A DNA stretch of 64,000 nucleotides from positions 4,948,001 to 5,012,000 of the forward strand of contig NZ_CP034449.1 of the NCBI RefSeq assembly GCF_003952425.1. Direction: 5' to 3'. A model generated the notes under the pieces. The model worked only from the letters and a program-made list of their open reading frames with translations. It was not told the origin of the DNA and did not search any database. Numbering within the stretch: the first letter of the stretch is position 1; every line of letters begins with the position of its first letter. Made by a program: the position numbers and the translations under genes. This stretch comes from Mesorhizobium sp. M2A.F.Ca.ET.046.03.2.1 (GTDB lineage Bacteria > Pseudomonadota > Alphaproteobacteria > Rhizobiales > Rhizobiaceae). Shown one piece after another: positions 1 through 64,000 of the stretch.

Positions 1-657
1 GAGAAGCTTGGCGATCTCTTCGCTGGTGTTGCCGTTGGCGGTCAGCTTCAGGCATTCGAGCTCGCGCTTGGAGATCGAACGCATCCGGCCGCTGTCGCTG
101 GGGCGGATGCGGGCGACGGCCGCGAAAAGCGCGAAGGAGCGAGCGTGGATCTCGCACAGCATGTCGTCGGATAACGCCATCTCAGAGCCCAGGAAGACGA
201 CCAGACCGCATTGACCGCGCTCGGCATGCACGGGAAGCGCGATACCATTGGTGCCGGGCGCCAGCGGCGCGGTCGGCTCGGCCCAGGCGAGCGACTGGAA
301 GATCTGCCGCGATCCGGCGATGCCGTCGTCGGCCCACCAGCGCGGCGTGGTCGAGATGCGGCTGTGGCGCACCACATCCTCGCCATTGGCGCCGGAGATG
401 AATTTGGTCGCGACCGCGGTGCTCGGATAGTCGGAATCGAAGCACGCTACGAGACGCGCGCGCTCAGGCGAGGGGCTGACGAAATAGAGGCCGAAGGCTG
501 AGGCGTTGATGTCGACCGCGATCCAGCGGCAGCGGCGCACGGCATCCGGAATGGTGGCCGCATGATGCGTCTCCGAGCCCAGCGAGAAGGCGCCGAAGGG
601 ATTGCGCTGATCGTTGAAAAGGGCGGCGGCCGCCTCTTTGACCTGTGCGTGCTTCAA
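1..657 (-). CDS. LuxR-family transcriptional regulator, C-terminus cut by window edge
   Basis: Reading the minus strand from a TTG at 655-657 gives 219 uninterrupted codons to the window edge. The last residues (SKRELECLKLTANGNTSEEI) are the first half of a LuxR/GerE helix-turn-helix, so the DNA-binding domain is cut and the preceding ~190 residues would be the sensing domain (autoinducer-binding-like fold, judged by length and position only). The TTG overlaps the stop of the upstream LuxR gene (TTGA), so translation is probably coupled. No ATG lies early in this frame, which makes TTG the best start. The signal is unknown and no LuxI-type synthase lies nearby. Confidence is high for LuxR type and moderate for the start. 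Confidence 0.8.
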   Translation of the reverse strand, partial: MKHAQVKEAAAALFNDQRNPFGAFSLGSETHHAATIPDAVRRCRWIAVDINASAFGLYFVSPSPERARLVACFDSDYPSTAVATKFISGANGEDVVRHSRISTTPRWWADDGIAGSRQIFQSLAWAEPTAPLAPGTNGIALPVHAERGQCGLVVFLGSEMALSDDMLCEIHARSFALFAAVARIRPSDSGRMRSISKRELECLKLTANGNTSEEIAKLL

Positions 658-1364
658 ATGATGCCGCTCCTGATCGCCGTCGCGATCGCCATCGCGCGGT
701 TCGAGGCCGCGAACTTCTGGATGGCGTGCGTGATGTAGCTGTTGACGGTGTTGGACGAGACGCCGAGGATGACGGCCACCTCGTCGGTGGTCTTGCCTTC
801 CGAAACCCAGAACAGGCATTCGCGCTCGCGGTCCGACAACGGGTCCTGCATGGATGCCGCCGCGATCAACTGCGGAATGCTGGAAAGCGCATAGCAGCAT
901 TTGAGCTGCGCCTTCATCAGGGCCGTCAGGTCGATCTTGCCTGCCTCGGCGGCCGAGAACAGCACGAACAGGCGCTGGCGGCCGACATTGAGCCGCAACG
1001 AGTAGATTTCGGCATGGCCGAGCACGTCGAGCAGGCGGGCCTCTTCGCCGGTCAGCAATGCGCCGGCGTCGGGCGCGTGCGCCGCCACCAACGGCTTCGG
1101 ACGCACCCCCGGCGCCACGGTCAGAGGTCCGAGCGCCAGGTTGGCGATCAGCCTTTTGCCGATCAGCTCGATGGCATCGAAGATCCAGTTCGAGGAGACG
1201 ATGCGCGCGTCGTTGCGGTCCTGGTCATGCACAATGGCGACCAGCATGTAGCTGTCTGCGCCGATGTCGGCTGCAAGCTGCATGAAAAAACCGGTGAGAT
1301 CGCCGCGGGACGTCAGGTGCGGGCCTGAAGCATCGGGTTGGAGAAGCGCGGCGGGACTGCTCAT
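654..1364 (-). CDS. LuxR-family transcriptional regulator
   Basis: 236 residues from the ATG at 1362-1364 (protein begins MSSPAALLQPD); an in-frame extension to 1445 is possible but low-complexity. The C-terminal ~65 residues form a LuxR HTH: DRERECLFWVSEGKTTDEVA followed by a recognition helix with SSNTVNSYI. The N-terminal ~165 residues have the size of an autoinducer-binding-type domain. The start of the next LuxR gene overlaps this stop, so the two form a two-gene unit of similar regulators, perhaps a heterodimer or a receptor pair. Ligand unknown. Confidence 0.82.
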   Translation of the reverse strand: MSSPAALLQPDASGPHLTSRGDLTGFFMQLAADIGADSYMLVAIVHDQDRNDARIVSSNWIFDAIELIGKRLIANLALGPLTVAPGVRPKPLVAAHAPDAGALLTGEEARLLDVLGHAEIYSLRLNVGRQRLFVLFSAAEAGKIDLTALMKAQLKCCYALSSIPQLIAAASMQDPLSDRERECLFWVSEGKTTDEVAVILGVSSNTVNSYITHAIQKFAASNRAMAIATAIRSGII

Positions 1365-1750
1365 TTCCAATTCTTGGATTCTTGCCGGAATCGATCCTTG
1401 TGCCCGGTGCTGGCGAAGCCGGCGGCCGGACCCGAAACACATCACGTTTACGAAGACACACTCACGGACGCGAACGGCGCCCCAACCGCGCCGAATCCCT
1501 CCAGGGAACGCGAAACCGTCCGCGTCTGGTGCCGGCCTGGCGCCGGAACTTGAGACTTTGGGTGGTCGCCGCGCCCCCCGTGGACCGGCTGATTCGGGTC
1601 TAATCTACCCGCAGATGAATCCGACATCAAATGCGATTTGACAAAATCGAATCCGGTGGACTCGCGTTGCGACTCAGCGGCCGGTTTTCGCGTTGCTTGG
1701 CGGTGATTTCAAAGCTGAATTGAGCCTTTCGCCGCGCGGCTGCAACAAAT
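1365..1750. other. Intergenic stretch without a recognisable gene
   Basis: Between the LuxR start and the terminator of the histone-deacetylase-like gene I see no reading frame with protein-like composition. The promoter of the LuxR pair should lie in the half nearest 1365, but I cannot place clear -35/-10 boxes. ORFs across 1380-1640 are proline/arginine-rich shadows. Confidence 0.4.
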
Positions 1751-1776
1751 ACGCCCCCGGTTGCATCCGGGGGCGT
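1751..1776 (-). terminator. Hairpin terminator after the histone-deacetylase-like gene
   Basis: A perfect 10-bp stem, ACGCCCCCGG / CCGGGGGCGT, with a six-base loop lies 20 bp beyond the stop codon at 1796. On the minus strand it is followed by ATTTGTTGC, a weak T tract. Confidence 0.7.
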
Positions 1777-1795
1777 AGGCCCATTCGGGTGGGGA

Positions 1796-2826
1796 TCAGC
1801 GATCCTCGAAGCCGGTCAGCACGCCGACGGCATTGATGCCGATCTCTTCCACGGCGTAGCCGCCTTCCATGACGAACAGCGTCGGCAGGCCGAGCCTGGC
1901 GATGCGGCGGCCGATCTTGGGGTAGTCGACGCTCTTCAGCTTGAACTGGCTGATCGGGTCCTTCTCGAAGGTGTCGACGCCGAGCGAGACGATGACGACA
2001 TCGGGGGCGTAGGCGGTGAGCTTGCCGCAGGCATCCTCCAGCGATGCGCTCCAGCCGTCCCAGTCGGTGCCGAAGGGCATCGGGTAGTTGACGTTGAAAC
2101 CTTCGCCTTCGCCTTCGCCGCGCTCATCGGCGTGGCCGAGAAAGAAGGGATACTCGACCATCGGGTCGCCATGCAGGTTGAGTACCTGGATATCGCCGCG
2201 GCGATAGAAGATCTCCTGCGTGCCGTTGCCGTGGTGGTAGTCGACATCGAGGATCGACACGCGCCTGGCGCCCTGGTCGCGGAACCATTGCGCGACGACG
2301 GCGGCGTTGTTGATGAAGCAATAGCCCCCATGAAGGCGGCACCCGCATGATGGCCGGGCGGGCGGCAAAGCGCGAAGGCGGTGCGCTCGCCGCCCTTGAC
2401 GAGGGCGGCGGCGGTCAGCGCGACATCATAGGATGACTTGATCGCCGCCCAGGTGCCTTCGACGAAGGTGGCGCCGGCATCGAAGGAATAATAGCCGAGC
2501 AGGGCGTCGACGCGCTTCGGCGGAACGTCGCCGCGCAGGCCGCGCGTCGGCCAGGTGAAGCCCATGGCCGAGCCCGTGAAACCGGCGGCGACCCATTCCG
2601 GCCAGACCGTCGGCAGGAAATCGATGTAGTGGGCATCATGCACGCGCTTGGCGGCGGCGAGGTCGTGCTCGACCGGTCCGATGATCGGCCCGAGCTTCTC
2701 GCTCTCCACCCGCGCCTTGATGAATTCGGCTCGCGACGGTTTCTCGAAGCCGGGCACGATGGCCGATGTGACCAGTTCCATCTGGCCTGAATGACCGGCG
2801 TGAAGCGGCGAAAAGACAGTCTTCAT
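1796..2826 (-). pseudogene. Acetylpolyamine amidohydrolase / class II histone-deacetylase-like protein, frameshifted
   Basis: Read through one frameshift this is a ~343-residue zinc deacetylase of the histone deacetylase superfamily, the usual length for bacterial acetylpolyamine amidohydrolases. The N-terminal frame (MKTVFSPLHAGHSGQ...) carries RPPGHHAG; the C-terminal frame carries GYCFINNAAVVAQ, the zinc-site segment DVDYHHGNGTQE and EGGYAVEEIG. The frames separate just after RPPGHHAGAAFMG, at a run of five C on the plus strand (2325-2329); a sixth C would restore MGGYCFIN. Either the gene is freshly broken or the assembly lost one base in a homopolymer. A TetR gene lies 41 bp upstream in the same direction and a polyamine-type ABC operon lies across the divergent gap, which fits deacetylation of acetylated polyamines. 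Confidence 0.82.
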
Positions 2827-2867
2827 GGAATTCCCCTGGAAGTACGAAAACAGTTGGAGGTGCGAAA

Positions 2868-3521
2868 TCAGTCGAGGTTGAGATAGGGGGTCACGAGAGC
2901 CAGCCACATGGCTTCCACATCGTCCTCTATGAGGTCGAATGTCTTGCGATCCCGCTTCAGTCCGACAAGCCTGCAGGCGTGCCCGACCTCCATCATCACC
3001 AGGCCCAGCCGCTTGGCGGTCTTTTCCTCGAGCGCCGGGTTCACATGCTGCAGCCAGGCTGCGTAGAGGGCGATGATCTCCTTGTCGTATCCATCCTGGA
3101 TCGGCCTCAGGTCGGCATTGCCGGATATCGCCTCGATCACCGGCATCAGCGTGACGTTGTCGAGATAGAGCCTGGATGTGTCGATGAAGAGCTTGCGCAC
3201 TTCGCGCTGAAACTCGTCGCGGTTGGTGGGCTGGGCAACTTTGATACGCTTGGCAATCACCTCGGGAAAGGAAGACAGCCAGCGCCTGCCGAGTTCGAGA
3301 AGGATGGCTTCCTTGTTGGGGAAATATTGGTAGACCGAACCGACTGATAGGCCGGCGCGCTGCGCGATGGCGAGCGTCGTCGGGGTCTTGGTTCCTTGCT
3401 CGCGGGTCAGGATCAGCGCTGCGTCGAGAATCCTGTCGACCACCTTGCTCGACCGTTGCTGCCGTGGCTGCTTGCGCGGCTCGAGCGCTATTTTGGTCTT
3501 GCGGTCGAGACTGCGCTTCAC
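2868..3521 (-). CDS. TetR/AcrR-family transcriptional regulator
   Basis: The N-terminal TetR HTH is clear: VVDRILDAALILTREQGTKT, then LAIAQRAGLSVGSVYQYFPN, the classical recognition helix ending in YxYFxNK. A ~150-residue ligand domain follows. I prefer the GTG at 3519-3521 (VKRSLDRKT...) because a possible promoter with a TATAGT box lies at 3567-3572 and a GGGGG tract sits ~10 nt upstream of the GTG; ATG starts at 3575 and 3617 are also in frame and would give up to 249 residues. It is co-directional with the deacetylase gene and divergent from the amidohydrolase/ABC operon, so it probably controls both. Ligand unknown; a polyamine or derivative is a guess from context. Confidence 0.85.
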   Translation of the reverse strand: MKRSLDRKTKIALEPRKQPRQQRSSKVVDRILDAALILTREQGTKTPTTLAIAQRAGLSVGSVYQYFPNKEAILLELGRRWLSSFPEVIAKRIKVAQPTNRDEFQREVRKLFIDTSRLYLDNVTLMPVIEAISGNADLRPIQDGYDKEIIALYAAWLQHVNPALEEKTAKRLGLVMMEVGHACRLVGLKRDRKTFDLIEDDVEAMWLALVTPYLNLD

Positions 3522-3566
3522 TGCTCGTTGCCCCCATTCCCCGCTCGGCCTCACGCGGTGCAGTCC

Positions 3567-3597
3567 ACTATACATGCCAAATTCCGGCTGTTGACAA
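3567..3597 (-). promoter_or_regulatory. Possible promoter of the TetR gene, overlapping a plus-strand -35 box
   Basis: On the minus strand TTGTCA (3592-3597) and TATAGT (3567-3572) are spaced by 19 bases, slightly long. A plus-strand TTGACA at 3591-3596 overlaps the -35 box and could serve the divergent amidohydrolase gene. The overlap would let one regulator act on both directions. Sequence match only. Confidence 0.35.
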
Positions 3598-3762
3598 ACG
3601 CGAATAAACAGTCGCATTCTTTATCCACGCTGTCTTCAACGATAACAAGGGGAATTTCGAAGACGGCGCATCGGCATCGACTTTGTCCCACGGCGCCGCC
3701 CCGGTGGAGCGGCGGCTCGCAGGACTTCGCGCTGTCGGTCCCTCAGCAAATGTGGAGTCGCG

Positions 3763-5424
3763 ATGTCGGTTGGTGGTGCGGATCTGGTGGTCGTCAACGG
3801 TCGAGTGCTGACCATGGACGATGACAATCCTGCCGCCGAGGCTATCGCCGTCAAGGACGGCGTCATCATCGCCATCGGCAGCCGCGCTTCCATCGAAGAA
3901 CTCAAAGGACCGGCGACAAAAATTGTCGACGCCCAGGGCGGCTCGGTGCTGCCGGGTTTCATCGAGGCGCATATGCATCTGTTCGGCGGCGCGGCCGAGC
4001 TCGACAATCTGCATCTGGCGGGCGTGCATGGCTTCGACGCGCTGCGCGACGCGATCCAGGATTTCGCCGCGAAGCGCCCGGACGCCAAGCTGCTGATCGG
4101 CGCCGGCGTCGACTACGCGATTCTGCCCGAGCCGGTGACGCGCCACGATCTCGACCGCATCATTCCTGACCGGCCCTTCGTCATGTCGGCATCCGACCAC
4201 CATACGATGTGGGCGAACACCAAGGCGCTGGAAGAGGCCGGCCTGCTGCATGGCAAGGAGGTCGGCCAAGGCAACGAGATCGTCATGGGCGCGGACGGGC
4301 TTGCCGCAGGCGAGCTGCGCGAGAGCGAGGCGTTCGGGCCGGTCCTCGACCACTACGGGGCAAATCGCGCGCGGCTTGGCCTGGAGGGAGTCGAGCCGGA
4401 TCCTCATCCTTCGCCAAGCGAGCTGGCGGCCGATCGCGATCTGATGCATCGCGGGCTTGAATGGTGCGCCAAGCAAGGCATCACATCGATCCAGAACATG
4501 GACGGCAACTTCTACCAGCTCGAGCTGCTGGCCGATCTGGAAAAAGAGGGACGGTTGCTTTGCCGCACCAAAATCCCGTTCCACTTCAAGAACTTCATGA
4601 AGCTGGACATGCTGGAAAAAGCCTCGCGGATGGCCGCAACCTACAAGTCCGAGTGGCTGTCCTCCGGCATGGTCAAGGTCTTCTATGACGGCGTGCTGGA
4701 TTCCTGGACCGCGGTGATGGTCGACGACTATGCCGACCGTCCCGGTTGGCGCGGCGAGCCGCTGTTTTCGCCGCAGCATTTCGCCGAGGTCGCGGTCGAG
4801 GCCGATAGGCGCGGGTTGCAGATCGCCGTGCATTCGATCGGCGATGGCGCGGTTCGCGCGGTGCTCGACGGCTATCAGGCGGCGGCGAAGAAGAACGGCA
4901 GGCGCGACAGCCGCCACCGCGTCGAGCATATCGAGGTGATCACGGCGCCCGACGTGCCGCGCTTCGCCGAACTTGGCGTTCTGGCTTCGATGCAGCCGGC
5001 GCATCCGCCGGGGGCGATGAACTTCCCGCTGGAGCCGACGATCTCGCGCATCGGCCGCGACAAGTGGCCGTTGAGCTATGCCTGGCGCACGCTGAAAAAC
5101 GCCGGCGCGCGCGTGGTGTTCGCGTCCGACTGGCCAGTTTCTCCGGTCGATCCGATCCTGTCCATCCAGGCGGCAGTCATGCGCAAGCCTTGGGCGGAAG
5201 GCATGCCCGACCAGAGCTTCTCGTTGCGAGAAGCGATCCAGGGTTACACCGTCGAGGGCGCCTATGCGGAGTTCATGGAAGATCGCAAAGGTCGCCTGAA
5301 GACCGGCTATCTCGCCGACATCGTCGTCTTGTCGGCCGATATCGAGGCGACCGCGCCGGAAGCGCTGCACACGGTGCGCCCGGTCACCACCATCTGTGGC
5401 GGCAGGGTCACCTATCAGGCCTGA
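3763..5424 (+). CDS. YtcJ-like metal-dependent amidohydrolase
   Basis: 553 residues, normal for the YtcJ/amidohydrolase-3 group. The N-terminal sheet ([20 protein letters not shown]) leads to the metal motif in [14 protein letters not shown]. Further metal and catalytic positions are HSIGDGAV near residue 355, RVEHIEV near 386 and FASDWPVSP near 452. Cytoplasmic, no signal peptide. It is the first gene of the run leading into the Pot-type ABC transporter (8-bp gap), so it probably hydrolyses the imported compound or a derivative. The family hydrolyses varied amides and cyclic ureides; the substrate cannot be read from sequence. Confidence 0.88.
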
Positions 5425-5432
5425 GGTGCGGC

Positions 5433-6656
5433 ATGGGAATTGCATTTGAAAATCAGGTAGCAGCTCCGCAGTTGCCAAGCCCCACGGCTTATGGTCACAA
5501 TCAAACAGGAACACACCTGCCGGAAAGAGCAGGCTCTCTCAATGGGGTAATCGTGCCGGAACAACCGGGTAAGAACGCGATCGAAGTTCGCGGTGTTCGC
5601 AAGGTTTTCGGAACCGGCGAAAACCAGGTAGCCGCCCTCGACACGGTTTCGGTGTCGATCCGCGAAAATGAGTTTTTCACGCTGCTCGGTCCGTCTGGAT
5701 GCGGAAAGACGACGCTGCTGAGATTGATTGCCGGCTTCGATTTCCCGAGCGCCGGCGAGATCCTGCTGCACGGCCAGGACATCGCGCCGCTGCCACCGTT
5801 CAAACGTCCGGTCAACACCGTCTTCCAAAGCTATGCGCTGTTCCCGCACATGACGGTGGCGCAGAATATCGGCTTCGGGCTGGAGATGCTCGGCAAGCCG
5901 AAAGCGGAGATCGAGGCCCGCGTCGCCCAGATGCTGAAGCTGGTCAAGATGGAGGCGCTGAAGGCGCGCCGCACCAGCCAGATCTCCGGCGGCCAGCAGC
6001 AGCGCGTGGCGCTGGCCCGGGCGCTGGCGCCGCAGCCGAAGGTGCTGCTGCTCGACGAGCCTTTGTCGGCGCTGGACTACAAGCTGCGCAAGGAAATGCA
6101 AATCGAGCTGAAGCGGCTGCAGCACGAGACCGGCATCACCTTCATCTTCGTGACCCATGACCAGGAAGAAGCGCTGACCATGTCCGACCGCATCGCGGTG
6201 ATGTCGGCCGGCAAGATCCTGCAGGTCGGCGCGCCGCGCGACATCTATGACCGGCCGGCCGAACGTTTCGTCGCCGACTTCATCGGCGAGACCAATTTCC
6301 TGCCGGGCACGGTGGTATCGAAGCAGGCCGGCGTGGCGACAGTCAAGTTCGCCAGCAACGCGACGATCAGCGCCGGCTATCCGGAAGGCTTCAATCCGAC
6401 CGGCGAGGTGACGCTGGTGGTTCGTCCCGAGCATGCCGATCTGGTCCCCGATCCGGCCAAGGGCACGATCGCCGGCACGCTCTCCAACATCGTCTATTTC
6501 GGCACCGACACGCACTACCACGTCAAGCTCGATGGCGGCGGCGAGAATTTCATCGTGCGCCACCAGAACAGCCGTTCGAGCGCGGTGACCTACGAGACCG
6601 GCGTCAAGGTCGGCATCCAGTTCGAGGAGGACGCCGCCCGCGTCCTGAAAGACTGA
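5433..6656 (+). CDS. Polyamine-type ABC transporter ATP-binding protein (PotA-like)
   Basis: 407 residues from the ATG at 5433; an in-frame GTG ([10 protein letters not shown]) ~37 codons later is an alternative. Walker A is [11 protein letters not shown], the Q-loop is in [13 protein letters not shown], the signature is [15 protein letters not shown], Walker B is [12 protein letters not shown] and the H-loop is in [12 protein letters not shown]-terminal TOBE region (near [11 protein letters not shown]) is present, typical of PotA/MalK-type ATPases. It sits between the amidohydrolase and two permeases and its stop overlaps the next start (ATGA). The polyamine assignment rests on the whole cassette, mainly the binding protein. 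Confidence 0.92.
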
Positions 6657-7603
6657 TGACGACAGCTGCTCTCTCCTCAGCCCCGCCCTCCAAGGCCGCG
6701 TTGTTCGAAGCCAAGGCGGTGAAGACCAGCGCGCGACGCAACCGACTCCTGTCGCTGCCGGCGCTGATCATCATCGGCATTTTCGGCGTGCTGCCGCTGA
6801 TCATCATCTGCGTCTATTCGTTCCTCGTCGCCGCGCCTTATGGCGGCGTGCAGTGGCAGTTCTCGACCGACGCCTATCTGAACTTCCTGTTCCAGCGCGA
6901 CATTTTCGACGACACGCTGCAATTCACGCCGGACTTCCTGATCATCTATCTGCGTTCGTTCCTGTTCGCGGCGGTGACGACTGTCATCTGCCTGCTGCTC
7001 GGTTTTCCGACCGCCTATTTCATGGCGACGCGGCCGCCGGCGCAGCGCAATTGGTGGGTGCTTCTGATCACCATCCCATTCTGGTCGAACCTTCTGGTCC
7101 GCACGCTGGCGATCATGTTCATCATCCGTGACGAGGGCCTGATCAACAACGCGCTGATCGGGCTGGGGGTGATCGATAAGCCGATCACCATGCTCTACAC
7201 CAACTTCGCCATCCAGCTCGGCCTGCTCTACGCGTTCCTGCCGTTCATGGTGCTGCCGCTCTATTCGAGCCTCGAGAAGCTCGACTTCCGACTTATCGAA
7301 GCGGCCTACGATCTTTATGCGACGCGCCGGCAAGTGCTGTGGCGGGTGATCATTCCGCTGTCCAAGCCCGGCATCATCGCCGGATGCCTGCTCGTCTTCA
7401 TCCCGGCCCTCGGCGCCTATGTGACGCCACTCATCCTCGGCGGCGGCATCCACCTGATGATCGGCGACCTGATCGCCCAGCAATTCGGCTCGGGGCGCAA
7501 CTGGCCGCTCGGCTGCGCGCAGGCGCTGATCCTGATGGCCGCCGTGCTGGTTGCGCTTTACTTCTATGTCCGCAACACGTCGGGCAAGGTGCAGCATGGC
7601 TGA
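6656..7603 (+). CDS. Polyamine-type ABC transporter permease (PotB-like)
   Basis: 315 residues with about six membrane helices. After a charged N-terminus the first helix is LPALIIIGIFGVLPLIIICV. The EAA-type loop that contacts the ATPase is near residues 210-235 (EAAYDLYATRRQVLWRVIIP). Length and order match PotB/PotH permeases. Its ATG overlaps the preceding stop by one base and it overlaps the next permease gene by 8 bp, so the set is translationally coupled. Confidence 0.92.
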   Translation: MTTAALSSAPPSKAALFEAKAVKTSARRNRLLSLPALIIIGIFGVLPLIIICVYSFLVAAPYGGVQWQFSTDAYLNFLFQRDIFDDTLQFTPDFLIIYLRSFLFAAVTTVICLLLGFPTAYFMATRPPAQRNWWVLLITIPFWSNLLVRTLAIMFIIRDEGLINNALIGLGVIDKPITMLYTNFAIQLGLLYAFLPFMVLPLYSSLEKLDFRLIEAAYDLYATRRQVLWRVIIPLSKPGIIAGCLLVFIPALGAYVTPLILGGGIHLMIGDLIAQQFGSGRNWPLGCAQALILMAAVLVALYFYVRNTSGKVQHG

Positions 7604-8408
7604 GCCCCGCGTCATGGATATCAAGGACCAGCCGGGGTTCCGATCGATCGCCATCATCTGCCTGCTGGTGCTCTATGTGCCGGTGCTTATCCTGATGATC
7701 TTCTCGCTGAACAGCGGCTCACTGGTCACGCATTGGGAAGGCGTCACGCTCGGCTGGTACGGCAGCGCCCTCCTCAACGAGGAATTCCATGCCGCGGCCA
7801 AGAACACGCTGATCATCTCGGTGACCGCGACGATCGTCTCGACGATCTGCGCGACGCTGGCGGCGATCGGAATGACCCGGGTGAAGCCGTGGCGTGGGCT
7901 GGCGGCGGCATTCATGGTTATCAACCTGCCGCTGATGGTGCCCGAGATCATCACGGCGGTTGCGACGCTCTCCTTCTTCGCGCTGATCGCCGGTGCGTTC
8001 GGGCTGAATTTCGGCATCGGCAATCTGATCCTCGCCCACACCGTGTTCTGCATCCCCTTCGCCTATATGCCGATCCGGGCGCGGCTGGAGGACATGGACC
8101 TGACGCTGGAATATGCCGCAGCCGATCTTTACGCGACGCCTTGGAACGCCTTCAGGCGCATTACGCTGCCGCTCTTGGTTCCCGGCGTTATGTCGGGCGC
8201 TGCGCTCGCCTTCATCGTCTCCTTCGACGATTTTACCATCACGCAGCTCGTCGCAGGTCCCGGCCAGACGACACTGCCCCTCTATATCTGGAACCAGATC
8301 CGGCGGCCGATGACGCCCGAGATCAACGCCATCTCCACCATCCTGCTTATGGTGTCGATCCTGTTCGTCTCGGTCTCTTTCCTGATTGCGCGCCGACGCG
8401 CCAAATGA
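7596..8408 (+). CDS. Polyamine-type ABC transporter permease (PotC-like)
   Basis: 270 residues from the ATG at 7596 (MAEPRVMDIKDQ); upstream in-frame codons lie inside the previous gene. Six hydrophobic segments are visible, beginning IAIICLLVLYVPVLILMIFS. The EAA loop reads EYAAADLYATPWNAFRRITL and is followed by VSFDDFTITQLVAGPG, a motif usual in PotC/PotI. It pairs with the preceding PotB-like protein to form the channel. Confidence 0.92.
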   Translation: MAEPRVMDIKDQPGFRSIAIICLLVLYVPVLILMIFSLNSGSLVTHWEGVTLGWYGSALLNEEFHAAAKNTLIISVTATIVSTICATLAAIGMTRVKPWRGLAAAFMVINLPLMVPEIITAVATLSFFALIAGAFGLNFGIGNLILAHTVFCIPFAYMPIRARLEDMDLTLEYAAADLYATPWNAFRRITLPLLVPGVMSGAALAFIVSFDDFTITQLVAGPGQTTLPLYIWNQIRRPMTPEINAISTILLMVSILFVSVSFLIARRRAK

Positions 8409-8448
8409 GCTCCAACACACAACAATGGGAAGGCAAGGTGAACATAAA

Positions 8449-9477
8449 ATGTCTGGAAAACTGATGGCGGCCGTTTCCGCGGCAGTGCTTTTATGGGCAG
8501 TGCCGGCGCTCGCCGACGGCGAACTGCACATCTACAATTGGGGTGACTACACCAATCCGAAGCTGATCGAGAAGTTCGAGAAGCAGTACAACATCAAGGT
8601 GACGCTGGACGATTACGACTCCAACGAAACCATGCTGTCCAAGGTGCGCGCCGGCAATTCCGGCTACGACATCGTGGTGCCATCGGACTACACCGTGAAG
8701 ATCATGATCGAAGAGGGCCTGCTCGAAAAGACCGAGCCCAACGCGATGCCGAACGGCAAGAACCTCGACCCGCGCTTTGTCGACATCTACTGGGACAAGG
8801 GGCGCCACTACACCGCGCCGTGGCAGTTCGGCACGACAACGTTCTCGGTCAATACCGACAAGTTCAAGGGCGACATCGACACGTTGGCCATCCTGTTCAA
8901 CCCGCCGGATGAGCTCAAGGGCCAGATCAACGTCCTCGACGACGTCAACACCGTCATGCATGCGGCGGAGCGTTATGCCGGCGTGCCCCGCTGCGGCGCC
9001 GACAAGGCCAATCTGAAGAAGGTCAACGACATCCTGGTGGCTGCCAAGCCGTCGTGGAAGACGTTCAGCTACGACACCATCACCAAGATCACCTCGGGCG
9101 ACGTGATCGTCACCGAGCAATGGAATGGCGCGGCCTATCGTTCGCGCCAGAAGATCCCGGCAATCAAATATGCCTATCCGAAGGAAGGCATCGAAGGCTG
9201 GATGGACAATGTCGCGGTGCTGAAGGGCGCCAAGAACCTGGAGAACGCCAAGCTATTCCAGGACTTCGTCATGGCGCCTGAGAACGCGGCGCTGATCTCG
9301 GACTTCGCCGGCTACGACAACGGCATTGCCGGCAGCCACAAATTCCTGCCGCCGGAGTTCGCCAACTCACCGGAACTTAATCCGCCGGCCGGCGCCCCGA
9401 CGCCGGAATTCGTGCCGCCATGCCCGCCGGAAGTGGTGGAGATCTACAACAAGATCTGGACCAACCTGCGCAAGTAA
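8449..9477 (+). CDS. Periplasmic spermidine/putrescine-type binding protein (PotD/PotF-like)
   Basis: 342 residues from the ATG at 8449. An N-terminal signal peptide (lysine, then AAVSAAVLLWAVPALADG, cleavage probably after ALA) directs it to the periplasm. The mature start LHIYNWGDYTNPKLIEKFEK is diagnostic for PotD/PotF, as is the later SGYDIVVPSDYTV. It lies 40 bp after the second permease and is followed by a strong hairpin terminator, so the transporter block ends here. Polyamine specificity is by family; acidic binding-site residues were not verified. Confidence 0.92.
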   Translation: MSGKLMAAVSAAVLLWAVPALADGELHIYNWGDYTNPKLIEKFEKQYNIKVTLDDYDSNETMLSKVRAGNSGYDIVVPSDYTVKIMIEEGLLEKTEPNAMPNGKNLDPRFVDIYWDKGRHYTAPWQFGTTTFSVNTDKFKGDIDTLAILFNPPDELKGQINVLDDVNTVMHAAERYAGVPRCGADKANLKKVNDILVAAKPSWKTFSYDTITKITSGDVIVTEQWNGAAYRSRQKIPAIKYAYPKEGIEGWMDNVAVLKGAKNLENAKLFQDFVMAPENAALISDFAGYDNGIAGSHKFLPPEFANSPELNPPAGAPTPEFVPPCPPEVVEIYNKIWTNLRK

Positions 9478-9501
9478 TTTTGCAGGTGGGCATGAAAGGA
9501 G

Positions 9502-9525
9502 GGGAGGCTCCGGCCTCCCTTTCTT
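9502..9525 (+). terminator. Rho-independent terminator after the ABC cassette
   Basis: GGGAGGC / GCCTCCC stem with a four-base loop, flanked by AAAGGA on the left and TTTCTT on the right, 24 bp after the binding-protein stop. It probably limits, but need not abolish, read-through into the serine hydrolase genes. Confidence 0.8.
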
Positions 9526-9593
9526 GTGACTGTGCATGTCGTTCGCCCAAACCGGCGCACGCACTTTGGGTGACATGCATCGAGGAGGAAATC

Positions 9594-10790
9594 TTGTCGT
9601 CTTACCGCAACTCCGATCCGCGGCCGCCGATCATGCAGGGCTCGCCGCCCAGGCTGGTGCCGCCGAAGCTCGACTGGGACAGGCCGCCATGGAACCGCTG
9701 GGCCTTCCAGCACATCCGCGAATTTCTGCCGACGGTCGAGGTGTGGCGCGGCAGCGGCCACCGCCGTCGCCTGGAGCGCGCGGAGGTGGACCTCGACGAA
9801 TTGCCGGTGGTCGATAGCAACGGAGCGCCGACGACGCTCGCCGGCCTGCTCGACGAGACCTATGCCGACGGCTTCCTGGTGCTGAAGGACGGCAAGGTCG
9901 CCTATGAGCGCTATTTCAACGGCATGGACGAGCGCACGCTGCACCTGTCGCAGTCGATGGCGAAGTCGGTCACCGGGTCGGTGTGCGGTATCCTCGTCGG
10001 GCGCGGTTTGATCGATCCGGCAAAGCTCGTCACCGACTATCTTCCGGAACTCGGTGAGACCGGCTGGGCCGGCGCCACCGTGCAGCATGTGCTCGACATG
10101 ACGACGGGCGTACGCTTTTCCGAGGAATATACCGATCGCTATTCCGAGATCGGCCAGGTCGATGTCGCAACCGGCTGGAAGCCGATCCCACCGGGCAGCG
10201 ATCCGGACTTTTCGTGGCCCTCGCACATGTACGAGCTGATCCTGCGGCTGAAGGACCGAGTGCGCCCGCATGGCGAGGCGTTCGAGTACCGCTCGATCGA
10301 GACCGACGTGCTCGCCTTCATCATGGAGCGGGTGAGCGGCAAGCGCCTGGCGCAGCTCGTCTCGGAGGAGCTCTGGCAAAAGCTCGGCGCCGACGAGAGC
10401 GCCTGCTTCACCGTCGACAGCGCCGGCTATGCGCTGGCCGATGGCGGCTTCAACGCGACGCTGCGCGACTATGGCCGATTCGGGCAATTGATCCTCGACA
10501 ATGGCGGCGGCGTGATCCCGGCCGACTGGATCGAGGCGACGCGCGGCGGCAGGCATGGGCCGAATTTCAGCCCGAGCCTTCCGGACGGCAGCTACCGAAA
10601 CCAGTTCTGGATCGAGGATTCACACTCGCGCGCGCTGATGTGCCGGGGCGTGTTCGGCCAGCTGATCCATATCGAATGGGACAACAGAATGGTCGTGGTG
10701 AAGCTTTCGACTTATCCGGATTTCACCAACAAAGCCTATTCCGTGGCGACGCTGAAGGCCGTCCATGCCATAGCCGCGGCGCTGGCCTGA
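9594..10790 (+). CDS. Serine hydrolase, class C beta-lactamase fold
   Basis: 398 residues from a TTG at 9594, chosen because GAGGAGGAA lies just five bases upstream and the protein-like sequence (LSSYRNSDPRPP) begins there; the in-frame ORF back to 9420 overlaps the binding-protein gene. The nucleophile motif SxxK is SMAK in HLSQSMAKSVTGS (near residue 122) and the Tyr motif is probably in FEYRSIETDVL. No signal peptide. The family includes 6-aminohexanoate-dimer hydrolases and esterases as well as DD-peptidases. Its position after a polyamine transporter suggests hydrolysis of an amide of an amino compound, which is only inference. Confidence 0.82.
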   Translation: MSSYRNSDPRPPIMQGSPPRLVPPKLDWDRPPWNRWAFQHIREFLPTVEVWRGSGHRRRLERAEVDLDELPVVDSNGAPTTLAGLLDETYADGFLVLKDGKVAYERYFNGMDERTLHLSQSMAKSVTGSVCGILVGRGLIDPAKLVTDYLPELGETGWAGATVQHVLDMTTGVRFSEEYTDRYSEIGQVDVATGWKPIPPGSDPDFSWPSHMYELILRLKDRVRPHGEAFEYRSIETDVLAFIMERVSGKRLAQLVSEELWQKLGADESACFTVDSAGYALADGGFNATLRDYGRFGQLILDNGGGVIPADWIEATRGGRHGPNFSPSLPDGSYRNQFWIEDSHSRALMCRGVFGQLIHIEWDNRMVVVKLSTYPDFTNKAYSVATLKAVHAIAAALA

Positions 10791-10822
10791 ACACCCCCAA
10801 ACATAGCAACCGCGAGAGCATC

Positions 10823-12001
10823 ATGACCGGCAAAACCGCGTTCGAGACCCAGTATGGCTTTGCCCGCAAGGATGTGCGGCTTGAGACCTGGCGGCTTTCG
10901 CCGTTCAACCGATGGTCGTTCCAGAATGTCGGCGAACTGGTGCCGAGTGTGCATGTCGCGGCGGCGCCCGGCGGCGAGGGGCAGGCAAAATCGGTCGGCA
11001 CGTTGCTCGAAGAGAAGGTTTCGTTCGCCGGCGGCAGCGAAACCGTCGGGAGCTTCCTGAAGCGCTCCGATACGGACGGGCTGACGATCCTGAAGGGCGG
11101 CAAGCTGGTCGGCGACTGGTCGGCGCCGCATATGCCGTTCGGAGCGCGCCACATCATCTTTTCGATCAGCAAGTCGGTGACCGCCATTCTTGCCGGCATA
11201 TTACAAGGCGAGGGGCTGTTCGATCCCAATGCACCCGTGACGCACTACATCCCGGAGGCCAAGAGCTCGGCCTATAGCGATGCGAGCGTGCGCAACGTGC
11301 TCGACATGACGGTCAGCCTCGATTTCGAGGAAGCCTATCTCGATCCGCAAAGCGCGTTTGCCCGTTATCGCCGTTCGACCTTGTGGAATCCGGGCGGCGG
11401 GTCGGAAAGCCTCGCGGCATTCCTGCTGACGCTGCAGCGTCTCGCCGAGCCGCACGGGCAGACTTATCGCTACCGCTCGCCCAATTCGGACATGCTGGGC
11501 ATCCTGGTGGAGCGGGCATCGGGCAAGCGTGTCAGCCAATTGCTCAGCGAAAAGCTTTGGCTGCCGCTGGGCGCCGCAAGCGAAATTTCGGTGACGGTCG
11601 ACATGGAAGGCACGGCGCGCACCGCCGGCGGCATGTCGATGACGCCACGCGATCTTGCCCGTATCGGCGAGATGATGCGGCAGGGCGGCACGGCCAACGG
11701 CCGCCGCATCGTCCCGGAAGCCTGGGTGCGCGACACGGTCGCCACCGGCGGCAGCTTTGAGGCCTGGCAGCGCGGCACGATGGCGTTCCTGTTCCCAAAG
11801 GGGCGCTACCGCAACAAATGGTACCAGACCGGCCATGACAGCGGCGCCTTCTGCGGCATCGGTATCCACGGCCAGTGGCTTTACGTCAATCCGAAGACGG
11901 AAGTGGTCATCGCCAAGATGTCGTCGCAGCCGGAACCTGTCGATGATCGGCTCGACCTCGACCTCGTCAGCTTCTTCGAGGCGCTGAGCACGATGGTCTG
12001 A
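10823..12001 (+). CDS. Serine hydrolase, class C beta-lactamase fold (paralogue of the previous gene)
   Basis: 392 residues from the ATG at 10823, 32 bp after the previous stop. It is a diverged paralogue of its neighbour: both share an N-terminal R/WxxPPWNRWxFQ-like segment (here SPFNRWSFQNVGELVPSV), the SxxK nucleophile (SISK in IFSISKSVTAIL) and the Tyr region (YRYRSPNSDML). No signal peptide. The pair looks like a tandem duplication with possibly different substrates. A DD-peptidase role is unlikely for cytoplasmic proteins. Confidence 0.83.
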   Translation: MTGKTAFETQYGFARKDVRLETWRLSPFNRWSFQNVGELVPSVHVAAAPGGEGQAKSVGTLLEEKVSFAGGSETVGSFLKRSDTDGLTILKGGKLVGDWSAPHMPFGARHIIFSISKSVTAILAGILQGEGLFDPNAPVTHYIPEAKSSAYSDASVRNVLDMTVSLDFEEAYLDPQSAFARYRRSTLWNPGGGSESLAAFLLTLQRLAEPHGQTYRYRSPNSDMLGILVERASGKRVSQLLSEKLWLPLGAASEISVTVDMEGTARTAGGMSMTPRDLARIGEMMRQGGTANGRRIVPEAWVRDTVATGGSFEAWQRGTMAFLFPKGRYRNKWYQTGHDSGAFCGIGIHGQWLYVNPKTEVVIAKMSSQPEPVDDRLDLDLVSFFEALSTMV

Positions 12002-12123
12002 ACCGTTCGGCGGGTCGCATTCATAGCTGTTTCCTGTGGACCTCCAGGGGTAGTTGAAAACGGCGTGGTTGGCGCGGCCGGCATCCCGGCCTATGGTCGC
12101 CGCTCTTTTCGACAGGAACGAGC

Positions 12124-14445
12124 ATGGCATCGGACATCAAGCGCATCGCAGCAATCATCGCGGCCGAGATCGGCGCACGGCCGGAACAGGCCGCGGCGGC
12201 GATCGGGCTGCTCGACGAGGGCGCCACGGTGCCTTTCGTGGCGCGTTACCGCAAGGAAGTCACCGGCGGGCTCGACGACACGCAGTTGCGCGATCTTTCC
12301 GAGCGGCTCGCCTATCTGCGCGAGCTCGACGCGCGGCGCGAGACGATCGTCAGCTCCATCCGCGAGCAGGGCAAGCTGACCGAGGAGTTGGAGGCCAAGA
12401 TCGCAGCGGCCGCCACCAAGGCCGAGCTTGAGGATATCTACCTGCCCTACAAGCCGAAGCGGCGCACCAAGGCCGAGATCGCCAGGGAACGCGGGCTCGG
12501 GCCGCTCGCCGAAGCCATCCTCGCCGACCGCTCCAAAATTCCGGCCGAGCTTGCGCTCGCCTATGTCACGGAAGAGGTGGCCGACGCCAAGGCGGCGCTT
12601 GAAGGCGCGCGCGACATCCTGTCCGAGCAGTTCGCCGAGAATGCCGATCTGGTCGGCAAGCTGCGCGCCTATATGAAGGAACGCGCCTTCCTGCGCGCAA
12701 AAGTCGTCGACGGAAAGCAGGAGGCCGGCGCGAAATTTTCCGACTATTTCGACCATGTCGAGCGCTGGTCGGGCGTGCCCAGCCACCGTGCGCTCGCCAT
12801 GCTGCGTGGCCGCAACGACGAGGTGCTGTCGCTCGACATCGAGGTCGATGCCGACGACGCCTCGCCGGTGAAACCGGTCGAGCGCATGATCGCCAATGCC
12901 TATGCCATCGGCGGCACGCTGCCCGGTGACAAATGGCTGATGGAGGTCGCCGGCTGGACGTGGCGGATAAAACTGTCGCTGCATCTGACGCTCGACCTGA
13001 TGCGCGACTTGCGTGAACGGGCCGAGGAAGAGGCGATCCACGTCTTCGCCCGCAATCTCAAGGACCTGCTGCTCGCCGCTCCCGCCGGCTCGCGGCCTAC
13101 GATGGGTCTCGACCCCGGCATCCGCACCGGCGTCAAGGTGGCGGTGGTCGACGGCACCGGCAAGCTTGTGGCGACCACGACGGTCTATCCCTTCCCGCCG
13201 AGGAACGACATTCGCGGCACGCAGGCCGAGCTTGCGGCGCTCATCCGCCAGCACAAGGTCGAGCTGATCTCGATCGGCAACGGCACTGGCAGCCGTGAGA
13301 CAGAGAAGCTTGTTGCCGACATGCTGTCGGACCTGCCGGCTGGCGCCGGGCCGAAGCCGCTCAAGGTTATCGTCAGCGAAGCGGGTGCTTCCGTCTATTC
13401 CGCGTCGGCCACGGCAGCAGCGGAGTTCCCGGGCCTCGATGTCTCGCTGCGAGGCGCGGTGTCGATCGCCAGGCGCCTGCAGGACCCGCTGGCCGAGCTG
13501 GTCAAGATCGAGCCGAAGTCGATCGGCGTCGGCCAGTACCAGCACGATGTCGACCAGTACCGGCTCGGCCGCTCGCTCGAAGCGGTGGTCGAGGATGCGG
13601 TGAACGCCGTCGGCGTCGACCTCAACACGGCCTCGGCGCCGCTCTTGGCGCGCGTGTCGGGACTTGGGCCCTCGCTCGCCGAAGCGATCGTTGCGCATCG
13701 CGATGCGGCGGGGCCGTTTGCCAGCCGCAAGGACCTGCTCAAGGTGGCGCGGCTCGGGCCGCGCGCCTTCGAGCAAAGCGCCGGCTTCCTCCGCATCCCG
13801 AATGGCGCGGAGCCGCTCGATGCGTCCTCGGTGCACCCGGAAGCCTATGGCGTGGCGAAGAAGATCGTCGCCGCTTGCGGCCGCGACGTGCGCGCTTTGC
13901 TGGGTGACAGCGCCGCGCTCAAGGCGCTGGATCCACGCGTCTTCGTCGATGAGCGCTTCGGCCTGCCGACGGTGCGCGACATCATCGCCGAATTGGAAAA
14001 GCCCGGCCGCGATCCGCGCCCCGGTTTCAAGACCGCGACTTTTGCCGAGGGCGTCGACGACATCAAGGATTTGAAGCCAGGCATGCTGCTCGAAGGCACC
14101 GTCACCAATGTCGCGGCCTTCGGCGCCTTCGTCGACATCGGCGTGCACCAGGACGGGCTGGTGCATGTCTCGCAACTCGCCGACCGCTTCATCAAGGATG
14201 CGCATGAGGTGGTGAAGGCCGGCGACGTGGTGAAGGTGCGGGTCGTCGATGTCGACATCAAGCGCAAGCGCATCGGCCTGTCGATGCGCAAGGACGGCGG
14301 CGAAGGTGGCGCGCCGCGTGGCAGCCAGCGCGATCACGGCGGCGGCAAGCCCGCCCCGCGCTCGCCGGCGCCGCAGCGCCAGTCGGAAAAGCCTTCGCAG
14401 GGCGCGTTCGGCGCGGCGCTCGCCGAGGCGATGAAGCGGAAGTAG
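12124..14445 (+). CDS. tex: Tex, transcription accessory RNA-binding protein
   Basis: 773 residues, normal for Tex. In order: Tex N-terminal helical region ([20 protein letters not shown] near residue 35), YqgF/RNase H-like domain ([20 protein letters not shown] near 330), helix-hairpin-helix repeats ([20 protein letters not shown] near 497) and a C-terminal S1 domain ([20 protein letters not shown] near 650). A basic Ser/Pro-rich tail follows. Tex is a conserved cytoplasmic nucleic-acid-binding protein. It converges on the LysR gene with no gap: its TAG ends at 14445 and the opposing stop begins at 14446. Confidence 0.96.
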
Positions 14446-15357
14446 CTACCAGGCGAGGACAGCCGGCTCCTTGCCGATCTGGCCCAGCAGCCAGTCGCGA
14501 AAGCTGGCGACCGGGGGATGGCCTCGCTTGTCATTCGGCACGACGAGATAATAGGCGCTGCGGCTCTGCATCGGCCGGCCGGGCGTCGGCACCAACTGGC
14601 CGCGCTGCAATTCTCCTGAGATCAGGATTTCCGGCAGGAGCGCCACGCCGAGCCCCGCCATGCAGGCCTGGGCGACCGTTCCGAACTGCTCGAATTGCAT
14701 GCCGGGCCCGGTCGGCGCCTCGAGCCCCTGGTGTTCGAACCATTCGCTCCACGCGCCGGGGCGGGTCGCCATATGCAGCAGCGGCAGGCGGCTGATGTCG
14801 GCCGGCGTGGCGATCTCACGGCTGGCCAGGAATTCCGGCGAAACCACCGGCATCACGGTCTCACGCATCAGAAGCGTGCAGTCGGCGTCCGGCCAATCGG
14901 GCATGCCGTGATGAATGGCGGCGTCGAGCCGTTCGCGGGCGAAGTCGAACCGTCCGATGCGGGTGGCGAAGTTGATGGTGATATCGGGATGGCGCGTTAC
15001 GAAATCCGGGATCAGGGGCATCAGCCAGCGCGTGCCGAAGGTCGGCAGGATGGCAAGGTTCAAGGCTCCGCTATGCCGATTGCTCATCAATCCGAGTGTT
15101 GCGTCGCGCAACTGGCCAAGTGCGGAGCGCACCGCCTCGGCGTAGGTCTCGCCGGCCGCCGACAGCCGGACATTGCGGCTGTCGCGCTCGAACAGCCGGC
15201 GACCGAACTGTTCTTCCAACAGGTTGATCTGGCGGCTGACGGCGCCCTGAGTCAAATCGAGCTCGCGCGCGGCGGCGGTGAAGGAGCCAAGCCGCGCCAC
15301 CGCCTCGAAGGCGGCAAGCGCGGCGGTGTTCGGCAAGAGGCGGCGCTGAACGTTCAT
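14446..15357 (-). CDS. LysR-family transcriptional regulator (GcvA/GcdR-like)
   Basis: 303 residues. The HTH is at residues ~10-60 (LAAFEAVARLGSFTAAAREL, TQGAVSRQINLLEEQFGRRL), then the effector-binding domain (GALNLAILPTFGTRWLMPLI). The N-terminal RRLLPNTAALAAFEAVAR is typical of the GcvA subgroup. It is divergent from the glutaryl-CoA dehydrogenase gene with a 104-bp gap, the arrangement known for gcdR-gcdH, so it probably activates gcdH in response to glutarate or a CoA ester. Effector inferred from context. Confidence 0.9.
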   Translation of the reverse strand: MNVQRRLLPNTAALAAFEAVARLGSFTAAARELDLTQGAVSRQINLLEEQFGRRLFERDSRNVRLSAAGETYAEAVRSALGQLRDATLGLMSNRHSGALNLAILPTFGTRWLMPLIPDFVTRHPDITINFATRIGRFDFARERLDAAIHHGMPDWPDADCTLLMRETVMPVVSPEFLASREIATPADISRLPLLHMATRPGAWSEWFEHQGLEAPTGPGMQFEQFGTVAQACMAGLGVALLPEILISGELQRGQLVPTPGRPMQSRSAYYLVVPNDKRGHPPVASFRDWLLGQIGKEPAVLAW

Positions 15358-15375
15358 GATCCATTACTAACGCTC

Positions 15376-15393
15376 ATTGATCCGTGATGCAAT
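15376..15393. promoter_or_regulatory. Candidate LysR binding site in the divergent gap
   Basis: ATTG at 15376-15379 and CAAT at 15390-15393 form a short interrupted inverted repeat between the LysR start and gcdH. LysR proteins bind such partly symmetric A/T-ended sites. The arms are only four bases, so it could be chance. Confidence 0.25.
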
Positions 15394-15461
15394 TTCGTTT
15401 GATTTTTCGCGTGCGCAGGCGGATAAGCCGGGCACGTCAAAAGTACTGGGAGCCCGAGGCC

Positions 15462-16658
15462 ATGGCCGCCGATAAGAACGCTTTCGTGTGGAATGATCCT
15501 TTCCTGATCGAGGACCAGCTTTCCGAGGATGAGCGCATGGTGCGCGACGGCGCGGCGGCCTTCGCCGCCGACAAGCTGGCGCCCCGTATCGAGGAAGCCT
15601 ATGCCGACGAGAAGACCGACCCCTCGATCTTCCGCGAGATGGGCGAGGCGGGCCTGCTCGGCATCACCATTCCCGAAGAATATGGCGGGCTCGGCGCCGG
15701 ATACGTGACCTACGGGCTGGTGGCGCGCGAGGTCGAGCGCATCGATTCCGGCTACCGCTCGATGATGAGCGTGCAGTCGTCACTGGTCATGTATCCGATC
15801 CATGCCTATGGCTCGGAAGCGCAGCGCAAGAAATACCTGCCGAAGCTCGCCTCAGGCGAATGGATCGGCTGCTTCGGCCTGACCGAGCCGGATGCCGGCT
15901 CCGACCCGGGCGGCATGAAGACGCGCGCCGAGAAGACGGCCAATGGCTACAGACTTTCCGGGTCCAAGATGTGGATCTCCAACGCGCCGATCGCCGATGT
16001 GTTCGTCGTCTGGGCGAAGCTGAAGGGTGAGAACGGCAAGGACGAAATCCGCGGCTTCGTGCTGGAAAAGGGCATGAAGGGGCTTTCGGCGCCGAAGATC
16101 GGCGGCAAGCTGTCGCTGCGCGCGTCGATCACCGGCGAGGTGGTGCTGGAAGGTGTCGAGGTCGGCGAGGAAGCGCTGCTGCCCAACGCCAGGGGTCTTG
16201 GCGGCCCGTTCGGCTGCCTTAACCGGGCGCGCTACGGTATTTCCTGGGGCGCAATGGGCGCGGCGGAAGATTGCTGGCAACGGGCGCGGCAATACGGCCT
16301 CGACCGCAAGCAGTTCGGCAAGCCGCTCGCCGGCACGCAGCTCTTCCAGAAGAAGCTCGCCGACATGCAGACGGAGATCGCGCTTGGACTGCAGGGCTCA
16401 TTGCGCGTCGGCCGGCTGATGGACGAGGGCAAGATGGCGCCGGAGATGATCTCGATCGTCAAGCGCAACAATTGCGGCAAGGCGCTCGACATCGCCCGCC
16501 AGGCCCGCGACATGCATGGCGGCAACGGCATCCAGATCGGCTACCACGTCATGCGCCACGCGCAGAACCTGGAGACGGTGAACACCTATGAAGGCACGCA
16601 TGACGTGCATGCGCTGATCCTCGGAAGGGCGCAAACGGGCATCCAGGCGTTTTTCTAA
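15462..16658 (+). CDS. gcdH: Glutaryl-CoA dehydrogenase
   Basis: 398 residues from the ATG at 15462. An FAD-dependent acyl-CoA dehydrogenase that oxidises and decarboxylates glutaryl-CoA to crotonyl-CoA in lysine and tryptophan breakdown. Family marks: [20 protein letters not shown] (FAD and substrate loop), the [20 protein letters not shown] region, [38 protein letters not shown] and the catalytic glutamate in [16 protein letters not shown]. The [20 protein letters not shown] start and overall length match GcdH better than short-chain enzymes. The divergent LysR gene supports the assignment. Confidence 0.93.
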
Positions 16659-16763
16659 GCCGGCAAGGCTGCTTAAATTAGGTGCAGCGCAACATCTCTG
16701 CTTGGAGAATGGCCAGCATCTATGTCAGGGTTCGGCGACTGAAACGCCGAACTCCGGGGTACC

Positions 16764-19700
16764 ATGGCAATTCTGGCAGCCGTTCATCACCTGACCCACT
16801 ACAAATATGACCGGCCGGTGGTGCTCGGTCCCCAGGTGATCAGGCTGCAGCCGGCGCCGCATTCGCGCACCAAGGTGCTCAGCCATTCGCTGAAGGTCGA
16901 GCCGAAGAACCACTTCGTCAACCTGCAGCAGGATCCCTACGGCAATTTCCTCGCCCGCTTCGTCTTCCCTGAGCCGGTGACCGAACTCAAGATCGAAGTC
17001 GACCTAGTCGCCGACATGACGGTCTACAATCCGTTCGATTTCTTCGTTGAGGAGAGCGCCGAGACCTTTCCGTTCGACTATCCGGAAGAAATCAGGGAAG
17101 ACCTCGCCATCTACCGGACGCCAGAGCCGGCGGGACCCTTGCTGTCGAAATTCCTGGAAAGCATCGACCGCAGCCCGACAAACACCGTCAATTTCCTGGT
17201 CGATCTCAATGCTAGGCTGCAGCGCGAGATCGCCTATATCGTGCGCATGGAGACAGGCGTGTTCTCGCCGGAGGAGACGCTTGCCGCTGCCAAGGGCTCG
17301 TGCCGGGATTCGAGCTGGCTGCTGGTGCAGATCCTGCGCAATCTCGGCATCGCCGCACGCTTCGTCTCCGGCTATCTGATCCAGCTCAAGCCCGATCTGG
17401 TGTCGCTCGATGGGCCGTCCGGAACGTCGGTCGATTTCACCGACCTGCACGCCTGGTGCGAGGTCTATATTCCAGGCGCCGGCTGGATCGGTTTCGATCC
17501 GACTTCCGGCCTGCTCACCGGCGAGAGCCATGTGCCGCTGGCAGCGACGCCGCATTATCGCAATGCAGCACCCATCTCCGGCATGGCGAGCTTCGCCAAT
17601 GTCGATTTTGGCTTTGACATGCGGGTCGACCGCATCGCCGAGCATCCGCGCATCACCAAGCCGTTCTCGGATGAGAGCTGGGAAGCGCTCGATGCTCTCG
17701 GCAACAAGGTCGATGCCGTTCTGCGCGAGCAGGACGTGCGGCTCACCATGGGCGGCGAGCCGACCTTCGTGTCGATCGACGATTTCGAATCCGCCGAATG
17801 GAACACCGCCGCCGTCGGCCCGACCAAGCGTGACAAGGCGGACCAGCTCATCCGCCGGCTGCGCGAGCGCTTCGCGCCGGGCGGTTTCCTGCATTATGGC
17901 CAGGGCAAGTGGTATCCGGGCGAGAGCCTGCCGCGCTGGACCTTCTCGCTCTACTGGCGCACCGACGGCGAGCCGGTGTGGCGCGACCCGTCGCTGATCG
18001 CGCGCGAGAATGGCAATGCTGCGATCGGTCCCGAACAGGCCGAAAGCCTGCTCACGGCGATCGCCGGCGAGCTCGGCATCGACAAGGCGATGGTGAGCGA
18101 GGCCTATGAAGATCCGGCCGAATGGCTGCTCAAGGAAGGCAAGCTGCCGGACAATGTCGATCCGTCCAATTCGAAGCTGGAAGACCCGGAAGAGCGCAGC
18201 CGCATGGCGCGTGTTTTCGAGCGCGGGCTGACCAAGCCGTCGGGTTATGTGCTGCCGGTGCAGCGATGGAACAGCCAGGCCGCTGGCCAGCGCTGGCGCT
18301 CGGAGAAATGGAAGACGAGGCGGGGCCGCCTGTTCCTGGTGCCGGGCGACTCCCCGGTCGGCTATCGCCTGCCGCTGGGCACACTGCCTTATGTTCCGCC
18401 GGCGCAATTCCCGTATATCGTGCCGGTCGATCCCTCCGTGCCGCGCGGCGCGCTGCCGTCGCGCGAGGCTATCTTGCCCCAGCCGTCGCCAGCTGAACTG
18501 GAAGGCGCGGACGAAATGGCACGCCGCCAGCAGACCGTGTCTTTCACCGCTGCGAGCGCGCAGCAGGACCGCGTCGAGCAGCAACTGACGGAGATCGGCG
18601 GCGCGGTGCGCACCGCGCTCACCGTCGAGCCGCGCGACGGCCGGCTCTGCGTGTTCATGCCGCCGGTCGAGGCGTTGGAGGATTATCTCGAACTGGTGGC
18701 GGCGGCGGAGAACGCGGCGAAGGCCATCGGCCTGCCGGTGCATATTGAAGGCTATGCCCCGCCGCACGATCCGCGCCTCAACGTCATCCGCGTGGCGCCG
18801 GATCCGGGCGTCATCGAGGTGAACATCCACCCGGCCGCCAACTGGACCGAATGCGTTGCCACCACCACAGCGATCTACGAAGAAGCACGGCAGTCGCGGC
18901 TCGGCACCGACAAGTTCATGATCGATGGCCGCCATACCGGAACCGGCGGCGGCAACCATGTCGTGGTCGGCGGCGCGACGCCGAATGACAGCCCGTTCCT
19001 GCGCCGGCCCGACCTGTTGAAGAGCCTGGTGCTGCAATGGCAGCGGCATCCGTCGCTGTCCTATATGTTTTCCGGCCTGTTCATCGGTCCGACCAGCCAG
19101 GCGCCGCGCTTCGACGAGGCGCGGCACGATTCACTTTACGAGCTGGAGATCGCGCTGGCGCAGGTGCCTCATCCGGACAAGGGCAATGCACCGTTGCCAT
19201 GGCTGGTCGACCGGCTATTCCGCAACCTCCTGACCGACGTGACCGGCAATACGCACCGTTCGGAAATCTGCATCGACAAATTGTTCTCGCCGGACGGCCC
19301 GACCGGCCGGCTGGGACTGGTCGAATTCCGCGGTTTCGAGATGCCGCCCAATGCGCGCATGAGCCTCGCCCAGCAGTTGCTGGTCCGTGCGATCATCGCC
19401 CGCGCCTGGAAGAACCCGCTCGACGGACGCTTCGTGCGCTGGGGCACGTCGCTGCACGACCGCTTCATGCTGCCGCATTACGTCTGGGCGGATTTTCTCG
19501 ACGTGTTGGAGGATCTGAAGCTCAACGGCTTCGACTTCCGCCCCGAATGGTTCGCGGCCCAGCTCGAGTTCCGCTTCCCCTTCTGCGGCGAGGTTCAGCA
19601 TGCCGGCGTGAAGCTGGAGCTCAGGCAGGCGCTGGAGCCCTGGCATGTGATGGGCGAGCAGGGTGCGATCGGCGGCACGGTACGCTTCGTCGATTCCTCG

Positions 19701-20123
19701 GTCGAGCGGCTGCAGGTGCGGACGGAAGGCCTCAATCCGGAGCGTCACGCCATCGTCTGCAACGGCCGCATCGTGCCGATGAAGGTTACCGACACCAGAG
19801 AGGTCGCGGTGGCCGGCGTGCGCTTCAAGGCCTGGCAGCCGGCCTCCGGCCTGCATCCAGCCCTGCCGGTCAACACGCCGCTGGTCTTCGACATCTACGA
19901 CCGCTGGTCGGGCCGCTCGGTCGGCGGCTGCGTCTACCATGTCGCGCATCCGGGCGGCCGCAACTACGACACCTTCCCGGTCAACGGCAACGAGGCCGAG
20001 GCCCGGCGACTTGCCCGCTTCGAGCCACGCGGCCATACGCCGGGCGGCTATGTGCTGCGCGACGAAGAAGCCTCTGAAGAATTCCCGATGACCCTTGACC
20101 TAAGGCGGCCGGCGAGACTCTGA
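16764..20123 (+). CDS. Transglutaminase-like protein fused to DUF2126 (putative amidoligase)
   Basis: 1119 residues. Residues 1-300 form a transglutaminase-like domain: an N-terminal beta region ([20 protein letters not shown]), the Cys motif [20 protein letters not shown] (near 175-195) and the His/Asp segments [20 protein letters not shown] (near 230). The remaining ~800 residues are DUF2126, starting around [17 protein letters not shown]; Pfam lists this as a putative amidoligase. [11 protein letters not shown] near 730 is a conspicuous conserved motif. No signal peptide. It is the first gene of a three-gene unit, six bases ahead of the ATP-grasp gene. Together they are predicted to make or modify peptide-like amide bonds; the product is unknown. 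Confidence 0.9.
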
Positions 20124-20129
20124 TCGACC

Positions 20130-22541
20130 ATGGCCAAGGGGAATCAGAAACGGGCGGGCGGCAGGCCGCGGGCGCAGAGCCTGCTGGAACGCTACCGGCC
20201 GATCGAAGGCGTCGTCGACGAGATGGTCGACGCGTCGGGCAGCCCGCGTCCGGCCTGGCGCTCCTTCATCGACGCACTCGACGTTTTGGGGGCGGAGCGG
20301 CTTGGGCAGCGTTTTGCCCGGGCCGACCAGTATCTGCGCGATGCAGGCGTCTATTACCGCGTCTATGACAAGGCAGGCGCCAATGAGCGGGAATGGCCGC
20401 TCGCCTATGTTCCGCTGCTGATCGACGAGCAGGAATGGGCCGAGATCAGCGCCGGACTGGTCCAGCGCGCCGACCTGTTCGAGGCGATCCTGGCCGACAT
20501 ATATGGGCCGAACCGGCTGATCGAGAAGGGCATCCTGCCGGCCGGGCTGATCGCGGCGAGCCCGGAATATCTGCGCCCCATCGCCAGCGTGAGGCCGGCC
20601 AGCGGGCATTTCCTGCACATGGTCGCCTTCGAGCTCGGCCGTGGCCCGGACGGCCGCTGGTGGGTGCTGGGCGACCGCACCCAGGCGCCGTCGGGCGCCG
20701 GTTTCGCGCTGGAGAACCGTGTCGCCACGACGCGGGCGCTGTCGGACATCTATGGCGAGATGCATGTGCACCGCCTTGCCGGCTTCTTCCGCCGCTTCCG
20801 CGACGCGCTGAACGGTATGGCCAAGGATTCCAGCGGTCGTGTCGCCATCCTGACGCCGGGGCCGCTCAACGAAACCTATTACGAGCATGCCTATATCGCC
20901 CGCTATCTCGGCATCATGCTGCTCGAGGGCGAGGACCTGACCGTCTCCGGCGGCAGGCTGATGGTGCGCACCGTTTCCGGCCTGATGCCGATCGGCGTCT
21001 TGTGGCGGCGGCTCGATGCGGCCTTTGCCGACCCGCTGGAACTCAAGCCGGACTCGCAGATCGGCACGCCGGGGCTGGTCGAGGCGATCCGGCGCGGCAC
21101 GGTGTCGGCCGTCAATGCGCTGGGCTCAGGCCTGATGGAGACGCGGGCGCTGCTGTCCTTCCTGCCCAGGATCGCGCGGGAACTGCAGGCTGACGACCTC
21201 AAGCTGCCGAACATCGCCACCTGGTGGTGCGGGCAGGAGAGCGAGCGCGCCCATGTGCTTGCCAATATCGACCGCATGGTGGTCGGCCCGGCGCTGTCGA
21301 CCCGGCTCGCCTTCGAGGACGACGGCGCGACCCGGCTCGGATCATCCCTGTCGGCCGGCGAGCGGGCCGAGCTCGTCGCGCGGATCGAAGCGGATGGCGC
21401 CGGTTTCGTCGGCCAGGAAGCGGTGACGCTGTCGACCACACCGGTGTTTGTCGGCGGTTTGCTGGAACCACGACCCGCCAGCCTGCGCGTCTATCTGGCG
21501 CGCACGCCGGAAGGCTGGACCGTGATGCCCGGTGGCTTCGCCCGCGTCGGCTTCTCGCTCGACCCGACGGCGATCGCCATGCAGCGCGGCGGCCAGGCCG
21601 CGGATGTCTGGGTGGTCAGCGACAGGCCGGTCGAGCGCGAGACGCTGCTGCCGCAGGAACATGAGAGCTTCACCCGCAGCATGCCGGGCAGCCTCCCCAG
21701 CCGCGCGGCGGAGAACCTGACCTGGCTAGGACGCTATATCGAGCGCTCGGAAGACACGTTGCGCGTGTTGCGCGCCTATCACGTGCGGCTTGCCGAGACG
21801 TCCGATCCGGACATGCCGCTGCTGGCCGATATCAGGGACTATCTCGAGCCGTACGGCATCGACGTCGGAACGGCGATACCGCCGGGGTTGATCGGGACCT
21901 TGGACAGCGCGGTCTACAGTGCTGGCCAGATTCGTGACCGCTTCTCGCCCGATGGCTGGCTGGCGCTTAAGGATCTGTCGAAGACTGTTCACAAGTTCGC
22001 GGAGACGGTAGCGCCCGGAGACGACGCGACGCGGGCGATGACGGTCATGCTGCGCAAGCTCGCCGGCTTTTCCGGCCTGCTGCATGAGAACATGTACCGC
22101 TTCACAGGCTGGCGTTTCCTGGAGATCGGCCGCAGGCTGGAACGGGGTATCCAGATCGCCCGCACGCTCAGCCGGCTGACCAGGAAAGGGGCGCCGGAGG
22201 GCGCGCTCGACATGATGCTGGAGATCGGCGACAGCGTCATGACCCATCGCCGGCAATATCCGGTGCAGGCCGGGCGGCGCACGGTCATCGACCTGCTGGC
22301 GCTCGACCCGCTCAATCCGCGCTCGGTCCTTTTCCAACTCGAGCGGCTGAAAACCGAGATCGGCATGCTGCCTTCGGTCGGCGGCGAGGGGCATATGTCG
22401 ACGGCCGCGAAGGAAATCCTGCAGCTCAACACTGCAATCGCAGTGAGGGAACCATCGGACATGACGGCGGATGTGCTTGATGATCTCGCGACCGAGATCG
22501 GCAATCTCTATAACAGCCTAGCCAAAGCCTATTTTGGTTAG
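20130..22541 (+). CDS. Circularly permuted ATP-grasp / alpha-E domain fusion
   Basis: 803 residues. The N-terminal ~470 residues are the circularly permuted ATP-grasp domain: QYLRDAGVYYRVYDKAGANE, then ILADIYGPNRLIEKGILPAG, and the nucleotide-site region TPGPLNETYYEHAYIARYLG. The C-terminal ~300 residues are the alpha-helical alpha-E (DUF403) domain: SRAAENLTWLGRYIERSEDT near 530 and SVLFQLERLKTEIG near the end. In many bacteria these are separate genes; here they are fused. The flanking transglutaminase genes complete a conserved set whose predicted role is amide or peptide ligation; substrate unknown. Confidence 0.92.
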   Translation: MAKGNQKRAGGRPRAQSLLERYRPIEGVVDEMVDASGSPRPAWRSFIDALDVLGAERLGQRFARADQYLRDAGVYYRVYDKAGANEREWPLAYVPLLIDEQEWAEISAGLVQRADLFEAILADIYGPNRLIEKGILPAGLIAASPEYLRPIASVRPASGHFLHMVAFELGRGPDGRWWVLGDRTQAPSGAGFALENRVATTRALSDIYGEMHVHRLAGFFRRFRDALNGMAKDSSGRVAILTPGPLNETYYEHAYIARYLGIMLLEGEDLTVSGGRLMVRTVSGLMPIGVLWRRLDAAFADPLELKPDSQIGTPGLVEAIRRGTVSAVNALGSGLMETRALLSFLPRIARELQADDLKLPNIATWWCGQESERAHVLANIDRMVVGPALSTRLAFEDDGATRLGSSLSAGERAELVARIEADGAGFVGQEAVTLSTTPVFVGGLLEPRPASLRVYLARTPEGWTVMPGGFARVGFSLDPTAIAMQRGGQAADVWVVSDRPVERETLLPQEHESFTRSMPGSLPSRAAENLTWLGRYIERSEDTLRVLRAYHVRLAETSDPDMPLLADIRDYLEPYGIDVGTAIPPGLIGTLDSAVYSAGQIRDRFSPDGWLALKDLSKTVHKFAETVAPGDDATRAMTVMLRKLAGFSGLLHENMYRFTGWRFLEIGRRLERGIQIARTLSRLTRKGAPEGALDMMLEIGDSVMTHRRQYPVQAGRRTVIDLLALDPLNPRSVLFQLERLKTEIGMLPSVGGEGHMSTAAKEILQLNTAIAVREPSDMTADVLDDLATEIGNLYNSLAKAYFG

Positions 22542-22542
22542 C

Positions 22543-23427
22543 ATGCTGTACGATATCAGGCTTCACCTCAGCTACGACTATGACGCCGCGGCCGGTGGCA
22601 GCCGGCATCAGGTGCGGGTGCTGCCGCCTACGATCGCGGGCGTGCAGCGCGTCGTGGTCGCCTCGCTGTCTTTCGTGCCAAACCCATCCGAGCGCACGGA
22701 TTTTTTCGATTTCTTCGGCAACAACGTCACCGCGATAGCCTTTCGCGATGTCCATGACGGCCTCGACATCAAGATGAGCGCGCGTGTGTCGGTGTCGCGT
22801 CCGGAACCCGGCCTTGACGTCTCGCCGGATCTGCAGCAGCTCAAAGAGGAACTCGGCTCGGTCCGCTCCCTGTCGCCATCCGCGCCGCATCATTTCCTCG
22901 CCGCCAGCGATCATGTCGGCGTCGATGCCGCGATCACGGCCTATGCGCGGGAAAGCCTGGCCGGCTCAACGGTGGCTACGGCGGCCGATCTGTGCAATCG
23001 CATCCATCGCGATTTCACCTATGACGGCAAGGCGACGACGGTGCAGACGCGGGCGGGCGACGCCTTCGCGCTGAAGCGCGGCGTGTGCCAGGATTTTTCG
23101 CATATCATGATCGCCGGCTTGCGCGGGCTGGGCATCCCCGCCGGCTATGTCAGCGGCTTCCTGCGCACGATCCCGCCCAAGGGAAAGCCGAGGCTCGAGG
23201 GCGCCGATGCCATGCATGCCTGGGTCAAGGTTTGGTGCGGCCGCGATGCCGGCTGGCAGGAATTCGACCCGACCAACGGCATGCGGGCGAGCAACGACCA
23301 TATCACCGTCGGCTATGGCCGCGACTATTCCGATGTGGCGCCGATCGTCGGCGTGCTGAAGACGACAGGCGGCCAGGTCGGCGAGCAGGCGGTCGACGTC
23401 ATTCCGGTTGCCATGGAAAAGGTGTGA
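22543..23427 (+). CDS. Transglutaminase-family protein
   Basis: 294 residues from the ATG at 22543, one base after the previous stop, so coupling is near certain. The N-terminal beta domain (MLYDIRLHLSYDYDAAAGGS) precedes the papain-like core with the catalytic triad: Cys in LKRGVCQDFSHIMIAGLRGL, His in ADAMHAWVKVWCG and Asp in WQEFDPTNGM. No signal peptide. In this gene set it may act as a peptidase, transferring or cleaving amides made by the ATP-grasp protein; that is inference from the neighbourhood. Confidence 0.92.
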   Translation: MLYDIRLHLSYDYDAAAGGSRHQVRVLPPTIAGVQRVVVASLSFVPNPSERTDFFDFFGNNVTAIAFRDVHDGLDIKMSARVSVSRPEPGLDVSPDLQQLKEELGSVRSLSPSAPHHFLAASDHVGVDAAITAYARESLAGSTVATAADLCNRIHRDFTYDGKATTVQTRAGDAFALKRGVCQDFSHIMIAGLRGLGIPAGYVSGFLRTIPPKGKPRLEGADAMHAWVKVWCGRDAGWQEFDPTNGMRASNDHITVGYGRDYSDVAPIVGVLKTTGGQVGEQAVDVIPVAMEKV

Positions 23428-23428
23428 C

Positions 23429-23444
23429 GGCAATCCCGATTGCC
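23429..23444 (+). terminator. Short hairpin after the transglutaminase operon
   Basis: GGCAAT / ATTGCC with a four-base loop begins one base after the stop at 23427. No T tract follows, so it may be a weak terminator or an RNA-stabilising hairpin. Confidence 0.35.
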
Positions 23445-23524
23445 CTATAGTCGCTTCTCAACTGCGCCTGCCGTCGGTATCCTGGGTATGGGATTGACGG
23501 GGGGCGCGCCTGCGTGGGTGTGGT

Positions 23525-24478
23525 GTGCGGCGACAGGGTTTGGAAGAGGTCAGCGTCATCATTGCGGCGCACAATGCCGCTCAGACAATTGCTCGGACGC
23601 TCGCTTCGCTGGTCTCGGAAAAGGAGGTCATCGGTGAAGTGCTGGTGGTCGACGATTGTTCCTCCGACGCCACCGCTGCCGTCGCCACGGAGACGGCGTT
23701 GCGGTTTGCCTTGCCGATGCGCGTCATCAAATCGAGCTGCCGCGACGCCGGGGGCTCCAGGAATCTGGCTCTGGAGCAGGCCCGTTGTCCCTGGGTCTAC
23801 ATGATCGACGCCGACGACCTCATCTGGAAGGCGGCCTGCGTACATTGCTGGCCACGGCCACCAAGGCCCAACCCACGGCCGACATGGCGGTCGGCGCCTT
23901 CCGTCGGCGGGCCGACGGCGAGGAGCGGTCGACCAAGATGCCGGGCGTCTACACAGCCAGCGGGCTTGCCAATGCCTGCGCCTATCTCGATGGGCGGATA
24001 CGGTCGATTGCAGTCGGCAGCGCGCTGGTGTCGCGGCGGGTCATTGGCGAAACGAGATTCCCGGTTGGGCTTGCCTATGACGAGGACACGCTGTTTTGGG
24101 CGCGCGTCATCGCCAAGGCATCGGTTGCCGTCGTGAGACAACCGATCTTCACCTATTTCGTGTCTGCGGAGCGCTCCGACGATCGTTTCACGGTCAGATC
24201 TGCCGGGCGCTTTTTGGAATGGCGCCTGGCGCTGCGCCGGCTCCGGTCCTGCGGCATCGCGGAGCGGTCGCTGAAGGTCAGGGAAGGCCTCGTTGCCTTG
24301 AAGATCGCGCGCGTTCATTACGCGCGCGGCGATTTTCGACAAGGCGGCAAGATTCCTCAACGTGGCCGAGGCCGCGCCACGGGCGGGCGCGAACGCCTGG
24401 CGTTGCATGCGCTATCGATTGAAGGTCACTCTACGGCGCCGGTTCTCGGCTTCGGCCGCCCAACCGCAACGCGCCTGA
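23525..24478 (+). pseudogene. Family 2 glycosyltransferase with two compensating frameshifts
   Basis: Three frames must be joined to give one ~317-residue GT-A protein. Frame 1 from GTG 23525 has the GT2 start EVSVIIAAHNAAQTIARTLA, the VVDDCSSDATAAV region and the metal motif MIDADDL. Near 23829-23835 one base is missing; the next frame continues GGLRTLLATATKAQPTADMA to ARVHYARGD. At 24333-24336 four T where three are needed shifts the frame again, giving an RFLNVAEAAPRAGANAWRCM ending and a TGA at 24476-24478. The two errors cancel, so the outer parts share a frame. Either the gene is decaying or the assembly has homopolymer errors. No sugar-polymer genes lie nearby. The start is uncertain. 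Confidence 0.72.
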
Positions 24479-24679
24479 TGGCGTCGAGGCCGGACCTCAC
24501 GACTATCTGGCAGCCGGCAATGGATCCTCAAGCCCATGCCGGCCGGTAATAGCTCCCACCCATGTTGGTGATGGAAGGCTGTTGGATAGCGGACGTATCG
24601 GTCAGCCGGCAGGGCTGACGCCTTCTGGAACAAGTCACCGGCGCGCGGCTTTATCTACGGGTCATTTCGCGGAGCCGGC

Positions 24680-25771
24680 ATGGTACAGCATTTACAAGCG
24701 TCATCGGACCGTTCGGCGCGGGCCGAGGAAACCCAGAGAAGCGGCGCCAGCAGCTTGGCCGGGAGCACGTCGCTCAACTATGTAACCGATGCCGATCCCG
24801 GCATCCGCAGATTGAGGAAAGGCGCGGGATTCTCCTATCTAGGACCCGATGGCAGAGCCGTCGACGAAACGACGCTTGCCCGCATCAAGGCGATCGTCAT
24901 TCCGCCGGCCTGGACGGATGTGTGGATCTCGCCCGATCCGGACGGCCATATCCAGGCGACGGGCAGGGATCAGCGCGGTCGCAAGCAGTACCGTTACCAT
25001 TCGCAATGGACCGAGGAACGCGACGGCGTCAAATATTCCAGCCTCGTCGCCTTCGCGGAAAGCCTGCCCGCCCTGAGGCGCCAGATCGATGCCGATCTGC
25101 GCCGGCGGGGACTGCCCCTGGAGCGGGTCGTCGCCTCGGTGGTCTGGCTGCTCGACAACACCATGATCCGCATCGGCAACGCGGCCTATGCGCGGGACAA
25201 TAAGAGCTTCGGGCTGACCACGCTGCGCGACCGCCATGTCGAGATCAACGGCTCCAGCCTGCGCTTCGCCTTCAAGGGCAAGTCGGGCAAGGAATGGAAG
25301 CTGAAGCTGGTCGATCGCCGCATCGCCAAGGTCGTGCGCGGCGCCCAGGATCTGCCTGGGCAGAAGCTGTTCCAGTATCTGGGTGAGGATGGCGACCTGC
25401 GGCCGGTGCGCTCGGAGGACGTCAACCGGTACATCCGCGAGGCTTCCGGCGCCGAATTCAGCTCAAAGCATTTTCGCACCTGGGGCGGCACCATCCATGC
25501 TGCGTCGCTGTTTGCCGGGACCGAGCTGCCGGAAAGCAAGACGCAACAAAACCGGGTGATCAACAGCGTCGTCGACAAGGTCGCCGAGCGATTGGGCAAT
25601 ACTCGTGCCGTCTGCCGCAAATGCTACATCCATCCGCTGGTGTTCGAGGCATGGACCGAGGGACGCCTGCTTGACGAGATGGCCGAAGCCAACAAGCGCA
25701 AGCGCCTGATACAAGGCCTCGACGAGGAAGAAACGCTGGTGCTCAGATGGCTGCAGGCGCATGGCGCCTGA
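24680..25771 (+). CDS. DNA topoisomerase IB (poxvirus/eukaryotic type)
   Basis: 363 residues. Relaxes supercoiled DNA through a 3'-phosphotyrosine. Marks: IPPAWTDVWISPDPDGHIQA, GRKQYRYHSQW, the active-site Arg region ASVVWLLDNTMIRIGNAAYA, KSGKEWKLKLVDRRIAKVVR, the active-site SSKHFRTWGGT and the catalytic Tyr in CRKCYIHPLVFEAW near residue 315. The length fits bacterial TopIB. The first ~30 residues are Ser/Ala-rich and may not be conserved; ATG at 24680 is the simplest start. It stands alone between the broken glycosyltransferase and the YCII gene. Confidence 0.93.
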   Translation: MVQHLQASSDRSARAEETQRSGASSLAGSTSLNYVTDADPGIRRLRKGAGFSYLGPDGRAVDETTLARIKAIVIPPAWTDVWISPDPDGHIQATGRDQRGRKQYRYHSQWTEERDGVKYSSLVAFAESLPALRRQIDADLRRRGLPLERVVASVVWLLDNTMIRIGNAAYARDNKSFGLTTLRDRHVEINGSSLRFAFKGKSGKEWKLKLVDRRIAKVVRGAQDLPGQKLFQYLGEDGDLRPVRSEDVNRYIREASGAEFSSKHFRTWGGTIHAASLFAGTELPESKTQQNRVINSVVDKVAERLGNTRAVCRKCYIHPLVFEAWTEGRLLDEMAEANKRKRLIQGLDEEETLVLRWLQAHGA

Positions 25772-25782
25772 CGGTCAGGCGC
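25764..25782 (+). terminator. Hairpin overlapping the topoisomerase stop codon
   Basis: GCGCCTGAC / GTCAGGCGC, nine perfect base pairs with a one-base centre, includes the TGA. No T tract follows. It could stop transcription with Rho or stabilise the 3' end. Confidence 0.4.
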
Positions 25783-25881
25783 GAGGGACAGCCAAGTCCG
25801 TGATTACCAGCCGAATTTTTTATCGACCTTGTGTCGGGAAGGGTCCTAGTGTCGCGTCCTTTGATACGGAAAGGACCTGCC

Positions 25882-26256
25882 ATGCTATACGCCATCCTCT
25901 GCTACGCCTCCGAAGACGTCGTCTGCTCCTGGAGCAAGGAACAGGACGACGAGGTCATGGCGAAGATCCTCGACGTGCAGGACAAATACGCCAAGGCCGG
26001 CCGGCTCGGGCCCGTGGCGCGCCTTTTGCCGACAACGGCCGCGACGACGCTCAGAAAGGTCAAGGGCGAGGCGGTCGTGCTTGATGGCCCGTTTGCCGAG
26101 ACCAAGGAACAGTTCCTTGGCTTTTACACGCTTGAATGCCGCGACCTCGACGAGGCGGTCGAATTCGCGCGCGAGCTTTCCGAGGTCAATCCGAGCGGAG
26201 GCTCCTACGAGATCCGGCCGGTTTCGGTCTTCAATCCGACAAAGGTCGCGGTATGA
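25882..26256 (+). CDS. YCII-related (DGPF-type) protein
   Basis: 124 residues from the ATG at 25882 with GGAAAGGA upstream. A small ferredoxin-like YCII/DGPF protein: MLYAILCYASEDVVCSWSKE, LLPTTAATTLRK, and the family motif here as VVLDGPFAETKEQFLGFYTL. Its stop overlaps the start of the ECF sigma gene (ATGA). This pairing is the hallmark of ECF42-type loci, where DGPF proteins are co-encoded with and probably controlled by the sigma factor. Molecular function unknown. Confidence 0.9.
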   Translation: MLYAILCYASEDVVCSWSKEQDDEVMAKILDVQDKYAKAGRLGPVARLLPTTAATTLRKVKGEAVVLDGPFAETKEQFLGFYTLECRDLDEAVEFARELSEVNPSGGSYEIRPVSVFNPTKVAV

Positions 26257-27527
26257 CGGACCTTGCCTGGATAAGCACGGCGATCAGCAACGCCCGTCCG
26301 CAGGCGATGGGCGCGCTGCTGCGCTACTTCCGCGATCTCGACGCCGCGGAAGAGGCTTTCCAGGACGCCTGCCTGAGGGCGCTCAAGAACTGGCCGAAGA
26401 ACGGGCCGCCGCGCGATCCCGCCGCCTGGCTGATCTTCGTCGGCCGCAACAGCGGCATCGACGCGGTGCGCAAGCGCGCCAAGCAGGCGCCGATGCCGGA
26501 AGAGGACCAGATCACCGATTTGGAGGACGCCGAGGGCGACATGGCCGAGCGGCTGGACGGCGCGCATTACCGCGACGACATCCTGCGGCTTCTGTTCATC
26601 TGCTGCCATCCGGATCTGCCGGCGACGCAGCAGATCGCGGTGGCGCTGCGCATCGTCTCCGGCCTCACGGTCAAGCAGATCGCGCGCGCCTTCCTGGTCG
26701 GCGAGAGCGCCATGGAACAGCGCATCACCCGCGCCAAGGCGCGCATCGCGGACGCCGGCGTGCCGTTCGAGACGCCGGGGGCCGTCGAACGCTCGGAACG
26801 GCTCGCCGCAGTCGCGGCGATGGTCTATCTGATCTTCAACGAAGGCTATTCGAGCAATGGCGGCGAGGCGCCGGCCCGCGCGCCGCTCTGCGAAGAGGCG
26901 ATCCGGCTTGCGCGCCTGCTGCTCAGGCTGTTCCAGGCCGAACCGGAGATCATGGGGCTGACCGCGCTGCTTTTGCTGCAGCACGCAAGGGCGCCGGCGC
27001 GGTTCGATGAGCATGGCGAGATCGTCCTGCTCGAGGATCAGGACCGCTCGCTGTGGAGCCGCAAGATGATCGACGAGGGCCTGGCGCTGGTCGACAAGGC
27101 GCTGCGCCATCGCAAGCCCGGCCCCTACCAAGTGCAAGCGGCGATCGCGGCGCTGCATGCGCGGGCGGCGACGGCCGAGGATACCGACTGGACCGAGATC
27201 GACCTGCTCTACGGCCTGCTGGAGCAGATGCAGCCGTCGCCGGTGGTGACGCTGAACCGCGCCGTCGCGGTCAGCAAGGTACGCGGCCCGGAAGCCGCGC
27301 TTGCCATGATCGAGCCACTGGAAGACCGGTTGTCGGGCTATTTCCACTTCTTCGGGCTGCGGGGCGGGCTGCTGATGCAGCTTGACCGCAACGAAGAGGC
27401 GCGCATCGCCTTCGATCGCGCCATCGCCTTGGCCAACACGGCGGCAGAGGCGGCGCATATCCGCATGCATATCGACCGGCTGATCAAGGAAAGCAGCGAG
27501 CGGACTCCCGCCAAAAAAGCGCATTGA
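26253..27527 (+). CDS. ECF42-type RNA polymerase sigma factor with C-terminal helical extension
   Basis: 424 residues, far longer than a minimal ECF sigma. Sigma-2 region near 10-75 (RYFRDLDAAEEAFQDACLRA, AWLIFVGRNSGIDAVRKRAK), sigma-4 near 110-170 (LTVKQIARAFLVGESAMEQR). The ~240-residue extension has the DUF6596/TPR-like pattern (AAMVYLIFNEGYSSNGGE, LNRAVAVSKVRGPEAALAMI) typical of ECF42, where it replaces an anti-sigma factor in control. No anti-sigma gene is present, as expected. The DGPF gene immediately upstream is a probable target. Confidence 0.9.
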   Translation: MTDLAWISTAISNARPQAMGALLRYFRDLDAAEEAFQDACLRALKNWPKNGPPRDPAAWLIFVGRNSGIDAVRKRAKQAPMPEEDQITDLEDAEGDMAERLDGAHYRDDILRLLFICCHPDLPATQQIAVALRIVSGLTVKQIARAFLVGESAMEQRITRAKARIADAGVPFETPGAVERSERLAAVAAMVYLIFNEGYSSNGGEAPARAPLCEEAIRLARLLLRLFQAEPEIMGLTALLLLQHARAPARFDEHGEIVLLEDQDRSLWSRKMIDEGLALVDKALRHRKPGPYQVQAAIAALHARAATAEDTDWTEIDLLYGLLEQMQPSPVVTLNRAVAVSKVRGPEAALAMIEPLEDRLSGYFHFFGLRGGLLMQLDRNEEARIAFDRAIALANTAAEAAHIRMHIDRLIKESSERTPAKKAH

Positions 27528-27711
27528 TCCTCCGGCTTCACCCTCTGGCCCAATCTCGCGATCGGGCCTTGGACCATGCCGGGGTGGCGGTTTTTCACCG
27601 AAACGAGTAATGCCACGCCATCAAAGCGCCCGGGCGTTCCTATCGGCACGTCAAGGACATGGCGCATGGCTCCATTCCCACCCTTCGAGGTGGAACCTGA
27701 AAGGGACAAAA

Positions 27712-29226
27712 ATGACATTGGCGAAGGAAACGGCTTCACTTCTTGAGAAACTCGGCGTCACCAAGGACGCGCTTTCCGGCGGCGACCTCGTCGTGCGCAG
27801 CCCGGTGACGGGCGAGCAGATCGCGGCGCTGAAGCAGATTTCGGCGGCGGACGCCGGCAAGGCCATCGATGCCGCGCACAAGGCTTTCCAGGCCTGGCGG
27901 CTGGTGCCGGGTCCGAAGCGCGGCGAACTGGTGCGCCTGCTTGGCGAAGAACTGCGCGCGCACAAGGACGAGCTCGGCCGGCTGGTGTCGATCGAGGTCG
28001 GCAAGATCCCATCCGAGGGTCTCGGCGAAGTCCAGGAAATGATCGACATCTGCGATTTCGCCGTCGGTCTTTCCCGCCAGCTCTATGGCCTCACCATCGC
28101 CACCGAACGCCCCGGACATCGCATGATGGAGACCTGGCATCCGCTGGGTGTGGTCGGCGTGATCTCGGCCTTCAATTTCCCGGTCGCGGTGTGGTCGTGG
28201 AATGCAGCGCTCGCCTTCGTCTGCGGCGATGCGGTGGCGTGGAAGCCGTCGGAAAAGACGCCGCTCACCGCGCTTGCCTGCGAGGCGATCTTCAAGCGCG
28301 CCGCAAAGCGTTTCGGGGCCGATGCGCCGGCAGGCCTGCTGCAGGTGCTGATCGGCGACCGCGTCGCCGGCGAGGTGCTGGTCGACCATCCGAAGGTGCC
28401 GTTGGTTTCGGCCACCGGCTCGACCCGCATGGGCCGCGAGGTCGGTCCTCGGCTCGCCAAGCGCTTTGCCCGCGCGGTGCTCGAGCTTGGCGGCAACAAT
28501 GCAGGCATCGTGACGCCCACCGCCGATCTCGACATGGCGCTGCGCGCGATCGCCTTCGGCGCCATGGGCACCGCTGGCCAGCGCTGCACGACACTGAGAC
28601 GCCTGTTCGTGCATGACAGCGTCTATGACGCGCTGCTGCCGCGGCTGAAGAAGGCCTATCAGAGCGTCTCGGTCGGCAATCCGCTGGAAGGCAAGGCGCT
28701 GGTCGGTCCGCTGATCGACAAAGCGGCCTTCGACAACATGCAGAAGGCGCTCAAGGAGGCCGAGGCGCATGGCGGCAAGGTGACGGGCGGCGCGCGCGTC
28801 GAAAACGGTCATCCGGACGCCTATTACGTGCATCCGGCGCTGGTCGAGATGCCCAGCCAAGTCTCGCCGGTGACGGAAGAGACCTTCGCCCCGATCCTCT
28901 ACGTGATGAAATATTCCGATTTCGACGAAGCGCTCGAATTGCACAATGCCGTGGGCGCCGGCCTGTCGTCGTCGATCTTCACCCGCGACCTGCAGGAATC
29001 GGAGCGCTTCCTCGGCGTCGACGGCTCGGACTGCGGCATCGCCAACGTCAATATCGGCACCTCGGGCGCCGAGATCGGCGGGGCTTTCGGCGGCGAGAAG
29101 GAGACCGGCGGCGGCCGCGAGAGCGGCTCGGACGCCTGGAAGGCCTATATGCGTCGCGCCACCAACACGGTGAATTTTTCCAAGGCGCTGCCGCTCGCGC
29201 AGGGCGTCTCGTTCGACATCGATTGA
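27712..29226 (+). CDS. amaB: ALDH7-type aldehyde dehydrogenase, probably L-piperidine-6-carboxylate dehydrogenase
   Basis: 504 residues. NAD-dependent aldehyde dehydrogenase with the coenzyme region PLGVVGVISAFNFPVAVWSW, the catalytic Glu in VLELGGNNAGIV and the catalytic Cys in GTAGQRCTTLRRLFVH. The ALDH7 marks (ELGGNNA rather than ELGGK, and IANVNIGTSGAEIGGAFGGE) point to the antiquitin/AmaB group, which oxidises 2-aminoadipate semialdehyde in lysine breakdown. That would feed the glutarate route of the gcdH gene 11 kb upstream. Transcribed alone, with a terminator hairpin after it. Substrate by family only. Confidence 0.88.
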   Translation: MTLAKETASLLEKLGVTKDALSGGDLVVRSPVTGEQIAALKQISAADAGKAIDAAHKAFQAWRLVPGPKRGELVRLLGEELRAHKDELGRLVSIEVGKIPSEGLGEVQEMIDICDFAVGLSRQLYGLTIATERPGHRMMETWHPLGVVGVISAFNFPVAVWSWNAALAFVCGDAVAWKPSEKTPLTALACEAIFKRAAKRFGADAPAGLLQVLIGDRVAGEVLVDHPKVPLVSATGSTRMGREVGPRLAKRFARAVLELGGNNAGIVTPTADLDMALRAIAFGAMGTAGQRCTTLRRLFVHDSVYDALLPRLKKAYQSVSVGNPLEGKALVGPLIDKAAFDNMQKALKEAEAHGGKVTGGARVENGHPDAYYVHPALVEMPSQVSPVTEETFAPILYVMKYSDFDEALELHNAVGAGLSSSIFTRDLQESERFLGVDGSDCGIANVNIGTSGAEIGGAFGGEKETGGGRESGSDAWKAYMRRATNTVNFSKALPLAQGVSFDID

Positions 29227-29247
29227 AGGCGCGGTCCTTAGCGGCTC

Positions 29248-29282
29248 AGCGGTTCACCGTTTTACGAAAACGGCGAACCGCT
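29248..29282 (+). terminator. Long hairpin terminator after the aldehyde dehydrogenase
   Basis: AGCGGTTCACCGTTTT / AAAACGGCGAACCGCT, 16 pairs with one mismatch and an ACG loop, 22 bp after the stop. The central TTTT/AAAA pairs make it close to bidirectional. Confidence 0.7.
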
Positions 29283-29317
29283 CCACTGCTCGTATCAGCT
29301 CGCACCTTTCGCTTAAA

Positions 29318-29362
29318 GCATGTCTCCCGAAAGTGGGAACCGGTTTCGGGATAAAGACATGC
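29318..29362. repeat. Rhizobiales-type palindromic intergenic repeat, unit 1
   Basis: Nested inverted arms: GCATGTC (29318-29324) pairs with GACATGC (29356-29362), and TCCCGAAA (29325-29332) pairs with TTTCGGGA (29344-29351). This layout resembles the abundant short intergenic palindromes of Mesorhizobium and relatives. It would fold into a stable cruciform or RNA hairpin. Confidence 0.65.
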
Positions 29363-29378
29363 GTAAAACCAAAAGGCC

Positions 29379-29420
29379 TAAAGCGCATGGAGCGAATCCA
29401 AAGGATCGCGACGCGCTTTA
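29379..29420. repeat. Rhizobiales-type palindromic intergenic repeat, unit 2
   Basis: TAAAGCGC (29379-29386) pairs with GCGCTTTA (29413-29420), with a further partial pairing of GCGAATCC and GGATCGC inside. It sits 16 bp after unit 1 and only five bases from the end of the small peptide gene on the minus strand, so its hairpin could act as that gene's terminator. Confidence 0.6.
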
Positions 29421-29425
29421 AGCGG

Positions 29426-29518
29426 TCAGTCCACGCAAGTAGAAGGCGTGCACGCTGCCGTGACGCCAGACAGTCTCTGACGCTTGCGCAGTGTCGGCTT
29501 CTCATAGGTTTTTTTCAT
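29426..29518 (-). CDS. Small peptide with lasso-type RiPP leader motif
   Basis: 30 residues from the ATG at 29516-29518, preceded by GGGGGA five bases upstream. The N-terminal part YEKPTLRKRQRLSGVTA has the YxxPxL...T layout of lasso-peptide leaders that RiPP recognition elements bind; the C-terminal part is short (ACTPSTCVD) with two cysteines. Small orphan peptides with this leader are, to my recollection, annotated in Rhizobiales as putative RiPP precursors. No cyclase, B-protein or RRE gene is visible within the window. A typical lasso core starts with Gly, Ser, Ala or Cys and has Asp/Glu at position 7-9; here a core beginning C-T-P would have its only acid, the final Asp, at position 8. 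It is real as an ORF with a good ribosome site; its being a precursor is inference. Confidence 0.55.
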   Translation of the reverse strand: MKKTYEKPTLRKRQRLSGVTAACTPSTCVD

Positions 29519-29609
29519 GTAATCCCCCATTGCCCAATATGCACAGCATGACGACGTCTCCACGCCCGTAGCGTCAAGATGGTTGTCTCCCGCGCGGAAA
29601 CGCCGCCCC

Positions 29610-30686
29610 TCAGAACGCCTGTCCCGTCGCCGGGTCGAACAGGCGCAGCGCGTCCGGGTCGAACACAAAAGCGCATGGCTGACCTTTGGCAAGGCGAGCT
29701 TGCGGCGGCAGGGTTGCCGTCAATTTCTGCGACCCGACCCCGGCGGTGGTGACTTGCTCAGGCCCGGTCAGTTCGACGACCTCGATCTCGACCGGAAGCG
29801 ACAAGTCGGCGCTGCTGCCTGGCCCGAGGCCGAGCGCTTCGGGCCTGATGCCGACGACAACCGAAGCACCGTTGCGGACCGCTCCCGCATAGCGTGCCGG
29901 CAGCGCCAGCCGCGCATCCGTGCCGACGATGACGAGCTTGCCGTCCTCGAGCGTCGCTTCCAGCATGTTCATCGCCGGCGCGCCGACGAAGCCGGCGACA
30001 TAGACCGTCGCCGGCTCGTTGTAGATTTCTTCCGGGGGGCCCAGCTGTTCGATGCGGCCGTCGCGCATGACCGCAATCCGCGTCGCCAGCGTCATCGCCT
30101 CGATCTGGTCATGGGTGACGTACACGACGGTGGTCTTGAGCATCTCATGCAGACGCTTCAGCTCGGTGCGCATTTCCAGGCGCAGCTTGGCGTCCAGATT
30201 GGAGAGCGGCTCGTCGAACAGGAAGACCTGCGGCTTGCGCACCAGCGCCCTGCCGATGGCGACGCGCTGGCGCTGCCCGCCGGACAACTGGCCGGGCTTG
30301 CGGTCGAGCAGGGTCTCGATCTGCAGGAGCTTCGCGGTTTCGCGCACCGCCTTGTCGCGCTCGGTGGCGGGAACCTTGCGCATCTCCAGGCCGAAGCCGA
30401 TGTTGCGGCTCACCGTCAGGTTCGGATAGAGCGCGTAGGACTGGAAGACCATGGCGATGTCGCGGTTCTTCGGATGCACGCCAAGCACTGAACGGCCGCC
30501 GATCAGCACGTCGCCGCTGGTTGCTTCGGCAAGACCGGCGATGATGTTGAGCAAAGTGGACTTGCCGCAGCCGGACGACCCGAGCAACACCAAGAACTCG
30601 CCGTTTTCGAGCGCGATGTCGATGCCTTTCAGCGTCTCGACGCTGCCGTAACTCTTGCGGACGTCGCTGATCTCAAGCGCGCTCAT
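29610..30686 (-). CDS. Sugar-type ABC transporter ATP-binding protein (UgpC/MsmK-like)
   Basis: 358 residues from the ATG at 30684-30686 (MSALEISDVRKSYGSVETLK). Walker A GSSGCGKSTLLN, Q-loop in AMVFQSYALYPNL, signature LSGGQRQRVAIGRAL, Walker B VFLFDEPLSNLDAKLR, H-loop in VYVTHDQIEAM. A C-terminal regulatory TOBE part (VVVGIRPEALGLGP) marks the CUT1/MalK group. Last gene of the operon; its start overlaps the kinase end by 14 bp. Such ATPases may serve several CUT1 systems. Confidence 0.93.
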   Translation of the reverse strand: MSALEISDVRKSYGSVETLKGIDIALENGEFLVLLGSSGCGKSTLLNIIAGLAEATSGDVLIGGRSVLGVHPKNRDIAMVFQSYALYPNLTVSRNIGFGLEMRKVPATERDKAVRETAKLLQIETLLDRKPGQLSGGQRQRVAIGRALVRKPQVFLFDEPLSNLDAKLRLEMRTELKRLHEMLKTTVVYVTHDQIEAMTLATRIAVMRDGRIEQLGPPEEIYNEPATVYVAGFVGAPAMNMLEATLEDGKLVIVGTDARLALPARYAGAVRNGASVVVGIRPEALGLGPGSSADLSLPVEIEVVELTGPEQVTTAGVGSQKLTATLPPQARLAKGQPCAFVFDPDALRLFDPATGQAF

Positions 30687-31614
30687 GGACGGCATCCTCG
30701 AATTGGGTCGGCCCGCCATAGTCGCGGGGCAAGGTTGAGATGGCGCGCGAAGCCACCCGGATGGCGGCGGACAGGCACTTTTCAAGGGAGCGTCCCTGTG
30801 CCAGGGCGGCCAGGAAGGCGGCGTTGAAGACGTCGCCGGCGCCGATCGTGTCGACGACAGCGACGCGCGGTGCCGGCACTTCGATGACCTCGCCGTCGGG
30901 GCCGATGGCGATCGCGCCGTCCGGTCCGCGTTTGACCACGACGGTCGCCCCTGCCTTCATGCCGTCGCGGATCTTGCGGGCCGCTTCCGCCGGGTTTGCC
31001 AGGCCGGCCAATGTCGTCGTCTCGACCTCGTTGAAGAGCGCCAGTTCGCAGCGCGACAGCCAGCCGCGCGCCGCCGCGCAATTCGCCTCGGTCCAGCCGT
31101 CGATCGGCCATCCCGTGTCGAGCGCGACGGCGATGCGGTTCGCTTCGGCCCAGTCGAAGAGCGCGCCATAGTCGCGCGTAAGATCGTCGGTGAGAAAGGA
31201 ACCGCTGAGCAGCGCATAGCCGCCGGCGAGGCGGTTGCCGTCGAGCACCGAAAGCACATCGTCCAGGCTGAAACGGGGCAGGTGGCCGCGCGTGGTGAAG
31301 AAGGTGCGCTCGCCATCAGGATGGGTCATGCCGACCGACAATGTGGTGCCTTCGGGACGAACCGGCCATTTCTTCGCGCGGTGCCCGAACGCCTCGCGCA
31401 GCCAGCGGCCGAACTGGTCGTCGCCGAGATTGGCGGCGATCTCGAAGTCGATGCCCAGCGCCTGCCAGGCAAGCGCGGTGTTGCCGGCCTGGCCGCCGAC
31501 GCGCAAATCGTCATGATCGACGACGGTCTCGGTGCCGGCCTTCGGCCACGGCGCGACCGGGCCGACGATCAGGTCGACATTGACGTTGCCGATCACCGCG
31601 AGCGGCCGCATCAT
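30673..31614 (-). CDS. PfkB-family carbohydrate kinase
   Basis: 313 residues. Ribokinase-fold sugar kinase: LAVIGNVNVDLIVGPVAPWP, the PfkB signature region DDLRVGGQAGNTALAWQALG, and the ATP/anion-hole motif DTIGAGDVFNAAFLAAL with the catalytic Asp (near residue 256). It lies between the SIS gene (4-bp overlap) and the ATPase gene. With a SIS partner and a transporter, the set resembles Amadori-compound pathways (FrlD kinase with FrlB deglycase), where the kinase phosphorylates the imported conjugate at C6. Substrate not provable here. Confidence 0.88.
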   Translation of the reverse strand: MMRPLAVIGNVNVDLIVGPVAPWPKAGTETVVDHDDLRVGGQAGNTALAWQALGIDFEIAANLGDDQFGRWLREAFGHRAKKWPVRPEGTTLSVGMTHPDGERTFFTTRGHLPRFSLDDVLSVLDGNRLAGGYALLSGSFLTDDLTRDYGALFDWAEANRIAVALDTGWPIDGWTEANCAAARGWLSRCELALFNEVETTTLAGLANPAEAARKIRDGMKAGATVVVKRGPDGAIAIGPDGEVIEVPAPRVAVVDTIGAGDVFNAAFLAALAQGRSLEKCLSAAIRVASRAISTLPRDYGGPTQFEDAVHERA

Positions 31615-32630
31615 TCGCTCCGGGTGATCTTGGTGGTGCGCACCGGCGTTCCGGCATTCTCGACGCGGCTGTCGGCGAAGGCGATCATCAGGCGCTGCGC
31701 AACCGGCAGCATGGCGAAGATCGCCGCCAGTCCGGAGGCGGGTTTGAAGACCAGGGTCACGGCGCCCGCGACCGGCGGCTTGCCCGAAGCCTCGAACACG
31801 ATCAGCGGCGCGCCGGTCTCGACGACGGACAGGGCCATCGCGGTGACGAGGTCGGCGGTCGGATCGTTGCCTCGGAAAAGGACGACACCGATCTTCGGCC
31901 CGAGCATTTCCATCGGCCCGTGGCGAAGCTGGCCGCCCTCGAGGGAAAAGCAGGGCAGGCGCGACAGTTCGGTGAAGCCGAGCGCAAGCGCTTCAGCCAC
32001 GCCTTGCAGCTTGCGGCCGGAGGTGACGATGGTCGCGACCTTGCTCAGCGCCGCCAAGGCTGCATCGATCTCGACCGTTTCAGGCGCCTTGAGCGCTGCG
32101 AGCGCGGCGGCGGGGTCTTCGCCAAGCGCTGCGAGGATCGCCAGATGTAGCGCGAAGGTCACTGTCAGGCTGCGGGTCGCGGCAAAGGCGAGCTCGGTGC
32201 CGCCGGCGCCAACGAGACAAGGGACCGTGCGGCCAAGGAACGAGCCGGCCTCCAGCGTCAGCCCGAAGGTGTCGGCCTGCGAAACCGCTTCGGAGAACCA
32301 GCGCAGCACCTCGGCGCTTTCGCCGGACTGCGAGGTCACGATCACCGACTTGCCGGCAAGCGGCAATGGCTGCCCGAGCTGCTCCGACAGCGGCAGCGCG
32401 ATGGCGTCGATGCCATGCGCGCGATAGAGCGGCTCGATGGCGCGAGCGACGGCATGCGAGGCGCCCATGCCGAGCAGGACGAGGCGGCCGGTGTTCCTGA
32501 TCGAAGCGGCGACCTTGGCGGCTGCCTCCCGATTGCTCTCGAACGAGGCGAGCGCATCCTCATGCTGGCGCGCCATCTCGCGGTCGATCGCAAGCAGGCC
32601 GGATGGACGTGGTCTTTGAGCAGTCATCAT
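31611..32630 (-). CDS. SIS-domain sugar isomerase or deglycase
   Basis: 339 residues with two SIS domains: GRLVLLGMGASHAVARAIEP and SVIVTSQSGESAEVLRW in the first, IVTSGRKLQGVAEALALGFT and LEGGQLRHGPMEMLGPK in the second. The last motif corresponds to the GELKHGP catalytic loop of GlmS isomerase, but with Gln in place of the Glu, so a simple GlmS-like role is doubtful. A FrlB/FraB-like deglycase acting after the PfkB kinase is plausible. Start ATGATG at 32628-32630 overlaps the upstream permease stop. Confidence 0.85.
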   Translation of the reverse strand: MMTAQRPRPSGLLAIDREMARQHEDALASFESNREAAAKVAASIRNTGRLVLLGMGASHAVARAIEPLYRAHGIDAIALPLSEQLGQPLPLAGKSVIVTSQSGESAEVLRWFSEAVSQADTFGLTLEAGSFLGRTVPCLVGAGGTELAFAATRSLTVTFALHLAILAALGEDPAAALAALKAPETVEIDAALAALSKVATIVTSGRKLQGVAEALALGFTELSRLPCFSLEGGQLRHGPMEMLGPKIGVVLFRGNDPTADLVTAMALSVVETGAPLIVFEASGKPPVAGAVTLVFKPASGLAAIFAMLPVAQRLMIAFADSRVENAGTPVRTTKITRSE

Positions 32631-33475
32631 TATCCTTTCACGCCGCCGCTGGTGAGGCCCGAGATCAGCGCGCGCTGCATGACGAGGCCGATCAGCACGG
32701 GCGGCAAGGCCGCAAGCACGCCGGCGGTGGCGATCAGTCCGTAATCGGAGACACGGCCGCCGGCGAGATCGGCGATGGCGACGGTCAGTGTCTTTGCCCG
32801 CTGATCGGAGGTGAAGAGCAGGGCATAGAAGAACTCGTCCCAGGCGAGCAGCACGGCAAACAGCGCCGATGTCGCGACCACAGGCGCCGCCAGCGGCAAG
32901 GTTATGATGCGCCAGGTCTGGAGCAGCCCCGCTCCGTCGATCATCGCCGCGGCCTCGATCTCGCGCGGGATGGAATCGAAACCCGATTTCATCAGCCAGG
33001 TGGTGAAGGGCGCCAGGATGGTCAGATAGATCAGCGCCAGGCCGAAGACGTTGTTGAGCAGGCCGAGCCAGGACAGGCCTATATAGAGCGGCACGGAGAG
33101 CGCCACCGGCGGCAGCATATAGGTGGCGATCACCATCGACAGCGACCAGCCGACCGAAGGCGTGCGCGAGACGGCCCAGCCGGCCGGCACGGCAAGGACG
33201 ATCGCAGCCAGGGTCGCCATGCCGGCGACTTCCAGGCTGTTGCGCAACGACGACGTGAAGGCCGCGCCGGCGCTGTTTTCGGCCGTCGACAGGAGTTGCG
33301 CGTAGCGCGAGAAGTCGGCCGCCTGCGGCCACCAGCGTAGCGGCTTGGCGGCGAGGTCGGCCGCCGGCGATATGCTCATGACGAAGAGCCAGGCGAGCGG
33401 GGCCAGGATCACGGCGGCAAGCAGGAGGGCGCAAACGTAGACGAAGGCGGTGAAAACCGGGTTCTTGCGTTCCAT
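32630..33475 (-). CDS. Sugar-type ABC transporter permease (MalG-like)
   Basis: 281 residues with six membrane helices, starting TAFVYVCALLLAAVILAPLA. The EAA loop is EIEAAAMIDGAGLLQTWRIITLPLAAP; the C-terminus ends after a helix and GLTSGGVKG, as usual for MalG-type proteins. Its ATG overlaps the first permease stop by one base. Confidence 0.92.
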   Translation of the reverse strand: MERKNPVFTAFVYVCALLLAAVILAPLAWLFVMSISPAADLAAKPLRWWPQAADFSRYAQLLSTAENSAGAAFTSSLRNSLEVAGMATLAAIVLAVPAGWAVSRTPSVGWSLSMVIATYMLPPVALSVPLYIGLSWLGLLNNVFGLALIYLTILAPFTTWLMKSGFDSIPREIEAAAMIDGAGLLQTWRIITLPLAAPVVATSALFAVLLAWDEFFYALLFTSDQRAKTLTVAIADLAGGRVSDYGLIATAGVLAALPPVLIGLVMQRALISGLTSGGVKG

Positions 33476-34359
33476 CAGGTAGCGCTCCCCGCGGTCTTCC
33501 TCACCAGCGCCGCATAGGCAACGGCGAGAACGGTGACGAGCAAGGTGACGATCAGCGCCAGCGATGCGCCGGAGCCGGCGCGCTGGAAGGAGAAGGCCTC
33601 CTGATAGACGAGGATCGATAGCGAGCGCGTGCTGTTGGCCGGACCGCCGCGGGTCATGACCCAGATGATGTCGAAGACCTTGAAGGCCTCGATGGTGCGC
33701 AGCACCAGCGCCACCATCAGCGGGCCGGCGAGATAGGGCAGGATGACGAAGCGGAAGCGGTTGAACGGCCCGGCGCCGTCGACAAGCGCTGCGGCGGTGA
33801 TGTCGCGCGGCACGGCCTGCAGGGCGGCGAGCGCAATCAGCGCCACAAGCGGAAAATTCTTCCAGCAGTCGGCGACGATCAGCGCCGCAAGCGCCGTGCC
33901 CGGTTCGCCCAGCCAGGAGCGATAGTCGTCGATCAGGTGGAGCTGCGTCAGCGCCGCATTCAGCGCGCCATATTCCGGATTGTAGATCAGCCGCCAGAGC
34001 GTGGCGTTGACGACGGTGGGCAGCGCCCAGGGCAGGATCATCAGCCCGCGCAGCACGGCGCGGCCACGGAATTCTTGGTTGAGCAGAAGGGCCGCCAGCA
34101 CGCCAAGCACCATCTCGGCGGCGACCGAGACGACCGCGAACCAGGTGGTGGTCGAGAGCGTGCGCGTGAAGTTCGAACTCGTCAGCATTTTGGTGTAGTT
34201 GTCGAAGCCGACGTAATTGCCTGCCGTGCCGACCAGCTGGGCGTCGGTGAAGGAAAGCCTGACCGTATCAACCAATGGCCAGCCGATGACGGCGACCATG
34301 ATCACCAGCAGCGGCAGCATCAACAGCCACGCGCGAGTCGTCATCCAGGTGCCTGACAT
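33475..34359 (-). CDS. Sugar-type ABC transporter permease (MalF-like)
   Basis: 294 residues, six predicted helices; the first is WLLMLPLLVIMVAVIGWPLV. The EAA loop reads ITAAALVDGAGPFNRFRFVI, and FDIIWVMTRGGPANSTRSLS is typical of the CUT1 first permease. It follows the binding-protein gene after an 85-bp gap that contains a stable hairpin. Confidence 0.92.
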   Translation of the reverse strand: MSGTWMTTRAWLLMLPLLVIMVAVIGWPLVDTVRLSFTDAQLVGTAGNYVGFDNYTKMLTSSNFTRTLSTTTWFAVVSVAAEMVLGVLAALLLNQEFRGRAVLRGLMILPWALPTVVNATLWRLIYNPEYGALNAALTQLHLIDDYRSWLGEPGTALAALIVADCWKNFPLVALIALAALQAVPRDITAAALVDGAGPFNRFRFVILPYLAGPLMVALVLRTIEAFKVFDIIWVMTRGGPANSTRSLSILVYQEAFSFQRAGSGASLALIVTLLVTVLAVAYAALVRKTAGSAT

Positions 34360-34398
34360 CAGAGGCGCCTCTTTTCCTTCATCCGGTCAGAAATAGCA

Positions 34399-34427
34399 CG
34401 GGCGGCGCTCGTGGATGAGGCCGCCCG
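34399..34427 (-). terminator. Intercistronic hairpin between binding protein and permease genes
   Basis: CGGGCGGC / GCCGCCCG with a 13-base loop in the gap after the binding-protein stop. Such hairpins often protect the upstream mRNA and attenuate read-through, giving more binding protein than membrane parts. Confidence 0.5.
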
Positions 34428-34444
34428 CGTCGAGGAACGCCAGA

Positions 34445-35683
34445 TCAGAGGCCGCTGTTTTCGGCGGCGGTCTTGAGCGCGTCTTCCGGCGTCGTCTGGC
34501 CAAGCAGCGATTCCTGGATCGCCTGCTGCAGGGCCGTCGACAGCTGCTGGTATTTCGGCGTGGTCGGGCGCGGATACATGGCGGCGAGACCGAGCTTGGC
34601 GGCGGCGATCAGCTCTTCCTGGCCCTTGGTGACGGCCGGATCGTCATAGGACGAGGCCCAGATCGGCAGAGAGAGCTTGGCATACTGGTTCTGCGTCGCC
34701 TGCGAGGTCATGAACTCGATGTATTTCCAGGCTTCGTCCGGGTGCTTCGACACCGCCGTGATGCCAAGACCCATCGAGCCGTTGACGGCCGAGACCTCGC
34801 TGGTGCCGGCGACGCCGGGCGCCGGCACGACGCCGACCTTGCCGGCGACCTTGGAGTCCTTCGGATCGTTGGCCATGTTGTACATGTAGGTCCAGTTCAG
34901 CGCGAAGGCCGCGTCGCCGTTCTCGAACACCTTGCGGACGTCCTCTTCAAGGAATTCCTTGGAGTTCGGATTGGTGAGGCCCGATTTGTAGCTGTCGACC
35001 ATGTATTTCAGCGCCGATAAGCCACCGCCATTCTGGAAGTCGGGCTTGCCGTCCTTTAGGAAGTCGCCGCCATAGGCGCTGACCAGCGTGGTGTAGTCGC
35101 AGACAGCGGCTTCAGCCTGTGACCAGCTCCAGGCGATCGGCGTCTTCAGCAGCCCCTTGTCCTGGATGATCTTGGCCTGCTGGCCGAGTTCTTCCCAGGT
35201 CTTCGGCGGCGCCTTGATGCCGGCCTTTTCCAGGATTTCCTTGTTGTAGAACAGGTATTTGGTGTCGAGGATCCACGGCATGCCATAGTACTTCCCGTCA
35301 TATTGCACGGTGGTCCAGGCGCCGGGCAGCACGCCCTTCTTCATGTCGTCGGTGATCTTCGAGGATACGTCGACCAGCACCTTGTTGGTCGCGTATTCGG
35401 CCGGCCAGATCACGTCGAACAGCACCACGTCATAGCCACCGCCCGAGCCTTGGGCGAGCACGGTCTTGTCGTGCAGGCCTTCATAGGGAACGAATTCGAG
35501 GTTCACCTTGATGTCGGGGTTGGCCTTGGTGAAGGCCTCCGTCATCGAGCGCACGTCGGCCTCGCTATAGGCGGCCTGCGCCATGAAGAGGGCGTTCAAG
35601 GTGGTCTCGGCGAAGGCGTGGGGGACGAACAGCCCGCCGACGAACACCGCGCCCAGAAGTGTCTTACCGATCGATTTCAGCAT
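34445..35683 (-). CDS. Sugar ABC transporter extracellular solute-binding protein
   Basis: 412 residues from the ATG at 35681-35683, with GGGAGAAAG upstream. Signal peptide: IGKTLLGAVFVGGLFVPHAF, cleavage probably after AFA. Mature family-1 solute-binding protein: AYSEADVRSMTEAFTKANPD, GGYDVVLFDVIWPAEYA, GKYYGMPWILDTKYLFYNKE, DVRKVFENGDAAFALNWTYM. First gene of the transport operon, divergent from the ROK gene; the shared gap has a clear operator palindrome. Sugar or sugar-amine specificity is inferred from the SIS and kinase genes. Confidence 0.92.
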   Translation of the reverse strand: MLKSIGKTLLGAVFVGGLFVPHAFAETTLNALFMAQAAYSEADVRSMTEAFTKANPDIKVNLEFVPYEGLHDKTVLAQGSGGGYDVVLFDVIWPAEYATNKVLVDVSSKITDDMKKGVLPGAWTTVQYDGKYYGMPWILDTKYLFYNKEILEKAGIKAPPKTWEELGQQAKIIQDKGLLKTPIAWSWSQAEAAVCDYTTLVSAYGGDFLKDGKPDFQNGGGLSALKYMVDSYKSGLTNPNSKEFLEEDVRKVFENGDAAFALNWTYMYNMANDPKDSKVAGKVGVVPAPGVAGTSEVSAVNGSMGLGITAVSKHPDEAWKYIEFMTSQATQNQYAKLSLPIWASSYDDPAVTKGQEELIAAAKLGLAAMYPRPTTPKYQQLSTALQQAIQESLLGQTTPEDALKTAAENSGL

Positions 35684-35839
35684 TTGTCTTTCTCCCATTT
35701 CGACAGCTGCAAGTGGGCGGCGAAGCTTATGCCGCCGCTTTCTCGAATTGCATCGCGTGTGACCGGATCTGTCCTGAACGGCGCGCGGCGGGAGCTTGAG
35801 GCTTTGCCGTCTTCTTGTGGAGCCGCCCGGGTTTCACCT

Positions 35840-35864
35840 ATTAAGTCAATTCGCTTGACTTAAT
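35840..35864. promoter_or_regulatory. Operator palindrome between the ROK gene and the transport operon
   Basis: Perfect 10-bp arms ATTAAGTCAA / TTGACTTAAT separated by TTCGC, about 43 bp upstream of the ROK start. The right arm includes the TTGACT -35 box of a likely ROK promoter, so occupancy would block that promoter and could also control the divergent operon. The AT-rich arms stand out in GC-rich surroundings. Confidence 0.78.
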
Positions 35865-35884
35865 TAGTCGATCAATCCTTTAAT
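35855..35884 (+). promoter_or_regulatory. Likely sigma-70 promoter of the ROK gene
   Basis: TTGACT (35855-35860), an 18-base spacer and TTTAAT (35879-35884). It overlaps the operator, consistent with autoregulation. Confidence 0.5.
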
Positions 35885-35906
35885 CGAGTCAAGAGGGGAA
35901 AAGACG

Positions 35907-37109
35907 GTGCACGATATCAGCCCGATCCGCGCCAAGAGCGGCACCAACCAGGAAGGCACCAGCGCGCACAACCGCCGTGTCATGATCGAGGCGCTGCGGC
36001 TCAACGGCGCGCTGTCGCGTGCCGACCTGGCGCGGGCGACGCAGCTTACCAAGCAGGCGGTTTCCAACATCATCGAGGATCTCGAGCGCGATGGGCTGGT
36101 TGTCGCGCTGGAAGCGGTGCGCAAGGGCAGGGGGCAGCCCTTCACACCATACCGGCTGGTGCCCGAGGGCGCCTTCGCCATCGGGCTGCAGATCGACCGA
36201 CATTTGACGCGCGTGGTGGTGGTCGACCTCGTCGGCAAGGTCATCGCGCGCGCCGAGGCAGGTCTGCCGCTCGACGAGCCATCAGCCGGCGTCAAGACCA
36301 TCCTCGGCCTGGTCGACCGCGTCAGGCGCGAGCTGGCTTCCTTGTTCGCCCAGCCCGAGCGGCGGCTGGTCGGCCTTGGCGTCGCCATGCCGGGGCCGTT
36401 CGGCGTAAGGGAATCCGACGACACATGGATGATGCCTGCCTGGCAGCAATTCCCGCTGCTCGAGACGCTTGCCGCCGGCACCGGACTGAATGTCGGGCTG
36501 CAGAACGATGCGGCGGCCTGTGCAACGGCGGAGCGCATCGTCGGCGCCGCGCATGGCGTCGATCACGCGGTCTGCCTGTATGTCGGCTACGGCATAGCCG
36601 CCGGGCTGATCCTCAATGGCGAGCTCTACAATGGCGGCAGCGGCAATGCCGGCGAGATCGGCAGGGCGCTGCTGTCGCCGGCCGGTCCAGGCTCGACGCC
36701 GTTGGAGCACCGCGCCTCGCTCGCCTCGCTCTACCAGCATCTCGGCCTCGATCCCGCCGAAAGGGGGCTTTACGAGAAGCTCGGCGCGCTGGCGCTCGCG
36801 CAGGACGCAAGGGTCATGAGCTGGGTCGAAAGAGCCGCGTCCGACCTGCGCTGGAGCGTGCATCTGATCGAAACGATCTTCGATCCGCAAACCGTCATCC
36901 TCACCAGCACCGCGCCCGAGGCGCTGGCCCGGCTTCTGCACCAGGCCATGCATCCGCTTCTGCCGTCGATCGCGGATCAGCCCGCCCGCCGCCTGCCGCG
37001 GCTGCAACTGGGCACCACCGATCCCTGGGCGATCGCGGTGGGCGCCGCGGCCGAACCGATCAGCCGGGCCTTCGATCCGCGCTTTTCCGCCATCCTGAAG
37101 GCCGGATAG
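35907..37109 (+). CDS. ROK-family transcriptional regulator
   Basis: 400 residues from a GTG at 35907 with AGAGGGGAAA upstream. N-terminal winged HTH (RVMIEALRLNGALSRADLAR, QLTKQAVSNIIEDLERDGLV), then the ROK sugar-kinase-like domain (GAFAIGLQIDRHLTRVVVVD; PGPFGVRESDDTWMMPAW; LQNDAAACATAERI; YVGYGIAAGLILNGELYNGG). A canonical zinc CxCGxxGC motif is absent after NAGEIGR, as in some regulators. Divergent from the sugar operon, whose palindrome it probably binds; the inducer would be the sugar or its phosphate. Confidence 0.9.
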   Translation: MHDISPIRAKSGTNQEGTSAHNRRVMIEALRLNGALSRADLARATQLTKQAVSNIIEDLERDGLVVALEAVRKGRGQPFTPYRLVPEGAFAIGLQIDRHLTRVVVVDLVGKVIARAEAGLPLDEPSAGVKTILGLVDRVRRELASLFAQPERRLVGLGVAMPGPFGVRESDDTWMMPAWQQFPLLETLAAGTGLNVGLQNDAAACATAERIVGAAHGVDHAVCLYVGYGIAAGLILNGELYNGGSGNAGEIGRALLSPAGPGSTPLEHRASLASLYQHLGLDPAERGLYEKLGALALAQDARVMSWVERAASDLRWSVHLIETIFDPQTVILTSTAPEALARLLHQAMHPLLPSIADQPARRLPRLQLGTTDPWAIAVGAAAEPISRAFDPRFSAILKAG

Positions 37110-37124
37110 AAAGCGGAAGGCGGC

Positions 37125-37982
37125 TCAGCTGGTCGTCACGCTGGCGGCGAAAGCCGCGTCGATGATGGCGAGCTTGACCGCCTGCGCGGTGAGGTACTCG
37201 CTGTAGAATTCGTTCGAAATCCACATGACGGAATGGCCGCGCCGCCCAAGCCAGCCGACGCTGCCGAGCGCCTCGGCGTCGCGCAGCTTGCGCGCAAGGT
37301 GGGTACGCGACAGCTTCAGCCACCTGGAGAAGTCGCCGATCGACAGCACGCCAGTCGGAATGCGCTCCTGGCCGGCATCCTGTGGGTCGACGCCGGCGAT
37401 CAGCCAATCCATGACGACGCCGCCATTGTTGAGCCATGTGAACAGCGAAAAAGTCTGTTGCGGCTCCCGCACCGGCACCGAGGAGATCAGCCCATCCGCG
37501 ATCAGCGGCTGCAACCGCACCAACATTTGCGGCCGTGCCTGGAACATTTGCAGCCGGCTCCCGCCGTCAAGAGCATCAAGCGTGCTCAGATGCATATGAA
37601 TCCAGCCGATCAACGGCTCCAGGGTTATGGCGGGCAGGTGCAAGGGGCGAATGCGGCCGTCGTCGGCCATTGGACCGACTTCGATGAAATTATAGTGCTG
37701 CATTTCCTTGATGAAGGCATGGGCAGTGTTTCGGCTTGCAACTGCATGCTGAACGGTGACGTCGACAAAACGCGCCGCCGTCAGTTCCTTCCGGTAGTCG
37801 CTGGGATCCCTGCGGAAATGCAGGGCAAGACCGATATGCGCCATCAGCCAGCGCTGCTGGGTGGCAAAGACCGAGGACGCGCGCGGGTTTCCTTCATAGG
37901 CCTGCTGCATCGCCCGGGCCTGTGCCTGGACGGCGGCATTCAGCGCCGGATGACCGACAATGTCTTCGCAGTTCAGCGCCAT
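37125..37982 (-). CDS. Uncharacterised protein with two winged-helix-like segments, paralogue A
   Basis: 285 residues from the ATG at 37980-37982 (MALNCEDIVGHPALN); an extension to 38054 is possible. No family recognised with certainty. Two helix-turn-helix-like segments are visible: near residues 80-125 (RFVDVTVQHAVASRNTAHAF, IKEMQHYNFIEVG) and near 210-255 (IGDFSRWLKLSRTHLARKLR, DAEALGSVGWLGRRGHSVMW). It is a clear paralogue of the next gene upstream and probably DNA-binding. Convergent with the ROK gene (15-bp gap). Confidence 0.72.
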   Translation of the reverse strand: MALNCEDIVGHPALNAAVQAQARAMQQAYEGNPRASSVFATQQRWLMAHIGLALHFRRDPSDYRKELTAARFVDVTVQHAVASRNTAHAFIKEMQHYNFIEVGPMADDGRIRPLHLPAITLEPLIGWIHMHLSTLDALDGGSRLQMFQARPQMLVRLQPLIADGLISSVPVREPQQTFSLFTWLNNGGVVMDWLIAGVDPQDAGQERIPTGVLSIGDFSRWLKLSRTHLARKLRDAEALGSVGWLGRRGHSVMWISNEFYSEYLTAQAVKLAIIDAAFAASVTTS

Positions 37983-38100
37983 CCCCCCAGACTCCGCCAA
38001 ATATCGCAGTGTGCGGATGCGGATAGCAGTTTTGGCCGGCGCCTGCCAGCGCAACCAGCGGTATTTGTCGGCTGGGTCCGAGAAGCGACCGTTGCGCCAG

Positions 38101-38967
38101 TCAGCTCTCGTCCGCCTGGGACAAACTGTCGTCGAAAGCCAGGTCGACTAGGGCGAGCTTGGACGTCTGCATGACCATGTATTCGTCGAAGAACTGGCGT
38201 GAAACCCACATGACGGAATGACCGCGCTGGCCGACCCAGCCGATGCTGCCAAGCGCCTCGGCATCATTGAGTTTCCGCGCCAGGTGGGTGCGTGACAGCT
38301 TCAGCCAGTGCGCGAATTCGCTGACCGAGATGACGCTGGTCGGTATCCTGTCGAGATGAACGTCCTCCGGATCGATACCGGACATCAGCCAGTCCATGAC
38401 GATGCCGCCATTGTTTAGCCAGATAAACAACGAGAAAGTCCGCCCAGGCTCCCGCACGCCCTGGCTGGCCAGCAATCCATCGGCGATGAGCGGCTGCAGC
38501 CTGGACAGCATCCCGGGTCGATCGAGGAAAGTTGTCAGCCGGTTTCCGCCATCTATGCGGTCGAGCGTCCTCAGATGTGCGTGGATCCAGCCGGTGAAGG
38601 TTTCGATGGTGCCTTCGGTGACCCGCATGGGGTGGGCGCGGCCGTCACCGCTGGCCGAAATATACTCGACGATGTTGTAGCGAAGCATCTCCTTGACGAA
38701 GGCCTCGGCCGTGTTGCGGCTGGCAAGGGAATAGCGGCGTACGACCTCGATGAACCGCGCCATCGTCATGTCGGAGCGGCGGTCATTGGGATCGCGCCGG
38801 AAATGCAAGGCCAGACCGGCGTGACCGAGCAGCCAGCGCTGCTGGGTGGCGAACACGGCAGCCAGCCGCGGGCTTGTTTCGTATATGTGGATGAGCGCGC
38901 GCGCCTGCTCCTGGATGCAGCGAAGCGCTGCCGGATGACGGGCTATCTCTGCGGCACTCAGCGGCAT
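38101..38967 (-). CDS. Uncharacterised protein with two winged-helix-like segments, paralogue B
   Basis: 288 residues from the ATG at 38965-38967 with AGGAA just upstream. Aligns along its length with the 37.1-38.0 kb gene: VFATQQRWLLGHAGLALHFR, RYSLASRNTAEAFVKEMLRY, RLQPLIADGLLASQGVREPG, FAHWLKLSRTHLARKLNDAE and GSIGWVGQRGHSVMWVS all have counterparts. The two lie head to tail 118 bp apart. Both HTH-like parts keep the SRNTAxAFxKEM and LSRTHLARKL cores, so both are probably functional DNA-binding proteins. Targets unknown. Confidence 0.72.
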   Translation of the reverse strand: MPLSAAEIARHPAALRCIQEQARALIHIYETSPRLAAVFATQQRWLLGHAGLALHFRRDPNDRRSDMTMARFIEVVRRYSLASRNTAEAFVKEMLRYNIVEYISASGDGRAHPMRVTEGTIETFTGWIHAHLRTLDRIDGGNRLTTFLDRPGMLSRLQPLIADGLLASQGVREPGRTFSLFIWLNNGGIVMDWLMSGIDPEDVHLDRIPTSVISVSEFAHWLKLSRTHLARKLNDAEALGSIGWVGQRGHSVMWVSRQFFDEYMVMQTSKLALVDLAFDDSLSQADES

Positions 38968-39345
38968 TTCCTGCGGCACTCCAGGCGATTTTCGAAGAAC
39001 GGCAAATGAAGATTCCCAGTGTTCACCGGTTGTGTCCAGTTGCCTATTGGAACAACGAACGATCAAGCGGCGCGTTTGTTGCTAACTCGTTGCATCGGTT
39101 CGGGAAACCCGTCCCAATAATAGTCCGGCCCGCATCCCTGCGTTGAATAGGCGAGTCCGGTCAAGCAGGCATAGGTTCCGCGCCATCGGGGCTGCGGGGA
39201 GCGCTTTCCCGGGAAAAAATGAACAAGGACAGGGTCTGGCGCCCGATGCGCGGTGGCAACTGAAGTTCTCGTGTGGACTTTGCAGCGAGGAAGCGGCTAC
39301 CTATCGTGATGCCTTGACGCCATTTGCCGAGGCCGCCCGGGTGAA

Positions 39346-40182
39346 ATGATGCCGAGAACAATCCGGACACTGACCGCCAGCGAAGTGGAAACGCTCGTCG
39401 ACTGGGCGGCTGGAGAGGGCTGGAACCCGGGCATCGGCGACGCCGCGGCGTTCCGGACAGCCGATCCCGACTGTTTCATCGGCGCTTTCGTCGATGGAGA
39501 GATGGTGGCCGGCATTTCGGCCGTCGCATACGGCACGGGCTTCGGCTTCATCGGCCTCTATATCTGCCGGCCCGACCGGCGCGGCGAAGGCCATGGCAAG
39601 GCGGTCTGGGATGCCGGCATGGCACGCCTCGGCGACCGCATCATCGGTCTCGACGGGGTGGCCGAGCAACGGGCCAACTACCAGCGCATGGGCTTCGTGC
39701 CCGTCTACGAGACCGTGCGCTACAGCGGTCGCCCCGCCGGATTGCCGGGGGGAAGCGACATACGGCCAGTGATGGCCGGCGACATGGCCGGGATACTCGC
39801 CTATGATCGCAAGCGTTTCCCGGCGCCGCGGGAAGCCTTCCTCCGGGAGTGGCTGCGGCAGCCCCGGATTGCGCTGCTCTGTGGCGGATCGGCCGGCATT
39901 GCCGGCTACGGCGTGGCCCGCCGATGCCGGGAAGGCTTCAAGGTCGGACCCCTGTTTGCCGACAGGACGGACCTTGCCCTGGCATTGCTGGCGGACCTTG
40001 TGGGCAGGATCGGCAACGATACATTGCATATTGACGTGCCGGCCAGCCAGGTTCAATTCACCGCCATGCTTCAGGCCGCCGGCTTGGTCCCGGGCTTTGC
40101 GACGACACGCATGTACAAGGGCGGCAAACCCGGTAACGCCCCCTCTACAGTTTTCGGCATCACGACGCTCGAGCTGGGATGA
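39346..40182 (+). CDS. GNAT-family N-acetyltransferase, two-domain type
   Basis: 278 residues. The N-terminal GNAT domain shows LVDWAAGEGWNPGIGDAAAF, the acetyl-CoA loop ICRPDRRGEGHGKAVWDAG (RxxGxG-like) and GVAEQRANYQRMGFVPVYET. A second ~120-residue part (GPLFADRTDLALALLADLVG, HIDVPASQVQFTAMLQAAGL) matches the extra domain of YitH-like acetyltransferases. Substrate unknown. Two start ATGs are adjacent (39346, 39349). The ~280 bp before it hold no recognisable gene. Confidence 0.85.
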   Translation: MMPRTIRTLTASEVETLVDWAAGEGWNPGIGDAAAFRTADPDCFIGAFVDGEMVAGISAVAYGTGFGFIGLYICRPDRRGEGHGKAVWDAGMARLGDRIIGLDGVAEQRANYQRMGFVPVYETVRYSGRPAGLPGGSDIRPVMAGDMAGILAYDRKRFPAPREAFLREWLRQPRIALLCGGSAGIAGYGVARRCREGFKVGPLFADRTDLALALLADLVGRIGNDTLHIDVPASQVQFTAMLQAAGLVPGFATTRMYKGGKPGNAPSTVFGITTLELG

Positions 40183-40305
40183 TCGGGGGCCGGCGAAGCC
40201 GCTGAGGTCATTGTTTTGCCTCGCTGTCCATGCGACAGGGCCCCATGACATGATCTAGGGACATTGTGTGCCTTGCCGGGCGCTGCGTGGCGTGGAGGTT
40301 GTCAA

Positions 40306-41076
40306 ATGGCTGGCAGGACGGTTCTGATCGCCGGTGGCGCCGGGGGCATGGGGCTTGCGACCGGACTGCGCCTCGCGGCCGACGGTGAGCGGATCGCGCT
40401 CGCCGACCTTCCCGGTCCCAAGCTCGACGCAGCCGTGGCCAAGATTGTCGCGACCGGGGCGGATGCGGTGGGTTTGCCGCTCGACATCCGCTCCGTCGCT
40501 GCCTGCCGCGACGTGGTGGCCAAGGCCAGGAACTGGGGCGGCGGCATGGACATCCTGGTCAACGCCGCCGGCGTCTGGCTCGAGGGGCCGGCGAGCGGGG
40601 TCGAGGAAGATCAGTGGGACCTTGTGCTGGACGTCAATCTCAAGGGAGCGTTCTTCCTGATCTCGGCGGCTGTCCCGCATCTGGCGGCGGCGCAAGGCGT
40701 GATCGTCAACATTGCGTCCGACGCCGGGCTCGTCGGCAACAATGGGGCGGCCGTCTATTGCGCCTCGAAGGGCGGGCTGGTTCTGCTGACCAAGGCACTC
40801 GCGCTGGAACTCGCCCCGCAAGGCATCAGGGTCAACGCCGTTTGCCCCGGCGATACGGCAACGCCGATGATCGAATATCAGGCCAGGACCTATGGCGGGG
40901 ACGATCCCGACGGCTACAAGCGCCGGCTTCTCGGGCACTATCCGCAAGGGGGCAAAGCAAGGTTCATTCAGGTGGAAGAGATCGCATCCTTCATCCACTA
41001 CCTCTGCCAGCCGGGCTCGGCGCCGATCACCGGGGCCGCGCTGTCGATCGATTTCGGCGTCAGCGCCGGCTATTGA
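40306..41076 (+). CDS. SDR-family oxidoreductase
   Basis: 256 residues from the ATG at 40306 with GGAGG upstream. Classical short-chain dehydrogenase: cofactor motif VLIAGGAGGMGLATGLRLAA, an Asp after the second strand (ALADLP) suggesting NAD preference, DILVNAAGVW, catalytic Ser in NIASDAGLVG and YxxxK in AVYCASKGGLVLLTKALALE, then VNAVCPGDTATPM. Followed 73 bp later by a second SDR gene. Substrate unknown; the pair may act on the same compound class. Confidence 0.9.
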   Translation: MAGRTVLIAGGAGGMGLATGLRLAADGERIALADLPGPKLDAAVAKIVATGADAVGLPLDIRSVAACRDVVAKARNWGGGMDILVNAAGVWLEGPASGVEEDQWDLVLDVNLKGAFFLISAAVPHLAAAQGVIVNIASDAGLVGNNGAAVYCASKGGLVLLTKALALELAPQGIRVNAVCPGDTATPMIEYQARTYGGDDPDGYKRRLLGHYPQGGKARFIQVEEIASFIHYLCQPGSAPITGAALSIDFGVSAGY

Positions 41077-41149
41077 AAAAGCCTGGGCAGTTTCATCGCG
41101 GGCATGATTGCCCGCGTCGACATGCCGGCATTCCAATCGTGGAGAGGAA

Positions 41150-41911
41150 ATGATCGTGTTCCGCAAATCCCGCAGGGCGCTGGTGACCGGCGCGGGCGCC
41201 GCCGACGGCATCGGCGTAGCGGTCGCGCGTGCGCTGGGCGAGGCCGGCCTTTCGGTCGTCATCACCGCTTCGTCCGCGCGCGTCGAACAGCGGGCCGGGG
41301 AACTGCGGGCGGAGGGGCTCGATATAAGCGCCGTTGTGGCCGACCTGACGGTTTCGGGCGATGTCGAGCGCTTGTGCTCGCAGGCCGGCGAAATCGACGT
41401 CCTCGTCAACAATGCCGGGATGGGCACGGTCGCGCAGCCGGCGTTGCAGCGGCGGTTTCTCGACCTCAGCGAAAGCGATTGGGACCGCGGCATCGACGTC
41501 AGCCTCAAAACCGCGTTCCTGAGCACGCGCGGATTCCTGGCCGGCATGGTGCAGCGCTGCCATGGGCGCGTGGTCAACATGGCTTCGGTGACCGGACCTT
41601 ACGTCTCCAATGAAGGCGAGGCCGCCTATTCGGCGGCGAAGGCCGGCATGGTCGGGCTGACGCACGCGCTCGCCCTGGAGGTTGGCCGCAGCGGTGTCAC
41701 GGTCAACGCCGTGGCGCCGGGCTGGATCACGACCGGCGCATCGACGCCGGAGGAACTCGCCGCTGCCCGCAACACGCCGCTCGGGCGCGCGGGCAGTCCC
41801 GAGGAAGTCGCCGCCGCCGTGCTGTTCCTGGCGTCGGACGGAGCCAGCTATGTCAACGGCGCCGTTCTCGTCGTCGACGGCGGCAACATCCTGCAGGAAC
41901 GCAAGGGATGA
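41150..41911 (+). CDS. SDR-family oxidoreductase
   Basis: 253 residues from the ATG at 41150 with GGAGAGGAA upstream. Cofactor motif ALVTGAGAADGIGVAVARAL (an expanded TGxxxxxGIG loop), DVLVNNAGMGT, catalytic Ser in NMASVTGPYV, YxxxK in AAYSAAKAGMVGL, then VNAVAPGWITTG and a C-terminal VLFLASDGASYVNGAVLVVD. The residue after the second strand (TASSAR) suggests NADP use. A hairpin terminator with a T run follows. Confidence 0.9.
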   Translation: MIVFRKSRRALVTGAGAADGIGVAVARALGEAGLSVVITASSARVEQRAGELRAEGLDISAVVADLTVSGDVERLCSQAGEIDVLVNNAGMGTVAQPALQRRFLDLSESDWDRGIDVSLKTAFLSTRGFLAGMVQRCHGRVVNMASVTGPYVSNEGEAAYSAAKAGMVGLTHALALEVGRSGVTVNAVAPGWITTGASTPEELAAARNTPLGRAGSPEEVAAAVLFLASDGASYVNGAVLVVDGGNILQERKG

Positions 41912-41950
41912 GCGCTGGGATGCGCGAACGATGGTCAGGAGCGGCACTGT

Positions 41951-41972
41951 CGCCTATATAGGCGCTTTTTTC
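41951..41972 (+). terminator. Terminator after the SDR pair
   Basis: The palindrome CGCCTATATAGGCG is followed by CTTTTTTC, 39 bp after the second SDR stop and just ahead of the RsmB-type gene. Confidence 0.6.
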
Positions 41973-41989
41973 AGCCTGATCGCCGTTCC

Positions 41990-43309
41990 GTGACCCCTGC
42001 CGCCCGCCTGCAAGCCACAATCGAACTTATGGATGAAGTCGATAGCGTCGCGCGTCCCGCGGATGCTGTCGTCTCGGCGTGGTTTCGGGCTCGGCGCTAT
42101 ATCGGCGACAGGGACCGTGGCCAGATTTTGGAGTTGCTTTATGCGCTTCTGCGACACCATGCACGGCTTGGTTGGTGGCTGGCCAGGCATGGGCGCGAGG
42201 ATAGGCCCCGCAACCGCCTGCTCGCGTGGCTCACGCTGAAGGAAGGCGAGACGGCCGATCAGATCAAGCGCCTGTTCAACGGGGCGAAATTCGCGCCTGC
42301 CATCCTGACGGATCACGAGCACGCGCTGCTGGTCAAATTGCGGGGAGGCACGATCGACCATCCCGGCATGCCGGAAGAGGTGCGCCTTGAATGCCCGTCC
42401 TGGGCGGCCGATCCCCTGCGGCGCCGTTTCGGGGAAGCGTTCGGCCAGGAGATGTCCGCGCTTCTGGCGCCGCCGCCCCTTGATCTGCGCGTCAACCCGA
42501 TCAAGTCGACGCGCGAGGCCATGCTCAACGCGCTGAAGGATCTCGGCTTGCGGGCGCAGCCATCTGCCATCGCTCCTTACGGCATTCGTGTGCATGAACG
42601 CCCCTCGCTGGCGAGCCTGCTGATGCTCAGGACCGGTGAGGTCGAGATCCAGGATGAGGGCTCGCAGCTTGTCGCCATGCTGGTCGATGCCCGGCCGGGC
42701 GAGCGCGTGGTCGATTTCTGCGCCGGAGCCGGCGGCAAGACGCTGGCGGTCGCCGTGCAGATGAACAACAAGGGCCATGTTGTCGCCTGCGACGTCCTGG
42801 AAGGCCGTTTGAAGCGCGGCGCCGAGCGCTTCCGGCAGGCAGGATTGCACAATATCGAGACACGGCTCCTGGCCGGCGAAACGGATCGGTGGATCAAGCG
42901 CCACAAGGGCGGTTTCGATCGCGTGCTGGTGGACGCGCCATGCAGCGGCACCGGTACCTGGCGACGCAACCCCGATGCACGCTGGCGCGCGCAGGAGGAA
43001 CAGGGTCTGGACAATCTCGTGTCGCTGCAGGCCCGGATTCTGGCGAGCGCGGCGCGTCTGGTGAAGCCCGGTGGACGGCTGGTCTACGCGACATGCTCCA
43101 TGCTGTCCGAGGAGAATGAGGAACAGGTGGTAGCGTTCCTGGCGGCACATCCCGGTTTTCGTGTGGTGCCGCTTCACGAGGCCGCGCCGCAACTGACGAA
43201 CTCATCTCATCCGGACTATCTGTCGCTGACGCCCGCGCGCAACGATACCGACGGCTTCTTTGCCGCAGTCATGCAGCGAGAAGGTGCGCTCCCAGGTGGG
43301 CGCCCATAG
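41990..43309 (+). CDS. RsmB/NOP-family 16S rRNA cytosine-C5 methyltransferase
   Basis: 439 residues from a GTG at 41990. The N-terminal NusB-like helical part (YIGDRDRGQILELLYALLRH) is followed by the Rossmann methyltransferase: VEIQDEGSQLVAMLVDARPG, the SAM loop VVDFCAGAGGKTLAVAVQMN, VACDVLEGRLKRGAERFRQA, catalytic motif VLVDAPCSGTGTWRRNPDAR and second Cys in LVYATCSMLSEENEEQVVAF. The C-terminus is normal. Its 3' half (from 42836) and ~40 bp beyond its stop recur in two chimeric copies at 55.5-56.0 and 58.6-59.1 kb, so this locus is the intact parent. Confidence 0.93.
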   Translation: MTPAARLQATIELMDEVDSVARPADAVVSAWFRARRYIGDRDRGQILELLYALLRHHARLGWWLARHGREDRPRNRLLAWLTLKEGETADQIKRLFNGAKFAPAILTDHEHALLVKLRGGTIDHPGMPEEVRLECPSWAADPLRRRFGEAFGQEMSALLAPPPLDLRVNPIKSTREAMLNALKDLGLRAQPSAIAPYGIRVHERPSLASLLMLRTGEVEIQDEGSQLVAMLVDARPGERVVDFCAGAGGKTLAVAVQMNNKGHVVACDVLEGRLKRGAERFRQAGLHNIETRLLAGETDRWIKRHKGGFDRVLVDAPCSGTGTWRRNPDARWRAQEEQGLDNLVSLQARILASAARLVKPGGRLVYATCSMLSEENEEQVVAFLAAHPGFRVVPLHEAAPQLTNSSHPDYLSLTPARNDTDGFFAAVMQREGALPGGRP

Positions 43310-43350
43310 CCATTCGCGCGATCCATTTTTTTGAATGACCCGAATGGGGC
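42836..43350 (+). repeat. Parent segment of the rsmB-derived part of the chimeric repeats
   Basis: This stretch (from codon ~283 of the RsmB-type gene through its stop and the ATTTTTTTGAATGACC motif after it) matches 55518-56028 and 58636-59140 base for base with scattered differences. Similarity begins at CAGGC/GGATTGCAC and fades after AATGGGGCCG. Confidence 0.85.
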
Positions 43351-43478
43351 CGAGAGCAGTCCGGCAGCGTTCGGACTGGCGAGCCGGGAAACCGACGTTC
43401 CATTCGGCGCACCACGCCGTCAGCATCGGAGCCATGCTCTGCTTGGCTTAAGGTAGGCAGACCTGCCTCGGGCTCTGT

Positions 43479-45032
43479 TCACTCCGTTGGCAGTGGCACA
43501 AGGTCGAGCTTCGGCACGATTTCCTCTGTCGCATCGTCAAGCGGTGGCGGTTCTTCTTCAGCTTCCTGCTTCGGTTCGACCATCAGCAGGCCTACCACGA
43601 TCAGCGCTAACGAAACCCAGGTGAGCGCCGGTATCGCTTCGCCCAGCAGCAACATGCTCCACCCTATACCGGCCGCGGTTACGGCGTAGGCGTTCTGGCT
43701 TGCGAACACAGCACCTGTGCTGGAGATCAGCGCAATGAAGAGCAGCATGGCCAGATTGCCGGCAACTGCCATCAAAATGACAATGATGCCAAGCCTTCCG
43801 GTCAACAAACCAACCGGTATGAAATCCCCATAAAAGGCCGCGAGCGGAATCAGCATCAAAAGCGAAGCAACCAGGACCATGCCGAACATGGCGACGCTGT
43901 CGACGGCAGCGGGTTTGAACTCCGAAAGATAGATATCCTCAGTGGCATAAGTGACCGGGATCACAAGCGCGATGGCAAGCCACAACCAATTCGTGTTCAT
44001 TTCCCCCGGCTCGCCAAAGAAAAGGATGATGACGATGCCGACGAGACCCAGTCCAAGCCCCAAGAACCGTTTCATGCTCGGCGCTTCGGTCCGCATCAAG
44101 GCCGCGAACAGGAATACGGCGAACCCTTCAAGTACGATGACGATGGAGACGATAAAGGCCGGAAGCTTGCTTGCCAGCCAATAGACCAGCACCTGATTGA
44201 CCACCGAGCTGATGAACGCGAGGATGATAACGAACCGCCAATCCGAGCGCGTGAGAGCAGACAGCCTCGGCATGGTCCTGCGCTTGAGGCTAATCCCGAG
44301 GCAGAACGCAGCTCCGATGAGGTCAATAAGGATCGCTAGTCCAATCGGGTGAGCTTCAACGAGCGAAGCCATTTTCGACAGCGGGACGACAAGGCCCCAC
44401 AGTCCTCCGCAGGCCAACAGCAGCAAGGCTCCGCGGAATGTGCGGATATTTTGCCGCATTTTGCGTTCGCGCTCGTAAACCTTTTGGGCCATCGTTGCGA
44501 ACACACTGGCGAGCTTGCCCAGACCATCGGTTCGGGCTGCCACATCGCGGATGCCCAGCTTCGAAGGGTTGAACCTCCCACTTTCCAGGGTCGCGGCCGC
44601 TTTCGTCAACTTGGCTACCTGACGCAGATATTCCTTCTCTACGTCGCGCAGTCGCTTTTTCTCGATGCACGTGGAAATCCGCGCCTTGAGAAGCGCCAGC
44701 TCGAAATCCTTGGGCAAGAAATCCTCGGCGCCCAATTCAATCGCCTTCACGACGCTGCTCATCTCATCGTCGAGCCCGGAAATCACAATCACCGGCACAT
44801 CCCGGGTCCGGGGCGAGCTCTTGAGGCTCGTCAGCACCTCGAAGCCGTCCATCACCGGCATCATGATATCGAGAAGAACAAGATCGAAATTTTCAACTGC
44901 GAGCAGATCGAGAGCCGCTCGCCCGTTCTCTACAGCCTCGGCTTCATGGCCGAGAGCCTCCACCGATTTTTTGAGCTTGATCCTTATGGTCCGAGAGTCG
45001 TCGACGATGAGAATTCGGCCAGGGTTGCTCAC
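43479..45032 (-). CDS. Response-regulator receiver domain fused to an EamA/DMT-family transporter
   Basis: 517 residues from a GTG at 45030-45032, one base after the Hpt stop and preceded by GGGGAA. Residues ~5-122 are a receiver domain: acidic pair D11-D12 in ILIVDDSRT, phosphoacceptor D55 in LVLLDIMMPVMDG, S85 and K108 in EDFLPKDFE, all key residues present. Residues ~123-200 are a helical linker with a HAMP-like stretch (VAARTDGLGKLASVFATMAQ, KVYERERKMRQ). Residues ~201-490 hold about ten hydrophobic helices of two EamA repeats (GALLLLACGGLWGLVVPLSK; FIVSIVIVLEGFAVFLFAAL; WLWLAIALVIPVTYATEDIY; LLMLIPLAAFYGDF), then an acidic C-tail. The natural reading is a metabolite exporter gated by phosphorylation. 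It is not a frameshift artefact: one frame runs throughout. Substrate unknown. Confidence 0.88.
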   Translation of the reverse strand: MSNPGRILIVDDSRTIRIKLKKSVEALGHEAEAVENGRAALDLLAVENFDLVLLDIMMPVMDGFEVLTSLKSSPRTRDVPVIVISGLDDEMSSVVKAIELGAEDFLPKDFELALLKARISTCIEKKRLRDVEKEYLRQVAKLTKAAATLESGRFNPSKLGIRDVAARTDGLGKLASVFATMAQKVYERERKMRQNIRTFRGALLLLACGGLWGLVVPLSKMASLVEAHPIGLAILIDLIGAAFCLGISLKRRTMPRLSALTRSDWRFVIILAFISSVVNQVLVYWLASKLPAFIVSIVIVLEGFAVFLFAALMRTEAPSMKRFLGLGLGLVGIVIILFFGEPGEMNTNWLWLAIALVIPVTYATEDIYLSEFKPAAVDSVAMFGMVLVASLLMLIPLAAFYGDFIPVGLLTGRLGIIVILMAVAGNLAMLLFIALISSTGAVFASQNAYAVTAAGIGWSMLLLGEAIPALTWVSLALIVVGLLMVEPKQEAEEEPPPLDDATEEIVPKLDLVPLPTE

Positions 45033-45033
45033 G

Positions 45034-45381
45034 CTAATTCCCCAGGTTGAAGATTGCTCGAAGCTCGCTGCTGGCGACGTCGAAGGCACGCTGTGCATCG
45101 CCGATCTCGGCAAGACTTGCGGGTTCGCCGCTTGCGCACCGCGCCTCCACCCCGGCGCAGATCTGGCTGAGATCAGTCGCACCCATATCCCGCGCATTCG
45201 ATTTCAGGGAGTGGGCAGCCCGTCGGACGGCAGCGTGGTCGGAGGCCTGACATGACGACCACATGCCCTGCATGATGGATGGCCCTTCCTCCAAGAAGGA
45301 CTCCACAAGCTCCAGAAGGTCGGCTTCCTCGCCACCGACAAGCTCACGCAGCTTGTCCAGCGCCCCTCTGTCGATCGCCAC
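45034..45381 (-). CDS. Free-standing histidine phosphotransfer (Hpt) protein
   Basis: 115 residues. Four-helix-type Hpt domain with the phospho-histidine H57 in RRAAHSLKSNARDMGA, preceded by GGEEADLLELVESFLEEGPS. Lies between the hybrid kinase (219 bp upstream on the same strand) and the receiver-DMT gene (adjacent). It would carry phosphate from the kinase receiver domains to D55 of the transporter fusion. A GATAAT-like -10 in the 219-bp gap suggests it may also have its own promoter. Confidence 0.9.
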   Translation of the reverse strand: MAIDRGALDKLRELVGGEEADLLELVESFLEEGPSIMQGMWSSCQASDHAAVRRAAHSLKSNARDMGATDLSQICAGVEARCASGEPASLAEIGDAQRAFDVASSELRAIFNLGN

Positions 45382-45600
45382 AACATCCCCCGATGTATGC
45401 TTCTTCGAACCAAAACCAGCGACAAAACATCTGCCGGCGCTGGCAAAAACGAGCGAAGTCGAACTCTCTGCTCCCCTTCTTTCAGAGTTCCATCGCGTTG
45501 AAAAGACAGATTATCGCACCAATGCTAAATTAGCGAGATCCCTATTCCCGGCGATGCTGCCGCGACGCTAATCTCGATTACTCCGACGCCGCTGTTCCAC

Positions 45601-48600
45601 CTAGGGACGACCGGGCGCGCTGGCATCTTCAAATTCACCCGCTGCACCCCGCGAACCTTCACCCAAATTCACGACGGCCTTGTTCAGGGAGGCTATAAGA
45701 TCTTCGACACGCAACGGTTTGCTCAGATAATCGTCCATTCCAGCATTCAGGTATCTCTCGCGATCACCCGCCATCGCGTTGGCGGTCAGGGCAATGATGA
45801 ATGGTCGATGCACGGGTTCGGCATTGATACGGCGGATCAATCTTGTCGCTTCGAGCCCATCCATGTCAGGCATTTCGATATCCATTAGGATAACGTCATG
45901 GCTGCCCTGGCTGTAGGCAGCGATCGCCGACTGGCCGTCGATTGCCAGGTCCGGCTTATATCCCAAGCGCTCGAGCACCTTAGAGCCAAGCTTGCGGTTG
46001 GTGGCATTGTCGTCGACCAAAAGAATCTGCAGTGGAAACGTGTTCGCCATCGAACCGTCAAAAGCGGGAGCCTTCGGTTGATCGGCTCGGGTGGAGCGAG
46101 CCGGCGTTCCAACGAAGATCGACAGCAACGTATTGAGCAATGGAGAAGGCTTGATCGGCTTGGATAGCGCGGCCGCAAACCGCAGACTTTCAATTTCCTT
46201 TTTCCTGTCCTCCGACATTGGCACCATGGAACTAAGTAGCACCAGCGGAACGCCTTCCATGCTTTCGAGCGCGCGGATTTTTCTAGCGAGTTCGATGCCA
46301 TCCATGTCAGGCATGTTCATGTCGAGAACGATGACATCGAAGACTTCCCCTGCTTCAAGCCTTCGCAGTGCGTCGCGCGGGTGTTCGCTCGCCGACGCGA
46401 CCATATTCCATGACTGCGCCTGCAGGGCCATGATGCGGCGGTTGGTTGCGTTGTCGTCCACGACCAGCAACCGCTTGCCTGCCAGTCCGACGGTAGCCGT
46501 CGGGGCGTTTGCTAATTGGCGCGATGCCACGGGCGCGCGAATCGTGAAGAAGAAAGTGGTGCCTTTTCCTTCCGCGCTGTCGACCCAGATCTCGCCGCCC
46601 ATCAACTCTACCAGACGCCTGCTGATGGCCAAGCCAAGTCCGGTTCCGCCATAGCGCCTGGTCGTAGAAGCGTCGACCTGGCTGAAGGATTTGAAGAGCC
46701 GGTCCATCCGGTCGCCGGGGATACCGATGCCGGTGTCGCGAACCGAAAATTGGAGCGTGCAAATCTTCCCCTCGCCGTCCTCGTTTGAACCATGGCTTGT
46801 GGCTGCGGGCGCGATCGTCATCACCGAAAGGACGATCTCTCCCCGCTCAGTGAATTTGACCGCGTTATTAAGGAGGTTGATCAGCACTTGGCGAAGCCGA
46901 CTACTGTCGGCAATTACCGCCTCCGGCGTACCGGGCTCGATCAAATAGCTCAGATCGAGCCCTTTTTCGGCCGTTCTCGGAGCTATTAGATCGATCGCAC
47001 TTTCCAGGCAATCGCGCAATTCGAACTGCCGGGGATCGAGATCGATCTTGCCCGCCTCGACCTTGGAGAAATCGAGTATGTCATTGATGATGGTGAGCAG
47101 GGCCTCGGCGCTGTTGTTAATTGTCTCTCCAATTTCCCGCTGCTCGTCATCTAGTTTTGTCGCCAGGAGCAAGTTGCTCATTCCGATCACGCCGTTCATT
47201 GGCGTACGAATCTCGTGGCTCATCGTCGCCAGAAACGAACTCTTCGCCTCATTTGCCGCCTCGGCCGCCTCCTTTGCCTGCTGGAGAGCCAGGGACAACT
47301 GTTTGAGCTCAGTGAATAGTTGCGCGTTGTGCAGGGCAGAGCCCGCATTGGCGGCAATGGTGGAAAGCAAGCGGAGCGAGTCATCGGTAAAAATGCCCTC
47401 CCGCGTAGTGCTCTGAACACTGATAACGCCAAGCGTTCCTTGGGCCGTTTTGATCGGAACGCCGAGGTAGGACAAGGCATTCTTGCCGACGGGGGTGGCC
47501 CCGATCTGAGCCCCCCTTTTCGCCACATCCTGATTGATGAGCAGCGGCTCGCCGGTCTGTATGATCTTGCTCGTCAGTCCCTCGCCGAGCGTGAGCGTGG
47601 TGAAGGCCTCGCCAAACTGATAGGGGAAATGGATTAGCTTAGTTTCCGGATCGAGCAGAGCGACGTAGACGATATCGGCATCGAAGATTTCCTGCATCTG
47701 ATTGCCGATCAGCTGGATCGTGCTTTCGAGTTCGGATTCCGCTATCAGCGCCTGGCTGACCATACTGATGGCGCCGAGCTCGGCAGCGCGAGCTTCTGTC
47801 ACTCTCAGCAGACGCTGCGTTTCGTTAAACAGGCGGGCATTGGCTATGGCGACGACCATGTTGGAGGCAACCGTCTGCAGGAGGCGTACGTGATTTTCGT
47901 CAAACGCATTCTCCCGGTAGCTTTGTACACTGATAACCCCCAGCGTTCTTTCACCAGACTTGATGGGAACACCTATGTAAGATGCGGTCCTGTCCTTTTC
48001 GTCTGGAAAGAATGCACCAAGCTCTTTTCCTCCCTCGAGAGTCGTGAAGACTAACGGGCGCCCTGTATCTATGATTTTGGACGCTACACCCACGCCAAAC
48101 GGAAATGGATCAATAACTCTATATTGCCTGAAGTATGCATAAGGCACATGGATCAGACCGGATTCCCTGTCATGCAGCAGAATTTCACTGACCTCGGTCC
48201 CGAAGGCCTCCCGCACCTTATCGCCTACAAGACGAATTACTGTATCCAGGTCTAGTGACTGTGTCATAGCCTCGCCAACGCTATTGAGAATAGCGAGTTC
48301 TGCCGCGCGGTCCTCGGTTACCTTCAGCAAGCGCCTGGTCTCGGTGAACAGCCTCGCCTTTTCAACTGCAATAGACGTCGCATTACCAATCGTGGTGAGC
48401 AGATTCACGTCCGATTCATTGAAGGCGTGCTCGTGATCGAGGTTTTGCAGGGAAATGACGCCCTTTGCCTGTCCTCCGATGATCAACGGTACGAACAGCC
48501 CCGACTTAGCTGCCTCACCCTGCAGCACGGGGTTGCCGTATTTCTCGGACGCAGTGATAGCATCATTGAGCAGCAATGGCTGCCCCGTATCCATGACATG

Positions 48601-50019
48601 TTTCCGAAAACCAATGAGCGGCATCGGTAAATCGGGGAAGCGAACGTTCCGCTCAATCGTATAAGGAAAATGCAGAAGGTTGTCGTCGGGATCGAACAGT
48701 CCGATATCCACCACCTGGGCATCGAAAATCTCATGAATCTGGTCGCCGATCTGGTCATATATCTCCTGCATTTCCAAATTGGAGACGAGCACTTCCTGAA
48801 CGCCATTCACGAAGGCCAGTTCAGCATTACGAGCCTCCATCATTTTCAATAGGCGCTGGGTCTCGTCGAACAGGTGGGCGTTAGAGATAGCGACGCCCAT
48901 GCTGGATGAAAGCCCCTGCAACAGACGCACATGATCTTCATTGAAGACATTCTTCTCGTAGCTCTGGACGCTGACGACACCCAAAGTCCTGTCGCCAGCG
49001 ATGATTGGCACACCTAGGTAGGATTCGGTCCTGTCTTCCTCTGTAGGTATAAGTGCACCCGGAGCAACGTGTTGCTCAGTCGTACCCAATACCAATGGTT
49101 TGCCTGACAGTATGACCTTTGAGGTCAGCCCTTCGCCCATCGCAAATGGTTCGGGGTCCTGATAGCCCTTGTAAAATGCATAGGGTACGGTGATTAGGTC
49201 AGACTTCTCATCACGCAGGAGGATTTCGGTGACGTCCGTTCCGAATATTTCGCGCACCTTATCACCGACGATGCGTGTGACGGTCTTGACGTTCAGCGTC
49301 TTCGCCATTGCTTCGCCGACGCTGTTGAGAATGGCCAGTTCCTTTGCGCGGTCCTCAGATACTTTCAGCAGCCGCTGCGTTTCGTCGAAAAGGCGTGCAT
49401 TGGCAATCGCAACGCCCATGCTTGATGACAAGCCTTGCAGCAGGCGCAAATGATCTTCGCCAAAGGCATTCTTTTCGTAGCTTTGAACACTGACAACGCC
49501 CAGGGTTCTGCCACCGGCGATGATTGGTACGCCGATATACGATTCTGACCGCTCCGCTTCGCTGAGGAAGATCGCACCGAACTCAATGGACTGTTCAGAC
49601 GTCCCGAGAACCAGTGGTTTTCCAGAGAGGATGACCTTGGAGGTCAGCCCCGCGCCCAAAGTGAAAGGCTCGACGTCCTGGTACTCGCGGTAAAATGAAT
49701 ACGGGACGGTGATGAGATCAGAGGCCTCGTCGTGCAACAAAATTTCGGTTATATCCGCCCCAAATATTTCACGTACCTGATCGCCCACGATGCGGGTCAC
49801 CGTCTTGACATTCAGCGTCTTTGCCATCGCTTCACCGACGCTGTTGAGGATGGCCAATTCCTTCGCGCGCTCCTCGGCGAGTTGAATCAGGCGCTTGTTT
49901 TCGGCGGAAAGTCGATCAAGCTCGATTGCCGCGTCAGCATAATTATTTTCCAGTTCGGCAATACGGCGATCTGCGGATGCCAGGCGACTTGCAAGATCGC
50001 TTCCCACCGAGCCCTGCAT
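45601..50019 (-). CDS. Hybrid sensor histidine kinase with five tandem GAF domains and two receivers
   Basis: 1472 residues, no membrane helices or signal peptide. A short coiled coil (1-50) is followed by five GAF-type repeats starting near residues 54, 226, 398, 571 and 744, a period of ~172; repeats 1, 2 and 4 share [10 protein letters not shown] and GVPI...RTLGVxSVQSY. The HisKA box has H935 in [20 protein letters not shown]; HATPase motifs are [40 protein letters not shown] and [20 protein letters not shown]. Receiver 1 has D1233 ([11 protein letters not shown]) and receiver 2 has D1380 ([11 protein letters not shown]). The Hpt and receiver-transporter genes follow on the same strand. 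A cytoplasmic signal is likely. GAF1 and GAF2 are so alike at DNA level that recent internal duplication is probable. Confidence 0.93.
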
Positions 50020-50679
50020 ATTGGCTTCTCCCCAAAGGGCCTTCCGCCGGCTTCAGCGGAATGCTTCCCACCCGTATATTAGTAAGTAGTGTTGCACGAC
50101 AGGCGCCCGATTGACAGACCGGCGAGGCGTGGCCTTGGGACAAGCTCCGCGGCTCGGCTTCCATGTCTGCTTCCAGGCGGCGGCAAAATTCCCTCCAGCG
50201 GCCGAGATGAGCGCAAAGCTGCCATGGCGTCTTTGGGGCCGGAAGCGGACGGTCCGGTTCTGGGACGACCTAGCGAGAAAGATGCCATTCCGCTGGTGCC
50301 CCCATCTTGGCCGCAACGACGTCGCTTGCCGTTGCCGGAAAAACAACCGCGGCGCCGCGTCGGCCGCCTTGCGCCAGCACCTGCCTCTTGACGCTTTCAG
50401 CCGTGATACGCTCCTACCAATCGGTCATCAGGGGTGTGTGGCTGAAGGCGGGTGACGAGCGTGGCGAATTTGGCTTGACGGTGTGTGTCAAAGGAATCCT
50501 GATTCCTTTAGATTGCGACTAGGCCTACCCGGTGGGGAGGCAGCCACAGGATGGACATTTCAGCCCATATGGAAAATGATCATGTGCCGTGCACAATATT
50601 GCAGTGCTCGGGTCTCGACGAAAAAGCCTGAGCGTAGAAGCGGATCAACCGACCTCCGGGTCCAGCGAGGGGGACGCAA
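50020..50679. other. 660-bp divergent intergenic region between kinase and RND efflux genes
   Basis: No protein-like frame. It must carry promoters for the kinase operon (minus) and the efflux operon (plus). The only strong structure I see is the palindrome at 50490-50509. ORFs here are Arg/Pro-rich shadows. Confidence 0.45.
50490..50509. promoter_or_regulatory. Palindromic operator candidate upstream of the RND efflux operon
   Basis: AAAGGAATC / GATTCCTTT, nine perfect pairs around CT, 170 bp before the adaptor start and just downstream of a TTGACG box (50475-50480). AT-rich against its surroundings. No repressor gene is adjacent, so the binding protein would be encoded elsewhere. Confidence 0.5.
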
Positions 50680-51894
50680 ATGGATACCACAGGCAATGGG
50701 CAATGGCGTTGCGACGTGGGCGAGCGACCCCGTCGATCGGCCGGCTGGCTTGCCTGCGCCACCGCGTCGGCGGCATTCCTGCTCGGCATGGCTTTCAGCA
50801 GCACTGCGTTTGCGCAGGACCAGCAGCTGCCCGTGGTGACGGCGGCCAAGCCGGTGGTGCGTGACATCATCGAGGACGACGAGTTCGTCGGGCGTTTCGA
50901 AGCCGTCGACCAGGTTGCCATCCGTTCGCGCGTCAGCGGCTATCTGGACAAGGTCAGCTTCCAGGACGGCGCACTGGTCAACAAGGGCGACCTGCTCTTC
51001 ACCATCGACCAGCGTCCGTACCAGGCCGCTTATGATGCCGCCAAATCGCAAGTGGATGTCGCCAAGAGCCTGCTCGAATTCACCAAGATGCAACTGGATC
51101 GCGCCAACGAACTTGCCAAGACCGGCAACATCTCGCCCGCCACGGTCGACGACCGCCGGCGGGAATACCTTGCGGCGCAGGCGCAGATGCAGGGCGCGAC
51201 GGCTGCGCTGACGACGGCCAGCCTGAACATGGAATTCACTGAGATCAAGGCGCCGTTGTCCGGCCGCATCGACCGCCGGCTGGTATCGGTCGGCAACCTC
51301 GTGCAGCCGGATTCCACCTTGCTGACGACCATCGTCACGCGCGACCCGATCGACTTCTATTTCGACGTCGATGAGCGTCTGTATTTCAGCTACGCCCGCG
51401 ACGCGATGGCGCGTGGCGGCAGCATGCAGGAAGGCGCCGGCGGGCTCGATGTGCAGGTTCAGGTCGCCGACCGCGCGGAGGCGGTGGTCAAGGGCAAGCT
51501 CGATTTTGCCGAGAACCGGATCGACAACGCGACCGGCACAATGCGGGTTCGTGCGACGTTTCCCAACCCCGACGGCGTTCTCCAGCCAGGCATGTTCGGG
51601 CGCATCAACGTGCCGGGGTCGCTGCCGCATAGCGGCGTGCTGGTGCCTGACGAGGCGATCGGCGCCGATCAGGATCGTCGCATCGTGTTGCTGGTGGACG
51701 AGGCCGGAATGGTGTCGGCGAAGCCCGTGCGCACCGGACCGCTTCTCGACGGCTACCGGGTGATCCGCTCGGGCCTGACCGGCGCCGAGACGATCATCGT
51801 CAACGGGCTGATGCACGCAAGGCCCGGCACCAAGGTGAAGGTCGAGATGGTGACGTTGCCGCCCAAGGTCGAAACCGCCGGGTTGCAGCAATGA
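50680..51894 (+). CDS. RND efflux periplasmic adaptor subunit
   Basis: 404 residues. A long N-terminal region with a late signal segment (LACATASAAFLLGMAFSSTA, cleavage probably after AFA); no lipobox. Membrane-fusion-protein domains: PVVRDIIEDDEFVGRFEAVD, VAIRSRVSGYLDKVSFQDGA (lipoyl half), an alpha-hairpin (AAKSQVDVAKSLLEFTKMQL), then IKAPLSGRIDRRLVSVGNLV and the beta-barrel/MP region (QPGMFGRINVPG). MexE/AcrA-type. Overlaps the transporter gene by four bases (ATGA). An outer-membrane factor gene is not present nearby. Confidence 0.92.
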   Translation: MDTTGNGQWRCDVGERPRRSAGWLACATASAAFLLGMAFSSTAFAQDQQLPVVTAAKPVVRDIIEDDEFVGRFEAVDQVAIRSRVSGYLDKVSFQDGALVNKGDLLFTIDQRPYQAAYDAAKSQVDVAKSLLEFTKMQLDRANELAKTGNISPATVDDRRREYLAAQAQMQGATAALTTASLNMEFTEIKAPLSGRIDRRLVSVGNLVQPDSTLLTTIVTRDPIDFYFDVDERLYFSYARDAMARGGSMQEGAGGLDVQVQVADRAEAVVKGKLDFAENRIDNATGTMRVRATFPNPDGVLQPGMFGRINVPGSLPHSGVLVPDEAIGADQDRRIVLLVDEAGMVSAKPVRTGPLLDGYRVIRSGLTGAETIIVNGLMHARPGTKVKVEMVTLPPKVETAGLQQ

Positions 51895-54800
51895 GGTTCG
51901 CGCATTTCTTCGTCGACCGTCCAATCTTCGCATCGGTCGTTTCGATCGTCCTGCTGATCCTCGGCGGGATTGCTTATACCCAGCTGCCGGTCGCGCAATA
52001 TCCCGAGATCGCGCCGCCGACCATCGTCGTTCGCGCGCAGTATCCGGGCGCCGACGCCCAGACGGTCGCAGCGACGGTGGCAACGCCGATCGAGCAGGAG
52101 ATCAATGGCGTCGAGGGCATGCTCTACATGTCATCCTATTCGTCGGGCGACGGGTCGATGGCGCTGACCATCACCTTCAAGCTGGGCACCGATCTCGACA
52201 AGGCGCAGGTGCTTGTGCAGAACCGCGTGTCGGTCGCCGAGCCGCGCCTGCCCGAAGAGGTCCGCCGCCTCGGCATCACCACCACCAAGAGCTCGCCCGA
52301 CCTGATGATGGTCGTGCACATGCTGTCGCCCGACAATACCTACGACCAGCTCTACGTCTCGAACTACGCCCGCTCGCGGGTGCGCGACATACTGCTCAGG
52401 TTAGACGGCGTCGGCGACCTTATCATCTTCGGCGAACGCGAATATTCGCTGCGCATCTGGCTTGATCCGGAAAAACTGTCCGCCCTGGGAATGACCTCGG
52501 GCGATGTGGTGCAGGCGCTGCGCGATCAGAACGTCCAAGTGTCGGGTGGCTCGATCGGCGCGCCGCCGACGGGCACCGGCACGGCGTTCCAGTACACGGT
52601 CACCACGCAAGGCCGCTTCAACGACGCCCGCGACTTCCGATACGTGATCGTCAAATCGACCGACGACGGGCGCCTGATCGCGCTGCAGGACGTGGCGCGC
52701 ATCGAACTCGGAGCCAAGGATTACGTCACCAACTCCTATCTCAACGGCAAACCGGCGGTCGCGCTCGCCATCTTCCAGCGGCCGGGCACCAATGCGCTCG
52801 CCGCGGCCGCGGAGATCCAGGACAAGATGAAGGAGCTTTCCCGCGACTTTCCGAAGGGGTTGAACTACGACATCGTCTACAATCCGACCGAGTTCGTCGC
52901 CGAGTCGATCCAGGAGGTCTACAAGACGATCCTCGAGGCGATGCTGCTCGTCATCATCGTCATCATCGTCTTCCTGCAGTCGTGGCGCATGGCGATCGTG
53001 CCGATCGTGGCGATCCCCGTGTCGCTGATCGGCACCCTGGCGGTGCTTTACGCCGCCGGCTTCTCGCTCAACATGCTGACGCTGTTCGGCCTCGTTCTGG
53101 CGATCGGCATCGTCGTCGATGATGCGATCGTCGTGGTCGAGAACGTCGAGCGCAATATTGCCAGTGGGCTGGCGCCCAATCCGGCGTCGCACCTGACAAT
53201 GAACGAAGTCGGAACGGCCATCATCGCGATCTCGCTGGTGCTGATAGCCGTGTTCGTGCCGACAGCCTTCATCCCCGGCATTTCCGGGCAGTTCTACCTG
53301 CAGTTTGCGATTACCATCGCGGTCTCGACGGCGATATCGGCATTCAATTCGCTGACGCTTTCGCCAGCTCTGGCCGCACTGCTGTTCAAGCCGCACCATG
53401 CCGCGGCGGCGGCGCCGCGCTTTTTCCTGGCGCGGTTCGGACGGGCGCTCGCCGACGGCTTCAATCGCGGCTTCGACAGGGTCGCCCATTGGTATTCCAG
53501 CATCATTCGCGTGCTGGTCGGCTCGCGGATAGCGATCACCGCCATGCTGGCCGTTTTCGCGGCCCTGATCTACGCCACGGTCTACATGGTGCAGACGGTG
53601 CCGCGCGGTTTCATTCCGTCGCTCGACCAGGGCTATGCGATCGTCGTCGTCCAGTTGCCCGACGGCGCCTCGCTGTCGAGGACCGATGCGGTCATCCAGC
53701 AGGCGTCGCAAATCATCCAGAAAACCCCAGGCGTCGACTACGCAGTCGCGTTCGCCGGCTTCTCCGGCGCGACCTTCACCAACGCCAGCAACCAGGGCGT
53801 CATCTTCGCCAGGTTCAAGCCGTTTGATGAGAGGCTGAAAGCCGGCCAGTCGGCGACCAGGGTCATCGGCAATCTGTTCGGCAGCCTGCAAAGCATCAAG
53901 GAAGCCTTCATAATAGCACTGCCGCCGCCGCCTATTCGCGGCGTCGGCAATGCCGGCGGCTTCAAGCTGCAGATCCAGGAGCGCAACAGCGCCGACATGC
54001 GGCAGATCCTGGCGCTTGCCTACGAAATCGCCGGCAAGGCCAACAAGACGCCGGGGCTGATGGGCGTGTTCACCACCTTCTCCGCGTCGAGCCCGCAATT
54101 CTTCCTTGCGATCGATCGCGACAAGGCGCGCATCCTGAACGTGCCGATCCCCAACATCTTCGAGACTCTGTCGATCAATCTGGGCACTGCTTATGTCAAC
54201 GACTTCAACGCTTTCGGGCGCGTCTACCAGGTGCGGGCGCAGGCCGACCAGGCCTTCCGCCTCGATCGCGCCGACATCTTGAAACTGAAGGTTCGCTCGG
54301 CGTCCGGCGCGCTGGTTCCGCTCGGCACGTTGCTCGAGATCCGCGACGTCACCGGCCCGGCGCTGGTCCAGCGCTACAACATGTACGTCTCGGTGCCGCT
54401 GCAGGGCAACGCCGCGCCCGGCGTTTCCACGGGCGACGCGCTGGCATTGATGGAAGGGATCACGGCAAAGACGTTGCCGGCCGGTACCTCCTACGAATGG
54501 ACCGAGCTCGCCTATCAGGAACGCAACACCGGCAATGCCGCAGTCTATATCTTCGGACTGTCGGTGCTGTTCGTCTTCCTGGCGCTGGCGGCGCAATATG
54601 AAAGCTGGGTGCTGCCGTTTGCCATAGTGCTGGTGGTGCCGCTCGGCGTGCTCGCGGCGTTGCTCGGCGGGACTTTCCGAGGGCTGGACAACAACATCCT
54701 CGTGCAGATCGGCCTCATCGTGTTGATCGGGCTTGCCGCCAAGAACGCGATCCTGATCGTCGAATTCGCGCGGCAGGCGCAGGAACGGGGCCTGTCGGTC

Positions 54801-55094
54801 GCAGAGGCTGCCGTCGAAGCCTGCCGGCTCAGGCTGCGGCCGATCCTGATGACCGCCTTCGCGTTCATCCTCGGCGTCGTGCCGCTGATGATCGCAACGG
54901 GCCCGGGCGCAGAAATGCGCCAATCGCTCGGCACCGCGGTGTTCTCCGGCATGCTCGGCGTCACCTTCGTCGGCCTGTTCCTGACGCCGGTGTTCTACGT
55001 CACGCTCAGGTCGCTGTTTTCAGGGCGCAAGCCCCGTGCCGAAGCCGAGCCTTCGGGGCCGGCAGAGACGCCATCGGAGACGCCCGCCGAGTAG
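51891..55094 (+). CDS. RND multidrug efflux transporter, HAE1 family
   Basis: 1067 residues, about 12 membrane helices and two large periplasmic loops. FFVDRPIFASVVSIVLLILG at the start, GVEGMLYMSSYSSGDGSMAL, the proton-relay Asp pair in LFGLVLAIGIVVDDAIVVVE on TM4, a TM10 Lys in GLIVLIGLAAKNAILIVEF, and a C-terminal RLRPILMTAFAFILGVVPL. Closest by motif to MexF/BpeF-type exporters. The C-tail is Pro/Glu-rich. Likely exports hydrophobic or aromatic compounds with the upstream adaptor; substrates unknown. Confidence 0.94.
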   Translation: MRFAHFFVDRPIFASVVSIVLLILGGIAYTQLPVAQYPEIAPPTIVVRAQYPGADAQTVAATVATPIEQEINGVEGMLYMSSYSSGDGSMALTITFKLGTDLDKAQVLVQNRVSVAEPRLPEEVRRLGITTTKSSPDLMMVVHMLSPDNTYDQLYVSNYARSRVRDILLRLDGVGDLIIFGEREYSLRIWLDPEKLSALGMTSGDVVQALRDQNVQVSGGSIGAPPTGTGTAFQYTVTTQGRFNDARDFRYVIVKSTDDGRLIALQDVARIELGAKDYVTNSYLNGKPAVALAIFQRPGTNALAAAAEIQDKMKELSRDFPKGLNYDIVYNPTEFVAESIQEVYKTILEAMLLVIIVIIVFLQSWRMAIVPIVAIPVSLIGTLAVLYAAGFSLNMLTLFGLVLAIGIVVDDAIVVVENVERNIASGLAPNPASHLTMNEVGTAIIAISLVLIAVFVPTAFIPGISGQFYLQFAITIAVSTAISAFNSLTLSPALAALLFKPHHAAAAAPRFFLARFGRALADGFNRGFDRVAHWYSSIIRVLVGSRIAITAMLAVFAALIYATVYMVQTVPRGFIPSLDQGYAIVVVQLPDGASLSRTDAVIQQASQIIQKTPGVDYAVAFAGFSGATFTNASNQGVIFARFKPFDERLKAGQSATRVIGNLFGSLQSIKEAFIIALPPPPIRGVGNAGGFKLQIQERNSADMRQILALAYEIAGKANKTPGLMGVFTTFSASSPQFFLAIDRDKARILNVPIPNIFETLSINLGTAYVNDFNAFGRVYQVRAQADQAFRLDRADILKLKVRSASGALVPLGTLLEIRDVTGPALVQRYNMYVSVPLQGNAAPGVSTGDALALMEGITAKTLPAGTSYEWTELAYQERNTGNAAVYIFGLSVLFVFLALAAQYESWVLPFAIVLVVPLGVLAALLGGTFRGLDNNILVQIGLIVLIGLAAKNAILIVEFARQAQERGLSVAEAAVEACRLRLRPILMTAFAFILGVVPLMIATGPGAEMRQSLGTAVFSGMLGVTFVGLFLTPVFYVTLRSLFSGRKPRAEAEPSGPAETPSETPAE

Positions 55095-55277
55095 GGTTAC
55101 GAATTCGCCGCGACCGCGCGAACGGCGACGTTTCTTCCTTCCTGTCGAAGGCGAGGTTGGCGATTGTCCGAACTAATGTCGGCCCAACCTCGACGGCTGG
55201 TGTCGCTGCCGTTACGACTAGACGCTTGAACCCCCATAACGGTCATTCGCCGAGTCGTTCTCAAACGACTGCGTTGG

Positions 55278-56028
55278 GGCGCCAAGCTGCCTGCGAAATC
55301 GGATCTGCTTGTGGCTCGGATCGCCACCCGGCAAATCAGCTATGCTGATGAGCGTTACGGCTCACTTCTTTGGAAAGGGCACGCCCTTGGTGGTGAATCG
55401 CTGTCCTCTGCCGATCGAGCGCACGGGGCGCTTCGTGGCGGCGGCCTTGCCGGTGCCGGGCGGCTGGTGGGCAGGCACGAGCTGGTCGGGGCGGGGACCG
55501 ATCAGGTCGGCGCGGCCCAGGCCGGATTGCACAATATCGAGACGCGGCTCCTGGCCGGCGAAACGGATCGGTGGATCAAGCGCCACAAAGGTGGTTTCGA
55601 TCGCGTGCTGGTGGACGCGCCATGCAGCGGCACCGGCACATGGCGACGCAATCCCGATGCGCGCTGGCGCGCGCCGGAGGAACAGGGTCTGGACAAGCTC
55701 GTGTCGTTGCAGGCCCGGATCCTGGCGAGCGCGGCGCGCCTGGTGAAACCCGGTGGACGGCTGGCCTACGCGACATGCTCTATGCTGTCCGAGGAGAATG
55801 AGGACCAGGTGGCAGCGTTCCTTGCGGCACATCCCGCTTTTCGTGTGGTGCCGCTGAACGAGGCCGCGCCGCAACTGGCGAACTCATCTCATCCGGACTA
55901 CCTGTCGCTGACGCCCGCGCGCAACGATACCGATGGCTTCTTCGCCGCCGTCATGCAGCGAGAAGGTGCGCTCCCAGGTGGGCCCATAGCCATTCGCGAT
56001 CCATTTTTTTGAATGACCTGAATGGGGC
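55278..56028 (+). repeat. Chimeric repeat copy 1 (ygiQ 3' end joined to rsmB 3' part)
   Basis: Bases 55278-55519 (242 bp) match 60022-60263, the last ~158 bp of ygiQ plus ~84 bp beyond its stop, in the same orientation. From 55518 the sequence switches to the RsmB-type gene (matching 42836-43350) and runs through its stop and downstream motif. The junction is ...GCGGCCCA|GGCCGGATTGCAC and is identical in copy 2. The 180 bp before the repeat, from the RND stop, hold nothing recognisable. Confidence 0.88.
55518..56012 (+). pseudogene. RsmB-type methyltransferase 3' fragment, copy 1
   Basis: Encodes the last ~160 residues of the methyltransferase in an open frame (AGLHNIETRLLAGETDRWIK, VLVDAPCSGTGTWRRNPDAR, LAYATCSMLSEENEDQVAAF), with a slightly altered end. 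The NusB-like domain and SAM-binding loop are missing, so it cannot be an active enzyme. The frame stays open upstream through the antisense ygiQ part to 55311, giving a 233-residue chimeric ORF; that N-terminal part has no protein homology and is probably not translated. Confidence 0.8.
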
Positions 56029-56145
56029 CGGAAGCGGCCTGGCACTTTTGGCTGCCGAGGAACGATAGCTGATGATCAACCCTCGGGTAGGTCTTAGAAC
56101 TGCGTACACGCGGCCGGCGGAGGCCCCAATGCATGCTCTCCAGTG

Positions 56146-56952
56146 TTACGCTGGGACCAAGCCACGCACCATACGGAACATCATAGGAAATGACCGGGGT
56201 CCATCGGGCAAGCCAACCAGATACCCAGCACGAACATGCTGTTCGATCGAACCGCGGGCGTCGCCAGAAAGAGCCATCAATGTGGGTGTGGTGCTGCCTG
56301 GGCCGTCGGTGAACGTGGCCCAATAATCGGCGAAGGACGCATACTCGCAATCCACGACAATGGGAATCTCGGTCACGTCGACGAGGCCGATCTTCCGCCA
56401 CAGCGTTGCCTGACCATCAGGCCAGAAGAGCTGACGCCCCGCCCGCATGGATCTCAGCCTTGCGAAGTCGGCCTCAAGCACGGCGCCGGTGTTAATGACG
56501 AGATCGAATGCGGGCATGCCACCAAAGAACTGAGTAACGGCGGACGCGACCACGCCGCCTGGACGGGTCACGCGCTTCATCTCGGCAACTACCTGTTCAA
56601 TTTCCGGGATAACGTCCAGGGCCAGGGTGGAAACTGCCGCATCGAAAGAATTGGCGTCGAACCGCAGTTGCCGGACATCGCCGTGTTCATATGCGATATT
56701 GGGGTGGGATCGTCGACGGCGGGCTCCGTCCAGGTATCCCTCCGATGCGTCAACACCGATCACATGCGCTCCCGCCTCGGCCAGTGCTTTCGACAACACA
56801 CCCGTCCCACATGCTACATCGAGCACGCGACTGCCCGGAGCAACATTGGCACGGGTAAGAAATGGGCTTGCCAGATGTTCGCTCCAGCGCCCTATGAATG
56901 TCTCGTAGACGTCGGGATCGGCCCAATTATATCGTAGTTCTGCGGTTTCCAT
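56146..56952 (-). CDS. Class I SAM-dependent methyltransferase
   Basis: 268 residues. Methyltransf_11/25-type: SAM loop VLDVACGTGVLSKALAEAGA, acidic strand end VIGVDASEGYLDGA, and FDAAVSTLALDVIPEIEQVV with KRVTRPGGVVASAVTQFFGG. No signal peptide. It is unlinked to any pathway gene and sits inside the segment bounded by the two chimeric repeats, facing away from them, so it looks like acquired cargo. Substrate unknown. The 245 bp upstream to the DUF2332 gene hold only promoter-type space. Confidence 0.88.
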   Translation of the reverse strand: METAELRYNWADPDVYETFIGRWSEHLASPFLTRANVAPGSRVLDVACGTGVLSKALAEAGAHVIGVDASEGYLDGARRRRSHPNIAYEHGDVRQLRFDANSFDAAVSTLALDVIPEIEQVVAEMKRVTRPGGVVASAVTQFFGGMPAFDLVINTGAVLEADFARLRSMRAGRQLFWPDGQATLWRKIGLVDVTEIPIVVDCEYASFADYWATFTDGPGSTTPTLMALSGDARGSIEQHVRAGYLVGLPDGPRSFPMMFRMVRGLVPA

Positions 56953-57198
56953 GGCGCCATCCTCCCTTGATCAAGAATGGACATTAACATGGCCATTCAG
57001 GTCGCGCGTATCGCCGTCACGCCGGGCAATCCAGCGGAAGCTTATTAACACTTCTCAGGAAAACACGACATAGCGGCAGCCCCTGGAATCACACTGGCCC
57101 TCCGTCGGCCGGTGCTCCGAGGCATCGCTTGTTTGACTGCCATCACACCCGAAGATCGTGTACTGTGACCAGAAGTCGTAGTCGAGGGATCACCGGAC

Positions 57199-58188
57199 AT
57201 GGATGAGGAGGGCTTGGCTGAGATCTCAGCCCGGTATGTTCACTTCGCCGATACGGAAGCCCACGGCCGTTCGCCGCTCTACGAGGCGTTGGCTCCTGCG
57301 GTTGATGGAGACCGGGAGACACTCGGCTTCCTATCGACCCTCCCGGACACGAAAAGGCAACCGAACCTTCTGCTTGCGGCGGTGCGTCACCTGTTCGGCA
57401 CACCGAAGGGCTGGACCGAGTTTCGTCAGGTGCTCCTGGCCCACCCCGACGCTGTCCGTTCGCTGATGCTCGAGCGTTCGACACAAACCAACGAACCAGG
57501 AAGGTGCGCCTCGCTGCTCCCCGTCCTAGCGCGATTGCCGCAGCCGCTGGCGCTCCTCGAGGTCGGAACCTCCGCCGGGCTCTGCCTCATGCCCGACCTC
57601 TATGGCTACGACTACGGCCGCAAGGCGATCCGCCCACCCTCGATGGCCTCGGAGCCGCCTATCTTGCGTTGCTCCGTCAGCGAGACGACCCCATTGCCGA
57701 CGGCCGCGCCGCACGTCGTCTGGCGAGCGGGGCTGGACCTCAGTCCAATCGATGCTTCAGATCCTGCGCAAGTCGCATAGCTTGAGACACTGGTCTGGCC
57801 GGAGCAGACGGAGCGGCTTGCCATTCTGCAGGCGGCAGTGAAGATCGCTGCCACGGTCAAGCCACGGATCGTGAAGGGCGACTTGCGCGGGAGCGAGTTC
57901 GCTCGGCTCTGCAGCGAAGCCCCAAAGGACGCCACCCTTGTCGTCTTTCACACGGCCGTCCTCGACTACATCTCCGAGCCCGCAGACAGGGAGGCTTTCG
58001 CCGGGCAGGCGATGCGTCACGCTCCATATTGGGTATCGAACGAGTTCCCCCGCGCATTCCCGTCCATCGCCACGCGCGCAGGAACAAGCTGGCCACCCGG
58101 GCGCTTCCTCCTCTCTGTGAACCGCACTCCTGTCGCCTGGACCGACCCGCATGGAGCTTCGCTCGCATGGATCGCGGATGAGGCCTAG
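57199..58188 (+). pseudogene. DUF2332 family protein interrupted by an in-frame TAG
   Basis: One frame runs for 330 codons with a single TAG at codon 194 (57778-57780). Before it: EISARYVHFADTEAHGRSPL, LLLAAVRHLFGTPKGWTEFR, and the conserved LLEVGTSAGLCLMPDLYGYD. After it, same frame: LETLVWPEQTERLAILQAAV, DATLVVFHTAVLDYISEPAD and a normal C-terminus. In relatives a Trp is usual just before LE-LVWPEQ (my recollection), so TGG to TAG is the likely change. The family may have a methyltransferase-like fold but its role is unknown. It lies in the same repeat-bounded segment as the methyltransferase. Confidence 0.8.
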
Positions 58189-58394
58189 GGGCACGGCCGA
58201 TGCAGAGCATTTCGCCAACGCTTGCTCAGGACGGGCCTCCCGAATGAGGGGGATGTCCGGCCCTGCCTTCGATTGCAGACGTTGGCCGACCTCGCCTCGA
58301 ATTTCCACAAATGGCGCAACTTCGATTTGTCCATTCCTCACCGCGTCGTCCGCTTTCAGGAAGCAGAAACAGCCGTCTCTATGGCCGACATGCG

Positions 58395-59140
58395 GGCGCC
58401 ACGCTGCCGGCGAAATCGGATCTGCTTGTGGGTCGGATCGCCACTCGGCAGATCAGCTATGCAGATGGAGCGTTCTGGGACACTTCTTTGGAAAGGGCAC
58501 GCCCTTGGTGGTGAATCTCTGTCCTCTGCCGATCGGGCGCACCGGGCGCTTCGTGGCGGCGGCCTTGCCGGTGCCGGGCGGCTGGTGAGCGGGCACGAGC
58601 TGATCGGGGCGGGGACCGATCAGGTCGGCGCGGCCCAGGCCGGATTGCACAATATCGAGACGAGGCTCCTGGCCGGCGAGACGGCTGAATCAAGCGCCAC
58701 AAGGGTGGTTTCGATCGCGTGCTGGTCGACGCGCCATGCAGCGGCACCGTCACCTGGCGACGCAATCCCGACGCGCGCTGGCGCGCACGGGAGGAACAGG
58801 GTCTGGACAAGCTTGTGTCGTTGCAGGCCCGGATCCTGGCGAGCGCGGCACGCCTGGTGAAGCCCGGTGGACGGGTGGTCTACGCTACATGCTCCATGCT
58901 GCCCGAGGAAAATGAGGACCAGGTGGCCGCTTTCCTGGCGGCGTGTCCAGTCTTTCGTGTTGTGCCGCTTAATGAGGCCGCGCCGCAGCTGGCGAACTCA
59001 TCTCATCCGGACTATCTGTCGCTGACGCCCGCGCGCAACGATACGGCTTCTTTGCCGCCGTCATGCAGCGAGAAGGCGCGCTCACGGGCCGGGCCACCAT
59101 AGCCATTCGCGAACCACTTTTTTGAATGACCCGAATGGGC
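58395..59140 (+). repeat. Chimeric repeat copy 2 (ygiQ 3' end joined to rsmB 3' part)
   Basis: Same structure as copy 1: 58395-58637 matches the ygiQ 3' end and its flank, 58636-59140 matches the rsmB 3' part and its flank, with the same junction. It differs from copy 1 by many substitutions and small indels. It starts ~205 bp after the DUF2332 stop. A shared CCGACAT just before GGCGCCA in copy 2 and the native ygiQ flank suggests the homology extends a few bases further left there. Confidence 0.88.
58636..59103 (+). pseudogene. RsmB-type methyltransferase 3' fragment, copy 2, degraded
   Basis: Same fragment as copy 1 but broken: near 58682 an eight-base stretch of the parent (ATCGGTGG) is replaced by CTGA, shifting the frame, and near 59043 four bases (CGAC-type) are missing ahead of GGCTTCTTTGCC. 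The catalytic-loop sequence is altered to APCSGTVTWRR. Certainly non-functional. Confidence 0.82.
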
Positions 59141-59216
59141 CGGAAGCTGACGGCTGCTTCGAGGCACGAATTAGCGGCAATGGACAGCGCCGCGCTGGCA
59201 ACCGCCGGAATAGTAC

Positions 59217-59717
59217 TCAGCCATCACGCCTCCTCACCACCCACGAGGTGGTATCGTGATCAGGGTGCTGGTTGTTGCTCTCCTTGATCGCCGCGGCCCA
59301 GTCGGCTCCGTTATTTTCGGTAGCACCGGTGTTTTCTATGCCCGTGATCGTATCGAACCACGCCACCATGTTCTCGGTGCAGGTACTGGCAAGCGGCGGG
59401 AAGGCGTGCGGATCGTCAAGCGAACCAATCATCAGGTTGGTGCGACCGTTTTCGAGGTGGTGGAAGAACAATGGCGTGCCGCAATTGGCGCAGAAGCCGC
59501 GCTCGACAAGCTCCGAGCTCTTCCAGACGCTCGGCTTGCCGCGTGTCCAGGTGAGCGCCTCATCGGGCGCGGCGACGAGCGCGGCAAAGATGTTGCCCGA
59601 GGCTTTCTGGCACATGCGGCAATGGCAGAGATGCGAGTTGTCGAGCATAGCGCTTGCGTGGTAGCGCACGGCACCGCACTGGCAGCCGCCGCTCATCTCC
59701 ATCTCGATGCGTTTCAT
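59217..59717 (-). CDS. GFA-family (glutathione-dependent formaldehyde-activating enzyme-like) protein
   Basis: 166 residues. Zinc-binding GFA/CENP-V fold with the expected cysteines: GGCQCGAVRYHASA, CHCRMCQKASGNIFAALVAA, and RGFCANCGTPLFFHHLENGR, then MIGSLDDPHAFPPLAS. Starts at MKRIEMEM or three codons later at MSGG. Function of most family members is unproven. Lies between chimeric copy 2 and the native ygiQ end, so it is probably cargo like its neighbours. Confidence 0.88.
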   Translation of the reverse strand: MKRIEMEMSGGCQCGAVRYHASAMLDNSHLCHCRMCQKASGNIFAALVAAPDEALTWTRGKPSVWKSSELVERGFCANCGTPLFFHHLENGRTNLMIGSLDDPHAFPPLASTCTENMVAWFDTITGIENTGATENNGADWAAAIKESNNQHPDHDTTSWVVRRRDG

Positions 59718-59719
59718 TT

Positions 59720-60021
59720 TTTCTCCTCCTTCAAGAGGCGGGTTTGGGCTTAATGTCTTTCAGGTATTCGTGTTTGATAGTCCAGCCTCGCAAGAGCCGA
59801 TCTCATTCTGGTGTTAGCGGGTGTGATTTGTCGGCCCAAAAGAATGGACCCGATCACGCCTTCCCGGTCGTCTGCCAATGACTTCCGCTTCAACCGCCGT
59901 TAAGCGGTGGCCGAAGCTCGCAGAGACTGTCCAGTGGGTCCTCAGCTGCGAAGTACCGGTGCGGGCGCTGGCGAAGTCCGCTTTTGAAAGCTGCTCAACG
60001 TAGCTTAAACGTCCGACATAA
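59720..60021. other. Gap between the GFA gene and the ygiQ flank
   Basis: About 300 bp without a protein-like frame or clear hairpin. The GFA promoter should lie at its left end. Confidence 0.35.
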
Positions 60022-60105
60022 GGCGCCAAGCTGCCGGCGAAATCGGATCTGCTTGTGCTCGGATCGCCGCCCGGCAGATCAGCTATGCTGACGGAGCGTC
60101 ACGGC

Positions 60106-62139
<2,034 letters not shown>

Positions 62140-62199
62140 CGGCCGACGTATAGGCCGCCGCCAAGGCGAATTCAATTAAGCTCGATCTTGGGCTCCGGA

Positions 62200-62370
62200 A
62201 ATGCATTGGGACGATGGAGCGCGCCCGCTTATGGGTTGCGTCGAGCAGGGCCTCAAAACCCGAAAGGCCGGGCGCCGCAGCAGGAGCGCGTAATTCCACC
62301 AAGAGAATGGAGGTCTTGGTTACCACGCCCATCAGCACAACCAGGCCAATTACCACGGGCATTGGAGAAG
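62200..62370 (-). pseudogene. RND efflux transporter remnant
   Basis: The minus strand encodes PMPVVIGLVVLMGVVTKTSI LLVEL followed by a segment like EALLDATHKRARSIVPM. This matches the TM10-11 region of HAE1 transporters (compare GLIVLIGLAAKNAILIVEF in the intact gene at 54.7 kb). Nothing else of the ~1050-residue protein is present. It fills the gap between ygiQ and the L,D-transpeptidase gene. Confidence 0.65.
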
Positions 62371-62489
62371 CTGGTGCCTGCCACCACTGGAGGCAGTCGT
62401 GCTCCACGGCAAACTGCAGCATTTTCCACTTTGAGGCGAAATAGTTCTCAACTATGGTCTTGCTAGGCTTAAGGCATGGGGGATTGCCG

Positions 62490-63149
62490 ATGGTTCTATC
62501 ACGCAGGGGTGTCGTGATCGGCGGCCTGGCGCTGGTCGCGGTCGGTGCAACCGGCAATATTGTTCAAGCCGCGACCGCGAAATCCTTTTTCGCCGGCACC
62601 GCCATCGACAACAATTTCGTCTATCGAAAGACCAACTTCGCCAAGATAGACAAGAGATGGCATCGCCAGATCGTCAAGTATTTCAGCAGCGAGCCGGTCG
62701 GCACCGTCGTGGTCGATACCCGCCACCACTTCCTCTACCTCATCATGGAAAACAAGACCGCCATCCGCTACGGCGTCGGCGTCGGCAAGGAAGGCTTCAA
62801 ATGGTACGGTCGCGCGACGATCGAGCGCCGCGCGCTATGGCCGCAATGGGTCCCGCCGCCCGAAATGCGTAAGCGCAGGCCGGAACTGCCGGACATGATC
62901 GCAGGCGGCGCGTCCAACAATCCGCTCGGGCCACGCGCGCTCTATCTGTACCGCGACGGCGCCGACATCGGCTACCGCCTGCACGGTACGCTGGAGCCAT
63001 GGAGCATCGGCACCGACGCTTCCAGCGGCTGCATCCGCATGTTCCCGGAAGACATAATCGACCTTTACCAGCGGTGCCCGATCGGCACCGCGGTGGAAGT
63101 CCTGCCGCACATCGCCGACCAGGCGCCCGCTTCCACCTCTGTCGAATGA
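62490..63149 (+). CDS. L,D-transpeptidase (YkuD/ErfK type)
   Basis: 219 residues from the ATG at 62490. A Tat/Sec-like N-terminus (LSRRGVVIGGLALVAVGATG) exports it to the periplasm; the RR pair followed by GVVIGG favours Tat but is not decisive. The YkuD domain covers residues ~70-205: VGTVVVDTRHHFLYLIMENK, then the catalytic HGTLEPWSIGTDASSGCIRM with the Cys nucleophile. Makes 3-3 peptidoglycan cross-links or anchors proteins. Followed nine bases later by an OmpA-like lipoprotein gene, a sensible envelope pair. Confidence 0.92.
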   Translation: MVLSRRGVVIGGLALVAVGATGNIVQAATAKSFFAGTAIDNNFVYRKTNFAKIDKRWHRQIVKYFSSEPVGTVVVDTRHHFLYLIMENKTAIRYGVGVGKEGFKWYGRATIERRALWPQWVPPPEMRKRRPELPDMIAGGASNNPLGPRALYLYRDGADIGYRLHGTLEPWSIGTDASSGCIRMFPEDIIDLYQRCPIGTAVEVLPHIADQAPASTSVE

Positions 63150-63158
63150 TGGCGCCTC

Positions 63159-63671
63159 ATGGACCGCATGATTGAAAACACCCGCCGGCTGCTCGCCGCC
63201 AGCCTACTGGTGCTGACCGCATCCTGCTCGACCAGCAACACGCTGGCCCCTTCCACGCCCGACGTCACCAACGCCGAGATTGCCGCCTTCCAGAACGTGC
63301 AGCCGGGCAGTGAGGAGGATTTTATCCTTAATGTCGGCCGCCGCACCTATTTCACGAAAGGTTCGGCCGCGCTCGATTCTGTCGCCAAGACCACCCTCGA
63401 CACCCAGATCGCCTGGTTAGCAAAGTATCCGCGCTGGCTGCTCAAGCTGCAGGGTTTCGCCGACGATCCCGGCGCAAACGAAACGGCGCTGTCGCAGCAG
63501 CGCGCCGATGCAGTGATGGACTACCTCGCCGCCGGCGGCATAGACCGTAGTCGCATGTGGGCCAAGGGTTACGGCAAGGACAGGCTCGTCCGCGACTGCC
63601 CTGACGCCGCCTGCAGGTCGCAGAACCGCCGCGTTGTGTCTAATTTGCGCGATGAGAGGGACGAGCCGTAG
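63159..63671 (+). CDS. OmpA-family lipoprotein (Pal-like)
   Basis: 170 residues. Lipoprotein signal: RRLLAASLLVLTASCSTSN, with the lipobox LTASC (Cys ~23). The OmpA peptidoglycan-binding domain spans ~60-165: YFTKGSAALDSVAKTTLDTQ, LLKLQGFADDPGANETALSQ, RADAVMDYLAAGGID and CRSQNRRVVSNL. It probably anchors the outer membrane to peptidoglycan. Adjacent to the L,D-transpeptidase in one unit. True pal usually sits in the tol cluster, which is absent here, so this is a paralogue. Confidence 0.9.
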   Translation: MDRMIENTRRLLAASLLVLTASCSTSNTLAPSTPDVTNAEIAAFQNVQPGSEEDFILNVGRRTYFTKGSAALDSVAKTTLDTQIAWLAKYPRWLLKLQGFADDPGANETALSQQRADAVMDYLAAGGIDRSRMWAKGYGKDRLVRDCPDAACRSQNRRVVSNLRDERDEP

Positions 63672-63953
63672 AGGGGGAGTTGTCTCAGGAGATGGGAGCG
63701 GCTGGTCAACGCCATTGCGAAGGGCCATGGCGACCCAACCGTGCTGGGACCGCAATCAACAACGCTGAACGAAGAGCCCAAGAGCATTTTGGCAGGGTTG
63801 CATCGGGTACCCGCTGCGACCGATCGTGCTGCACCCTGCGGTGCTCGCCCGCTACGAGGGGCAACTGAACCAACTTCGGACGGGGCGTGCCAAGGGCATT
63901 GCTTCCTGGCGATTCCGGATGTGCAGGGGCAATGCGTGGCCTGATCGAAACCG
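63672..63953. other. Intergenic stretch without recognisable gene
   Basis: Convergent gap between the OmpA-like gene and a minus-strand gene end. Overlapping short ORFs lack protein-like composition, and I see no clear terminator. Confidence 0.35.
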
Positions 63954-64000
63954 TTACGGTGTTTCGAGATCCTCGAAAACCGGCGCGTTGAAGTCGAAAT
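63954..64000 (-). CDS. C-terminal end of an unidentified gene (partial)
   Basis: Reading into the window on the minus strand gives FDFNAPVFEDLETP and a TAA at 63954-63956. The acidic, hydrophobic mix looks like a real C-terminus, but 14 residues are too few to name a family. Confidence 0.35.
   Translation of the reverse strand, partial: FDFNAPVFEDLETP

Follow-up and report, generated by a model that had tools for sequence, protein, structure and literature searches.

A Phosphorelay That May End on a Membrane Transporter: A Receiver-EamA Fusion in Mesorhizobium

A 64,000-nucleotide stretch of a Mesorhizobium genome, called the window throughout, encodes together a multistep phosphorelay set: the His and Asp of a hybrid kinase, the His of a lone Hpt protein, and the Asp of a terminal receiver (REC). 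The terminal receiver belongs to a protein that continues through a HAMP-like linker into an EamA/DMT membrane domain. The reading favored here, held with moderate confidence, is a phosphorelay ending on a response regulator that has a membrane transporter as its output, with phosphorylation setting the activity of the DMT domain. REC-EamA is here treated as a response regulator of a new output class.

The Kinase, Hpt, and Fusion Genes

The initial annotation had described three co-directional genes encoding a kinase, an Hpt protein, and a receiver-EamA protein, and Pfam finds all three on the minus strand (Table 1). In the fusion, Response_reg and two EamA repeats lie within one open frame. 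The phosphorelay residues stand where they had first been placed: H935 in HisKA, D1233 in REC1, and D1380 in REC2 of the kinase, as read from the sequence, together with the Hpt and receiver residues entered in Table 1. The numbering of the receiver residues is valid given translation from the GTG at 45032-45030, which is the most likely start of the fusion. This codon lies one base past the TAG stop of hpt (45036-45034), in keeping with the adjacency reported for the two genes. A longer, 572-aa ORF for the fusion was discarded; its extra length comes from an upstream in-frame ATG inside hpt. Elsewhere in the source genome, Hpt gives one further match at E ≤0.001, and that match belongs to a second trio.

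Table 1. Genes of the trio and domains of the fusion in the window
Feature	Coordinates	Strand	Evidence
Hybrid histidine kinase, 1472 aa	45601..50019	minus	Pfam: five GAF, HisKA, HATPase_c, two receivers
Lone Hpt protein, 115 aa, H57	45034..45381	minus	Pfam PF01627, 2.2e-12
REC-HAMP-EamA fusion, 517 aa	43479..45032	minus	Pfam, GTG start, conservation, structural model
Receiver domain, about residues 5-125; D11, D12, D55, S85, K108	44658..45020	minus	Pfam PF00072, 6.1e-26
HAMP-like linker, last receiver helix to first transmembrane helix	44430..44657	minus	Weak Pfam HAMP match; model
EamA/DMT membrane domain, about residues 199-487, about ten transmembrane helices	43572..44438	minus	Pfam, two EamA stretches (PF00892); fold match; hydropathy

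Recurrence and Rarity of the Fusion

An artifact of assembly or annotation, in which two genes were taken for one, has a negligible probability. The source genome is a single 7.37-Mb contig, and the occurrence of REC fused to EamA in related genomes, by which the initial annotation had proposed to judge such an artifact, was established with 21 intact fusion sequences; two plasmid records give the fusion as one annotated CDS. Because intact fusions occur in independent genomes, an assembly artifact is rejected. The source genome itself holds another fusion, 78% identical to that of the window, in its second trio (L009).

Wider genome sampling shows that the REC-EamA fusion is rare. Within the window's genus it is present in 10 of 146 genomes, at 11 loci. 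In the order, a linker-EamA profile found hits in 25 of 397 genomes, and in the class in 50 of 385; hits that began at the first position of the linker were confined to G000 and G263 in the order and to G000 in the class. Both searches scored no more than 4 or 5 first-look candidates per genome, and misses are possible. Across the phylum, a query with the linker alone found matches in three of 299 genomes, G000, G1102, and G270, and the match in G270 reads as a HAMP-like stretch within an adenylate-cyclase-type protein. The family of G1102 gave matches in eight of 374 genomes, with REC-EamA in seven, where G1409 has a truncated remnant, and absent from G1474. This family would belong to Rhodobacterales, provided that G1385, whose contig coordinates agree with those of the Brevirhabdus genome, is that genome. 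On that assignment, the fusion loci are spread over the window's rhizobial genus, Devosia (where Devosia sp. 66-14 has the fusion), G263 of the same order, and Rhodobacterales. In a search of contigs, the linker or EamA matched only in L012 and L013 among the best 80 of 595 stretches.

Three plasmid records were also matched, all from Mesorhizobium and with 83% identity across the linker-EamA part. All three annotate the fusion merely as 'response regulator', and fusions labeled in this way are therefore easily missed. The trio is found on the plasmids MesoLj131b4 and pML2037 (L211 and L212) of Mesorhizobium from Lotus.

Conservation of the Gene Cluster

The fusion, whole or broken, was placed at 22 distinct loci: 11 in the window's genus, two on Mesorhizobium plasmids, one each in Devosia, G263, and Brevirhabdus (G1385), and six further in the G1102 family. 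The proposed co-occurrence of kinase and Hpt genes with the fusion is found throughout this set, with a kinase in the same cluster and on the fusion's strand at 22 of 22 loci and a lone Hpt at 21 of 22, the exception being G1409. With G1409 excluded, each of the 21 tabulated loci keeps the His motif of the kinase, the His of Hpt, and the Asp of the receiver, and hpt is separated from the fusion by 1 bp at eight of them and overlaps it at 13, by the ORF starts used. The usual order is kinase, Hpt, fusion, and two loci deviate from it. Three SBP_bac_3 genes separate the kinase from hpt in the second trio of the source genome, while in Brevirhabdus a broken third fusion copy follows hpt and two intact copies lie upstream of the kinase.

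G1409 is a natural loss of the relay. At this locus (L204, 8759-10158), an ORF with the look of an IS3-type transposase separates the kinase from a receiver that is truncated and lacks the phospho-Asp region; no Hpt was found there, and the kinase is broken across two frames. Two other genomes carry several fusions beside one kinase-Hpt pair, namely two intact and one broken in Brevirhabdus/G1385 (L013, 8992-12172) and two on opposite strands in G1420 (L206, 8268-11664), and these multiple fusions suggest that one relay branches to several transporters. In the tree of the fusions, G1385b and G1420b group together on a deep branch of their own.

The fused receiver could instead be served by other kinases, or be active unphosphorylated, with the trio merely co-inherited. 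Cross-talk of this sort is allowed by the 41 places in the source genome, the two fusions included, that match a REC plus linker query at E ≤1e-5. This reading is nevertheless highly improbable, as the cluster is kept at 22 loci that include plasmids and widely separated genera, and the phospho-site is invariant, with D11, D12, D55, S85, and K108 all conserved in 21 of 21 intact fusions aligned. A REC-linker unit carrying other outputs was sought in the source genome, where whole-length matches occurred only in the two fusions. That phosphate would reach D55, as the favored phosphorelay reading has it, is supported well by the anatomy of the proteins and by gene order.

The Receiver and the HAMP-Like Linker

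A PDB sequence search returned the PleD receiver as the best match to the fused receiver. Within the window's genus, purifying selection acts on REC, linker, and EamA alike, with mean dN/dS values of 0.10, 0.06, and 0.09, respectively (28 pairs from 8 sequences).

The linker had been described as HAMP-like, and Pfam HAMP (PF00672) does match six of eight linkers at E ≤10, the best at 1.2e-6, with the window's own copy below the cut-off (E 0.016 and 15.9 bits against 25). Among full-length fusions, HAMP matches at E ≤0.01 in two of nine, the best reaching 24.7 bits against the cut-off of 25, and gives no match in the other seven. The modeled linker consists of two long helices, 113-152 and 171-197. 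A canonical HAMP is C-terminal to a transmembrane helix, whereas the linker of the fusion precedes the first membrane helix. It is called HAMP-like here, and not a canonical HAMP.

The EamA/DMT Membrane Domain

The fusion was modeled as a monomer (pLDDT 78.6, pTM 0.57), and the placement of REC relative to the membrane is unsure in this model. The membrane part takes a DMT fold, and the nearest solved folds include LicB (7b0k/7paf) and the triose-phosphate translocator (5y78), members of the DMT superfamily that have the fold and two EamA repeats in common with the fusion. The fusion differs from this superfamily in about 195 added N-terminal residues (REC-HAMP) and in the replacement of several TM3-TM4 core residues. 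A sequence profile of the linker and EamA parts found nothing in the PDB at E 0.1. The protein had initially been called a DMT exporter. The two EamA repeats and the fold uphold the DMT assignment, but export is at most putative, with an importer (LicB) and a translocator (5y78) among the nearest folds and several core residues changed.

The EamA domains of the fusions form one clade, with support of 100/100, apart from 59 stand-alone relatives; these were gathered with a fusion-derived model, and closer unfused relatives might be missed. Repeated independent fusion events are rejected for this sample on the strength of the single clade. The 59 stand-alone DMTs define 44 columns in which one residue reaches at least 70%, and 23 of the 44 are kept in 12 representative fusions, picked from 21 to thin near-copies. 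The signature of the second half is kept, with G440, F443, Q446, Y449, G455, and E465 in 12 of 12 and V442 in 11 of 12. Residues of the first EamA half are replaced. P279 in TM3, found in 95% of stand-alone DMTs, occurs in two of the 12 representatives, while G293 and P303 in TM4, found in 93% and 97%, occur in none (numbering of the fusion versus stand-alone comparison).

The replacement of these TM3 and TM4 residues leaves two readings of the fused DMT: a remodeled transporter, which REC-HAMP may hold or gate, or a non-transporting membrane effector. As a non-transporting protein, the EamA part would be an anchor or receptor-like module, and the membrane-tethered receiver would dock a partner or act as a phosphate sink. 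Loss of P279, G293, and P303 from 10, 12, and 12 of the 12 representatives speaks for such a role, which is rather unlikely overall; the favored reading keeps the membrane domain as a transporter under receiver control.

Variation of the Sensor Inputs

The sensors differ between loci and the output is constant. By Pfam, the window's kinase has five GAF domains, that of the second trio three, and that of Devosia two; the second-trio kinase also has an apparent N-terminal membrane segment. Pfam reads the Brevirhabdus kinase as CHASE5-HAMP-PAS, those of G1179, G1102, and G1390 as a TorS-like sensor followed by HAMP and PAS, and that of G1470 as HAMP-PAS. The five-GAF cytoplasmic sensor of the initial annotation thus holds for the window's kinase but not for the system, the other scanned kinases having two or three GAFs or other sensors; because their inputs differ, it is a trait of the window's copy.

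Genes for SBP_bac_3 proteins are present at the second trio and in G263, G1390, and G1474. In Brevirhabdus, G1409, and G1420, mutually alike genes (65-71%) adjoin the kinase; they have no Pfam match at E 0.1 and read as binding proteins. The G1474 locus (L209, 1729-6046) encodes a binding protein, a kinase with an Hpt-like end, and then a REC-HAMP protein without EamA, after which comes a frame that by reading is of ParA-like ATPase type. This arrangement suggests use of this input module for other outputs as well.

Proposed Mechanism

A sensed ligand or state would activate the hybrid kinase, and phosphate would pass from H935 to one or both of D1233 and D1380. From there it would move to H57 of the lone Hpt and on to D55 in the receiver of the fusion. 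REC domains, once phosphorylated, would pair, and the signal would run through the HAMP coiled coil and transmembrane helix 1 to set the activity of the DMT domain. Since HAMP lies ahead of the membrane domain, its signal would travel inside-out, from the cytoplasm into the membrane. Usual HAMP signaling takes the opposite direction. We infer the phosphate path, the REC pairing, and the HAMP transmission from knowledge of the families and, more weakly, that transport is what would change, together with the direction of that change. There is about an even chance that these proteins make up a class of response regulators in which a DMT-fold membrane protein is gated, by way of an inside-out HAMP, when the receiver is phosphorylated.

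The flow could also be reversed, as in a transceptor, with substrate occupancy of the DMT domain altering phosphorylation or dephosphorylation of REC and so feeding back on the kinase. The usual driver of HAMP is a membrane domain, which counts for this possibility. So does the existence of transporter-kinase fusions: CbrA joins a transporter and two-component parts on one polypeptide (PMC13022988), and an ammonium transporter-kinase fusion is known (PMC5764959). In those fusions the transporter is attached at the input end, to the histidine kinase, whereas here it sits on the receiver, at the output end, and the window's kinase and transporter are separate genes. Moreover, the relay terminates on the fused receiver, with no other receiver gene within the window's trio, and GAF arrays, transmembrane sensors, or binding proteins already provide for sensing. 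A transceptor is therefore quite unlikely, and the direction from kinase to transporter is preferred.

A transporter as output suggests that direct transporter switching, instead of the switching of genes on and off, is possible in these bacteria. If this is true, there would be signal-to-transport circuits without a change in gene expression; at some loci such a circuit would start with a periplasmic binding protein, proceed by way of kinase and Hpt, and act on one, two, or three transporters. Membrane flux would be altered soon after the signal, without new protein. The fusion would also offer a genetically clean system in which to see how a membrane protein responds to phosphorylation and HAMP motion on its cytoplasmic side.

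Relation to Known Systems

PleD-type regulators and others with GGDEF, EAL, PP2C, or enzyme outputs likewise use an N-terminal phospho-receiver to drive an attached effector. Their effector is a soluble enzyme or nucleic-acid binder, whereas that of the fusion is a membrane transporter domain. TorS-type phosphorelays, in which TorT is the periplasmic binding protein partner, have in common with the present relays a TorS-like hybrid kinase (in three relatives), an Hpt step, and a binding protein nearby at some loci. They end on a DNA-binding regulator, whereas the relays described here end on the transporter fusion. In the rhizobial PTS-Ntr system, a phosphorylation cascade influences transporters (PMC7020829); its proteins are unrelated to those of the trio, and the cascade involves no receiver fused to a transporter.

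Surveys divide the outputs of response regulators into those that bind DNA, RNA, or protein and those that are enzymatic, leaving a remainder unclassified (PMC2964678, PMC4618731), and those of archaea fall into the same classes (PMC5847659). Within the accessible text of the literature on EamA with receiver domains, or on transporters with REC, no REC-EamA protein or transporter output is described, and earlier mention in reviews of output domains is possible. The accessible Mesorhizobium literature on EamA and response regulators, including PMC8436566, likewise holds no description of REC-EamA. One paper, in the part available, names EamA and a receiver domain in separate table rows, with no fusion.

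Genomic Neighborhood of the Trio

Two adjacent minus-strand genes at 37125-38054 and 38101-39066 encode proteins of 309 and 321 aa that are alike by eye and have no Pfam match at E 0.001. Divergent from the kinase, an RND adaptor and a permease (RND_permease_1 family) occupy 50680-55094. RND-type genes lie near the trio at four of the 11 loci of the window's genus. G845 shares the window's RND adaptor region (93% by protein, 95% by DNA), and the G884 and G829 stretches hold distant RND-type genes (21-26%); no pump-protein matches were listed at the other seven genus loci, some of which are short stretches. An RND pump as a constant part of the system is not supported, and it may be a frequent neighbor.

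DNA similarity to the other trio loci compared covers about 43.35-50.2 kb, and the RND adaptor region is additionally shared only with G845. An rsmB-like gene lies at 41990-43309, with copies of its 3' end at 55518-56044 and 58636-59139 (93% and 88% identical, respectively). The trio and the RND pump sit between the rsmB-like gene and the first 3'-end copy, an arrangement suggestive of repeated insertion at the 3' end of rsmB.
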